NCBI RefSeq assembly: GCF_000003815.2
Contig: NC_049983.1
Location: 2,964,350-3,028,349 of the forward strand
Reading direction: 5' to 3'
Source: Branchiostoma floridae
Taxonomy: Eukaryota > Chordata > Leptocardii > Amphioxiformes > Branchiostomatidae
DNA: 64,000 nt
Both the position numbers and the translations under genes were made by a program. The first letter of the stretch is position 1. Every line of letters starts with the position of its first letter. Below are positions 1-64,000 of this stretch, one piece after another. The notes below the pieces were generated by a model. That model searched no databases and was not told where the DNA came from. It worked only from the letters and a program-made list of their open reading frames with translations.

Positions 1-850
1 TATCGCGAGACGTGTGTCTCGGGTTCACTCCAGGAAGTACCTTTACCATACATATCATAACAGTGAAGGAACCTTTGATTTGGCTTTGTTGTTTTAGAGA
101 ACAAAGGGTTAAGGAACTAATGTTTACCTGCTAATGAGTTCTATGGCTTCAGTGTGAATTACAATAACACATGCTAATGGTTCTTATGGGTTCTATGTGA
201 AGTACGCTAACATATGGGGACTGGCCCCAGCTTGTAGTCTCCAGTCAATGCAAATTACAGTTATCACCTCAGCGTTATGGCACTGTCACAATCAGCATAC
301 TAATTCTAGTCCTAGCAAAATGACAGCAAACAATACATAATGGACTACAATATTTTGGTATTCCGCCCTACTTACATTTATACCTGTAGCATATTATTGC
401 GTACTTAGTTAGCTAGGGCGGCGTACTCCGTAGTTACCGCTGGCCTTCCCTTTCCGCATTCTCTTATGCGAAGATACACTCGCATCATAGAACTTACAGA
501 AAGGTTCGGACTCAGCTTGCCTGCCCTCCCAATATTGTGGGCATTGCTACTGCCTAGCTGTCAGCTAATCAGACAATGTGTCTTTATGTTATCGAAAGGA
601 AAAGCTTGTTTTAAGTAAGGCACGTTCATTAGTATTTGTGGCAGAGACAGTCATCTATAGCATATCACACCAAGGATGCTCAACAAGTCATTTCTGCACC
701 CAAACTTGTTTATCTGGTACCAGATTTGAGATCTGCAGGATCTTTGGTAGAATGCAATCACCAGGTTTAGGTGATATGTTTGGTGTCATTAAACAAACAA
801 AAAATGTATGTTATAGTTAATTTCCAATGCCTTTTGTGGGCACACAGAAA
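1..850. other. Unannotated stretch, no gene seen
   Basis: I see no convincing exon, tRNA or repeat array in the first 850 bases. The short open frames have no domain signature and no splice context. From about 850 degenerate units of the following minisatellite begin. Confidence 0.4.
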
Positions 851-933
851 CACAGGCCTGTCCTTGATGTTGAACACTATCTTCACACAGACAGTCTGTC
901 CCTGGTGCAAGATCTACATGCAGATACCCATGC

Positions 934-1718
934 CTGTCCTTGGTGCTGAACACTACACAGATACATAACCCTGTGCTTGGTGCTGAACACTACACAGATA
1001 CATAACCCTGTCCTTGGTGCTGAACACTATCTACACAGATACATAACCCTGTCCTTGGTGCTGAACACTATCTACACAGATACATAACCCTGCCCTTGGT
1101 GCTGAACACTATCTACACAGATACATAACCCTGTGCTTGGTGCTGAACACTACACAGATACATAACCCTGTCCTTGGTGCTGAACACTATCTACACAGAT
1201 ACATAACCCTGTCCTTGGTGCTGAACACTATCTACACAGATACATAACCCTGTGCTTGGTGCTGAACACTACACAGATACATAACCCTGTCCTTGGTGCT
1301 GAACACTACATATATACATAACCCTGTCCTTGGTGCTGAACACTATCTACACAGATACATAACCCTCTCCTTGGTGCTGAACACTATCTACACAGATACA
1401 TAACCCTCTCCTTGGTGCTGAACACTATCTACACAGATACATAACCCTGTCCTTGGTGCTGAACACCATCTACACAGATACATAACTCTGACCTTGGTGC
1501 TGAACACTACACAGATACATAACCCTGTCCTTGGTGCTGAACACTACACAGATACATAACCCTGTCCTTGGTGCTGAACACTACACAGATACATAACCCT
1601 GTCCTTGGTGCTGAACACTACACAGATACATAACCCTGTCCTTGGTGCTGAACACTACACAGATACATAACCCTGTCCTTGGTGCTGAACACTATCTACA
1701 CAGATACATAACCCTGTC
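934..1718. repeat. 37/41-bp minisatellite, block 1
   Basis: About 20 tandem units containing the core CTTGGTGCTGAACACTA followed by ACACAGATACATAACCCTGT. Two unit lengths alternate irregularly: 41 bp with an extra TCTA and 37 bp without it. Units differ by only one or a few substitutions, which suggests recent homogenisation. Degenerate units extend left to about 850. Confidence 0.95.
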
Positions 1719-2035
1719 AGATTCAGCTTTATTCCTGGATGACTTGTCATGTATATACACATGAAATACGTCATCAGTCACAGAATCAACTTTAAAACAT
1801 TAATGCATTTACAACATTTAAAATTAGACAGCAATGGGATTAAGAAAATATACATGACAGAATCAACATTCTTTACCGATCATCTAGCACTTTCGTACAG
1901 CAATCTTACAGAGCGGGGTGCAAATGACATCTCATGTCGCTTCGTTTTACTTCTAGATGCCCTGTATCGGGCTTCCCGACGAAGACTGTACGAACTGTCC
2001 TGAGGTGAAGTAAAGAACTCCCTCAGCGGAGAGCT
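1719..2035 (-). mobile_element. Retroelement 3' fragment splitting the minisatellite
   Basis: A non-repetitive block of about 317 bp separates the two minisatellite blocks. Read on the minus strand it ends in GGAATAAAGCTGAATCTG, the layout of a LINE or SINE 3' tail with a polyadenylation hexamer. The array resumes immediately on the other side, so this is most simply an insertion into a pre-existing array. The family is not identified. Confidence 0.5.
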
Positions 2036-2515
2036 ACTGGTGCTGAACAATATCTACACAGATACATAACCCTGTGCTTGGTGCTGAACACTACACAGAT
2101 ACATAACCCTGTCCTTGGTGCTGAACACTATCTACACAGATACATAACCCTGTCCTTGGTGCTGAACACTACACAGATACATAACCCTGTCCTTGGTGCT
2201 GAACACTATCTACACAGATACATAACCCTGTGCTTGGTGCTGAACACTACACAGATACATAACCCTGTCCTTGGTGCTGAACACTATCTACACAGATACA
2301 TAACCCTGTGCTTGGTGCTGAACACTACACAGATACATAACCCTGTCCTTGGTGCTGAACACTATCTACACAGATACATAACCCTGTCCTTGGTGCTGAA
2401 CACTACACATACACATAACCCTGTCCTTGGATACATAACCCTGTCCTTGGTGCTGAACACTACACAGATACATAACTCTGTCATTGAGTTGAACTTGGTG
2501 CTGAACGCTACATAA
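2036..2515. repeat. 37/41-bp minisatellite, block 2
   Basis: About 12 further units of the same repeat, here largely alternating 41 and 37 bp. A 41+37 pair is 78 bp (26 codons), so one frame stays open for 145 codons on the plus strand (2078-2515). This follows from the repeat arithmetic and is not evidence of a gene. The last two units are degraded. Confidence 0.93.
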
Positions 2516-2756
2516 AACACTAAGAAACCATCCTCTTGCTGAAAAAATTTCTTCAGCGTGCATGCCCCCTATAATGTCTTAAATCTAGGTGTATGCTTAT
2601 TGGCTGGCACCCATATAAGGCAAGATCATTAATATTCATACGGAGGACAGGTAATAGTGGGATCTGTGGTGTCAGAGTTATATGACGCTGGTAAGCCTCT
2701 ACGTTATAGTATAGGAGAATGCATCTCTAGTTTTAACCAAAAATTGACAGCCAACG

Positions 2757-2910
2757 TCGAAATACCACCTGCATATGCAGGTTAGTGCAGGTAAAATTGG
2801 AGCTGTGCAGGTATTTTTGGTGTATATCTGCACCTAACCTGCACTGGTCCATGTAACGTTATTGGGTTTTATACATAAATTTCTTATTACCTGCATTGAC
2901 TGTTACCACC
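2757..2910. repeat. Dispersed 'CCTGCATATGCAGG' repeat, copy 1
   Basis: It starts AATACCACCTGCATATGCAG and includes several TGCAGGT/ACCTGCA inverted motifs that can fold. A second, very similar copy lies at about 9225-9420, in the same orientation and with the same trailing TTTTATACATAAAT. It looks like a small non-autonomous element. Termini and family are unknown. Confidence 0.75.
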
Positions 2911-3004
2911 TATACTATAAACGTAAAAATAGCAATGGTTCCTGAACAATTTTAGTATGGTCGAGGAGGTTAAAAAGACCCTTCGTATGATCCATAGTTC
3001 CTAA

Positions 3005-3170
3005 ATTGCCGTGTAAAGTGCAATGTTACTGATGTTGGTGTTTTATTGGTGTTTTAGTACCACGCAAAGTGTACTTTTACTGATGTTGGTGTTCAGTTCC
3101 GTGAAAAGTGCAATGGTTCTGATACCAGAAAAAGTGTAATTTCAGTGATGTTGATAAGTATTGCAAGACC
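3005..3170 (-). repeat. Degenerate 'AAAAGTGCAAT' tandem repeat, block A
   Basis: Units of roughly 50 bp contain GTGAAAAGTGCAATG-like and ACTGATGTTGGTGTT-like segments. The same unit occurs in reverse complement at about 6890-7380, on the other side of the C2-domain gene. Confidence 0.7.
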
Positions 3171-3320
3171 TCCCAAGCGTTGGAAAGACCAATACCACAG
3201 GGATTTACAACATGGAGGAACCACACGGAGAGGAGCAATGGGCCAGTCTCTCGTCTGGGCGCTTGAGCAGGATGGCAGCCCTAGGGTGATGTTTCTACGT
3301 TTCCTTGCACTTTTCATGTT
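3168..3320 (+). mobile_element. Possible LINE ORF2 C-terminal remnant
   Basis: The plus strand encodes RPPKRWKDQ followed by DLQ, a motif pattern typical of the C-terminal tail of several LINE reverse-transcriptase proteins. Frame shifts follow at once and only about 100-150 bp is recognisable. It sits inside the degenerate repeat block. Low confidence, because the match rests on one short motif. Confidence 0.3.
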
Positions 3321-3417
3321 ACTGAAATCTGAGTAGTTACGTTACTCATTTCATGGTAGATACATTCTGTAATCAAAACTACAAACGAAAAGGTTGTGAT
3401 TTGACGATTGTTGCACT

Positions 3418-3423
3418 TTTATT
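3418..3423 (-). terminator. Candidate polyadenylation signal of the C2-domain gene
   Basis: TTTATT on the plus strand is AATAAA on the minus strand, about 480 bp downstream of the C2-domain gene's stop codon. It would give a plausible 3' UTR. No cleavage evidence is available. Confidence 0.3.
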
Positions 3424-3904
3424 TGTTACTGTCCAAGTTTATACAATTGGAACACAATTGGTGCCTTAAATGGCAAAACGCTCTGATTTTAACGATTTCT
3501 TTCTGCAGTGGTTTGATAAATGACTACTTGTAGAAGGGAAAAAAGCAAATTATAGCAGCCCAGTGTAGAGATAGAAACTTTTAGTCTTTTTAATAGGAAA
3601 ACGTTGTTAAAATCGAACATTTAGCTCAATGAATGACAATATAGCAACTTTGACAAAAAGTCGGTGTAGTCAACGATGCACTTAGTTTCTACATCTGTTT
3701 ACGTGTAGGTAAAAACTTGAATAATTGATACAATAAACAGCAACTTTGAATCGGTCTTTAAAAAGAACCCCTGAAGTGCAAGTTCATTTTCGGCGCATAC
3801 CAAAAATACAGCTGGATCAGTTGAAGATTCATAAATGACCTTCTTGGTGACTAAACGTTGCGTTGTTTGATTGACTGATAGCGTTGTGATATAAAATTGA
3901 CACA

Positions 3905-6152
3905 TTAGTCCTCTGGCCCAAATACTTCAGGCGCCTCTTTCAGAGCCACGCGGACCAGTTCTTCCCAGTACCAGCGCTTGATGTAGGTCGCGCGTTCCTT
4001 CTCATCTTGTACCGACTTGGTGAGGGTCTTCTGGATGTCTTGCAGCTCCCCCAAACTTAGTCCTTGTGTGTCGGGTAACTTGTAAGATGTGCGATCGGGC
4101 ACGGCAGTGATAATGTTCTTGATAACTGGGTACCGGAGAACATGCGGGGCGGTAGTGGCGAGTCTGGATCGAAGGGATTCGGCATGAGCGAGAAGCTTTT
4201 CCGCGTAGTCTCTCTCAACATGAAGCTCTTCCCACAGCTTGTTGACTGACGACATGACCATTTCATACTGAGGATCTTCTGCGTCCTTGTGTATGGGTGA
4301 TGAAGTGGTTGTTGTAAGAGACGCCCCTCCTTGAGTAGACGTTGTCGTCTGACTGTCTGTATCTGCGCCGCTGTTGTCGGGTGCTTCAGTCTGTTTTCCA
4401 CGGACAATTGAAGCATGGCACTCTGAGACATCGCCTTCTCCGGCAGTAGGGCGTTTGTCTGCTGTATCTGTGGCTGGTAGGCCGGATGCCGAGCTTGTTG
4501 AAGACGCTGCTTTGACGTCTGCGGCTTCGCCGGCAGCGGCTGGTGGTGAGTTGTCCTTGCCGCTGTTGTCCGTTAGTGCGTCCGGCTCTTTTTCCTGGGA
4601 AACATTGATCTTGTCATTCTCCAGCTCTGGTTTCTCCTGCAATTCCGTCTTGACTGTCCCCTCGGAAGTCTTGGCAGGGTCTGAATGAAAGAAGTGCACA
4701 CTCAATAATAAGTCTATAAAGAAGACGTCGACCTTTCTTCGGCACGTTACGCAAAGTAAAGGTATACATGCATATTGTTTGTCACCTTTATTTTAGAACT
4801 TGAATTAAAAGGAAAAAACATTAGACATCTATCTGTCAAACAATTTAAGTCTAAAGCGTCTTACCATGACAATTTGGTTGCTCCCTCTCCGGACCGTCGG
4901 CAGCACCGGACGCTTGAATGTGCGTCACGTCTGCGTTACGGTGCGCGTCATTTGGTGGGGCGTCCCTGTCTTCGTTAGCAGCAAACTCGTCCGCTGTGTC
5001 TGAAGTTGAGGCTGTTTCTGAAGTTGAGGCTGTTTCTGAAGTTGAGGCTGTGTCTGAAGTTGAGGCTGTGTCTGAAGTTGAGGCTGTTTCTGAAGTTGAG
5101 GCTGTGTCTGAAGTTGAGGCTGTGTCTGAAGTTGAAGCTGTGTCTGAAGTTGAGGCTGTGTCTGAAATTGAGGCTGTGTCTGAAGTTGAGGCTGTGTCTG
5201 AAAAGTCTTGTTTCGCGTCTGCGATGTCGCCGGTGACGGATGGCGGTTTGCTGTCCTTAGCACTGCTGTCACGGGGCGTGTCCACTTGTATTTCTTGGGA
5301 AACTGCCACCGCCTTGCCCTGGTGATTCTGCAGCCCCGACAGAGTCTCCGGCTTCCCTTTTGAAGATGCCTCAACAGTCTCCTCGATAGGCTTGGCTGGG
5401 ACTGAGTAGAAAGAGCCGTTTCATCAGGACTTTAAACAACATACATGACAATTCCCTTCAAATTTGCCCTAACCTTTCGCTTCTTTGAAAATGTTCATTG
5501 AGGAGTGGTCATTTTCATGTGTACCCTTGCTTGTGGTAGGAGTGAAAAATAATAGCTCGTTTTCCCCTATCAACGGCCACGAAAGCGTGACATACAAAAT
5601 CATCCTGCATAGGAACAGAAACAGACGCCTCTTACCTTGGTTCTGTGTAGGCTGACTTTTCACCTCGGTACCATCGAGAGTAACGGACACTTGTAAGAAC
5701 ACTTCCTCATTCCTCCGCCCGCCTTTGTTGGGCGGAACCATAATGTACCACCACTTCTGTGGTAAACCGTCCGCTGACTCTAGTGCGGCTGCAACATCGA
5801 TGGATAGCTCACCAACTGTGGTGTCTTTGCAGCGCTTCGCCTTTCGAAGTTTCAGAACCAGTTGGTCTGTTGGCGACCATGGCACGAACTCCGTAGAATG
5901 CTCCCAGATCAGTGCATCGGACTTTTTCTTAGCGGTTTGAATCTTTTCCTTGCCATGGCGCATTGTCACCAGATACTTGCCCTGACTCTGGCGTCCAACT
6001 TTGCCCTCGTGGACAGTTACGCTGAGTTTTGTCTCGCCACTCTGTCTTTTACCACCAGGCCTGAGCAATGAAAACACCTGTACCACTGAAAGGAACGCTG
6101 ACGCCGCCTTGTCTATAACCCCCATCTTTCTATGGGAAACTTGCAAATTCAC
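3905..6152 (-). CDS. C2-domain protein with duplicated low-complexity tail exons
   Basis: Three exons, all junctions GT/AG and phase 1: 6152-5636, 5401-4865 and 4680-3905 (stop at 3907-3905), giving 609 residues. Exon 1 holds a C2-like beta-sandwich (about residues 40-165: TKLSVTVHEGKV, KKSDALIWEHSTEF, LVLKLRKAK, GELSIDVA, FLQVSVTL), so binding of membrane or a protein partner is likely. Exon 2 encodes a DTASTS-type repeat of 12 units. Exon 3 ends in a charged helical region (ERDYAEKLLAHAESLRSRL, then KRWYWEELVRVALKEAPEVF). Exons 2 and 3 begin with related sequence (VPAKPIEETVEAS versus DPAKTSEGTVKTE), suggesting exon duplication. The start is uncertain: ATG 6152 opens the frame, but acceptor-like TTTCAG and GCTCAG sites inside exon 1 would allow an upstream first exon. 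The protein is not recognised by name. Confidence 0.72.
4995..5205 (-). repeat. 18-bp coding minisatellite (DTASTS repeat)
   Basis: About 12 tandem 18-bp units (plus strand GTTGAGGCTGTGTCTGAA, with T/G and A/G variants) lie within exon 2 of the C2-domain gene. Because 18 is a multiple of 3, several frames on both strands stay open and produce shadow reading frames. In the gene frame it reads Asp/Glu-Thr-Ala-Ser-Thr-Ser, acidic and Ser/Thr-rich. Copy number is probably polymorphic (inference). Confidence 0.95.
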
Positions 6153-6159
6153 TTTGACA

Positions 6160-6880
6160 AAACGCGGAGCTCGAGAGATCCGTGCGTATCCTCGGTCAAC
6201 AGTGGCGTTATGTTTGGTTGCTGTGCTACAGCGTGGATAAATGCAGTTCTAGAACACTCCATGACAATCGCGAGCGCTCCATAGAACATGGCATTTACAA
6301 CCTTGACCCCAGTGACCCTAAAATTTGTAGTGAAGGCGTTCAAATACAGTATTTTACCTTCTCGGAGATGTGAAACAATGTCTTTTACTACTGTCTTTTA
6401 AAGCAATTCGAACATTTAGATAAATCCGCTTCCAGTACTAGTCTTCGTAGCACCCTTGTTTTTAGCATCATTCCTAAGAACGGTACTAGATAGCCTTCAG
6501 CAAAACGTACGTATTTGCCGATTAACTTCAACCACTAGTCTCTGTTTTATTTCTTGTATGATTACACGTTACTATCATTGCATTTTAGGAAGAAATACAC
6601 TGTAGGATAATGTTTCATGATGGTGAAATTACATGTTTTAAATCAACTCTAATGCCAAAATCGCGTACTGCAGACTCACATGTATAGCTTTAGACCTAGT
6701 AAGGCATTCAGTTGCTAGGCATATTAAAACTATATGTTCAATGTTTTCCATATTTCCTCCAATCTTAAACTTGTTACAAAATTACAAAATATACTCTCAT
6801 CCATTAGGTTTTCAGTAATGTCGGATTGCAAAAGACAGGAAAATACTGACGCTATTGCAGTTCCCATGGTACACAAGCAC
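6160..6880. other. Upstream flank of the C2-domain gene
   Basis: This should contain the promoter or a 5' exon of the minus-strand C2-domain gene. I see no clear TATA element or coding segment. The sequence becomes AT-rich from about 6540. Confidence 0.3.
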
Positions 6881-6889
6881 CAGTATCAG

Positions 6890-7380
6890 TATCATTGCAC
6901 TTTTCAGAGTACTGAAACACAAACATCAGTGAAGTTGCACTTTTCATGTTACTGAAACATCAACATCAGGAACATTGCAGTTTTCGCGGTACTGAAACAA
7001 CCGCATTAACAATACTGTAAATGCAGAAATGTTCGCGGCGACCACTTCACCGCGAACTTAAAACCACCGCGAACATTTTTCTATTATGGTGTTAGGCTGT
7101 AGTCTATGGTGTTACCGCGGACTTAAATCCACCGCGAAAAGTCCTTTTTCCCGCTATCGCGAAATTAAATCCCCGCGAAATTAAATGCATTTACAGTATT
7201 GCACTTTTCATGGAGTTGAACACCAACATCAGTGAAATTGCACTTTTCACGGTACCGAAAACCAGCATCAGTAACATTGCACTTTTCACGGTACTGAAAC
7301 ATTGGCATCAGTATCATCGCACTTTTCATGGTACTGAACACCAGCATGAGTAACATTACACTTTCATGGTACTGAAACTG
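6890..7380 (+). repeat. Degenerate 'TTGCACTTTTCAT' tandem repeat, block B
   Basis: About eight units of roughly 50 bp (TTGCACTTTTCATGGTACTGA, then AACATCAGTAACA-like sequence) are interrupted at 7012-7199 by a MITE. The orientation is opposite to block A at about 3005-3170, so the C2-domain gene is bracketed by inverted copies. Confidence 0.8.
7012..7199. mobile_element. MITE, ATACTGTAAATGCA terminal inverted repeats
   Basis: 188 bp bounded by ATACTGTAAATGCA and TGCATTTACAGTAT. Internally it has repeated CCGCGAA/TTCGCGG segments that fold back. TA at each edge fits a TA target-site duplication as in Tc1/mariner-type elements (inference). It has inserted into the tandem repeat block. Other copies are at 23702-23913, 23946-24214 (diverged) and 52921-53090. 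Confidence 0.88.
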
Positions 7381-7602
7381 AACATCAATGGCATGATATG
7401 TAATAGTTGCCCCATGGGCGGGGCGAGTTTTCTGTGTATATCGCCAGGCCCACCCACCGAGGGGTTTCTAGTCTCCCCGAGGGCGAAGCCCAAGGCCATG
7501 GGGTAACTAACTTAGCCCATGGCATACTTCCCCGAAGCTTTTCTAGTTCATCAGCTTTACAAAATGTTACTTTATTTTGTCCTAAAAGTCCACAATCTTT
7601 CT

Positions 7603-8640
7603 TGTTACCTCCATGAAAAAATGGAGGTATAGTTTTGAGTGTGTCTGTCTGTGTGTCTGTGTGTGTGTCTGTGTCTGTGTGTCTGTGTGTCCGCATATTT
7701 GTGGTCAGCATAACTTGATAACCTCTTGATGGACTACGATGGTAATTAGTATGTGGGTAGGGGTTGGGAAGACGAAGGTCAAGGTCAATTTTGGGCCCCC
7801 TGGTATGTGACCTTGGTACTGCAGCGCAACTTCCGGTTTTGCTATCTCGGTGTTCTGAACATGCTATGGTCACGATTTTTGAGTATTAGATACCTCTTAT
7901 GCTCAGGAAAAAATGACATAAGTTTGGGCCCCCTAGCGTCTAGTTTGGGGATAGCAGGGGCATTTTTGTTAAAAACTTCTGAAGACGATAACTCAAGAAG
8001 GGAACAACGGATTTTCATGATTTTTGGTATGTAGGTACCTTAGACAATGTTGTATAAGATAAAATACTAATTATGCAAAATAGGAGTACATTTGCATAAT
8101 TAATGAGAATATTCTATCATAGCAGTTTTTTCAATGTATCTCTTGTTCCAGACATGCTATGGTCTTGACATTTAGGTGGTAGATAGCTTTTAGTGCCATG
8201 ACAAAGTGGGGCAAGTTTCAGCCCTCTAACATTTAATTGTGAAACTGCAGGAGCGTTTTTGTCAAGACACTCCAAAGAGGATAACTGCAGCAAGGAATGA
8301 CGGATTGCCTGCATTTTAGGCATGCAGGTAGCTTAGGCAAAGATGTTCATAATGATATACATGTTATGCAAATGAGGACTTAATTTGTATTATTAATGAG
8401 GAAATTGTATAATTCCATTGTTTTTAATAACTGGACTTAAACAAATGTAGAACTTGTTAATTATGATAGGTGGAATGTAAACAGATACCAAATATGGTAA
8501 TGAGGAACTTATTTGCATAATTTATGTAAAAATTGCAAAACCGCTTTATGATTAATAATGGGAATTTTATCATTGTGACATGTGTACGTTATTCAATTAT
8601 GAACACCATGCATAAATTATGTTAATGTGTTAGTCAATTG
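7603..8640. mobile_element. Dispersed element with terminal hairpin and ~293-bp internal tandem unit
   Basis: It opens with a hairpin TTACCTCCATgaaaaaATGGAGGTA, then a TGTCTGTG microsatellite to about 7690. Two diverged tandem units follow, each starting CATGCTATGGTC (about 7860 and 8152, spacing about 293 bp) and each ending in TATGCAAAT/TTTGCATAATTAATGAG-like sequence. A related end in the opposite orientation (TTCATGGAGGTAA preceded by CTTGAGTTATC) lies near 39090-39165. No coding capacity is seen. Confidence 0.6.
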
Positions 8641-9159
8641 CATGAAATTTACGAAAGCTCTAAATTTTCATGGAGAATGAGGTCGCCGAACTCTAGTTAT
8701 TGCTTGAAAAGCTGTGACAGAGTGTCAGGCTGTAACAACACACGGTCATTAATCTTGTCAAGACCTTCCTGGGCAAGATGCCTGGACAGACAGAAAGTCT
8801 GCTCATATTCCTCTGGGCAATTAGAAGTCAAGCATAGGATTGGTCAGTTATCACATGACACTATTCTGGTCCCAGAAGAAGGTCTCAAAGGTAAGCGAGG
8901 ATTGGTCAGAACGGGTCACATGCGTATAGCACCCACACTTTTCAGGCTGATATCACCACAGTTTTCTTGATATCACCACAGTTTTTTCCTCATTTGCATG
9001 AAATAGCAGCACACTTTTTTTCGTAGCACCATACTATGTGGATATATCAACAGAAAATGGGGGCTCCTCATTGGCTGAGGGGAAGTAGCCATGGGCTAAG
9101 AAAAGCTAGAAGCTTAGAATAGTGGTTTTGGCATCCGTCTGTCTCGGAAGACAATCTGA

Positions 9160-9222
9160 GTTAAGTGAGGAAAGTCGTGTAAAGTGCCTTTCCCCCAAGG
9201 ACACAAGATCGATGACACAGCA
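9160..9222 (-). mobile_element. Partial tRNA-derived SINE
   Basis: GAGGAAAGTCGTGTAAAGTGCCTTTCCC and the following ACACAAGATCGATGACAC match the corresponding part of the better SINE copy at about 10876-10998. Only one end is present, directly abutting the CCTGCATATGCAGG repeat. Confidence 0.5.
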
Positions 9223-9224
9223 GA

Positions 9225-9420
9225 CAAAATACCATCTGCATATGCAGGTTAATGCAGGTGAAATTGGAGCTGTGCAGGTATTTCTGGTTTATACCTGCAC
9301 CTAACCTGCACTGGTCCATGTACTAGGTTTTATACATAAATATCTGATATTGTAGGTGAATATGAATTGTTACTAGTATTAGCTGCATTGACTGTTACCA
9401 CCTATACTATAACCCTTGGT
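9225..9420. repeat. Dispersed 'CCTGCATATGCAGG' repeat, copy 2
   Basis: Second copy of the repeat at 2757-2910, sharing AATACCA(C)CTGCATATGCAGGTTA, TGGAGCTGTGCAGGTATTT and the downstream TGACTGTTACCACCTATACTATAA segment. More TGCAGGT motifs continue to about 9510. Confidence 0.75.
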
Positions 9421-9607
9421 ATGATCCATACCTCCTAAGTTCAGAGTGGTGCAGGTAAAATTTGTCTGGTGCAGGTAATTTTCAATGTTACCTGCACCAG
9501 TGCAGGTATGCAGAAAAAAAAGGATTTCGAGCCCTGTACATATATGACATATTTCCCAGCAATAGAAACTTTTAAAACGGTTATTTTGGGGGAAAATGCA
9601 ATATATG

Positions 9608-9849
9608 CTGAATAAAGAGACTCTTTTTACACAACCAATGCTTTATTCTCACCGACGTTTCGGTGACCGTCTGTCACCTTCTTGAGGGCAATTCTGACTG
9701 GTTCACATTGTACTGCAGGACGGGTGTCCCTGCCTGTCCGACAGTACAATGTGAACCAGTCAGAATTGCCCTCAAGAAGGTGACAGACGGTCACCGAAAC
9801 GTCGGTGAGAATAAAGCATTGGTTGTGTAAAAAGAGTCTCTTTATTCAG
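9608..9849. repeat. Perfect 108-bp inverted repeat (foldback element)
   Basis: Arms 9608-9715 and 9742-9849 are exact reverse complements by inspection, with a 26-bp spacer that itself pairs imperfectly. Each arm contains GACGTTTCGGTGACCGTC and CTTCTTGAGGGCA, and outer ends CTGAATAAAGAGACTC. It could be a hairpin MITE or two head-to-head copies of a retroelement end. The AATAAAG near each outer edge recalls a retroelement tail. Confidence 0.95.
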
Positions 9850-9936
9850 TGACGTACCAACCTGATGAAACTGTTGACGGATGCAATATATGCTTATTCG
9901 AATAAAGAACAAGACAGAAGTGCAATATGTTGTGTT

Positions 9937-9942
9937 TATTGA
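9937..9942 (-). terminator. Candidate distal polyadenylation signal of CFAP90
   Basis: TTTATT on the plus strand, in TTGTGTTTATTGAATATTG, reads AATAAA on the minus strand, about 1.5 kb downstream of the CFAP90 stop. If used, the 3' UTR would include the AT-rich 9950-10800 stretch and the SINE at 10876. Speculative. Confidence 0.25.
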
Positions 9943-9949
9943 ATATTGT

Positions 9950-10860
9950 GTTACTATATATTCATTGTAACATTTCTGATGCTACCCAATTCCTTGACCC
10001 CATCTGTGAAAGTGTAACCAACACTATATAAAACTTTTGTCCATTTTTTCTATTGAAAATCAAACATACTACTAGTAATACTATAAATCTAAATGCAAGT
10101 TCCAATATTATAATATATGTCGAGTATTTATAATTCAAATAATGACTGCATACAACTTTACAAAGTTAGTCAGACAGTTGAAAATTTACAAAGATGTAAC
10201 AGAACATGAAAACCTGCAATTCGGTGAACTGATGTTATTCTCAGTGGCTTAATTGACTACTTGTGTAACTGATTTTCATATAATGCTAAACATTATCATT
10301 CAATCTAAAAGTGTAGCATTCAACTAATACCAGATATATACCAATATATACAATCAAGCATTTTTAGAATACAACATGATAACTACATGCAACAGAACAA
10401 AATCTGAAAACTAAATTTCTTACTGTCCTTAAATTTTCTTTGTTGAATTTAACTTTTAAGCAAGCAACACCATTTGAACATCCACCAAAAGTAAATACAG
10501 TCAACTACCTATAACTATTAGTATGTGGAGAAAATACTTATTTTGCAACCTAGTTCTTATCAAGTTAATAAGCATAATGTGAGAAGTTACAATATAAGTG
10601 GCTAAGTGGCATTGTCTAAACCTATCAATTATCAACTTAAAGTAGAAAGTACAAGTCAGTTACCTGTACAATCTTTCTCTCAAGAACATCAATAATTCTT
10701 CCTGTTACAAACTTATGTTAGCAAATCTTTGTTGCTGTTTTGTATTTTTCCACCATTAGAACTCATGCCATTTCAAGGCACATTCACACAAGACAACACT
10801 AGTTCACCTCTATCCTTTCTTTTTTTCTTTCGTTTTTGAGGCTACCAACTTCAATTTGCT
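9950..10860. other. AT-rich non-coding stretch downstream of CFAP90
   Basis: High A+T, no open frame of note and no recognised repeat. It is downstream of the last CFAP90 exon on the minus strand, so it is either 3' UTR or intergenic. Confidence 0.4.
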
Positions 10861-10875
10861 AAAGACTTTTGTAGC

Positions 10876-10998
10876 CTATATAGGAAAGTCGTGTAAAGTG
10901 CCTTTCCCAAGGGCACAAGACCGGTGACACGTCGGGGTTTGAACTCAGGACCTTCTGGACCTGAGTCAAACGTGCTGACAATTGTGCCACGCAGTCCC
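10876..10998 (-). mobile_element. tRNA-derived SINE
   Basis: On the minus strand, a GTGGCACAATTGTCAGCA segment (A-box-like) is followed by GAGTTCAAACCCC (B-box) and then a GGGAAAGGCACTTTACACGAC tail segment. This matches a polymerase III-type SINE head. It lies just downstream of the CFAP90 stop codon. Confidence 0.65.
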
Positions 10999-11004
10999 AC
11001 AATG

Positions 11005-11165
11005 GGGTAACCTATATCCGTTGTTTTCGATAACAGTAAATAGGGATATGGTGGTTTCAAATGGCTGTCTTTTAAAACATTGCATTTGAAACTATTGTCT
11101 AAATACACTGTTTTTAAATACAACAGACATAGGTTACCCCATGGATAAAGGTGAACTAGCATTAC
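11005..11165. mobile_element. Foldback MITE, GGGGTAACCTATAT family, copy 1
   Basis: Bounded by GGGGTAACCTATATCCGTTG on the left and ATAGGTTACCCC on the right, followed by ATGGATAAAGGTGAACTAG. The left outer terminus is truncated compared with the adjacent copy at 11191-11405. Confidence 0.75.
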
Positions 11166-11190
11166 TTCACATTAAATTAAAGGCATTTAA

Positions 11191-11405
11191 CGCTAGTTCA
11201 CCTTTATCTGCGGGGTAACCTATATCCGTTGTTTTTAAAAACAGTGTATTTAGGCACATCAGTCGACGGGTGGTACTTTTAAACTGCAATGTACTGAAAA
11301 TATTGAAATTGCAAACCAACATTTGTCAACTTGATATCCCCAAATACCCTGTTTTTAAAAGCAATGGATATAGGTTACCCAGCGGACAAAGGTGAACTAT
11401 CGTTA
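11191..11405. mobile_element. Foldback MITE, GGGGTAACCTATAT family, copy 2
   Basis: Full copy: left CGCTAGTTCACCTTTATCTG plus CGGGGTAACCTATATCC, right GGATATAGGTTACCC plus AGCGGACAAAGGTGAACTA. The inverted arms are about 50 bp. Other copies are at about 47435-47590 and 61628-61846. No coding sequence. Confidence 0.82.
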
Positions 11406-11477
11406 CCACTTGAGATTTGCTTTATCTACTATCACTTTGATTCTAAGAAAATTACTGTAGAACTTTGCAACAATTTT

Positions 11478-14400
11478 CTAGTGTAAGGACTTGTCCGGGG
11501 AGATGTTGATATCGTTTCTCCTGTAGAACTCTGTCCTGACGTGCATGATGCGGACATGTTTGCGGTCGGGAGGGTCCTTAAACTGGTCCAGCTTGTGTCC
11601 GTAGTCAGAGGAGGACAGTGTTGGCACATCCTTCACTCTCTCCTGCAAGAGGTAATGTTGGAAATGTTACAGTCAAATAAATATCAAACGAATATTGACC
11701 TGTACACAGTGACATAAAATATAATAGACTGCAACCATGGGGATAATTGCAGGGCTATAATACTCCTAAGAGGATATGCCTTGCACACTATCCATGCAAT
11801 ATCAGGTCACACCAATTTGATTTCTTGGTTCACGGATTCGCTCGTTCCTATTTTTTGGGAAAAAAAAATAAAAATAAAAATTACCACTCAGCAAATTTTC
11901 ACCATTAATGAAACCATTCACCAACTTTCTGGTGTAGCAAATTGGCCTTTATGTTATAAGCTCCTGAAAGTGTGGGTACAGGTGCTGTTACTGTACAAAA
12001 ATAATGTTTTTGTACTTTTATCAAGCTGAAAACTTTTTTTCTTTATGTTTTGGATTAGCCGTTACCTTTACCCCAACCATTTTACAATTTTTATTTTTAT
12101 TTTTATTTCGCCCTCTCGCACCATATTCTTTATGAAAAAATCCGTAAACCAAGAAATTAAATTGGTGTGGCCTCAGCTGCCAAATTAACAGTCCTTATGA
12201 TGACTTCATTGTAACATTTTGCCACTTTCAATACAAAACAATTAATACCTGACTAAATGCTTTGATGCTCTCCAAAAAATGATACAGTACTACTATAATC
12301 AGGTTCAGACCTGTACAGATCCTCTGGACTGTACATAGTCAATTTTTCCCATCCCACTGTTTCGGAGCCAATGTTAATTTTTGTTGTTCGCTCTTTTGCA
12401 GACTTTTTATATTACGCTTGTGCGGGTGACAGAAATTCTGGATAGTATGTCAAAGGTAAAGGCCCCTGACTTGAAAATAGGCAGGCACCATTATTGTCTG
12501 GATATTGTTACACAAAGCGAGATCATATTGAGATAAGACTGTTTACTTCTCGGGGGGCTTCACCTTTCATAAACATGTAATACCCACAAAAAATTCCTGT
12601 TGCCTGCGCATGCGTAGTGAAATCTGTGGAAGAGCTTATAATGCTCCAGTTGCCTGATTTAATTTTGTTAACGCCCACTGACGTATTACTATTGCTAAGA
12701 TGGCGGCGGAGGTGGTCACGCCGATCCCACGCTCCTGCTGAGATAAGTTTAAAAGTGTCCTTACCGAGTAGATCTACAATATTTTTTCAACCAAAAGACT
12801 CTGTAGATATATTTCCGTCAACTCTGATTTATATCGGGTTGCCTTTTTCCCTTGTTCTTGGATATTTTGACGAATTTACGATTTTCCGTGAACCCAAGCC
12901 AACCCAAGCCAACTTCGGACGCCATGACCGACCCAAGCGCTCACGAGGACTTGTACTCCGTACTCGGTGTATCTTCTTCGGCAACTCCTGATGATATTGT
13001 GGAAGCGTACAAAAAGGAGGTCAAGCTGTACGAGAACGCGTCTAAACTCGGCAGAAGTAAGCAAGCGTCCAAAGAAGCTTTGACAAGACACAAGGAGGTA
13101 AGCAGATCGTTCAGTATACTATCCGACGTGTCCCGAAGACAACGGTATGACAACAGCGGCTCTGTAACTGTCCCTACCAAAATCACAAAGAAGTCACGCA
13201 AACAGTCCGCAGATTACTGCATTAACCAGAATGAGCAAAGTGTCACGATATTTTTACCCCCGAACCTTGCGACCTCTTGGCTCTCCAAGTGCGAAGAACA
13301 CCACTCAACCCGAGCAACGAGAAAGGCACCGGTAAATAACCGGGTAGTAAAGGGCAAGGTCCCTGACAACGGCCACCAGATCAAAACCGTGTTCAAAGAT
13401 ACCCAATCTCAAGACATCGTAGGTTCTGTCAGTATCATGGTCTATGAATCTACAAACAAGATTCTAGTTCAGGGTTCCGCTTATCTGTTGTGGTTCACGG
13501 AAGTATTCCCTGTTCTCAAAGAGGCAATTGACACTGCGTGTACCGACAAAATCAAGGCTCTGACAGAATCGGAAGAACCCAGTTTAGTTGTATCGTTGGA
13601 CACAACAGATAGCCCCCCATTGTGCTCAGTATGTGAACAACCTATGATGGCTGACGTTTGCGCTTTGTGTGAAACTGTGCCTAAAGTCGTGCTAGACTGC
13701 AACAGTAATGATTTGCGTCCTGTTGAAATTGAGGAAACGGTAGAAGACACAAGTACTCCTCACAGCGGTATCACGGCTAACAAGTCAACTCCTGTCATTC
13801 CTGCCGACTACTCTATTCTTCAGGAAAATGTGAACAAACTGGAAGCTTGTCTTGTTGACTCAATCTCAGTTCAAAAAACCTCTGAGACTTCAATCCTGCA
13901 AAGGCTTTCCTTACTGGAGGACAGGCTGAAAGTCCGTGAACAAAACCATGTCTGTGAAGGACTATCTGCCCTTGAGAAAAGGAAACTCCTAGAAGATGTT
14001 GCACGTTTGGAAAGTGTAAAATGTGATCTTGAGAATCAAGTTCAGTCACTCCAACGCAAATACAACGAGCTGTCAAGTGCTATGCAGAAGGTTCATTTGT
14101 CGGGTTCACACGGTCAGACAAAATCGACAGAGACACAAACCACCCAGGAGGCTTCAGATCGCGCCGACAAATTATTGTATGAATTAGCTAATGTCAGCGT
14201 CAGCAACAGATTTCAAGTTCTAGATGAGTACAACAATAGGAACAGCTCCGACAATACAGTTTCAAACCCCGGTGCTAAACGCCGTCGCCAAGCACACAAA
14301 ACAGGCGCGAACGTGTCTCCTGTTCAGGACAAAGTGGAAGACAAGGTCCCTGAATCAACAATCACACAGCATCAGCATTGTAAAGACATGCCGCCCGATG

Positions 14401-17400
14401 TGTTAATCTTGGGTGACTCCAACACAAAGCCAATCAAGCCAGACGTCATGTATCCAGACAAACGTGTAACAAAAGAGATAACCTACAACATAACACAAGC
14501 TACAGACCACATCCAACAGTCAACCATGCCCGCCCCCAAAGTTATACTGTTCCACATTGGAACTAACGACGTACGAGACAAACGGGATCCAACGGCTGTT
14601 TCTGAGGGTTTTCGAAAACTAATTCAGACTTCCCGCGATAAGTTCCCCCATACTCCACTGGTTTTCTCCGCCATTCCGCCCAGACGCGACTCAAAGCTAC
14701 AAGAAATTGGCGAACAGGTGAACTCTTTCCTGAATGTCGTATCTGAAGAAACCAGCTACGTACACGTGACGGACAACAGCAACCTGTCAAACATGGGGAC
14801 GATCAAGGAAGCCCTATATTGCCAAGATGGTTACCACTTGAATAGGTTCGGAACCCGCGTGATGGTCTCTAACATTAAAAGAGTGGTTAACCCTATCATA
14901 GGTCTGGGTAACTACAGCAGTAAGGGTACAAGGGCAAACTTCCAGTCACTCCCTGGTCAATGTGCTGTGCCTCCAAGATTCTACCAGCATCCCGCAAACG
15001 GTCAGAGACAACCCCCACGTTCTCTCGTGGTTGGATCTCAAGGTCAAAGTCAAGGCCTTCCCCGATCACCAAATGCACCTGCATCAAACCAACGTTCAAC
15101 TGTACTGTCCGGACGTGCCGTCGGAACTTTTCCAGCCAGTTCTCCTTCGGGACAGCCAAACGGACAACCCCGTGATGGTGGTACTCCATCACCGGCACCG
15201 CCTGGACGTCCTGCCGTGTTCGGTGCACCTGCCTCGGGACAGCCAGACGGACAACCCCGTGGTACTCCATCACCGGCACCGCCTGGACTTCCTGCCGTGT
15301 TCAATGCACCTGCCTCGGGACAGCCAGACGGACAACCCCGTGGTACTCCATCACCGGCACCGCCTGGACTTCCTGCCGTGTTCGGTGCACCTGCCTCGGG
15401 ACAGCCAGACGGACAACTCCGTGGTACTCCATCACCGGCACCGCCTGGACGTCCAGCCGTGTTCGGCGCACCTGCAAGAGACTCCCGCCTACAGCCGAGT
15501 CAGCGTTCGGGACCATGGGGAAGCCCGCCTCCCTTCTTCAACTTCCCACCTGCACCATGGGGCCTTCCACCTCCGAACACTACCCGAATGGCTCCTCCAC
15601 CTTGGCCCTGGCATCCAGCCCTGATGTGGCCGCCCATGCCGATGTGGTAGGAAAAGTATAAGTATAAGTCGTAACATGTTGGAACATGAGTATATATTAT
15701 AAGTAAAACTGTTAGTTGAGCAAGGAATTAATGACGTATTTAGTATTTCTTTGCATCTTCTTTTCAACTTCAAGTTTACTTGATATATTGAGAAAACGTA
15801 TTGAATCTATATATAATGTCCTCATTTTAGTTTAAACTCGGATTTTTAAATGTTGCTAGATATTGTATTTTAATGCTCGTGTATGGACACTATTTTACTT
15901 ATTGCACTGTTTTGTTTTGTTTTGGATATGAAAGCATTCCGAAGTGGATGCAAGAGCTTTGGCGTTTGGAATGTACACGGATTAGGTTCCAAACTAGAGG
16001 ATTCTGATTTTCTGTCTCACATCAAAAAGTTCGACTTCTTCTCGCTTTTAGAAACCTGGAGTACAGAAAACACCAAAATTAACATTCCCAACTACAGCTA
16101 TTTTCACCAACATAGACAAAAGAGCAAGCGAGCGAAACGTTCTTCGGGAGGTATTGTCTTCCTATTTAAAAACGAATACAAATGTTACGTAAAGAAAGCA
16201 CCATCTAAATCAACAGATGCCCTTTGGGTACAAATCGACCGCCAACTACTCGGTTTGCCCAAAGACTTATTTATTTGTTGTCTCTATATTAGCCCCGGAT
16301 CATCCACTGCTCACAAACATTCAGACAATCACATCATAGAAACGTTAGAAGATGAAATTTCTAAATTTAGCTCTGTCGGATATGTATTACTAGGTGGTGA
16401 TTTTAATGCTCGTCTCGGAAATCTACCTGATTACACAGCCGATTCTCATATTGACGACGATTCCGACAGCTCCCCATACTTCACTGACAGACAACACATG
16501 GATAAAGTTCCTCACAATAAATTCGGCAGACTAATCACAGACCTGTGCATTCAAGCAAACCTTAGAATTTTAAATGGTAGAGTCGTTGGCGACTTACAAG
16601 GAAAATGCACGTGTCATCAACCAAACGGTAGCAGCACAGTTGATTTAATGATTTGTAGCCAGCCCTTCCTACAACAAATTTTAACATTCCGTGTCAATCC
16701 TTTAACAGTTTTCTCTGACCATTGTATGATATCAGCATTTATCAACTCAAAACCACCAATACATCTTTGTCAGGAGAAACACAAAATCTCACACAACAAG
16801 CCTCTTCCTAAACAGTTTCACTGGAACGAGAACTCTGCTCAGACATTCCTTCTTTCTCTCAGTCAGCCTGAAATTGTAAAACGATTAGGTGCTTTGAAAG
16901 ACACTAACAACATAACATCTGTGGCAGAAATTGAGAATTATGTTTCTGAATTTGGCTCAATTCTAAGAGAGGCGGGTAACAAGTCACTGTGCTTAAAAAG
17001 AACTAGAAAACGCCCACCGAAAAGACAAAATAAGAAATGGTTCGATAAAACGTGTGTTGAAATGAAACGTGAAATTAAAAATTTAGCCTATTTACTTGAA
17101 AAAAATCCTTCAAACTCAGAAGCAAGAGGCAGCTTCTTCAGAAAGAAAAGGGAATATAGAAAATTGCTAAAAAAGAAAAAACGAGATTTCCGTCAACAAA
17201 TTATGAATCAACTCTCCACTCTCAGAGAAAAGAATCCAAGTGCACTTTGGGACCTTGTTAATAAATTAAAACCAGAGAAGGCTCAAGAAAATAGCCAAAT
17301 CCCCAGCGAAGACTGGTTAAACCACTTTAGTAAAGTTGACAAATCATCCAACGGAAATTATGTCGGTCCTTTCACTCCTGTAAATGATGAATCTCATTCC

Positions 17401-20400
17401 CCAACAGAGACAGAGAACTCTACATTAGATTCTACAATTACTGCAGATGAATTAGACAGAGCTATTGCAAACTTAAAGAATAACAAGTCAAGTGGAAGCG
17501 ATATGATAAGAAACGAAATGCTGAAATGTGGCAAATCAATTTTCCGGAAACCTCTACTCCATCTTTTTAACCTGTGCTTACAAAACGCATACTTCCCCGA
17601 AGAATGGTCGCTCAGCCATATTGTACCTATCCACAAATCCGGAGATACTTCACTCCCAGACAACTATAGAGGAATCTCTATTATAAGTTGTCTTGGAAAA
17701 TTGTTCTGTTCAATCTTAAACAATAGACTGTCTAATTACGCAGAAGAAAACAGCCTTTTCAAACCACAACAGGCCGGTTTCAGGAAGAATTTTAGAACAA
17801 CTGATAATCTATTCACTTTGAACACGCTCGTCAGCAAGTATATCAGTAGAAATTCACGTCTGTACGCATGTTTTGTAGATTTTAGTAAAGCTTTTGATTC
17901 TGTTTGGCGAGAAGGTCTTTTACTTAAATTGAAGAAACTTGGGATAGGGGGCAAATTTCTCCTGACCATAAAAGATATGTACTCTAAAACTACAAATTGC
18001 ATAAAAACAAACAGTGGTCTAACCGATACTTTTGTAACTCACTGTGGGGTTCGACAAGGCTGTAACCTGAGTCCAACATTGTTCAATTTATTTATTAGTG
18101 ACATAGCCTCAGAATTTGATCATTCCTGTTGTAATCCTCCAGTTCTACACTGTATGAATGTACCTTGTCTATTATATGCTGATGATTTAGTAATATTCTC
18201 AGAGTCACAACGTGGCTTACAATCATCTTTGTCTAGATTAGAAGAGTACTGTAAATCTTGGAGGTTGAAAGTCAACCTAAAAAAGACAAAAATCGTAGTT
18301 TTCACCAAGGGTGGTCGTTTACCAAGAGACTGCTCCTTCTCGTTTAATAATAATGTAGTAGAAATTGTATCTTCATATTGTTAGTTAGGCATAATTGTCA
18401 ACTCAGCTGGCACATTCAAAGCCAATCACAAATACCTATACACCAAGGGACTAAGAGCTTTGTTCGGAGTTCGACAATCCCTGGAGAAACCCGAGGCCCC
18501 GTTGTCCGTTAAAAACAAGTTATTCGATTCCTGTGTCAAACCTATCTTGCTTTATGGATCGGAGATATGGGGCTCTTTCAAAAGTTCAAAATCTTGCCCA
18601 ATCGAATCCGTACATCTAAAATTCTGTAAACAATCCCTCAATGTCCCCAAAACAGCTAGCAATCTTGCTGCACGGGCTGAATTAGGGAGGTACCCCTTAC
18701 ACTTGGAGGCCTCCCTAAACGCCATTAAGTTTTTCACTAGAGTCTGCTTGAATGTGCCGGCTGATAGTCTCCAGGCAGACGCACTCTTATGTCAATTAGA
18801 ATTAGACTCTTTAGGTAGTAAATGTTGGGCTTCCGGTGTGCGGAAAACTTTAGAAGAATGCGGTTATGCCTTTGTTTGGCATTCTCCACACTCAATTGTT
18901 TCAAAAGTGCCTTCAATCATCTCTGCTATTCAACAACGTTTAAAGGACATCTACTTTCAAACATTTCTATGCGAAATTCATAATGACAACAAGGGCAAAT
19001 GCGCAAAGAACAAATTACGCTCATACAGACTGTTCAAATCCACCTATAACGAAGAAGAGTATCTTAAGATTCCGAACGAACGACAAAGATCTATTATCAC
19101 CAAACTACGAATCAGCTGCCACAAACTCCGTGTTGAATCAGGGAGGCACAACCGCACACCTCTGGAGCAAAGAGTCTGTCAGTTCTGTAACCTGAACAAG
19201 ATCGAAGATGAATCTCACTTTCTATTAGATTGTAGTTTATATAGTAACGATAGAAGTATTCTTTTTAGCCATATTATAGGAAAGTTCCCTCGCTTTGAAT
19301 ATATGTCTAGTGTTGAAAAATTCATTTTTCTTATGAGCTTTGATCAAACGACATTATACAAACACATCTCAAGCTACATATTTAACATAACTAAGAAACG
19401 AGAAGAAGCCGAACAAATGTATTAGAATAGTTTTAGAATTTATGTTTTAGATTAGTCTTAGAAACCATGATGTTTACTGCATTACTACCCTTTGTATCTA
19501 TATGCCTGTACTTAGCCCGATAGGGCATGAATGTGCAATAAAGGCTATTACATTTTATTAATGAAGTAAACGTAGAGGACAGACAAGGGCAAGTGATAAC
19601 CACAAAACAACAAAGGATTGAATACAAACACTTATCGTGTGGATCATCTATCTTCAACATTACAACATCACGAAGAAAGAAGCGAGAAGATGACCCATGA
19701 ATTAGATTACTTTGCTCATATAAGTATCTGTATCTTGTGAATACATTTGCATTAAAGTGCCGTTCGTACCTCACTGTTGACATCCAGTCCCTTTAACTTG
19801 GCGTGTTCTCTGTCGTCTCTGTGCAGTTTGTTGTTGTAACCTTGTGGCTGGTGAAACAGTCTGTCGTAGGTCGACACTGGGCGGTCCTAGAAAAACATGA
19901 GCAGTAACGTTATAGCTTCGTCATATTTGTTCAAGATAAAGGTAAATATGCGATAAAAGGTGATGAGAAACTCGGTGTGACAGACTCCTTTTTTGGTAGA
20001 TTTCAACAGGTTTATATGAAATTAAAACTGAAATGCATCACTGTCATCACAGGACAGTCTGGCATTTTCAACATCGTGTTCTAATTATGCAGATAATGTT
20101 ATAACGTTACATTGCGTTGTATTTTCTGTCTCAACCGAAATGAGAAAAACATGTATGTTGGAATACAATTCTATAACATTTTCATCACACAGATCGGAAA
20201 TTTTCTGTCCAAGTAAGTTGCCAGTGGTCGAACAAAAAATGCATTGTGTTGGCAGGTTTTTACTAGTTTGGCTGGATAAATGGAAACATGACATTGTTTT
20301 CCTCTGGCCTATTTGCAAGCAAAGAAAAATATAAGACGAACTGAAGAAAAATGCAGGTGTACAAGAGCCCACCCCTGCATGAGGACCATCTGGCCACTAT

Positions 20401-21168
20401 TTATTCTGGTCGCCTATTCGCCCGGATGTTAGACACGTGATCCATCCATTGTAAAATATGCAGATTAGAGGCATCTCGTCACTCATCAGGCCGCCTCCAA
20501 CAACGGCTGGAGCTGAAGCGACGACTCCTTCGCAAAGCAGACAAAACTTCCCGCGGCGGCAAGATTAGACGCCCGCTTGCAGGCGGTCGTCTCAGCGCAT
20601 AGGTGACTTTAGGCTCCAGACGACGATTCCCCATCACTTTATAACGGAGGGCGGATAGATGACCAGGACAAATAGGATACTTTTTGGATGGTCCCTTGAA
20701 GAAATTTTGATTTTCCCATTGACCAAGTGTAACGTTACAGCAAGGAGCTTTTATCAGGATAAAAGCTCCTTGGTTACAGTGACCACCTGTCCACACGGGA
20801 CAGAGACCAGATTTTATAAGTTCACCCAGAGTCTGAAGTTCACCCATGTTATCAGGCCCTCATTCTATAAGCTAGGCAGATATAGTTTATGCAAACGTCT
20901 TACACTAAAACAACAAAGTATCAAGACTTGTTCTAACCACCTTCTTGTCGTTGTTGAAGTACGTAATCGGCTTGGGATGTTCCCGTCTAGTCGGTACATA
21001 CGAGTACGCAGAGAGGGAGGGGGGCGGCAGCTTCGCAGCGATCCCCGCGTGTTGTCCCTCCAGCGACCGCAGAAACGTCTTGGCCACGTCCGGTAACTTC
21101 TCTACTTCCTCGTTAAAGTCGTCTACGGGCTCAAGATATCCGTCGTCAAGTCCTTCTATCCTCGGCAT
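11478..21168 (-). CDS. CFAP90: CFAP90 (C5orf49) cilia and flagella associated protein
   Basis: Three exons: 21168-20941 (76 codons), 19886-19770 (39) and 11642-11478 (54 plus TAG), all phase 0 with GT/AG borders; 169 residues. The middle exon carries the family signature around [15 protein letters not shown], preceded by YDRLF. Exon 1 has [13 protein letters not shown] and exon 3 has SSDYGHKL and FYRRNDI, in the same order as I recall for vertebrate C5orf49. That family is associated with axonemal microtubules, so a role in motile cilia is expected from family knowledge. ATG 21168 has a good context (GCCATGC); an in-frame ATG at 21216 is possible but would add 16 atypical residues. Intron 2 (about 8.1 kb) contains the LINE in antisense orientation, and intron 1 contains smaller repeats. 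Paired X-box-like motifs lie just upstream. Confidence 0.9.
11805..12172. mobile_element. TIR element (PIF/Harbinger-like MITE), TCA duplication
   Basis: 368 bp with imperfect inverted ends of about 34 bp: GGTCACACCAATTTGATTTC versus GGCCACACCAATTTAATTTC (right end, reverse complement), both continuing TTGGTT(C/T)ACGGATT. TCA flanks both sides, consistent with a 3-bp target-site duplication. The interior has oligo-A/oligo-T blocks and TTTTCGCCCT, also present in the GGCCACAGCAAG family at 45627 and 54605. The superfamily is inferred from the 3-bp duplication. Confidence 0.8.
12190..12660. other. Intron sequence left of the LINE
   Basis: No gene is seen. A short piece at 12296-12352 (CAGGTTCAGACCTGTACAG, ATCCTCTGGACTGTAC) belongs to the CAGGTC/GACCTG hairpin repeat family also present at 22199 and 42440. 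The exact 5' junction of the LINE is not visible but probably lies between about 12600 and 12700. Confidence 0.4.
12697..12707 (+). promoter_or_regulatory. YY1-like site near the LINE 5' end
   Basis: AAGATGGCGGC matches the YY1 consensus AANATGGCGGC. It lies about 220 bp upstream of the ORF1 start, with a CRE-half-like TGACGTAT at about 12680. Human L1 is known to use a YY1 site at its extreme 5' end to position transcription initiation; the same role here is inference. Confidence 0.5.
12924..15650 (+). CDS. LINE ORF1: J-domain-like, Zn motif, coiled coil, SGNH esterase
   Basis: About 908 residues from ATG 12924 (GACGCCATGA); the frame opens at ATG 12852, which would add 24 residues. Residues about 8-76 match a DnaJ J domain: [43 protein letters not shown]. 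The HPD tripeptide is replaced by ENA. Residues about 95-205 form an unidentified globular region ending in [15 protein letters not shown]2CX8CX2C motif (CSVC...CALC) lies near residues 233-248. A coiled coil spans about 310-400. Residues about 490-650 form an SGNH/GDSL hydrolase with GDS near 497, GTND near 546 and DGYH near 635, so the catalytic Ser, Asp and His are present. The C terminus is Pro/Gly-rich with four 27-residue repeats. Expected role: an RNA-binding or chaperone protein of the retrotransposition particle (inference). Confidence 0.88.
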   Translation: MTDPSAHEDLYSVLGVSSSATPDDIVEAYKKEVKLYENASKLGRSKQASKEALTRHKEVSRSFSILSDVSRRQRYDNSGSVTVPTKITKKSRKQSADYCINQNEQSVTIFLPPNLATSWLSKCEEHHSTRATRKAPVNNRVVKGKVPDNGHQIKTVFKDTQSQDIVGSVSIMVYESTNKILVQGSAYLLWFTEVFPVLKEAIDTACTDKIKALTESEEPSLVVSLDTTDSPPLCSVCEQPMMADVCALCETVPKVVLDCNSNDLRPVEIEETVEDTSTPHSGITANKSTPVIPADYSILQENVNKLEACLVDSISVQKTSETSILQRLSLLEDRLKVREQNHVCEGLSALEKRKLLEDVARLESVKCDLENQVQSLQRKYNELSSAMQKVHLSGSHGQTKSTETQTTQEASDRADKLLYELANVSVSNRFQVLDEYNNRNSSDNTVSNPGAKRRRQAHKTGANVSPVQDKVEDKVPESTITQHQHCKDMPPDVLILGDSNTKPIKPDVMYPDKRVTKEITYNITQATDHIQQSTMPAPKVILFHIGTNDVRDKRDPTAVSEGFRKLIQTSRDKFPHTPLVFSAIPPRRDSKLQEIGEQVNSFLNVVSEETSYVHVTDNSNLSNMGTIKEALYCQDGYHLNRFGTRVMVSNIKRVVNPIIGLGNYSSKGTRANFQSLPGQCAVPPRFYQHPANGQRQPPRSLVVGSQGQSQGLPRSPNAPASNQRSTVLSGRAVGTFPASSPSGQPNGQPRDGGTPSPAPPGRPAVFGAPASGQPDGQPRGTPSPAPPGLPAVFNAPASGQPDGQPRGTPSPAPPGLPAVFGAPASGQPDGQLRGTPSPAPPGRPAVFGAPARDSRLQPSQRSGPWGSPPPFFNFPPAPWGLPPPNTTRMAPPPWPWHPALMWPPMPMW
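15175..15480 (+). repeat. 81-bp coding tandem repeat in LINE ORF1
   Basis: Four units of 27 codons each, beginning near 15181, 15262, 15343 and 15424, encode [20 protein letters not shown] followed by QPDGQPR. Units are nearly identical, indicating recent expansion. It forms the proline-rich tail of ORF1. Confidence 0.9.
15883..19425 (+). pseudogene. LINE ORF2: APE endonuclease and reverse transcriptase, one internal stop
   Basis: Open in one frame from ATG 15883 (ATG 15931 is the likelier start) to TAG 19423-19425, broken only by TAG at 18382-18384; about 1180 codons. Residue numbers count from 15883. APE endonuclease: WNVHGL near 29, ETWS near 57, GGDFNAR near 171, SDH near 277. Reverse transcriptase: [20 protein letters not shown] near 664, [12 protein letters not shown] near 724, YADD near 765, LKVNLKKTK. 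The stop falls immediately before LGIIV, just after the palm/thumb boundary. Downstream coding continues without frameshift to a CX2CX8HX4C knuckle (CQFC...HFLLDC) near residue 1100. All visible catalytic motifs are intact. The stop may be a mutation, a sequencing error or an allele. Confidence 0.9.
19426..19565 (+). terminator. LINE 3' UTR and polyadenylation signal
   Basis: A short AT-rich 3' UTR with TGTACTTAGCCCGATAGGGC and GCAATAAAGGC (hexamer 19537-19542), ending in ATTACATTTTATTA before non-repeat intron sequence. No long poly(A) is visible. Confidence 0.6.
20480..20600. repeat. GC-rich hairpin segment in CFAP90 intron 1
   Basis: It contains the interrupted palindrome AGACGCCCGC-TTGCAG-GCGGTCGTCT. 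No coding potential. Probably part of a dispersed element; a family cannot be assigned. Confidence 0.4.
20655..20830. repeat. Dispersed repeat containing a perfect 14-bp hairpin
   Basis: GGTCCCTTGAAGAAATTTTG and ATTTTCCCATTGAC recur near 63875-63900, so this is a dispersed family. Inside, AAGGAGCTTTTATC, AG, GATAAAAGCTCCTT (20742-20771) forms a perfect stem with a two-base loop, a strong cruciform candidate. Confidence 0.65.
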
Positions 21169-21255
21169 GGCAAAATTTAGAGAGAAAAACGGGGAAAATG
21201 TAGACAGCTGTTGCACACAACAAAGGCTAAATGGCGGACCGTCTATAGCGTGTAT

Positions 21256-21279
21256 GGTTACTAGGCGTCGCTAGGCATC
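21256..21279 (-). promoter_or_regulatory. Paired X-box-like (RFX) motifs upstream of CFAP90
   Basis: GGTTACTAGGCGTC (21256-21269) overlaps CGTCGCTAGGCATC (21266-21279). Each resembles the ciliary X-box type sequence GTTGCTAGGCAAC, the second with two differences over 14 bases. They lie 90-110 bp upstream of the CFAP90 ATG, the usual place for RFX sites in ciliary genes. Function is inferred. Confidence 0.5.
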
Positions 21280-21539
21280 AGTTTACCTCATGAATAAGTA
21301 ATCAATTGTTTGCGCTCTTGTGGTTGGTTGGCGTCATTTTGGCGCGAGAATCGCACATGCTAGTGAGATAGTGAGACTTCATTTGGAAACCGTATACTAT
21401 TTATTACCAATTCAATTTGATTGCGTCTTTTTGATAACGTCTGTCTTTTCAGCAAATCATACCAAAGCAAAAAAAGCTGTGATCGCCATCATTGATTCAA
21501 GGATTTTTAGAGAAAAACAAGTGTTTTTTTGCACAGTTT

Positions 21540-22195
21540 AAGCAACTTCCTAAGTTGGCGCCCTGACCCAGATATGACAGGGTGTAAAACTCAAATGTTG
21601 GGGCAGAACCAAATACAGTATGAAGTCTTTTATTAATATACACTTAATTTGAAACCATTGTAGTCATAGCTTTCCAGTGGACGCCTTTTCCAAAATTAGT
21701 TTTTCATGTTGCAAAAAAAACTAAGATGAACTGTGATCATACATTTGTAGCTGTGTGGGTCGTACGTGTTTCTCATGCCATAGAATCTACATAGACATAT
21801 TTCATATCTAAAAATGATTGGAGGATTCCTTTTATATTCATCTAAAAATTTGCATTGCATTTTAGCAAAGCGAGTTCACAAGCAAAACTCAAGTCACAGC
21901 TTTTTTCTCCCTTTTCTAACCTGGGTGTTGCCTGCAATGTAATGATCAGTGATCTGAATTTTGGTAGACATTACTACGAAGTTTTTACAGTCAAACTTAC
22001 AGAGTGTGTTTGTTTGTTTATTCTTTATTTAACTAGAGTGAAAGCATATTGCCTGACAGCGTTTTTCAAAGCCCCTTGGTTTACATGAAGACAGTATTCT
22101 AAAATGCCAGTGGCAGTCGGATATTCCACGAAATAGATTCCTTTGTAGCAAACTGGACCATAGTTTTGAGTATTACCAAAGTTAACACATACAAT
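21540..22195. other. Intergenic, nothing recognised
   Basis: Between CFAP90 (transcribed leftward) and the 3' end of the TipE/BK-beta-like gene. No exon, tRNA or clear repeat is seen. Confidence 0.35.
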
Positions 22196-22198
22196 AAG

Positions 22199-22285
22199 GT
22201 CCAGGTTCAGGTCTGGACCTGATCCTCTGGACCTGAACCATACCTGTACCTGAATTTTCTGTACTGGTTGGGACCCACCCCTAGT
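22199..22285. repeat. CAGGTC/GACCTG hairpin repeat
   Basis: GGTCCAGGTTCAGGTCTGGAC and CTGATCCTCTGGACCTGAAC form internal inverted repeats; GGGACCCACCCC follows. Related pieces are at 12296-12352, 42440-42560 and 42820-42930. Confidence 0.6.
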
Positions 22286-22289
22286 ATAG

Positions 22290-23105
22290 ACCTATCTGTT
22301 GCTTTTAACAGTCAAATCAAAACACCATTACCAAATGTGCAGATCTAGAAGTGTTGTATTTGATTTCAATGTCGTACAACTTCTTTTCACATATCTCATA
22401 TAACAAATATCTAATACTGGTATTCAGCAGAATGTGAAAAAACTATACAAATCTTTGGTGCACAAATAGTGTATATAAAATAGAAACATTTCAACAAAAT
22501 GTACACAACAGGGCACTTCAATTCAGTTATCTTTCTAGGTGTAGTTAAAAACTCTCTGGGCTACGAAAATATCTTTGTACATTAATACTAATAAATATAA
22601 CCTTTGTCAGCTATAAATACACAAACGAAAAAGCAAATATTACATTATATGACAAGACGATTCTCCCCTCAACAATTACTTACTTGATTACACAATAAGT
22701 GGAATGTATTTTACAGGTTATACAGGTTGTTTTTTTGAGAACAGGTGAAAATCAATGCACACGTGGACGTTATCCATAAAATCAAGTCAGTGTGGCCTAA
22801 GTTAAATATCATGATCAAACCTTTGAAATTGAAAACAAGTCTGGAAGCATAGTGTCAGTCTACTTTGAAATTTTTTTGTTTTCTTTGCAACAAAACTGTC
22901 CAATTGATATTAATAAGCCTGATTTATTGATTGATTGATTGACTGATACAACCTTTGCAATCATCATACTTCTATGAGGAGTTAGAGAGGCAATATACAT
23001 GAGAGAATGTACAATAGTGGTTTTCATTTTAGTGTTGTGGTCACAAATTATAGTCTAGTGGCCCGCTACGCTAAAATGCACCAGCTGGAACCTGGATCAT
23101 GTCTC
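22290..23105 (-). other. Probable 3' UTR / downstream flank of the TipE-like gene
   Basis: AT-rich, no coding frame. TTTATT at 22923-22928 (AATAAA on the minus strand) about 180 bp beyond the stop is a candidate polyadenylation signal, next to a short GATT microsatellite. Confidence 0.35.
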
Positions 23106-26100
23106 TCACACTCTAGACTCCTCGTCTGTCATTGCGTAGAAGGGGTCGTACGAGAACTGATCGCTCCCTCCCGACTGGTATTGTTCCCCGTTGGCAAAGT
23201 TACTGAAGTAGTAATCGATATCGCTCTCGTGCACTGCCTCCGAGTCGCTACTGATACTGTACGGCCTGGGCGGGGTGTTCCGAGCGAACGCGTTCGTGTA
23301 AACCGAGCCTTCTAACTGTTGTTCGAGCCCGGAGAGGTAGACGTAGCTCCCTCCGTGGTCCGACACAGCGAGGTCGAGATGTCCCAAACCGGCTGTATCC
23401 AGATCCAGGTAGTCTATGCTACTGAACATGAGCAATCCCTCGGGGATGTCCGACACGGAGGGCGCGAGATCTGGCAGCTGGTTGGTCGGAGACATGCGCG
23501 TGTCGTTGAGGTGGTGGAGACAGTTGCAGGAGGAGCCGGGAACGAGGAAGCCGCCCGCGGTGCTGATGTGGCTGTGGCGACACGGGATCTTACGCCGCTT
23601 GCTCGCGTTCTTGCGCCGCTGGACCTCCTCTTCTTCCTGGGTCTGGACGTCCGCGGTGACCTGCTGGTCACGTTGTCTATGGGGACGAAAAACGGAAATG
23701 TTACTGTAAATGCAGAAATGTTTGCGGTGGATTTATGTTCGCGGTTTTCGCGTTGGCCATTTCACCGCGAATTTAAAACCAGCGCGAACATTTTTCCAGG
23801 GCATTAAGATACTACAGTGTATGGTGCTACCGCGAAAACTAAACCACCGCGAAAAGTTCTTTTTCCCGCTACCGCGAAATTAAATCCCCGCGAACTTAAA
23901 TGCATTTACAGTATCCGATTCAGTTCAGGAAGAAAAGGAGACAATATCACAGAAATATTTGCGATGGTTTTGTGTTTGCAGTTTTTGTGGTTTTGTGATG
24001 GCCACTTCACCACAAACCCCAAACTGCCACGAATGTTTTTCTATTATAGTATGAGACAGGATTACAGTGTTGCATTATCTGACAGGAGAATCCATAGTAT
24101 GAGACTACAGCTTATGGCACTAAATATGAACTCAAAACCACCGCAAACTCTCCTTATCCCCGCTACCGCAAAATTAAATTACAGCGAACTTAAATGCATT
24201 CTTTTTTTACAGTACTCTTCCACTGGTTGTGACAGAGAAGACAGACACTATGTACAGTATTTACAGGTTCATTGTACCTGGGAAATCCTCACTAGCTCTT
24301 TTTGACAGGCAAATTAAACAGTGGATCACCTACCTACAAACTACAACCCTTTCCAGGAGCATGTATGTCAGGTGACCAATCGTACAGCCAGGATTTAACT
24401 CACGGCTTTTAGTTCCAGAGAGAAGGGCCACTAACCACTGGACTATGCAGGCTAACTTGTTCTCTTTGAAATTGAATGTCAAAATAGTATGCAAGTCAGG
24501 TGGGTGACAATAAAAAAAAACTTGAACTTTCTAAATGTATTTCTAAAATGAAAGTTATGAAATATTGCTACTGGTACTCACTTCCTGATTCTCCTCTCGT
24601 ACAACACATACACTACGGCTGCTATGTAGACCAGACACAGGAGGAGGGGCCACAGGACCAGGTTTGCAACTTTTCCACTCGTCAGCTGGGGGAGGGAAAG
24701 AGTGGTGAGAACAAATAACACGTAAATTTTTTTTCCGATACCAAAACAGTGCAATTAACTTATTAAGTTACTTTTACACACCCTCGTAAAATGTATATTT
24801 TCCTGATGAGATCTTAATTAAGAGGAAATGAGATCTGCTTACCGTAATCTCCCTCACCACATGTTCGGGATTTGTAGGGTTGTAGTAGCAGGGGTAGGTT
24901 GTGTTGGCCTGGAAAATAATCACCAGAAAATTTAGAAGTTTAACTTTAGTCGTCTAAAGTACATTTGTAGTAAGGGCACTCAAGACCATAGGACAATCTT
25001 TGTGGAATGTTTAATTGTTTACAGGCATTACAAAAAAGATCTCAAACACTTTCTGTGTCATTTTCTTGCTAAAACAAAGTGACCAACTACCAAAACAGCT
25101 TGCAGAAATGTTGACTAACTCCACAGCAAAAGCAAGTAGTTAGGCAGATTCATCATAAACTACACCTGTAGGTATATGAGTTAGTCAAAATTCTTGTGTT
25201 AGCCTAGAAAATAATCACATGAAAATTGAGAAGTTTGAAGGAGCCGTCTTAAGTAGTATGCACACTCAAGACCATCAGGATGTTCTTTCTGGAAATTTAA
25301 ATTGTTTACAGGTATCCCAGAAAAGATCTCAAAGACTTTCTGTGTCATTTTCTTGCCAAAACAAAGTGAGTTGCCGACTACCAAAAACAGCTTGCAGGGA
25401 TTTTGCCTAACTCCACAGCCAAAGCAATAAGTTAGGCAGAGTCATCATATACTAGTACTACATTTGTAGGTATATGAGTTAGTCAAAAGTCTTGTGTTAG
25501 CCTAGAAAATAATCACATGAAAATTGAGAAGTTTGAAGGAGCCGTCTTAAGTAGTATGCACACTCAAGACCATCAGGATGTTCTTTCTGGAAATTTAAAT
25601 TGTTTACAGGTATCCCAGAAAAGATCTCAAAGACTTTCTGTGTCATTTTCTTGCCAAAACAAAGTGAGTTACCGACTACCAAAAACAGCTTGCAGGGATT
25701 TTGCCTAACTCCACAGCCAAAGCAATAAGTTAGGCAGAGTCATCATAATAGAACTTTATTGCTCGACATTTGTACATGGTACAAAGTATGGCAACGACTG
25801 TTACACAAAGTACAAAATAGGTGTAGAGAATAAGACTTGATATCCTAATTAACGTAACAAGAAGGGCTGAGACATTAGTCTTTGATATATACTACATATA
25901 CTACACCTGTAGGTATATGAGTTAGTCAAAATTCTTGTGTTAGCCTAGAAAATAATCACATGAAAATTGAGAAGTTTGAAGGAGCCGTCTTAAGTAGTAT
26001 GCACACTCAAGACCATCAGGATGTTCTTTCTGGAAATTTAAATTGTTTACAGGTATCCCAGAAAAGATCTCAAAGACTTTCTGTGTCATTTTCTTGCCAA

Positions 26101-29100
26101 AACAAAGTGAGTTACCGACTACCAAAAACAGCTTGCAGGGATTTTGCCTAACTCCACAGCCAAAGCAATAAGTTAGGCAGAGTCATCATATACTACATCT
26201 GTAGCCAATTGAAATATCTCTTAGCCGTGAAGACATTTTCTAGGTCATTTATAATACTGTTACAATATCACAACTGTTACAGTAGTGGTTTTTACGGAGG
26301 TCAATAAGAGAGAAAGTCGTGACATTTCATGGAAAAGGAACATCTTTATAGAAGTAAAAGTTTTTATTTTCATGTAGTACATTTCCTACCTTCTCATACT
26401 GAATCCTGTAGCCTTCAGCGCAGGACTGTTTGTCGTAGTTATCCTTCCATCCATCCGCACAGGGTGAGAAGGGGTCCATGAACAGGGCATGTCTTCCAAA
26501 CGTCAGGGAACACTGAAAGACATACGAAACACTTTACACACAATGTAAAATGCCATTACAGACAGGTCATATGCCAGAGAACACAAAACTTGTATCTATT
26601 GTAACATAAGGGTTTAATCGCCAACAAACTGACCATGCCAAAACTGACTTTCCCTTTTGGAGTAATGGTTTAGCGGTTGGGTTTGTGATCTGGCGACCCG
26701 GGTTCGGCATTGGTTCGAATCCAGGGAGCCAAGAGACTGTTTCTACTCACCTCTAACATTAGTTCCCATGCCGACCCTGTGAGTAACAGACTAAAGATGT
26801 GCCACACGCGGGAATTACCGAACTCAGAGATTCAAGAATGAATCTTGTAAAGAAAAGGGGCCAGGAGACCGTTTCTACTCCTTTCTTACACGTCTAATCG
26901 TCTATCATCAAATATGTATTCGAAACTCCACCTGCAACTACATTTACAACTGTATTTATATAATAAGAAGCGAGAAGAAGTTGAACCTGTACATACTAGT
27001 ACTAGTATACTTTAGACTTTGTAGTCTCAGTCATGTATCACACCCTACACAGATTGTACTTAAAATCACTAGAAGATGACCCTGACCTGTACTTAGCTTG
27101 TTAGAAAGCAAAAACGTACAATAGAAGTCTTCATTCAATAAACCAAACACCTGTCGATGAAGATTGGACATCTACGTAATAAGATATGCCAAATGGTAGT
27201 TACTCAAGCAACTGGATTAGGAAATGGTCAGATGTTTCAGATAACATTCACTACATTTTGTCAGTGACTCTAAGGAGATCAGATGGATAAGGTAAGACTA
27301 AGAGTATCCAGTTGCTGTTTGGCATAAAGCATACATTTAAACCTAGTTACTTCATTTATTTAATACCTGTTTTCATCAAAATTCGTCTAAAATCATATGA
27401 CCAAAAAATTGACTAATGGCTTTAACATGCAATCAAAACATCTCTAAAATTTGTTTATAACTTTTTGAAAACAAACAGAAATAAGATCTACCCACATATA
27501 AAATACCAATACAATCCATCCAGGCTTCTCATTCGTTATGCTGGTCTTCTACAAACATACAAACATACATTTACGCTACCCAAAATATAACCTTCTTGGC
27601 GAAGGTAAAAATACACTCACATAACAACAGATTCTAAAGTAATCAAATGTACTAAGATACTGAAATGCTGAACTTCAAGATTGAAATCATGACAAAAAGG
27701 ACGAACACTATCTATAGTACTATATTTACTTCAACATATCAGTAAAAACTGCACCATGGAAGGTAGCTGTCCTCACAAACATATATACCACATGACTAAC
27801 GACTTAACAATTGTGCTAACTACCAGAGGAAAGCCCTTCCTGTTGTAAATATAGCAGTTGTGGGTTTCAGGAATGTCCACGGTCATCCCACATTGGACGA
27901 CAAGGACGGCATTCAGACGTGCCAGCGGTGAGAGTCATTCTGCGCCCTCACACCTACGCACGCTATTCCGGGTACAGTCCGACAGAAATAGCTGCCGGTG
28001 GGTCAAAATAGCCGGTCTGGGATATTTTTGGACATGACGTAGAAAGTTTGGAGGGTGATTCGTCAAAGAAATACTTGTGAAATGTAGATATGTACACATG
28101 CTTGTAAACATGCACAACTCATAAATTCTTCACTGACAGCGATCATATTTTAATACGTATTCATCGCAAAGAACTTTGGAAGTGACATTCTTGTTCCATG
28201 ATACTTGATAGTGACATATAAATCCAGCTATTACCAGTTCAAACCAGATAACACTGGGTCTTTTGGTTTCAACTGGAAATATGTGTAGCTGGATGTATAA
28301 TCAATGTTCACTTCAACCCTGCTTTCTTATCGTGGCGATATTACAGCAAACAGTCGGATTATTATCAACCACATGAAGCCAAGAATACCATCGACCGTAT
28401 GTGTGTACACAAAGGACTTTTCCTCTTTGCACTGGTAGCTTCACATCAAATATTTATAAATACACAAGCGAAAGCTCATGTAGACATACATGAATGTGAG
28501 ACGTATATGTAAGACAAATACTTGATACTTTTATACTTTATTCAGTCCATTAGCTAACATAAATATCAATACAAATTTGAAACAAGAAGCAGAAATAAGA
28601 TAGGTGACATACTAACAAAAATAATTTTTCATAATTTTTCCCTCCCGGTCATTTGACTTTTACGAAACCAGAACATTTTTTTTCAAATCCAAACCTGTCT
28701 TCAAAGATACAGGTTTTGCTATCATTAATCTGTGTAAATACAATTTCCAATTCAAGTCTCGCTATATCCAGACCTACATGTATAATTGTTCATATCTGCT
28801 GTAATAGCAAAACTTTTGTTCATATTTGCTGGAACAGTTATGATTTGCTGATGTCTGATGATTGGTTAATGACAATCACTCACTCGCAATAAAAAGACGA
28901 AAAAATTATAAGAAGAGAACACCAGCAAAAACAACATGTTTTCCCTTCTGGGAAACATAATAATCATGTCTCCCCTGGGATGATGTGAATATGCCCTGCC
29001 ACATGTCAGGAATTAGGGAACCACCCTGGCCAAATATAGCCAGCGGTTCAACCCTTTTGTCATTGGCAGAAACATTGCCAGCATTCCCGGCATGGCTAGC

Positions 29101-32100
29101 TTATCATCTACCCCGGGATATGGATCTACACAAATAGTGTTGGCAGTACTACATCTGGATTTGTATTTTCCTTCTGGGTTTCCTTGTTTGTTGTTTTTGT
29201 ATCCTCTGATAAAAGAGGGTCTGCATGCTCTTTTCCGTAAGGCGTAGGCAGCCGATTTCTATTTCCCATAATTCGTACGGAAAACAATCTTATGATATCA
29301 TCTACGTAATTCGTAGCTAGGCGACCTAATCTAGCGTAATTGCCTTCCTTGATTTAACGTAATACGTAGGGGGTTCTTCTGAATTCAGCGTAAATCTTTG
29401 TTGGGACCCCCCCCCCCCTCCATGCAGACCCTCATGAAATAGATCTAAGATGGTCCGATAGCATGTAAAGAAAAAGAGGTAAGGATAATGGTTAAGCTAC
29501 ATCTACAAAAATGTAGTTTGTTCTTCAAAAGAGTAGAAATCTTGTCGAGTTTAAGGAAATTGTACATGACTACTAAGAAATTAGGAGTATGACAGTAGGA
29601 TAACCCTTTATGTCAAGGCCAGCTATAATTGTATCAGGGTTGGCCATGATGTATAATATTAGGGGCATATATAGCACAATGAATCAGTGTACCAGCAATG
29701 GAATAGTAGTATCAGAGGTAGCGTGGACCCGCTTTAAGATTGAGATAGCGAAGTTTTCTGCCTGTGGGGCTTTACATGGTTAAAAATATGGACCCCAAAG
29801 TGAGGAAATTTGAGGCGCGAAATTTAGAGCATCAGAGTAATTGACAAGGATTGGATCTGTTTAAGTCCAGGGTACAATCTACAAAATATGTCAGAATAAG
29901 CTGAAGTTTACCTGCTTGTTCTCGTATAAAATTAAAAGCCACTTTTACTTGACACCCCAGTTTCGAAACTGACATACCGTATTCCTCTACCATTCCCCAC
30001 AGTTTCAGACTGACGCTGTCACTTGCACAGAAGAATTTCTACGGCTCTTTCAAGAAGTCTGACACACTATTTTGTGCCAGAACTACTATTGACCACGGGG
30101 TTTATAGATAAAAAATTGTACCTTATAGATTTCTACAGTACAGTTGAAGTAATGTTGTACAGGACAAGAAAGCAACATGCTTGAAGTCCTCTGCCCTTTT
30201 ATGCTATGGTCACATCACCTCTGAGCAATAACCTCAAATAAAGAATGCACCCTGACTTTGACAACAGCTTAGCACTTATGGATTTTTTAAAGTTTCAAAA
30301 GTGCATACTTTAAACAAGAAAATACAGTTAATAACTAGAAAGGCCGACATTTGCTTGGGAGCAAATACAGCATATTGCAATCCATCTTCATCCTTGAAAA
30401 AATCCCCAAATTCAACAATTTGAAGTAATGTTTGCTCAAAGGGAAAATGAAGTTCTGTGGCCACTTGTCCTACACACCTTCATGCCGAATTTTAGGTCAT
30501 TTGGTTTCAATATAAGGGCATAGGAGCCAAAAATATACATTTTTAGTTAAAAATGGCTAAAAGTCCCAAAATAACTCATTTTATAAGTGCTCTATGAAGA
30601 TTGTGTTGATGGGGTCCTGTTGTCATATGTCCAATTTACCTTTGTACAAAATTTCAGGTCATTTGGTTTACATACAAGGGCATAGAAGCCAAAAATATAC
30701 ATTTTTAGTCAAAAATGACTGAAAACCCGAAAATAACTAATTTTTGAAGTGATCTATGAAGAAAGTGTCAATGGGGTCCCGTGAGCATATGTTCAATGCA
30801 CCTCTGTACCAAATTTCAGGGCATTTGGTTTCTATACAAGGACATAGGAGCCAAAAATATACAATACTTTCTTCGAAGGATACTTCAAAAATGAGTTATT
30901 TTAGGGTTTTGGCCATTTTTGACTAAAAAGTCTTATTTCGCTCCCATGCCCCTTGAATAAACCTAATGACCTCGAAGTTGGGACACAGGTGCATTTGGCA
31001 TTATGACCCCGAACCCCACCGAGGCTTTTTCATGGTTAACTCAAAAAGGAGTATTTTGGGTTTCTGGCCTTTTTTACAAAAATGTTATTTTTGGGCCCCA
31101 GTCCCTTGTTTGAAACAAATGACCNNNNNNNNNNNNNNNNNNNNNNNNNNNNNNNNNNNNNNNNNNNNNNNNNNNNNNNNNNNNNNNNNNNNNNNNNNNN
31201 NNNNNNNNNNNNNNNNNNNNNNNNTTTTGGAAAAAAATGTTGGGGGGTTGGTGTTTCAATCCGGGGCCGTGGGAGGCAAAAAGTACCCTTTCTTTTTTAA
31301 GTGGCTAGTATAAAAAATGAGTTTCTTTTGGGTTTTTGGCCATTTTTGACTAAGAATGTTGGTTTTTGGGTCCTATGCCCTTGTATTAAAAACTAAATGG
31401 ACCTGAAAGTTGGGTTGTGGGTGCATTGACATATGGCCACAGAACATCATCAATGCTTTTTTCATTGTTTACTCCAAAAATGAGTTACTTTAGGGTTTTT
31501 GGCCATTTTTGACTAAAAATGTATATTTTTTGCTCCTATGCCCTTGTATAGAAACCAAATGACCTGAAAGTTGGTACATAGGTGCGTTTCACATATGAGC
31601 ACAGAACCCCATCAACGCTTTTTTCATTGTTTACTCCAAAAATAAGTTATTTTAGTTTTTTTGGCCATTTTTGACTAAAAATGTATATTTATTGCTCCTA
31701 TGCCCTTGTATAGAAACCAAATGACCTGAAATTTGGTACAGAGGTGCATTGAACATATGCTCACGGGACCCCATTGACACTTTCTTCATAGATCACTTCA
31801 AAAATTAGTTATTTTCGGGTTTTCAGTCATTTTTGACTAAAAATGTATATTTTTGGCTTCTATGCCCTTGTATGTAAACCAAATGACCTGAAATTTTGTA
31901 CAAAGGTAAATTGGACATATGACAACAGGACCCCATCAACACAATCTTCATAGAGCACTTATAAAATGAGTTATTTTGGGACTTTTAGCCATTTTTAACT
32001 AAAAATGTATATTTTTGGCTCCTATGCCCTTATATTGAAACCAAATGACCTAAAATTCGGCATGAAGGTGTGCAGGACAAGTGGCCACAGTACTTCATTT

Positions 32101-35100
32101 TCCCTTTGAGCAAACATTACTTCAAATTGTTGAATTTTGGTTTTTTTTTTCAAGGATGAAGATGGATTGCAATATGCTGTATTTGCTCCTAAGCAAATGT
32201 CGGCCTTTCTAGTTATATTGCAATCCATACATAGTATGGGATTGCAATATATTGTTATATTGCAATCCATACTACAGTATGGGATTGCAATATATTGCTT
32301 TTCCTTTGTCTCTCCTGTCAAATTCTTCAAATGGATTCAACTTTTTCATTTTTGGATCAAATGAACTGAAATTTGGCAGGGTGGTAGAAATAGCAAATAC
32401 CCCCAGACGTTTTTTCACTTTCTTGATAGAGGCCTTAGAATTTATGATATTTAGGGTATTTGGTCATTTTTAGACAAAATATGTATATTTTGGGCCCCTG
32501 TGCCCTGGAATTACAAGCTAATGACCTGAAATTTGGTACAGAGGTGCATTGGACATATGAGCACAGGAAACAATCAACACTTTCTTCATAGATCACTTCA
32601 AAAATTAGTTATTTTAGGGGTTTTGGCCATTTTTGACTAAAAATGTATATTTTTGGCTCCTATGCCCTTGTATCACAACCTAATGACCTGAAATTTGGCA
32701 CAGAGGTGCATTGGACATATGAGCACAGGAAACCATTAACACTCTCTTCATAGATTACTTTTAAAAAATAGTTATTTTAGGTTTTTTGGTCAATTTTGAC
32801 TAAAAATGTATATTTTTGGCTCCTATGCCCTTGTATAGAATTCAAATGACCTGAAATTTGGTACATAGGTGCATTGGACATATTGGCACAGGATCCCATC
32901 AACGCTTTCTTCACTGACCACTTAAAAAATGAGCTATTTTGGAGTTTTCTGCCATTTTTGACTAAAAATGTTTATTTTTGGCTCCTATGCCCTTGTATAG
33001 AAACCTAATGACCTGAAATTCGGCATGAAGGTGTGTCTGGCATGTGCCCACAGTACTTCATGTTCACTTTGTGGATACATTACTTTAAATTGTTGAATTT
33101 GGGGATTTTTTGCCATTTTTAGACTAAAAATGTTAAGTTTGGGCTCCTGTGCCTATGTATGGAAACCAAATGGTCTGAAATTTGGTATAAAGGTGTGTAC
33201 GGTATATGGCCACAGGGCTCTATTCACACCTATGGTGTACATCAATTGAAAATTGTGACATTTGCGATTTTTTGCCGTTATTGACAAAAAATGTACATTT
33301 TTGCTTCCTGTGTCATGAGAAAGCCAACTGATCTGGAATTTGGTATTAGGGTAGCTTTAGCACTATAAATGGGAATTGGGCCACATAGACTGGTCCATTT
33401 TGCATAGATAGGGGTGTTCTGGAAGAGTCCATTATTGTATGATGGATTGCAATATGCTGTATTTGCTCCCAAGCAAATGTCGGCCTTTCTAGTTTTTCCT
33501 TTGTCTCTTCTCCTGTCAAATCTTCAAATCCCTTCTACTTTTTCATTTTTTGGCCAAATGAGCTGAAATTTGGCATGGAGGTAGAGATAGCAAATACCCC
33601 CAGACGTTTTTTTCACTTTTTTGATAGAGGCCTTAGAATTTATGATATTTAGGGTTTTTGGTCATTTTTAGACAAAATATGTATATTTTGGGCCCCTGTG
33701 CCCTGGTATTACAAGCTAATAACCTGAAATTTGGTACAGAGGTGCATTGGACATATGAGCACAGAAAACCATTAACACTTCTTCATAGATCACTTTAAAA
33801 ATGAGTTATTTTAGGGTTTTTGGCCATTTTTGACTAAAAATGTATATTTAAGGCTCCTATGGCCTTGTATGAAGGCTAAATGAACTGAAATTTGGTATAT
33901 AGGTGCATTGGATATATGAGCACAGGGCTCTATCAACACTTTCTTCATAGATCACTTTGAAAATGAGTTATTTTGGTTTTTTTGGCCATTTTTGACAAAA
34001 AATGTATATTTTTGGCTCCTATGCCCTTATATGAAAACCTAATGACCTAAAATTTGGTACATAGGTGCATTGGACATATGAGCACAGGGTCCAATCAACA
34101 CTTTCTTTATAGATCACTTTAAAAATGAGGTATTTTGGGTTTTTCGGCTATTTTTGACTAAAAATGTATATTTATGGCTCCTATGGCCTTGTATGAAGGC
34201 TAAATGAACTGAAATTTGGTATATAGGTGCATTGGATATATGAGCACAGGGCTCCATCAACACTTTCTACATAGATCACTTTAAAAATGAGTTATTTTGG
34301 GTTTTTTGGCCATTTTTGACAAAAAAATGTATATTTTTGGCTCCTATGCCCTTATATGAAAACCTAATGACCTGAAATTTGGTACATAGGTGCATTGGAC
34401 ATATGAGCACAGGGTCCAATCAACACTTTCTTTATAGATCACTTTAAAAATGAGGTATTTTGGGATTTTCGGCTATTTTTGACAAAAAATGTATACTTTT
34501 GGCTCCTATACCCTTGTATGAAAACCTAATGACCTGGAATTCGGCATGAAAGTGTGTCGGGCAAGTGCCCACAGTACTTCATTTTCACTTTGGGGATACA
34601 ATACTTTAAATTGTTGAATTTGGGGATTTTTTGCCATTTACGGACTAAAAATGTTAAGTTTTGGCTGCTGTACCTATGTATGAAAACCAAATGGTCTGAA
34701 ATTTGGTATGAAGGTGCGTATGTTATGTAGCCACAGGGCTCTATTCACACCTATGGTGTACATCAATCAAAAATTGTTAAATTTGGGATTGGCATGCATA
34801 TGAAGATGGATTGCAATATGCTGTATTTGCTCCTAAGCAAATGTCGGCCTTTCTAGTTATATTGCAATCCATACATAGTATGGGATTGCAATATATTGCT
34901 TTTCCTTTGTTTCTTCTCCTGTCAAATCTTCAAATGGATTCTACTTTTTCATTTTGGGGCCAAATGAGCTGAAATTTGGCAGGGTGGTAGAAATAGCAAA
35001 TACCCCCAGGCGTTTTTTTTCACTTTCTTGATAGAGGCCTTAGAATTTATGATATTTAGGGTTTTTGGTCATTTTTAGACAAAATATGTATATTTTGGGC

Positions 35101-38100
35101 CCCTGTGCCCTGGTATTACAAGCTAATGACCTGAAAATTGGTACAGAGTTGCATTGGACATATGAGCACAGAAAACCATTAACACCTTCTTCATAGATCA
35201 CTTCAAAAATTAGTTATTTTAGGTTTTTTTGCCATTTTTGACTAAAAATGTATATTTATGGCTCCTATGCCCTTGTATTAAAACCAAAAGACCTGAAATT
35301 TGGTACATAGGTGCGTTTGGCATATGACCACAGAGCCCCATCAACGCTTTATTCATTGTTTACTCCAAAAATGAGTTATTTTAGGGTTTTTGGCCATTTT
35401 TGACTAAAAATGTATATTTTTGGCTCCTATGCCCTTGTATGAAAACCTAATGACCTGAAATTTAGTACAGAGGTGCATTGAACATATGCTCACAGGACCT
35501 CATCGACACTTTCTTCATAGATCACTTCAAAAATTAGTTATTTTGGGGTTTTCAGTCATTTTTGACTAAAAATGTATATTTTTGGCCCCTATACCCTTGT
35601 ATGTAAACCAAATGGCCTGAAATTTGGTACAGAGGTGCATTCGGCTGTTTCACAATTGAGTGTACCCATTTATTTTTCCACATGTTACCAGTTGATAAGA
35701 AAGTCTACATAAGACATTACTGTTCTAGACTGTTATTTCCCAAAAGCTGGTGTAACAAGGAACACAACAAAAAAATAAATAGAGAAATCCATCAATATTT
35801 GGCGAAAATATCGTAAAAAATATTACTAAAAAATGTCCCATTTTTAGTGTTACATGTACCAGGGGTCATTCAGTTTTTTTCGCAATTAAACCATTGCATC
35901 TAACATCAAAAACATGGCTGCTACCTTAAAATTCCTTATTTTGTACATGCAGGGATATGTTAACTAGAGATTTATTACCATTTTTTGAAGGTATTCCGAC
36001 TTTTTTTGACAATCAGGGTTATTTTGTATTTTCACCCACATGTTACCAATTTTAATGTAATATTTACTTCAAGGTTTCAAAGTCTGTAGCATTATTTTAA
36101 TGTGCTGTGATAAGTGTTAATTTGACATGTTAATATTTGATATGATGTATGTGAAGGAACAAAAGTAGAATGAGATCATTCCTACTTTCATCTGAGTCAC
36201 AGCGAAGGATCAAAGTATCGGCTGTCATTTTCCGAAAAATTTTGTCCCGTCCGTACCCCCCCTTAATTTCTATATTAAGTTAATACTACAAGCTTTTGAT
36301 TGTGATAGTTTACAAGTCTCTTTGACTACATACCAAACCACTATAGAAACCAAATCTATGATAAAGACCTTGCCCGATACAGCACCGTATAACTTCAAAT
36401 GTCCCGTCCGTACCCCTGTCCCGTCCGTACCCCCACCTGTCCCGTCCGTACCCCCACTTTTAGATTTAAGCAAAATATTGGGGAAAATGACATTCCAATT
36501 GCTAAAATAACACATACTAAAGACTTAAAAGATACAAACAATTAATCTCCTCAATAAAAATAGTAGTTTCTAATGAATTCATCATCGTATTCTTTAACAG
36601 GTTTTTCATTAATCCCCATAAACTGCCTGGGACTGGTATGAGATGAAATATGATATTCCCCTTAAGTTACCATCCCATTTTGCCAAGACCATGTGCTCTC
36701 CTCTAGCCCAGCTCAGTCTCTTCCTGATTAAGTTGATGGTGACAACCCATTTTCTTCACCTTCCACTAGTGGTCTAGTGCAGGTAGTGTAAATGCAAAGG
36801 GCAAGATAGGCACTACCTGACATGCCAAGGAGAAAGGCAAAGGTTCTCGAGATACTTGTCAAGTCTCCTATTCAAAATAAAATCCTTGAGAAGAAAGGGG
36901 TACTTGCTGTAGCAAAAGAGAGCAGAAAAGAAATGCAAGTAGCTCAAGAAATTGCAGATTCCATGACAGAGCAGGTACATTCCATCAAATTCACTGTGGA
37001 GCATCGCCATCAAAGAAAAAATGCTACCAGTAATGGCATTCTCAGATCAGATCTAATAAGAATGGTCTAACTCCCTTTTTTCTTAGTTTAGACAATATTG
37101 CAGTATTTGTAGATGCTTTAATTAACTGGTATTGGGTGAATAAATGTGTTCCAAAATGTTTGGAGAAGTCCCTGCAGTATCAGTCTTTTTGGCCTGTTGT
37201 CTGGCTGTGTCCCGTCCGTACCCCCACATAATATCATATTCATAAAATCATCAAGTCCCTTGTTGTGTTGCCAATGTATAAAACCTAGAATCTTATGTAG
37301 GAGTATATAAAGAATGAAATTTTACCAAAGTTTAGCTACCAAAGTGCTTGAATTTAAAAATTTCGTATTTGACCTTTCCTTCCACATAAAATGACAGCGA
37401 GGTGTTATCATCGCCTTACAATAAATGACCAGAAAATGACACAACAAGGTGCTACTGCAAATCAAAGTTAGTTTTCTGGTCTTGTGGACACTAGTGATGG
37501 AAGATAACATGGAATAGTGTTTATCTTTAGTTCTTCCTCTGGCTGTACTGTATATACCTTTACATACAGTCTTACAGTTGTCCCGTCCGTACCCCCATAG
37601 TGATCCATTAAAGAAAGACCTGTATTATAGTAACCGAGAGGTGTTGTGCAGAGATCTTTTAGGATATTGAGCCCCAAGTATGTACCTTTCAATTGCCAAC
37701 ATCAATTTTGAAATATATTAAAGTTCATTTTTCAACCTCAGTGACCCCTGTTTGGTACACTCAATTGTGAAACAGCCGATTGGACATATGACAACAGGAC
37801 CCCATCAACACTTTCTTCATAGAGCACTTATAAAATGAGTTATTTTGGGTTTTTTAGCCATTTTTGTCTAAAAATGCATATTTTTGGCATATATGCCCTT
37901 GTGATGAAACCAAATGACCAAAAACTCGGCATGAAGGTGTGTAGGACAAGTGCCCACAGTACTTCATTTTCCCTTTGAGCAAACATTACTTCAAATTGTT
38001 GAATTTTGGGATTTTTCAAGGCTGAAGATGGATTGCAATATGCTGTATTTGCTCCTAAGCAAATGTCGGCCTTTCTAGTTTTTCCTTTGTCTCTTCTTCT

Positions 38101-41100
38101 CCTGTCAAATCTTCCAATCCCTTCTACTTTTTCATTTTTTGGCCAAAGGAGCTGAAATTTGGCATGGAGGTAGAGATAGCAAATACCCCCAGACGTTTTT
38201 TTCACTTTTTTGATAGAGGCCTTAGAATTTATGATATTTAGGGTTTTTGGTCATTTTTAGACAAAATATGTATATTTTGGGTCCCTGTGCCCTGGTATTA
38301 CAAGCTAATGACCTGAAATTTGGTACAGAGGTGCATTGGACATATGAGCATAGAAAACCATCAAAACTTTCTTCGTAGATTACTTCAAAAATGAGTTATT
38401 TTAGGTTTTTGGCCATTTTTGACTAAAAATGTCTATTTTTGCCTCCTATGCCCTTGTATTAAAACTAAATGACCTGAAAGTTGGGACATAGGTGCATTTG
38501 ACATATGACCACAGAACCCCATCAATGCTTTTTTCATTGTTTACTCCAAAAATGAGTTATTTTAGGGTTCTACTACTGGAATAGGATCAAGTAAAATAAA
38601 CACATCCTAATCCTATTTGATCACACATGTTACTGATCCTCTATGATATGGTTAATCTCTACTAACAGAACTAACAAAAATATAGTATAGAATTACGCAC
38701 TACTGGGCTTGAAATAATACTGGGTGCATAAGCTAGCTATAGAATTTCAGATCCAAGTTCTGAAGATAGACCGCTGAGGTTTGTAACAACGTTTTGCTGT
38801 CAATCTGCTTATTTTATACATTGCTGGCATGGTAAAAAAAATAATGAAAATCCATTATTCCTATCTTGAGTAATCCTCTTCAGATTTTGTTTACAATAAT
38901 GCCCAAGGAATTCTAAACCTAGCCGCTAGGAGGCCCAAACTCATGTCACCTCTTCCCGAGCGCAAGAGCTATCTATCACCCCAATCACCACTGCAGTACC
39001 AAAAGAAGGCACTAGGGGGCACAAAATCTAACCATTTCCAGCTTTCCTCACACCCAACAACACACCAAGTATATGAAACCAATCCATCCAGCCATTCTTG
39101 AGTTATCTTGTTCACAGACAGACACACGTATGCTTAGTAAAATATAATATTTCATGGAGGTAATAATGATGGGTTTTGTGTTCAATTTGTGCTTGGTATA
39201 GCAAAAATAAAACCACCTTGATTTGAATATTTCTGCATTTATATTCCCAAGGATGAATTTCGATCCCTGCACTAGATTGTATTATTGGTATGACTGTTAC
39301 ATGATCCTAGTGAAACCCAGTAGGTCAATATTTGCAGAATGACATCCAAACTTGGGGGTCCCCTTACTGTTATCAGTAGTACTCTCTCAGCATCTCTCTG
39401 ATTTCTACTTAGACATTCTGCCCTGTCTGACCTTGTGGCTTTAGCGAGGTAGTTTCACTTTACACAGTACCAGTGCAAACATTACACCAGACAGTGTTTC
39501 AACTCGACATTTGCACAGGTCTGTCCCCATCAAATTTATAGTAAGCACTTATGATGGTGTAGTAACAATATCTGCATTTAATATCTAATTGAAAATGTCT
39601 AAAAAATTAGACTGATAACATCTTTATTGTACTGAGAAGAAAAGATGAAGGCCAAATGAAAAAGACTACAGAAACGCAGAGAATCACACACATACACACA
39701 CATATACTCACACATTGCTTAGTTAGGGTGCTTAGGGCAGTCCGACAGTGCCAAAGTTGACGGCACTGTTAGCTGTCGGCATGAGTTCGACTGTGGCTGG
39801 TCAGACCAATTCTTGATAGACACACACACAAACACACACACGATAAGATTATAGCCTCACCTGTTCACAGTACATCAGAGCCTGTTCATTCTCCATCAGA
39901 ACCACAGGGATGTCTGTGTTAGCTGCTGTGTGGTGAACCTGAGAACAGAGAAGACTATTTTAATAGGAGTCACTTATAATAACTGCATTATTGCTTATTC
40001 ACTACCATGGTTTTCACCAGGAATTTTTCACAGCATAGGGGGCATCTTACAATGACAAAGCCAAGGACATCTCTCAGAAACACTATGTCCGGCATTGTGC
40101 CAAAATGTGGGAAGGGTGGCTGATGTGCAGGGAAAGGGGAATTTTAGGGACTAAAACTGCCAGTTTTCATTTTAGCTAACATTACACTGATTTTCAGACA
40201 ATTACAAACAAAATACATTATTACAATAAGAACTGTATGCAAATGTTACTCATATGCAAATCAAGTTTTGCTTTTTTAGGGTGACCAGACGACGCTTGAT
40301 GCTCTACTACCGGGTACTAGCTGATAACAAAAAAAAAGACTCCTTACATAAACCTGTAGACACGGCTGGAACACATCTGTGTGGCTGCTGCAGCTCCCCT
40401 GGTTCAGGTAGTGGGTGGTGACGGTCTGACATCTGGACTGCACAAACTGTTGACCTGGTGAGGAGTAGGAAGAAGTTGATTGAGCATGAATCTACACACG
40501 GCTGTCGTACATCATCGGTACATGTATACCTTTTGGATATGTCAGGGATCATCTAATAGCTGACTAAAGCATACTCGGGTGAGATTTTTAGGAAGTGACA
40601 TGGCAAGTCGAATTGGCATTGTCAACAACAACAATTACATCAGAATTTAGTATTATTTTACTAGTACTGCCATGGTGACTGTTGCATGGCTTCTCTTGGT
40701 TGCACTCAGTCACTCTTAAACTGTATAAACATTCAATCAAACATTAGTACAGGATAAATCAAATGCGTGATCAAATGTACACTGTAGGGTAATGGTAGGG
40801 TGTTTGGCTCAAAGCCTAGAGGTCCTGAATTCAAGTCTCTTGATATGCCCTGATGTTGAGCAATTGGAAAAGGCACTTTGCACCAATTTCCAAACTTCAC
40901 TCAGGTGAAAATGAGTACCTAGAGGTTGAGTTAGGGCCGTTCCTCGGATAGGATGTTAAATATAGGCCCTGGGTTTGAGGAGAACGTCACCTTGAGCACG
41001 TTAAAGATCCCACCACACTTATCGAAAAGTGTAGCCTAAGGGTTCAAATTTTATCTGTCCGGATATTTTATCTGTCTGGATCCGGATATGCAGCATGTAC

Positions 41101-41588
41101 TCTTCAAGTTCAATACAAACCGTGTGTCTACTGGGTATACAAATTATACAAACAAAAACAAATCCGTTTTTAGTCTTATGAATCAATCAATCAATCTTTT
41201 ATATATAGTGCAACAATTGTACAAGGAGGTTATAACTGTGTTCTACCAAGGTTCTGTTCTCAGTTTTAACCAGAATGTGTTTACCTTGGTTGTAAGGCCT
41301 GACGACGTAGATTCCGATCAACACCAGCAGGATAAACCCCATCAGAACCACGGGCAGGGCAAAGATCAGGAACAACTTCAGCTTATCCGCGACTTTCTCC
41401 TTCAGAATCTCCATCTTACTCATTCGCTTGTGTCTCTCCCTCCTCAGAGCGAGCCTCTCAAGTTTCTTCTTCGCGAAGAGTCTCTTCCTTCCCCCAGCGC
41501 GAGGCCCGGACGTCCCGTTCGGAGCCCCACCACCGTTCGGTATGTGACCGTTGGCGGCCGGGTTGGTGGTGTGAGAACTGGAGCTCAT
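23106..41588 (-). CDS. Two-TM channel auxiliary subunit, BK-beta (KCNMB) / TipE-like
   Basis: Seven exons, GT/AG and phase-consistent: 41588-41285, 40454-40348, 39938-39861, 26512-26390, 24908-24843, 24685-24582 and 23676-23106; 450 residues. The N-terminus is basic (KKKLERLALRRERHKR). TM1 is LFLIFALPVVLMGFILLVLI (about residues 73-93). The extracellular loop has eight cysteines, including the BK-beta-like PCLQVYV motif and an NTT sequon. TM2 is NLVLWPLLLCLVYIAAVVYV, followed by a basic juxtamembrane segment and a long acidic Ser/Tyr-rich cytoplasmic tail. Topology, cysteine count and PCLQVYV suggest a modulatory beta subunit of BK potassium or voltage-gated sodium channels at the plasma membrane; which of the two is open. 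The length is near that of insect TipE (about 450) and longer than vertebrate KCNMB (about 190-280). Intron 3 (13.3 kb) holds the satellite array. Confidence 0.8.
23702..23913. mobile_element. MITE, TACTGTAAATGCA terminal inverted repeats, copy 2
   Basis: 212 bp from TACTGTAAATGCAGAAATG to TGCATTTACAGTA, with internal TTCGCGG/CCGCGAA inverted segments. It lies in the intron just upstream of the last exon of the TipE-like gene, about 25 bp from that exon's acceptor. Confidence 0.88.
23946..24214. mobile_element. Diverged copy of the TACTGTAAATGCA MITE
   Basis: It shares GTGATGGCCACTTCACC, CGAATGTTTTTCTATTATAGT and GCGAACTTAAATGCATT with the other copies, but CG has decayed to CA/TG throughout. 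That is what cytosine methylation would do to an old copy (inference). It is adjacent to the younger copy. Confidence 0.7.
24366..24450 (-). mobile_element. tRNA-like SINE head or tRNA pseudogene
   Basis: The minus strand reads GCATAGTCCAGTGGTTAGTGG (A-box TAGTCCAGTGGTTAG) and, 40 bp on, GTGAGTTAAATCCTGG (B-box-like). The arm pairing expected of a functional tRNA is not preserved, so a SINE or pseudogene is more likely. Confidence 0.5.
24904..26200. repeat. Tandem duplication of an intron segment carrying a splice acceptor
   Basis: Four copies of a unit of about 298 bp. The first (about 24904-25190) is diverged and borders real exon 5. The next three start near 25199, 25497 and 25940 and are almost identical to each other; a fragment inserted at 25749 precedes the fourth. 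On the minus strand each unit begins with ATTTTCTAG|GCTAACACAAG, a copy of the exon 5 acceptor ATTTTCCAG|GCCAACACAAC, so intron 4 contains three decoy acceptors upstream of the true one. Confidence 0.9.
25749..25910 (-). mobile_element. Retroelement 3' tail inserted in the tandem duplication
   Basis: Between duplicate units 3 and 4. The minus strand ends TTTGTACCATGTACAAATGT then CGAGCAATAAAGTTCTAT, the form of a LINE or SINE tail with AATAAA. No coding part is retained. Confidence 0.55.
26656..26830 (+). mobile_element. tRNA-derived SINE head
   Basis: A-box TGGTTTAGCGGTTGG (26666-26680) and B-box GGTTCGAATCC (26712-26722) are correctly spaced for polymerase III. The body contains a direct repeat of GAGAC(T/C)GTTTCTACTC about 125 bp apart. 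A LINE-like tail follows from about 26935 in the same orientation. Confidence 0.65.
26935..27146 (+). mobile_element. 3' fragment related to the window's LINE
   Basis: ATAAGAAGCGAGAAGAAGTTGAA parallels the last codons of LINE ORF2 (AAGAAACGAGAAGAAGCCGAA). The following sequence shares CCTGTACTTAGC and TACAATAGAAGTCTTCATT-like positions with the LINE 3' UTR, ending in CAATAAAC. Diverged copy. Confidence 0.55.
27150..29210. other. Intron 3 of the TipE-like gene, no gene seen
   Basis: AT-rich sequence with no supported exon, tRNA or array. Confidence 0.4.
29215..29433. mobile_element. Small TIR element, GAGGGTCTGCATG ends
   Basis: 219 bp from GAGGGTCTGCATG to CATGCAGACCCTC, perfect 13-bp terminal inverted repeats. 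The interior repeats variants of CGTAATACGTAG/CTACGTAATTCGTAG and has a poly-C run near the right end. Non-coding MITE. Confidence 0.7.
30334..32214. repeat. Large inverted repeat inside the satellite
   Basis: The left arm (about 30334-30865) is a near-exact reverse complement of the right arm (about 31680-32214), including identical irregularities such as the monomer with TATATTGAAACCAAATGACC and the terminal TTTGAGCAAACATTACTTC segment. The spacer of about 0.8 kb contains the N run, so its true length is unknown. Confidence 0.85.
31125..31224. other. Assembly gap (100 N)
   Basis: A run of exactly 100 N inside the satellite, likely a gap of nominal size. Reading frames crossing it have no meaning. 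Confidence 0.99.
35642..37778. mobile_element. 2.1-kb TIR DNA transposon inserted in the satellite
   Basis: 2137 bp bounded by 25-bp terminal inverted repeats, CGGCTGTTTCACAATTGAGT plus GTACC at the left and its reverse complement at the right. ATT flanks both ends (35639-35641, 37779-37781); removing one ATT and the element restores an uninterrupted satellite monomer (GTGCATTGGACAT). Inside, a 17-bp motif GTCCCGTCCGTACCCCC recurs six times. The only appreciable frame (36822-37070, 82 residues, basic) has no recognised domain. The superfamily is not assigned. Confidence 0.88.
36244..36455. repeat. Cluster of 17-bp GTCCCGTCCGTACCCCC motifs
   Basis: Copies at 36244, 36401 (one mismatch), 36418 and 36439, plus outlying copies at 37209 and 37580, all in the same orientation. 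On the minus strand they can read Gly-Gly-Thr-Asp-Gly-Thr. They may be binding sites for a transposase or host factor. Confidence 0.9.
38575..39855. other. Intron 3, mixed dispersed repeats
   Basis: About 38900-39165 contains CTAGGAGGCCCAAACTCATG, CACTAGGGGGCACAAAA and CATTCTTGAGTTATC, ending TTCATGGAGGTAA, the end type of the 7603-8640 element in the opposite orientation. 39690-39840 holds CA-rich microsatellites around a segment with GAGTTCGACTGTGGC that might be tRNA-like. No exon. Confidence 0.4.
40789..41040 (+). mobile_element. tRNA-derived SINE in intron 1 of the TipE-like gene
   Basis: GGTAGGGTGTTTGGCTCAAAG (A-box-like) and TGAATTCAAGTCTC (B-box-like) form the head. The body has AAAAGGCACTTTGCACCAATT and GTTAAAGATCCCACCACACTT, typical of a SINE body rather than of unique intron sequence. 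Confidence 0.65.
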
Positions 41589-41599
41589 GTTTGCACAGT

Positions 41600-42435
41600 T
41601 TGCCTGAAGGGAAACACGCAACAAGAACGTCGCTGTTGTTTCTTCACGCAGATGCACAAATAGCACTCAACAATCAAAGTCAACAACTCTCGCTCGTGAA
41701 ACAAGTTTGTTTACGAGTACATACAGCTGGTTTTGAAACACTTAACAACCGTAACTCGAAAGAAAAATTAACATTCATACTTGCTGTTGTAGAAACTGCA
41801 GTAAAAAGTGCCCAGTTAAGGTTACATTTGTCGAAAATTAATCTAAAGAAGTTGGAATTTCTAGTTTTTCTTCAAAGTCCGCCATTTTGTTGCTTTGCTT
41901 ACTGGAAGATGTCAACAAGTGAATGTTTGTGGGGGTCAATGAAATTAATTAATTTATTTTTTTAGTGCAAATACCACAATTGATACCATATAAAAGCTAA
42001 ATATTAACTAGATAACAATTAAGTTACGAAATTTAGCTATTATGCTCTAAAAATCTTAACTACATAGTAATCTTTTAAAACAGCCAAATATCGTCCCTTG
42101 CAAATAGTAGCATCTTCTAACGACCTTTGACCCCATATTGCATCATGAGAATGTTTTTAGCGCCAGTTTTGAACTCTGGACTAGTCCTTCGTCCCCCTTT
42201 TATGTACCAGTTATAACGCCTTTAAGGCGCAGATTTGTCTACAGTCAAATTATCATAAAGATTTTAGAGGGCATAGGAGTAACATCATATCAGTACTGTG
42301 TAGGTCAATGTAAGATTACTAAGAAGGAAGGTATGATTCATTGCGCAACGATCATAACGCTAATTGTATCGGTGACAATGTCTGTGTGGAAATGTCTAGT
42401 GCTACACATAACATGTTACACACTATACTACAACT
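41600..42435. other. Upstream region of the TipE-like gene
   Basis: Promoter and 5' UTR of the minus-strand gene should lie here. The CDS start at 41588 (ATG followed by AGCTCC) is preceded by an open frame to 41666 without other support. No TATA element is evident. Confidence 0.35.
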
Positions 42436-42439
42436 AGCG

Positions 42440-42930
42440 GTGGTTACCGGTACAGAAAATTCAGGTCTAGGTCCGGTTCAGGTCCAGAGGATCAGGTCCG
42501 GACCTAACCGTGGACCTGATTCAGTATGTGAGAACTTGTGAATGGACGATACTGAAAACAATGGTCCATTTCACTACAAATCAGTTTTGTGGAGTATTCA
42601 ACTCGCACCTGTGTTTTAAAGTCCTGCAAGGCTAACTTCCTCTGGAACTTGACAGAAAACTTGGTAGAAATGATTATAGACGCTACTCTACTTCGCTCTT
42701 GTTATTTTCTTTGACCGGTAAGCCCCAAAACGTGTGAATATCCGTTTGCGCTGGTTTGCGCTGGTTTGCGGTATTTAGTCAGACCCGTGAATACCTGTCC
42801 ATATAATCTGTTCATTTTCCAAAAGATCCAACATCCGGTCCACCGAATTTTTTCAGGTCCGGTTTTTCTGGACCGGTCCAATAAGAAAAACCGGTTTTGT
42901 ACCGGTACGCCGTACCGGTACCCACCCCTA
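42440..42930. repeat. CAGGTC/GACCTG and ACCGGT hairpin repeats
   Basis: Two pieces: 42440-42560 (GGTTCAGGTCCAGAGGATC, CAGGTCCGGACC) and 42820-42930 (AGGTCCGGTTTTTCTGGACC, then TACCGGTACGCCGTACCGGTA and CCCACCCCTA). Both fold internally and match the family at 22199. Confidence 0.55.
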
Positions 42931-42991
42931 TTAGATAACAACAATTTTAGTTACTACAATAGTATATCAAGTGGAATCTACGGTAGTTAAT

Positions 42992-43339
42992 NNNNNNNNN
43001 NNNNNNNNNNNNNNNNNNNNNNNNNNNNNNNNNNNNNNNNNNNNNNNNNNNNNNNNNNNNNNNNNNNNNNNNNNNNNNNNNNNNNNNNNNNNNNNNNNNN
43101 NNNNNNNNNNNNNNNNNNNNNNNNNNNNNNNNNNNNNNNNNNNNNNNNNNNNNNNNNNNNNNNNNNNNNNNNNNNNNNNNNNNNNNNNNNNNNNNNNNNN
43201 NNNNNNNNNNNNNNNNNNNNNNNNNNNNNNNNNNNNNNNNNNNNNNNNNNNNNNNNNNNNNNNNNNNNNNNNNNNNNNNNNNNNNNNNNNNNNNNNNNNN
43301 NNNNNNNNNNNNNNNNNNNNNNNNNNNNNNNNNNNNNNN
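42992..43339. other. Assembly gap (348 N)
   Basis: A run of 348 N between the TipE-like gene and filamin. Sequence content unknown. Confidence 0.99.
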
Positions 43340-43899
43340 TAAGGGTTGAGATCTGTCCGTGATCCAAGTTTGGACTGGGCACCTGCAGAGATAGTCCCAG
43401 CAGCGGATTATCAAGATGATCAGTTATCCCTAGAAGTATCTATGAAATACATGTAACGAGGCTCTTACTTTTCTACATTTTGTTACGTTTGACCGCCTTC
43501 TGCACTTTTTTTTGTTTCGACCTTTGTTTATTCAGTAAAGCTCAAATCGGCCTGCATAATGTTGTTTTAGATTACATTATTTATACTCAAATTTGTACAA
43601 AAGCATTACAGCGTTACACTTGTAGAGTTCTGAATAAAACAAGCAAACAAACAAAGTCAAGTCATCAAACAAACGGAAACCACCAAGCTATTATCATTGT
43701 CCTAGTGGTCCGGGTCGAATTCCCAAGGTGAATTTGAAAGGGACACTCACATCAGTCAAGGCCATCTACAGCGCAATGTCCTTGAGACGGGTATCCTAGT
43801 CTCCAGGCAAATGTGCCAGCTGGATAGAAAAAGAGAAGAATTTGGCCCAAAAGGGAAAAATGACTGGGTTTAGCAGTCTATCAAGCCAATGAGGTTATA

Positions 43900-44341
43900 T
43901 GATACATACAAGTCCTTGATCCAAGGCAAACCCAAACTCAGCTTCGTCTACGAAACTCTGCAAACCTCTACATCCCTCGATTCAGAACCACCATTTTAAT
44001 ACAATAACAGCTTCATACCCTACACTTCCAGGCTCTGGAACAGGCTTCCAAAACATGTCACTGACACTACTACTCTCCGATAGTTCAAGGCCCGCTGCAG
44101 AACCCACCTTTTGTTATGATCTTAGAATTAACTCATACTTACCTTCCATCTTTTAGGTATGCGATATATATGGTATAGATCCATTATTCGATATATGTAT
44201 TGTATTAGATTGTAATGTTTTTTGTGTGAATTCTTTGTATCTTCGTCCTCATTTCTATAGGGTATGCCGCTACCAGCACAAAGCTGTCTAGGCAGACACA
44301 TGTAATGACTTTTCTTATCGTCAATAAAGTTAAAGTTAAAG
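43900..44341 (+). mobile_element. LINE ORF2 C-terminus and 3' tail, decayed
   Basis: Frames encode NLYIPRFRTT and, after a frameshift, NSFIPYTSRLWNRLPKHVTD and FKARCRTHLL, the usual end of a CR1- or RTE-like ORF2. The 3' UTR ends in GTCAATAAAGTTAAAGTTAAAG, a short GTTAAA tandem tail. Stops and frameshifts make it inactive. It is a different family from the J-domain LINE. Confidence 0.7.
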
Positions 44342-44869
44342 ATCCAGCTATCCCGCCTATCAGTTCACTCCTCGGCCAATTACTGTAACTCCATGAGTCC
44401 TATTACTATTAGACTTTTATTCCTAACTTGGCCAAATCCCCCTATCACTTTTCGGCCAGGCGGCAGTCTGGTAGAGACTAGGGTATCCGAGCAGCTAGCA
44501 GAGAGAAAAAAGATCATCTGTCGGCCTCGCCGGAAAGCCATCTTAGTCACGTTTGTCATCCAGTAGGATAATGCCGGGTAAAACTTGGAACAGGAAACTC
44601 TCTATGTAGACTAAACAGACGATTTTGAGGTCGGGAAGTGACGTTATCGTGTCCCATTATTGCAACCAAGTGTGCAATGTACTTTTTCCAGTTCTTCTAA
44701 CTTACTACAATATACGCTAAAGAACGCTTGTAGATAGATGTGCGAAAGTTGGGTGTGAGTGACGTGTCGTTCAGTGTAATATAACCAGCTGCTGCCGCGC
44801 CGCGTGCCTGCGAAGCTGGTGTGTTACGCCGAAGGGCGAAAATGCCGGCTATATAGATACAGATACAGA

Positions 44870-45010
44870 TATAATAATAATAATCTTTATTGCATGTTCA
44901 TATGCCCGTCACGGGGCTAAATGCACAAATGACCACAAGTCGTCTAATTGGTGAAAAGGAATAAAAAAACTAAGCTTATACAGTGAGTAGTTTCAGCCAG
45001 ACTAATGGAA
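44870..45010 (-). mobile_element. Retroelement 3' tail with ATA microsatellite
   Basis: On the minus strand, GCCCCGTGACGGGCATATGA leads to GCAATAAAGATTATTATTAT, a LINE-type tail with AATAAA and a trinucleotide tail. Only the end is recognisable. The GC-rich segment to its left (44780-44860) may belong to another element. Confidence 0.55.
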
Positions 45011-45626
45011 AATGATCTTAAGTATCACGTGTCTCCATAGGACACATCACGATACTGTCGTTATAACAGTACAGTAGTATAGAAAAATAGAAAGATAGTA
45101 GGAAAATATCTATGATAATTTTTTGCGGAGCGTGTGCTGAACATTTATTTTTGTTGTTTGTTTTGTTTTCAAATACGGGTAAAGAATGATTGAAAAACAT
45201 TTATTAGTCAGCTGTCGAAATGACATGGTTTCCTATTATATCTCTTCATAACATTTATACAGTGTAGATATTTCAGATTAATGTTAAATTCTGGGGTGGA
45301 AGACTTACATTTCATCACCGTAATGTTTAGATTTATAACTAAAGGTTACCATTTACAATGAGTTGTATGTTATTGTTAGTTTTAGTACCGTCCTGTTCCT
45401 TTTGTTGCACTCGAAAATACTAAAATTTGCCTTTATTGTCCTTTGCATATCAATTCATAATCTACAGTAATAGGATATGAAACCTGCTCTCCCGTAACAG
45501 GATCTCTTCATTGTCACTGACGTAAAATAACGGATGTTATCTAAAACGTCTGACTGTTTCCAAAATCCTATCAAGTTGCTTGAGTAATTACTATTTGGCG
45601 TGAACTTGAAACTGTTATTTTGATTA

Positions 45627-46112
45627 GGCCGCAGCAAGTAAATTTCATGGATGACATCCCCGCGCTCATTGATTTTTGCCTGATTTCAGAAAAAAAACAA
45701 GATTTTTTTTTCTTCTTCTGAGATGGTCAACATGACAAGAAAGTACCAAAATGGGAAAGCATGTTGTGTTGGAGCCTAATGATTGTACTTGTAGGAGTGA
45801 CATTAGCCAGGTAGCCATGATTGTAGTTATAGAAGTGAAACTAGCTGGATAGTTGGAAAAGTGGCACTATATGGAAGTCATAAGTTAAGTTGCCAACTTG
45901 GTAAGTGACTAGCTCACTTCTTTAATACAGGAATGAATGATTTGTCGTCAGTACTACCATGTTTTGTCACTTCAACTCTTCTTAAATCATTTATGGTGTC
46001 TTTTTTGAAAATTTAGCCATCTTGTTTTTTTTTACCCACCTTTTTTTCGCCCTATCTCACTATTTTTGCAGTCTGCAGAGGATGTCATCCATAAAATTTA
46101 CTTGCTGTGGCC
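45627..46112. mobile_element. TIR MITE, GGCCRCAGCAAG family, TTA duplication, copy 1
   Basis: 486 bp: left GGCCGCAGCAAGTAAATTTC plus ATGGATGACATCC, right reverse complement GGCCACAGCAAGTAAATTTT plus ATGGATGACATCC. TTA flanks both ends, the target duplication typical of PIF/Harbinger elements. Interior non-coding with oligo-A/oligo-T blocks. Confidence 0.88.
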
Positions 46113-46375
46113 TTACTGTTATTCTAGTAAGTATATCTCATACTGACATGTTTTAACGGATATCAGATATGATTAAGGAAGCTTTAAGGTTACGTACATG
46201 TACATATTATACAGTAAATAGATTTCCCTCAAGTTTCCTGTGGTTTCTACAATGTTATATAAGTCTAGATGTACATCGTCATATATCGTGTCACACGTTC
46301 TTCCTTTCGAAACTAACGTTACCTTAATTTGTATGCCTGTTAATTTTGTCTTTCAAGTAGCGTAAGAAATGTGTA

Positions 46376-46532
46376 CTCTCCAAGCAGAGGTTATGTTCCG
46401 GCTGTTTTTTAACATTTTTAGTCGTTTTGCCTAGGTTGGACACAGCAAAAAAAATACTAAATAGAAAGCCCATTAAAAACGACTAAAAACGTTAACAAAA
46501 AAACAGCCGGAGCCTAACCTCTGCTTGGAGAG
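46376..46532. mobile_element. Foldback MITE, CTCTCCAAGCAGAGG family, copy 1
   Basis: 157 bp with inverted arms of about 55 bp: CTCTCCAAGCAGAGGTTA, CCGGCTGTTTTTTAAC and TTTTTAGTCGTTTT, mirrored at the right. TA on both sides suggests a TA target duplication. Related copies are at 50681-50846 and 57766-57889. Confidence 0.85.
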
Positions 46533-46912
46533 TAGGAAATGTGCTATCTTTGCATTAACGTTCTATGTTTATTTTAAGTACTGTGCCTGAGCGCATGGAT
46601 TCACCAATTTTCCTGATGTCATTTCATCATAGACACCATGACAATTTTTGTTCATGTATCTGTACTCCCCACGGAAGCCTTTCATGTTGACCTGGTTACG
46701 TAATAATGACAGACATGTACAGATGTGATATGACGTCACAACCGGAATGTCAAGGTCATTCCCCGCCGGATGTGCCCCTGTCGTTACGTCATGTTGCTGA
46801 CTGTCCCAGGTGTTTTTGTTGTCACCTGTTAAAAGCGGATATCTCACTGAAACTTAGTATGACACGTTGGCGGCGTCGCTGCGGCCGAGCGATTTGACAG
46901 AGCGCTTAACGA

Positions 46913-47060
46913 ATTTGAGAATGAGAATTAGAATGATTTATTTGTTAAACTTCGCAGCCTATTGGCTGAATTGTGTGTTATATTATAAGTATATATATAT
47001 ATCACAGTACAGTACAAGCACACTTAAAATCAATCTTTAAACAGACAAATGAAATATGCA
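46913..47060 (-). mobile_element. Retroelement 3' tail
   Basis: On the minus strand, CAGCCAATAGGCTGCGAAG leads to AACAAATAAATCATTCTAAT and TCTCATTCTC, a LINE-type tail with AATAAA and a degenerate tandem end. Confidence 0.5.
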
Positions 47061-47434
47061 TAGGCGCCTAAAAGACTCAAAACAGCATGAAGAACGTTCT
47101 ACGCTAAAAGAAATTCAAAGGGATCACATTTGTTCAGATGTCCAGACCACGGACACTTGTTCAAATTCATTGACAAAATTTAATCTTTTTAGGTTCCGTG
47201 TATTTTGTTGTCTTTTTAGTCATACTTGCAACGTTAGGTTTCGCATGATATTTCCATTATTAAGTCAAAGATAGCACACTATAGTACCATAGTCCAGTGA
47301 GATACCCCGTAAGGTGTGGCAGGATGTTCAGGTGGTCGCGACGGGAAGGAAGCACGTGCGACACGATATTATGACGACGTACCTGTCCTGTATGATAGTG
47401 TAGAAACCACAGGAAGCTTGATCAATTGTTTTAA

Positions 47435-47590
47435 AAAACAGGGTCTTTGTGGATATCAAGTTGACAGACAGTGCAATGCATAAGTTTTTTTCAAACCACC
47501 GTCCGTCGACTTGATATTTCGAAATACTAACTTTCTAAAAACACCGTATATATAGGTTACCCCGCGGATAAAAGTAAACTAGTGTTACGC
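47435..47590. mobile_element. Foldback MITE, GGGGTAACCTATAT family, partial copy
   Basis: AAAACAGGGTCTTTGTGGATATCAAGTTGAC on the left, and ATATATAGGTTACCCCGCGG plus ATAAAAGTAAACTAGTG on the right, match the inner and right parts of 11191-11405. Confidence 0.65.
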
Positions 47591-47599
47591 CACCTTCTT

Positions 47600-48700
47600 C
47601 ACTTTCTCAGTAGTGTCCTTTTCCGATCAACCCCTAAACTAGAGAAGAAATTAAGAAAACGATAGGACTACACATCCAGCAGACATGCAACTAAATATCA
47701 ACTTCACATTTGCGAGGAGATGAAATGTTTCGCGAAGGAAAACTTGTCGCATTATCCATTAGAAGTCAAAGCCATATTGTTTTAGTTTTATAGTTGAGAC
47801 AATGTATATAACGTTACGTCGTACAACGCCTTTTTTAGTAAGAGTTATAGGGATTGTCATATCCTGTATCTTGTGTGTATATACTTTGGGAAAGGGAATG
47901 CCTGGGGAATTCAGGATGTCCTGTACAGCCTGCGGCAAATCATCGCAGCGATCAATGAGTAACTCTCGGTACAGTACTACACAGAAAGGATAGCCGTGCA
48001 ACAACGCCGCCTGGCGTGCAAAACCTCCAGGCAAACTAAACTAATAAAGTTTCGTGTTTCGCGCGCGGTTACATTATGTTTGCGCCTGTACAGTTAAATA
48101 ACTGTTGAGTTCATTGACCTTGCTTTGTGTGGACACAGGTCACGTTCAAGTTCTTGCCAAATGAATAGCGACAGGGAGGTCGGTTTTAACTTAAAGCAAA
48201 ACTCGCCCCCACACATCCGTTTTAACGGTGTGTTGCTAGGACCTTGGCGAGTGCTCCACTCTGTCCTTCGGTTGTACCGTCGGCAAGCGTTTAAAGATAA
48301 AACCTGTCATCGGTAGGACTCAACATCTGCATTCCTTCTCTTCAATTTCACACAGAACACATCACCGACAAGTTCCGATTCTTCCGCTGTCGGCGCGGAA
48401 TGTCTAGAAGAAATATCTTGCGCCGTAAGGATCTTTTTAGACGGTCTTGAGAAACATACAACGTTAGCCTTCGGGCTGGCGAAACTTGCAGACGTGCAAG
48501 AATGTTGAACCTGACAAATCTTATTTTACGCGCCGAAGGAGGCCCAGCTGGGTCCTTCAAGTTCTCGGTCTAGGGTCCTTTAAGAAACGGTTAAGCCGGA
48601 CAAAACCGGACATATGACTCAAAGCGTCCAACTTTCAGAGACTGTTATAGATAAGGCGCACATGGTCTTCTTAGCTTGTCCCTAGCCCTGAATAAACGAC
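47600..48700. other. Intergenic, no supported gene
   Basis: The longest frame is a 91-residue minus-strand ORF at 48034-47759 containing RELLIDRCDDLPQAVQDILN. It looks protein-like in composition, but no start context, splice partner or family can be shown. It may be a decayed coding fragment. Confidence 0.3.
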
Positions 48701-49818
48701 TACATTGTTGATATGCTAAAGAAAAGTGTGTATAAATTTTTCCCCGCTTCTTTCAGTGTCGTGTTACTTCTCATTAAGATTTTAGTGTAGCGTCTTGTAA
48801 ATGAGATAAAACTTAAGAACTTGGTTGATTCAAGGAGGTTTAATGAATCTCCTTGGTTGCTGGTTGATTACAAGAACTCCCCAAGACGTGCAATGAATTG
48901 CGATCTAAGGATTACTCCACTATGGGTGTACACAGGGGTTATTTTTAAATCAACCGTAGTGACACTAAGCAAGAAAAAAATTCAAAAGTTTACAAAAGTA
49001 CCAGAATCTTCCAGAGGGTTAGGAGGCAACAGTCATGTTCCTAAACCAGTGAGGAGCATAGTTTCGGAGTTACAAATATTCGCGCGCCCCCGGACTTACG
49101 GAGGAGGAGGGCTCGCGACAGCCACTACCCGTCAGCTGACGTGTTTTGGGTGGGTGATGTCCATAACGGGGCATGATTAACGTAACAAGACCCTGGTACC
49201 GTGCCAAAAATGGTGGCATCCATGGTTGTTTTTGGAGATCGGATGCCCCTTCTAGCTAATCTGAGTGTTGACGACAAGTGCGTCGAGGCCTCCGACCGAC
49301 CAATCCGGTTCTCCCAGTGCCAGCAACACTGCGCGCCATTTGCTCGACGTCAGCCCGAAGATTAATAAATTTGAATAGGTTCATAGGCAAGAAGATTCCT
49401 GAAATCACTTCAGCAGCAGACGCCGGCCAAGCCGTGTCCGCTCTTCGCTACAGAGAGAACGAGAGCCACAGAGAGAGAGAGAGGGATACACTTTTCCAAA
49501 AGTGCCGTGTACCCCTACGACGAAGTCCAGACAGATACAAGACCCACCGCGTTGCCTTTACAAGTCCAGTACCACCACACCCCCTGGTGCTACGACTCAT
49601 CTGTGTCTCGGAGTTCATCATATCCCTTCCAGCTGTGAAATCATTACCGAAGCGACTACTGGGATAGTAGACAAGCATCCTGTTGGTCTGGGATTCGAGC
49701 GCAACAAGTTTTTTTCTTTCCTGTGGATTCAAGCGTTCCCCCCCTCTACCGGAAGTTTGCCCGGTCCTATTGATTTGTGCTGTAGACAATATAAACGTGT
49801 GGCCCCGGATCTACCACC
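48700..49818 (+). promoter_or_regulatory. Filamin promoter / 5' UTR region
   Basis: CG content rises from about 49080, with GAGA runs near 49455-49490, and leads into the filamin start. The transcription start is not visible and an upstream non-coding exon cannot be excluded. TATAAA at 49790-49795 is too close to the ATG to serve as a TATA box. Confidence 0.4.
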
Positions 49819-50155
49819 ATGCATACTAACGAGCGCAACCCCGCCGACGGACCGGAGGAAGAAGACATGCCGGCCACCGAGCGAGATCTCGCCGAGGACG
49901 CGCCATGGAAGCGCATCCAGAAGAACACCTTCACCCGATGGTGCAACGAGCACCTCAAGAAGGCCAACAAGAACATCAACGATCTCGAGACGGATTTGAG
50001 CGACGGCTTACGACTGATCGCGCTCATCGAGGTTTTGTCGCACAAGAGAATTCCACGCTACAACAAGAGGCCCACCTTTCGGGCCATGAAACTAGAGAAC
50101 GTCTCGGCGGCACTGCAGTTTCTAGAAGACGAACACATCAAAATTGTCAATATCG
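49819..50155 (+). CDS. FLN: Filamin, first coding exon (first calponin-homology domain)
   Basis: 337 nt, ending phase 1 at ATCG|GTAAGT. The start sits in an ideal context (CCACCATGC). After an acidic leader of about 30 residues comes the actin-binding CH1 domain: [40 protein letters not shown], then [20 protein letters not shown] and [19 protein letters not shown] and the ensuing spacing are filamin/actinin-type; [16 protein letters not shown] favours filamin. Filamin crosslinks actin filaments and anchors membrane proteins. Only the N-terminal part of CH1 is here; CH2 and the immunoglobulin repeats must lie beyond 64000. One filamin gene is expected in an invertebrate chordate, so no vertebrate letter is assigned. 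Confidence 0.93.
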
Positions 50156-50680
50156 GTAAGTGTGTGGAGTTTGTTTTCTTAAGGTGGACATCATTCTTAA
50201 GGGGGTAAATCGTCCGAGAAGGCTGGTTTACGGGTGGGTGGGTAACGTGTCAAGTCGGGTGTGTGTGGCGGCCATGGCTGTTGGTGTCACCGCCGACAAC
50301 ACACGGCCGTCCCCCGGCTAAATGTACCCCGTACACGTGTTTCTTAGCCTTGATTATCGCCTGAGTAGCTTTCTTAGCAAAACATCTTCTCTCCATGACA
50401 GTCTTGTCATGCTGTATCCCGATCTTCTTAAAGGATTTGACATGTTGTTGGAGTGGAACCGAGCGAGACGTCATAATTTGGGTGGGGAGGGGCGTTCCCA
50501 TATATAATTTCCTCCGGCCAAAAAAACACACACCCAACATTAAAATTTGTCCATGTAGGACAAGCATACCGCATGGCAAATACCGGATAGGTCACTTTAT
50601 TTCAACCTTAAAGTTCTACACAATTGGTAGACAGAGTTAAGGGGGGGGGGGTATAGTCTGGATACAGGATATAGACACCC

Positions 50681-50846
50681 CTCTCCAAGCAGAGGTTGGT
50701 TGGAAAGTTTGCCCCACTTTCTGTCCGGTGGCCCTATTTGAGCCCCTTTTGAGGTTGCGGCATGTGCGAGAGGTTGGTAGGGCCCCGGCTGACATGAAAC
50801 GGAAAATATGATATCACAATCTTTCTTCGCACCTCTGCTTGGAGAG
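50681..50846. mobile_element. Foldback MITE, CTCTCCAAGCAGAGG family, copy 2
   Basis: 166 bp, CTCTCCAAGCAGAGGTTGG to ACCTCTGCTTGGAGAG. The inner arms differ from copy 1, so only the terminal 14-16 bp are shared. Confidence 0.75.
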
Positions 50847-51778
50847 AGAATCAGACACATGGTACCATTGCACTGTTTGTCAGAGGTGGTGACCTCGACG
50901 TTCAGGAATCCCGCGAAGTTTCGGAGGTAGGAAGTGTTAGGGACGTGTCAGGATCTCCCCGTATAATCCGTCTGGACACCAGCGTTCTGTCCAGGGCTCC
51001 CAGACGGGCACTTGAAGTAAAGTTTGCTCGCTGTTTGTTCTCAGCGGTAACTAGCACAAACACTCGTGTTAGGCCAGGTAAATACACATGAGAGACCCTA
51101 CCAGGAATAATACCAAGCAGTACATAATGTTCCTAGGCTTGCTCAGACAGAGGTGTACTACTAGATCTTGCACTTAACTCATCCCTGGATGACACCAATT
51201 TTTCTTTAAGTAAATGTTAAAATGGCCTGTTCATTTTCGGTTTACATTCATATGCACCCCGGCGTGATTTCAGACACAGATTGTAACCTAAACCCAAACA
51301 GGTGAGACCAGGCCTTCTTTCCCGCCCAAACCCTTTCAAGTAGGGGGTCGATCCAAACAAAGGGTTCACCGTTAGCTAACCCACTTTTCATCTACTTAAT
51401 CAAACAATGCGACATTTTTATCTCGTAATAGTTCATATTGTCCACGGATCTGAAAATTGTACGACAGCTTGCATGTCTGTGGCCGTAGGCAAAGGAGGGT
51501 GTTAGAAAAAAATGTCGGTGACCGCCACTGTAGCAAGTTTGTTTACACAATCGATTGGCGAGAGGGACACAGGGACTTGGGAAAAACCTTCGCATAGCAG
51601 ACATTCTTTCTCGGACGCGCAATGTTAGCTCACAATAGGCTGACAATTGGCTAGGTGAGGGGGCATAGGACATACGTAACATGTGCTGAGATTTACATTT
51701 TCTACCTTTTACTTCATAGGACGAATATGTCCCATATAGGTACTTGTAGGGTCGTAGTTTTGTCTCCCTTTACCTTAA

Positions 51779-51786
51779 TGACGTCA
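51779..51786. promoter_or_regulatory. Full CRE palindrome TGACGTCA
   Basis: A perfect TGACGTCA in filamin intron 1, about 45 bp from a CArG-like CCCATATAGG (51730-51739, one mismatch to the SRF consensus). Such sites can occur by chance; function is unproven. Confidence 0.3.
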
Positions 51787-52920
51787 CACAGGAAAGGGGA
51801 CTCCGAACAGGTATGCCACCATGCCCAAATAAAGTAAAAAAGCAAAGGGAAGTGACATCATTGACGCAAAACAACACAACAAGTCCGCCAGCTGACAGCG
51901 CACTGTTTAGCTATTTGTGCGGGGGCACACACACCACTTGTAGAGCATGACCTGTCATTTGAATGGACTAGAAAATTTTATGCATGCTTCTAGCTAAACC
52001 CCTGCTTCCTTAGCTTTGGTAGTGTTTTTATGCTGATGTCATACATTCCCAGGCCTTATCTGTGTCCTAATCCACGGTTCATCAGTCCTTTCTTCATTCC
52101 GCCAAACCCATATCTTCTGATCTAACCAGAGAAACGCAGACTTGTCCGGAGGGTATGTTTACCTCCAGTGAAAGTGTGTTTTGGAATCCCAAAGACAGCA
52201 GCAAATAAAGGACCAGATAAGATCCCCCCAAAGTTTTTGTATGGAGTGTTTTATTTGGCCAGGCAAATGTTTGCCCCCCTTTTTGAGAGTGTGCAAAGGC
52301 ATGGAGGGGTGTTGCGGTTTCACTGGTGGTGTTTTTTCTAGAGTCTATGGCCCCAGGCTGTACAGGAAACTTGTCGGATGTGTAGATGGGAGCAGGATGG
52401 GAGGTTGAGTGTCCAAAATGTCATCATTTCCTTTCGGAAGTTACTGATATGCTTGTTGCCCCCCTCCCCACATAGGTAAAGCATACCGCCTTGCTTGTAG
52501 TGAAACTGGGAGTATGAGTTTATGGCACGTATGTTTGTTTTAGAAACCTGTTGGCACATTTTGTAATAACCTACTGGCAGAGTATTCCCATATGGTATGA
52601 TAATTGTACCATGTTGTCTGTGGTAAAATCATGGTAATTATTCAATGGGAGTGTCCTATGGGATATAGCTCTTGTACAAATACATCTTGGTTTCACAGTT
52701 CACTGTATAGGGGCAAGCTGGCAAAACAAATAATAATCGTTTGACAAGTTGTACGCAAATGACAATATGGTTGTTTTGAATAATGATTTAGGACTGAAGT
52801 TATAACACATAATTAAGAGTTGGGTCTATATAATTCCATTTTTAACTGGGGTACAACTCAGTCCAAAATGAAGGAAAACTATACGGGGAAAACTGTTTTC
52901 ATTCTTTTGAACTTTCAAAA

Positions 52921-53090
52921 TACTGTAAATGCATTCAATTTCGCAGTTTTCGTAGTGGTTTTAAGTTTGCGGTAGCACCATGCACTGTAGTGCCTTATTG
53001 CCATGGAAAAATATTTGCGGTAATTTTAAGTTCGCGGTGAAGCGGCCACCGCAAAAAAGACGAACCGCAAAAGTCTCTGCATTTACAGTA
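52921..53090. mobile_element. MITE, TACTGTAAATGCA ends, inverted copy
   Basis: 170 bp from TACTGTAAATGCATTCAATT to CTGCATTTACAGTA; the interior GCGGTAGCACCATGCACTGTAG and TTAAGTTCGCGG place it in the opposite orientation to the copies at 7012 and 23702. Confidence 0.87.
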
Positions 53091-54604
53091 CATGCAAAGA
53101 CAGGGAAAGGAGTTGTCAAGCTATGGATGACAGGTTAATTAGCTCTATGTATACAATGTGTCTAATTCGAGCCTGGCGTGGTCTCAGACGACTTGCTTGT
53201 GTTTACAAACTCTCGAAAAAGGTGTGCTAACAGAAGCTGTGTGTGTTTGTGGTTGTTTGTACACACAATCATACCAGAGAAAATCATCTGGCCATCGACC
53301 TGTCCTCACCTCCTGATGACATGGTACAGGCCGGGCCCTGTCCAGACACAGATGACAGGTCAGGGGGGAATAGTCCACATTCTTCTTGTGTTGGGGGAAT
53401 ATCAGATGTACAGGGAGGGAGGGGGCAACCCTACTGATAAATAGGTATATATGGTCAGGGCAGCACCCTCTAATTATGTGGGACAGCATATTTCCGCGAT
53501 TAAAGTACTCGTTTTAAAAAACTTTTTAAAAATTATGAAAACGTTTCAAAATGTACAGGTGCTGCGAGTCATTAAAACTCGTCTGGGAGCGGTTTTTATT
53601 TGAGGTTATTGCACAGATAAATTTGAAAAGGACCTCAAATACTTTTGCCAAATTGGGGGGGGGGGGGTGTATTTGAATTGGGGTGCATACTTTTATCAAT
53701 AAAATACGGCAGTCTCTTCCAGACTTCCCCAGTTTTCAGGAGAATTGAAAAATGTTAACAATGATCTGCCAGACAGGGGAGTGAGGAGTTTTGGAGTTTT
53801 ATTCCAGGCCATAGATGTTCATTTCACTACAGTACCGATTTCTCCAGCAACATACGAATCTGGTACTACATACTATCATCAGTCAGTGGGCACATTTCTA
53901 GGTCATCCCTTTAAAAAAAGTCATTTTCGCAGACATACTTTTCTGTTGGGTAATTTCTACATGTAGTCATAAATGCTGGCTATGTTCTAATTCCAGACAG
54001 CTGTTGATAACACTGCAGCTGAGCCCCTATTGGATCCTATTACCAAATTTAACAGTGTATATTTTCCACCCCTTGACAGCCTCTATAATGGAGTCTCTTG
54101 GGAGGGATACTTATCCTTGCGATTTTCTGCCTAAAATGAGCCCAAATATTTGCACAGTTGGATAGGATACCATGACAATCCCATTGCTGTAAATAGCAAT
54201 TGTATATTCTAATTCATTGCATACATGGTAGATTAGGGAATGGCTGTACAATGTATTTTGGAATAGAACTTGTAGAAAAGTTGTAACATAGCTTTCATAA
54301 TCTGAGTCTTGGTCAGAATAATGAAATTTCTAGAAAAAAAAATATAGAGTAGAAATACTAGAATTAGTCGTTATTTTCTCTCTTCATTTTTTGGACCAAT
54401 TCAACATCCACAGACTTTATTTTGGACTGGTGCCCTAGACTTAATCCTTTAGCACACAGTTGTTGTCTAAAAATACCACGGTTGCTCTTTGCGAGCTCTT
54501 GTTGTTATTTGTTCTTCTCTGGACAAAGATAGCTTGTCCTAGCACTGAAAGTAGTTTGCTAGAGGTACCCCGCTGTTTTGGACTGTGGCATGTTTTGGAC
54601 CTTA

Positions 54605-55096
54605 GGCCACAGCAAGTAAATTTTATGGATGACATCCGCGCGCTCATTAATTTTCGCCCGATTTCAGAAAAAAAAACAAGAATTTTTTTCTTCTTCAGGG
54701 AAGGCCGGATAGACGAAAATGGGTAAAGGTTGTGTTGTAACCTAATCATTGAATGTAGAATTGACACTAGAGACTCTGTAGCATTGACTTTAGTTGCAGA
54801 GGTGCAACTTGATAGATAACTTTGTAAAAGTGGCACAACTATGGAAGCTATGAGTGAAGTTGCCAACATGGTTAATGATACCAGTCTACCACACTAGTGT
54901 CACTTTAGCTGCACTGGTGCACTTCTTAAGTACAGGAATGAATGCCTTGTTGACTGCGATGCCATATTTTGCCATATTTTGTCACTTCAACTGAAGTTCA
55001 AGTCTTGTTACAACGTCTATTTTGAAAATTTGCCATCTTGTTTTTTTTACCCATCTTGTTTTTTTTTCGCCCTATCTCATTATTTTTGCTGTGGCC
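54605..55096. mobile_element. TIR MITE, GGCCACAGCAAG family, TTA duplication, copy 2
   Basis: 492 bp, left GGCCACAGCAAGTAAATTTT, right end GCTGTGGCC, flanked by TTA on both sides (54602-54604, 55097-55099). It shares CGCGCTCATT, the oligo-A/T blocks and TTTTTTTCGCCCTATCTCA with copy 1; the right inverted repeat is truncated internally. Confidence 0.85.
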
Positions 55097-57765
55097 TTAG
55101 ATGGCATGCAATTTTCATGTTAATTGTCTGGAGCTAAGGACAGGAATGAATGAATAATTATTCTGTAGTACTACTTGTTGAGAGCAAAAATTAGGGTCAA
55201 AACTAGTATCGCAAAGTAGACTGTTAATTTTTGTACATTTTATACAGTTGAATATCTTCCTTTTATTCGGTTACACAACCCAAAGCATTACAATACAAAC
55301 ATTAAAAAATACACCAAACAAATAACAAATAGCACACATTTTTAAACAACAAAAATCGATTAAACAACATAAAGTTTTCAATCATTATGGTGTTTCTTTT
55401 GTCTTCAGTCCCAAAGTACTCTTTTATTTCGAAATGGCAAAAAACGCAACCTCGCTGCAAATATACATTATCCAGTTCAGAGTTGCACTTACGTTCAACC
55501 CAGGTTTATTGCGTAAGTGGGTGCATTTTTGCCGTGTGCAAGCCGTAATGGCCCAGTAAATTGTCTAGGCTGGCCCCTTTGAATAGCGGGAGACCAAAAT
55601 AGGGCCGTTGCATTTAGATCTACCATCAATACTGGGCTTTCTGGCAATGATTCAGACTCGCCTTTCCACCAGTAAAGTATCCAAGATAGAGATAACTGTT
55701 ACAGCAAACAACGTTGGCCGTAAGTTTGATCTAATTGGGACCAAACTTCGGTGTCTCATTATCGCAGCCGACCTCAACGCGGCCTCAGCGATGCCTCGTC
55801 GTCTCTGGGTCATTGGCAGGGACGTAAATTTCCGCTCCCCTCAAAGTGGTGCCCCGAACTTGAACCCCTTAGGAACTGGCAGCTTTTACTGCTCCAGAAA
55901 ACAGTTTCTGTAATTCCTGATTTTTGTCAATGTGCTTTCATAGATTTCACAGTGACGACTGTAACGTGAAATTACCATTACCGATAACAAATAATTCGTC
56001 TTGGTGACGACAACAAATGATTTGTTTACTGTGAACACTTCGTTCCAAGAACAAGTTAAATTTTCTCAAACCGTGAAAGTTTGGTTACCGAGAAGACAAA
56101 GTGAATTACAGTATACGTTTTTGCCCCCCTCCCCACAAGTATGAATATATCATGCGGCCTCGGGTCAATGAAAAGACAAAAATAGACGACGAAGGTGCGT
56201 ATGCCAGCCGTAGGGGCAGACAATATCATTCTTATAGATCGTTCTGTCTGTGCATTCCACTTCTGAGACTCAGAGCAATATTTACTACTGGCACAAATTG
56301 ACTGTTGGGTACCTGTAGTCAGCATTCCTCTGTTACTCAAGTCACAAGTGTGTATACCTGTTACATTTGTAACAAATATGAAGCTGGTGTCATTTATAAA
56401 TTTTAACACAGACAGGGCTTTAGGCATTTAGCCCCAGTAAATTGTAGTGCTACATTTAGAGAGAGAGAGAGAGATAAATTGCTTCTTCTGAAGTAGTGTT
56501 TAGTCATAGTTTGATGCAACAAAATGCTTTCTGTATGTTAGATTATAAATCAAACATTTATATGATACTGTACCCTTTATGAACCAAATTTGTGAGGTCC
56601 TTACATCATAACCTGTGAAGTATATATATTATAACATCATTTGGTCTCATTTTCATGCTAGTAATATCAGTTAGAATAAAATAGGGGCTCAAAATAATAT
56701 TCAAGGAGAATACAAGAAGGCAATTACGCAAAATTTTGTCGTCTTGCTACGAGGTGTTGGTCTATGATCATGGGAAATCATAATTGGCTGTTTATGCCTT
56801 ATCAAAATTGCAGACCCAATATTTCTATAGCCCCAGTGAGTGCACTAGCCCCCAAGGCTAGGCTGTAGCCTAATAGTTAGCAGAAGGGAATGTAACATGT
56901 CTGACTATAGTTGTGCCCCCCCCCCCCTAGGATTACTGCAAAAACAAAGTCTTTCATAGCTGTCATAGTTATGATAAATGATTTACCTTTCAAAAGACCC
57001 CCGGGGAACATAGTGGACAACTGGTAACAGTTTGTTTGGGGTTTTCCTTTTAATAGAACAAGCTGGTTGTATGATATGTGTTTTCCCTTAAGACTAATTA
57101 CTAACTGGTTTTCAAAATTTCATGTTTTTTCTTAACCCCTATCATGTTTTATTCATGATTCATGGAAGAATGAATAGTTTTTTTTTCAGGGATAGAAACA
57201 CGTTACTGGTTAGCATGACTGGAGGGATTCTGTAGTATCCTTTAGTGATGTATTACAACAACATCTACCCAAGGCCAAAATTAATAATTCAGTGAACGAT
57301 AGAGGAACTTGATCATGCAAGGGAAAGTTTCCTATTTTTCTGAGTACTGGATATCGGCTCTGAACCCAAAGGCCTATTTTCGCAAGCTTAAGCCTGACTA
57401 AATCTGGCTTATAGCAGCCCACCCAACATCTGGCCAGCTTGTGCAGCCCCGGACAGCAGAGTTTGTGAACGACTAGATTTTCTATATCATAGTTTTGCTG
57501 GCCTGCCTAGGACTTGGAGTTGGTATACATATGTGGGGTCTGGCATGTCAAGCATTCCAGGGTCATCTCCAAGCAGATGTAGGGTTGGCGTCATTTTTCT
57601 CTGTTAATTTTTTATTCAAAATTGCATTTTTCTCTCTTTGTGTTGGAATGCAGTCTGAGACAAACACATAAAAAATGTCTGTAAAAACATCTTAAGTTTA
57701 TATCTGCTTCAGTGCTTGTAAAACACTCAGACCCATTGGACTGGTCAGTTGGTGGCACTTGAATA

Positions 57766-57889
57766 ATCTCCAAGCAGATCCACTTTGGCGTAAAAAGTAT
57801 CAAACCCACTGTCTGACTCCCTTTGGCCGGCTATACTCCTTGGCTAGCTTTGATACTATCTTATGGCACCGTAGGATCTGCTTGGAGAT
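57766..57889. mobile_element. Foldback MITE, ATCTCCAAGCAGATC
   Basis: 124 bp hairpin: ATCTCCAAGCAGATCC with AAGTATCAAA inside, mirrored by TTTGATACT and GGATCTGCTTGGAGAT. Flanking TA on each side extends the palindrome (TAATCTCC/GGAGATTA). A solitary left end also occurs at 57567 (ATCTCCAAGCAGATG). Confidence 0.8.
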
Positions 57890-58427
57890 TAGCACTTGAA
57901 TCCCACTGTTAAAACAGGGTGGTCATATTATATTTGAGCAGTTGGGCTGGTTTTTAGTTTGAGTATGGAGTGTATTTGTTTCTTTCTGTACTTTCTTGTG
58001 GAGGTGTTTTACGGCCAGTTGGGTAACTGTAAAAACCGTGCACACCCCCCAAAATTTACAAAGCACACCCGTATATGCTCAAATTCAAAAGAATCCTCAG
58101 GAGTCATGACTGCTATAGTTAAGAGCTGTCCAAAGAGCTGTCCACATGTGGTGCTGATTGGGCCCTGCCTGCAGCACTGTGACCTCTGTGTGACCAGCTG
58201 TCACAGGAGGGGGGAGGGGGGCATCATTCTTACAAGGTCAGGGAGGGGGAGTGGCACAACAGGCACAAAGGTTAATCCTCACCCATGGGTCTGCTTGTTG
58301 TGGGGGAAAAAACTTGGATCATTACGGGAACTCACAGTCACAGAAACTTCAGGTTGTTTTACTCAATACATTTGGATGTCCTTCTAGTTCTACTTCAACT
58401 TCACTGTATCAAATGACTTTCGGTTGG

Positions 58428-58600
58428 GATGTCCCTGTAGCTCAACTGGTAGCAGCCTAGATGCTATGACAGTTGAGTTCCAAATTCCAATTACTGTAGT
58501 TGGTGATTGGGTAGTCTGTGTAACATAAATTCTGCTGTCCCTGTTGAGGACGGGCTGCTATAAGCGAGATTTAATCAGGCTAGTGATTGGGAGAGCCAAT
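58428..58600 (+). mobile_element. tRNA-derived SINE, with a second tail copy downstream
   Basis: GTCCCTGTAGCTCAACTGGT and AGCAGCCTAGATGC (A-box region TAGCTCAACTGG), then GTTGAGTTCCAAATTCC (B-box-like). The body GTGTAACATAAATTCTGCTGTCC and GCTGCTATAAGCGAGATTTAATCA recurs without the tRNA head at about 58982-59095. Confidence 0.65.
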
Positions 58601-60880
58601 TTAAATTCTGGGTAGGGGCTGCACCCATCTGCACCCCTCTTGGTTGGGGGTCCTCGGTTTGTGGAGGCTTCTCATGCAAGTTGAAGGGCAAGGGCTTGTA
58701 ACCATGCAACCCCTCCCTGTAAAAAAATACTCTTCCACAGAAACAGCATGGAAACTTGCTATGACAGTACAAGGTGAACAATAACACAACAACATACTTT
58801 CTGCTATGTTCTTGTTCGGATATCTGTTGAGTGATTCTCAGAGGTTTAGAGGAGTAGTGTGTATTTCTGTATTGTATTTCTGCCATGGTAAATGAATGTC
58901 CTTTGGTGCTGTCTCAAGTCTGTTTGGTATTATAGGATCCTACCAGAGAAATCCAAATTTCACACTGTAATGGATTAGAGCTAGTCTATGTAACACAAAC
59001 TCTGCTGTCCTGGACTGTAACTGGCCCTAGCTTCCCCTAGGCCAGCGGATGTTGGGCGGGCTGCTATAAGCGAGATTAAATCACGCTAGATTAGAGCAGT
59101 TTATGCTACAGAGCTGACCCCAGTTATGGTACAGAGCAGTGAACACTTATAGAAATCCTCATTGGCGATAATTTTAAAATTAGCAAGTTCAGGGTGTCAT
59201 AATCTCATCCGTGAACATTCCAGGTCATAAGAACTCATCCCACACAGCAGCCCGCTATCTCAAGTGTCCAAAAGTCTAATATTTAAACTTTCTGACCGGT
59301 GCAACTATTCCTGCGGTCAAACCTTGCCGCCATCTTGCTTTGAATGACGTCATTTTTGGGACTCGGCACTTCAAATTAGGGGTCAGTACAGGCCGAAAAG
59401 ATGGACCAAAACCTAGTTTTTTTGCCTAATCTGAACATCTGCAACCTACACTGTCTCACCAATATGAAATGTACTTACATTTTCCTGCTAAAAGTCGAAA
59501 ATAGGCTAAAATACTGTATGGACTCGTTTTGGGCCTTCTGCGCCTGCGTCAATTAGGGTCATTGCCCTACAGGGTCAGTGGCCTTGAGTGCCCTACTTTG
59601 CAAGACAGGGAAAAGAAAACAAAAAATGCATCTTCTGACCTGATAATTCAAAGAACTGAGAAATACGGTATGCAGATGACGGCATGGGTACGTTTAATTT
59701 ACACGGCATGGGTACGTGAAAATGACGCCTGGCCACACTGTTCTTTCTCATAGGAGTTAGGACTCTGAGTCTGTTGTCCTTATCAGCTCAGTTTCTCAAG
59801 AAGGTCTCTTTCAACTGATCTGACCCCTGACAAGGTTGAGGGCATGTCACTTGAACTTTGACCTCTATGTTATGTGTCTCTCTGACATCAATATTGCTTA
59901 GTCAACATAGGTCATATGTCTGTAGTTTTCAAATCAAGGTTGCCTGGCATTTGTCAGTCTGTTTTCGAAAGATTTATTCAGGCCATTTTTACAGCTTTAT
60001 TCCAAAAGGGGATGTTTTAGTTCAGTTATTAATGGTGTATGGAGTAATGTAAATGTATCCAACGTAAATGTATCCAACTATGAATATATCTATCTCTATA
60101 GGGCATATTAGGACACTAAGAGGTCTATTTACTAAAAGCACATATGCATTGTAATGATATGTATTATTGTAACATATGTCGAATTGAAGGGTGACGTATT
60201 GATATTGATTTTTTGGAAGTGGGCATAATAAAAGAAGTTGGGCCAGATGGGGAACAATTACTAACGTTATATAATTATACACATGTATATACAACTACGC
60301 CTTCAAAGTTGCATTTATGTTTTGGAACTGGTACACTGAGAAAACATATGACTTGCCTTATTACACGAAAGACCCTCGCCCATATAACATCACAACAATG
60401 GTATGACATGGCCCACCTGAATATACAAGCTGGTAAGACCTGTTTGTCACACATCTGAGGTCACCTGGCTCTACTCCTTAAGGGCAGGTATGTGTTCCTT
60501 ACACCCAGCTGAACACAAGCTTGTTAGAGGCACGCCATGTTGTTTTTATGCATTTCGGTACCTTGGCCTTCTAGATCTGTTAGCTCAACAAAATGCCAGT
60601 ACCTAGGCTTGGTTGGTTGGCCTAGTTGATCAAGTTGATGAGTTAGCCGGTTATATAGTTAACATTTTACACTTGCTCTCCAAGGCAAGTGCAGCCTTCA
60701 TACACAAGTATCACTATTTTGGTCAATTTCTACTGTTTTCAATTCGACACATAGGTTTGATACATGTAAAGACCAAATATGTATCATAAACGGACAAGAC
60801 AGTGAGTTAAAAGATGGCTAATAGTTCTGTCAACAAGACGACAAGTAAAATTGCACACTTTAAAAACAATCCTGTCCAAC

Positions 60881-61180
60881 ATGGCAATGACATACATTGT
60901 ACAGTCGCTGTCACACATTTGCATCTCCTTTTACGACATCTTTCAAACAGTTCAAAAAACCTGGGTGAGAACTGGGAAACGTGTAGCGAAATTGTTTGCA
61001 TTGAAGCATAAATATGCAGCCAAAATTTATGGCCTGGTTTTCCCCAAAAGGAAGACATTCTGTGGGAAGGACAAAGTGTTGTCTGGGAGGTTGAGTTATC
61101 GACACGGCGGTCGCGTACGATTTATACGCGGCCCGTCGAGCTTTGTCATCGCTGCCGGTAAAAGTAGGCAGTACAAGTAA
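60881..61180 (+). CDS. Candidate small basic protein in filamin intron 1
   Basis: Single-exon frame of 99 residues from ATG 60881 in a good context (CCAACATGG). Hydrophobic/aromatic N-terminus (MAMTYIVQSLSHICISFYDI), then basic segments (KTWVRTGKRVAKLF, FPKRKTF) and a C-terminus rich in Arg/Gly (SYRHGGRVRFIRG) ending SRQYK. Residue use looks more protein-like than most frames here, but no homologue or splice context is recognised and chance is possible. Confidence 0.25.
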   Translation: MAMTYIVQSLSHICISFYDIFQTVQKTWVRTGKRVAKLFALKHKYAAKIYGLVFPKRKTFCGKDKVLSGRLSYRHGGRVRFIRGPSSFVIAAGKSRQYK

Positions 61181-61627
61181 ATGTTTACGCTTTGTCACAA
61201 CACCATTTCCAAAGTGTTTTAATTTACTGAGGGAGTGGATAGCATACAGCTTGAAGGGGGAGGGGGGCAGTATGTAATACTGACAGACAAGGTTGCTGAC
61301 AATGCCCTGAACTGTTTATTTGTAGGTCAAGTGAAATGGATTTGAAAACAACAATTTTCCTTGTGATATACATGTAGCTTGAAAATGTCGGACCCAAAAA
61401 TTGTGAAAGATGCCATTTTAATAGTACTGGCTATAAGTTTTGTTTTGAATATTTTATGAAGATAATAACAAGGATGGGTGACCTTTTGTTGTGTGGAGGT
61501 GACAGACTGTAATACAGTGCCACGGAATTGCTTTTGTTTGTTAATCGGCTGGCTTCATAATTTCATGTATGCTTGCTTTGAGGCAACAGAGTTTAACTGA
61601 AATATGTCAAGTACTGTATTGTGATTT

Positions 61628-61846
61628 CACCTTTATCCGCAGGGTAACCTATATCCATTAATTTTTTTAACAACAGGTTATTTAGGAATATCAAGTTGAT
61701 GGACGCAGGTTTCAAATTGCAATTTGCAACATTTTCAGAATATTTCAGTCTGAAAGCACTATCGCTCGACTTTATAATGATCCATAAATACTGCTTTTTT
61801 AAACAACAGAAATAGGTTACCCCACGGATTAAAGTTAACTAGTCAA
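61628..61846. mobile_element. Foldback MITE, GGGTAACCTATAT family, copy 4
   Basis: CACCTTTATCCGCAGGGTAAC at the left and AATAGGTTACCCCACGGATT plus AAAGTTAACTAG at the right. AATATCAAGTTGATGGACGC inside matches the interior of the 47435 copy. Confidence 0.75.
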
Positions 61847-61962
61847 CATATATTCATCTATAACCTTAATCAGTTTAAATGCTTAAAATATTGGAAAGAA
61901 CACATTGCCTTATATGCAGTGACTATGGAGGCCTCATAGTTACAGGTAAAAGAATTTCAATA

Positions 61963-62155
61963 CTCACTCACTCACTCACTCTCTCACTCACTCACTCACT
62001 CACTCACTCACTCACTCACTCACTCACTCACTCACTCTCTCACTCACTCACTCACTCACTCACTCACTCACTCTCTCACTCACTCACTCACTCACTCACT
62101 CACTCACTCACTCACTCACTCACTCACTCACTCACTCACTCACTCACTCACTCAC
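61963..62155. repeat. (ACTC)n microsatellite
   Basis: About 48 tandem CACT tetranucleotides with a few CTCTCT variants. The apparent THSLTHSL protein reading is a consequence of the repeat. Confidence 0.98.
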
Positions 62156-63829
62156 TATCCATTGTTTGATCAATACAAAGGCAGCTATTCAACTTCAGTA
62201 CTCAGCAAAGATATCAACACTATCTTCACTCTTAATTGGTTGTAGAGGCACTCTGTCCATCAACAAAAACAGCAGTCTGTCAGTCAACAAACCCATCTTT
62301 GTTTCCAGGTGTCTCTTGGAGTCTCATCACGTTTCAAACGACACCCATCCCCGCAACACAGGTGGACATACCTGCGGCTCGCAAAGTTTACGTTAACGAA
62401 CACTTAAGAGAAGATACTCTGCATAATGGTGTTTACTTGTTTTGAGTATGGCATACTGTTGGAGATTAAGTTGGCTCTGTAGAGACAACTGTGAGGGAAA
62501 GATGTTGATGCATGAGTGAGGAGCAGGGTTCTAGCTAATGCATTTTAGCATAATGGGCCACTACACTTTAATCTGATACTATCACGCTAAAATGAGGACC
62601 TCTACGCTAATTTTCAACTAGCACAGTCATACTTCTCTATCATTTACTTATCAAAAACTGTCTAATCAAATATGAAAAATGATGATATGCCACTCCAAAC
62701 TGACCAAGAATTTCTTCAAATTACATGTTACAGTAGGTCCCCTCACGGATACCCTTATCATGCCAACTTTTTGTTCAACATTTTAAAAATCTTACCATGG
62801 AAGGGCCAAGACCCCCCCCCCCCCTTCTACACCATCCCCCTAATTGGTTGTTCACTACCTTGCCGTTACCACTTCGCTAGAATAAAATCCTGGCTAGAAC
62901 CATGCTAGAACCCTCTGAAGGGTGGGCATGAGGTATGCCAGCCAGATGGGGCCTTCCCTGTGTTTGTGTTGAAAGATGGTGTGTTTGTGAAGGGGTAGCC
63001 TGGATTCCATACCCCAACCTCAAGATATATCTTTCGTGTTGGGGTCTGGCAACATGGCTGTAGAAAGGTTCTCGAAGGCCCGTTGATCAGTGGGAGGAGA
63101 ACCTAGGATTGATGACCACTCTCACCACAGGTAGCCAGCTACAACACACCACAGTTGGTCAGCAGGCTATCACAGTAGCGAATCAGCTACGTTATGGATT
63201 CAAAAAGTACAGTTGGGGGTCTTTAACCAATCATGGCAGGGGTGTAATTACCTCCTGCTGATCCTGTGTTGTTCTATTGGTGGGGTTTTTTGCCCACTAT
63301 AAGGTGCAAAATTGAGAAGAGTTCCTATCCCATCCGCCCAGACCCCTGCACGATAGATACTTGAGATCGGGCTGGGGTTTGGTAACCAGGCTAGTGAAGG
63401 GGGTGTGCTATCCAGGTCATGTCAGATGGGCTGTTCCTGTCAACACTTCAGGGTGGGAAGACTGCATCTTGAAGGCATATAGCCTTCTTCTTCCTTCATA
63501 TAACTGTCTTTGAAATTCAGACTAAAGAAATGAAATTTGCCTTAGGATCCCCTAGAACTGAGTTCTGATTATTATCCTTGCTAAATCCTCTCTCTTTCAA
63601 AAAAAAAAAAAAAAAAGAAATCCCAAATTTCGAAGTCAGAAGACATATAGCCTTCTTCTTTTAACAGTTCTTCCTTCATTTTGCTGTCTATGAATTTAAA
63701 GAAATGAACTATGCAAAGGATTCCAAGAACTGAACTCTGCTTGCCCTGGCTTCTTTCCCTCTTTGAGTCTTTCTAAAGAGAAATGCAAAGATTTTCAAAA
63801 TCAAACAATATCTAAAGTCAAGCCTATAC

Positions 63830-63965
63830 AAGTGACCACCTGTGCATAAGGGCCACATGGCCACCTTTTTGGTGGTCCCTTTGATAGATTTTCCCATTGA
63901 CATAGTCATTAAGATTCTTTTCTATCATGGCCACCTGTCCACATAAATGTAGACTAGACTTTATT
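63830..63965. repeat. Dispersed repeat shared with 20655-20830
   Basis: GGTGGTCCCTTTGATAGATT and TTCCCATTGAC match the copy in CFAP90 intron 1; GTGACCACCTGTGCATAAGG and GGCCACCTGTCCACATAA are imperfect internal repeats. Confidence 0.55.
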
Positions 63966-64000
63966 GGTTCCTTGATTGGTTAACGTCTTGGTCAGTTATG

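Follow-up and report, generated by a model that had tools for sequence, protein, structure and literature searches.

Of the two proteins of LINEs, that of ORF1 is less well understood. What might a J domain that has lost its HPD motif do at the start of such a protein, and is the domain really there? The question is raised by one element within a stretch of 64,000 nucleotides of Branchiostoma floridae DNA, referred to here as the window. From blastn match boundaries against other genome copies, the whole LINE occupies 12697..19551 on the plus strand (about 6.86 kb). Among the six distinct copies listed (L009-L014), the 5' match starts at 12697-12698 in four and at 12707 and 12736 in the remaining two, and the 3' match ends at 19551 and 19550 in L013 and L014 and at 19255-19266 in the other four, so that copies dispersed over many contigs share a 5' end in 4/6 and a 3' end in 2/6 cases, as expected of a LINE. 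ORF1 is open and encodes 908 aa plus a stop (12924..15650, plus strand), and ORF2 (15883..19425, plus strand) combines an APE endonuclease and a reverse transcriptase, recognized as Exo_endo_phos and RVT_1 profile matches that likewise identify a LINE, with a C-terminal CxxC-H-C motif seen by eye. One in-frame TAG (18382-18384) breaks ORF2 in the window; in some other copies the ORF2 frame is uninterrupted. A motif search placed AAGATGGCGGC at the very 5' end (12697..12707, plus strand), where it resembles the YY1 site at the human L1 5' end; the exact motif lies near the start of 10 of the 20 loci fetched at 8 kb, preceded by C in those 10, and at least two copies with one mismatch or fewer occur by chance in 11 of 100 shuffles. 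A second exact AAGATGGCGGC is found in the window at 59326-59336 on the minus strand.

The first-pass annotation, made from the sequence of this locus, had proposed that ORF1 starts with the DnaJ pattern and that HPD is replaced by ENA, and both statements were borne out by profile search and structure prediction. The full DnaJ profile (PF00226) matches ORF1 residues 1-99 with 40.2 bits and an E value of 3.8e-10, aligning at residues 9-76 (12948..13151, plus strand), which corresponds to the approximately 70 residues of a J domain, and the whole-ORF1 query reaches 34.6 bits (E 2.1e-8), above the Pfam cut-off of 27.8 bits. The predicted model adopts a J fold, and alignment places E-N-A, codons 37-39 (13032..13040, plus strand), at the HPD position. 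ORF1 therefore lacks the HPD that defines J-domain proteins of the DNAJ/Hsp40 kind and corresponds to a J-like protein, i.e., a selected J fold (here predicted) without HPD; no Tim16 chain is among the matches listed for the window J domain. A helical hairpin that arose by chance or by convergence would agree with the distance between 34.6-40.2 bits and the 99.4 bits of a true DnaJ on the same profile, and with a mean identity of 0.30-0.34 between the ORF1 J copies and four cellular J domains. This reading is contradicted by the DnaJ profile matches, both the E value of the full profile and those of the family, in which 22 of 25 members scanned carry DnaJ at E <= 1e-3 (GDSL family in 20, PHD in 10), as well as by the J-fold model, and we regard it as highly improbable.

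Searching the host genome (513,431,437 bases) with the ORF1 J domain returned at least 41 matches, 40 of 41 stop-free within the match, which comprise 38 ORF1 copies (that of the window included) and three host J domains. HPD is present in none of the 38 ORF1 copies, and the His position is occupied by E in 35, D in two and A in one, with the triplets EEA (16), ENA (6), EET (4), EKT (4), DNI (2), EST (2), EQA (2), EKI (1) and AKT (1); the copies are non-independent, with 29 distinct J sequences among them, and the counts omit L001-L008, which are duplicates of the window and L009-L015. Two copies (L044 and L046) matched only from about residue 34 onward, and L042 carries a stop within the match. 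HPD is retained in all three host J domains met by the same query, which we named by eye as DNAJC5-like (L043), DNAJB-like (L045) and DNAJC7-like (L047). Loss of HPD, first noted as a property of this copy, is thus true of the window ORF1 and at the same time not peculiar to it, since J domain and HPD loss are family-wide, which speaks against a one-off fusion at this locus. A DnaJ profile search of the genome gave 73 matches, counted as stretches and not as genes because host genes match exon by exon, and annotators should be aware that 34 of the 73 coincide with the 38 transposon ORF1 copies. As a host control, 23 host loci among 30 returned read HPD in 21, HPE in one and HPG in one, with 16 further host DnaJ-profile matches outside this tally.

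ORF1-then-ORF2 matches were found in each of the 20 loci fetched at 8 kb, several of them broken, the other 17 copies having been fetched at 900-1000 bases so that the linkage count covers these 20 loci; both frames are long and open in six of them (ORF1 >=850 codons, ORF2 >=1160). At the protein level, the J domains of L033, L037 and L035 are letter-for-letter those of P0016, P0025 (both B. floridae proteins) and P0008, respectively. The ORF1 protein search identified 14 relatives, including 12 from B. belcheri and one from B. lanceolatum (P0013, a broken gene model with a partial J domain), and P0014, a distant member used as a second query, gave 14 proteins, itself included, from B. belcheri, B. 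floridae and B. lanceolatum, with the DnaJ family listed for 12 of them; being annotated gene models, these database copies favour open frames. A tree from the first 235 residues of 23 ORF1s (P0003, P0024, P0026 and P0027 omitted) separates clade A, with 12 rows including that of the window, from clade B, the P0014 kin, with 11 rows and a PHD finger in several; both clades have 100/100 support. Species are mixed inside both clades, and the clade split is therefore likely older than these Branchiostoma species.

Several J-bearing ORF1s carry unexpected names in the database, with P0014, P0015 and P0021 filed as 'G-protein coupled receptor', P0022 as '1-alkyl-2-acetylglycerophosphocholine esterase', and P0016 and P0025 as 'J domain-containing protein'. 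For P0014, P0015, P0016, P0021 and P0022, the transposon likely led the annotation astray. Additionally, window positions 4391-4681 on the minus strand show 64% identity to part of P0025, a B. floridae gene model in which this kind of stretch is joined to a J-domain ORF1 and which is likely chimeric.

Downstream of the J domain, the window ORF1 holds a second conserved domain (residues 96-215; 13209..13568, plus strand) with a predicted alpha/beta fold and weak Flpp3/KA1/BamC-like matches; in the one copy scanned, no Pfam family passed its cut-off over residues 96-215, and the protein database lists PF27108 for most clade B proteins. It is followed by a CxxC...CxxC pair (residues 234-249; 13623..13670, plus strand), likely a zinc ribbon, which in clade A stands at the place of the full PHD finger seen in P0014 of clade B, the first and last Cys pairs aligning and the middle being absent. 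A likely coiled coil (residues 297-390; 13812..14093, plus strand), to which coiled-coil profile matches are weak, precedes the SGNH/GDSL esterase (about residues 485-660; 14376..14903, plus strand), which has GDSN (14412), GTND (14559) and DGYH (14826) and taken alone matches PF13472 with 38.4 bits, so that an SGNH domain with its catalytic motifs assigns ORF1 to the esterase type (Type IV). The proline-rich tail (14904..15647, plus strand) contains an 81-base tandem repeat in four copies, in frame (15147-15475, plus strand).

We compared substitution rates by the Nei-Gojobori method in nine full-length ORF1 pairs (13 of 17 ORF1s examined were full-length; the pairs share members and are non-independent). 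The J-domain dN/dS was 0.04, 0.20, 0.19, 0.21, 0.14, 0.14, 0.21 and 0.14, with one pair saturated, and is thus low, 0.04-0.21, in eight of nine pairs. The esterase gave 0.05-0.28 in the seven of nine estimable pairs and the tail 0.20-0.83 in all nine, and values above 1 occurred in one or two pairs for stretches 204-229, 257-296 and 391-484 and the zinc stretch. Within subfamilies, the J-domain medians were 0.17 (10/10 pairs), 0.21 (30/36), 0.25 (2/3), 0.33 (9/10) and 0.43 (14/15), resting on few changes in subfamilies grouped by eye with L042, L044 and L046 excluded, and three two-member subfamilies have a J domain with one or zero changes. Ratios between subfamilies are rough, as dS there is frequently saturated. 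Protein identity in clade A is 0.60 for the J domain and 0.64 for the esterase, against 0.22-0.44 for four linkers and 0.30 for the tail. In clade B, it is 0.61 for the J domain, 0.57 for the esterase and 0.30 for the tail, and the linker directly after the J domain reaches 0.64, so that conservation there fails to single out the J domain.

The J-domain dN/dS is low and near that of the esterase, which indicates that the family gave up HPD but retained the domain. A vestigial passenger in decay might be expected from the missing HPD and from the stop within the match in one of 38 ORF1 copies. It is contradicted by the J-domain dN/dS of 0.04-0.21, by the conserved core and by the spread over three species and two clades, and we consider it very unlikely.

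We read the surface of the domain from an alignment of 25 rows at the HPD position (excluding P0004, P0011-P0013, P0024, P0027 and P0031, of which P0024 and P0027 are without the HPD stretch and P0013, with E at the His position, is a broken model). The J-domain core is conserved across ORF1 rows, and helix II keeps Y29 in 23/23 and K30 in 22/23 rows, counts that omit the near-identical P0003 and P0015. Its net charge nevertheless drops from +3 to mostly -1, being still positive in 2/25 ORF1 rows, and the Hsp70-facing helix II has thus mostly lost its positive charge. The first-pass annotation had suggested that the domain could still bind Hsp70; to judge from the sequence, the case for this is weaker, since HPD and the positive surface of helix II changed together. 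A decoy that binds Hsp70 or an Hsp70-J protein complex without triggering hydrolysis, holding or blocking the chaperone during particle assembly, would agree with the retained core, Y29 and K30, and has a precedent in HPD-less Pam16, which blocks Pam18 stimulation in vitro according to part of PMC12953747. HSPA8 and HSPA1A also appear in human L1 ORF2p purifications in the portion of PMC5821459 consulted, although these data concern another LINE and ORF2p, and the charge reversal together with His to Glu would weaken canonical Hsp70 docking, which leaves the decoy improbable, if still the strongest of the competing explanations.

Alternatively, the lysine-rich helix II-III stretch would likely bind RNA or acidic lipid, with the J fold as a mere scaffold. 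Residues 37-58 carry a net charge of 0 to +5 in the 25 ORF1 rows versus -2 to 0 in three cellular domains, and esterase-type ORF1ps are without a known structural RNA-binding domain in the sections of PMC3905857 seen, where their RNA binding is described as an open question. However, the net charge of the whole J domain is modest in ORF1 rows (-1 to +5), and the KA1-like domain next to it qualifies just as well, so that we hold an RNA- or membrane-contact module to be a rather remote prospect, less probable than the decoy.

Taken together, we favour, with a probability of roughly 0.6, the reading that the J domain, under purifying selection without HPD, serves as a J-like docking module for ORF1p assembly and not as an Hsp70 ATPase switch. 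The absence of HPD from every genome copy read makes a docking part likelier than a switch. A single capture of the domain from a cellular J protein would have preceded the divergence of the two ORF1 clades and of the Branchiostoma species; afterwards HPD and most of the helix II basic face would have been lost, an acidic residue would have become fixed in place of the His, and the J fold would have been retained for some non-catalytic contact. Its partner would likely be another J fold, in a host J protein or in ORF1p itself, by analogy with Pam16, which pairs with the J protein Pam18, while the neighbouring domain, the coiled coil and the esterase would provide RNA or lipid contact and multimerisation.

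The genomic context adds a further aspect. Between 12851 and 15600 the window element shares 82-98% identity with L009-L012 (250-base steps, one tandem-repeat step unscored), and from 15851 it shares 85-98% with L013 and L014, as against 53-83% in the opposite comparisons (L013/L014 over the ORF1 side, L009-L012 over the ORF2 side). Stepwise identity to L009-L014 at finer steps places this mosaic junction, where the nearest kin change, at about 15551..15850 (plus strand), around the inter-ORF spacer, with 15626-15775 near neither set (56-69%). The window element is part of a mosaic set, its ORF1 and ORF2 differing in nearest kin, and different kin on either side of the spacer indicate that recombination has exchanged the J-bearing ORF1 and the ORF2 as whole units among subfamilies; for CR1/L2, part of PMC4120745 already describes reticulate evolution of ORF1. 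More speculatively, and with less weight than the docking reading, a once-captured dead J domain, acidic at the His position, might, in the manner of Pam16, regulate host J proteins and Hsp70 or compete with them in ORF1p particle assembly, its ORF1 moving as a cassette from one LINE subfamily to another. If true, this would make it a transposon-encoded chaperone-regulating part.

The literature searched, mostly by title and including lancelet topics, yielded no report of a J or DnaJ domain in a LINE ORF1. In the portions consulted, PMC4120745, whose ORF1 scheme has five types, and PMC3905857 mention no J domain among ORF1 types, and PMC9004415, PMC8616336, PMC12953747, PMC5821459 and PMC3747384 describe no LINE J domain. 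Against these sources, as far as covered, the earlier proposal of a new architecture stands, and the window ORF1 adds an HPD-less J module, which is new, to an ORF1 class already known. A selected J-like domain in a lancelet LINE would point to a direct link between the transposon and the host Hsp70/J-protein system, and the domain is a small, testable unit.

Among known systems, the closest in ORF1/ORF2 domain content are the esterase ORF1ps of CR1/L2 and RTEX LINEs (Type IV; ZfL2-1), which are alike in the SGNH motifs GDSN/GTND/DGYH, the likely coiled coil before them and the APE-RT ORF2 after, and to which the lancelet ORF1 adds the J, KA1-like and zinc modules. Host DNAJ/Hsp40 proteins (L043, L045, L047) belong to the same domain family and differ by keeping HPD and by a mean identity to the ORF1 copies of no more than 0.30-0.34. 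Pam16/Tim16 likewise has a J fold without HPD and is unable to stimulate Hsp70 ATPase (part of PMC12953747). In contrast to Pam16/Tim16, however, the lancelet domain sits in a transposon ORF1 and is no mitochondrial import subunit. Finally, SV40 large T antigen is another mobile or viral protein with an N-terminal J domain, in which HPD is present and which activates Hsc70.
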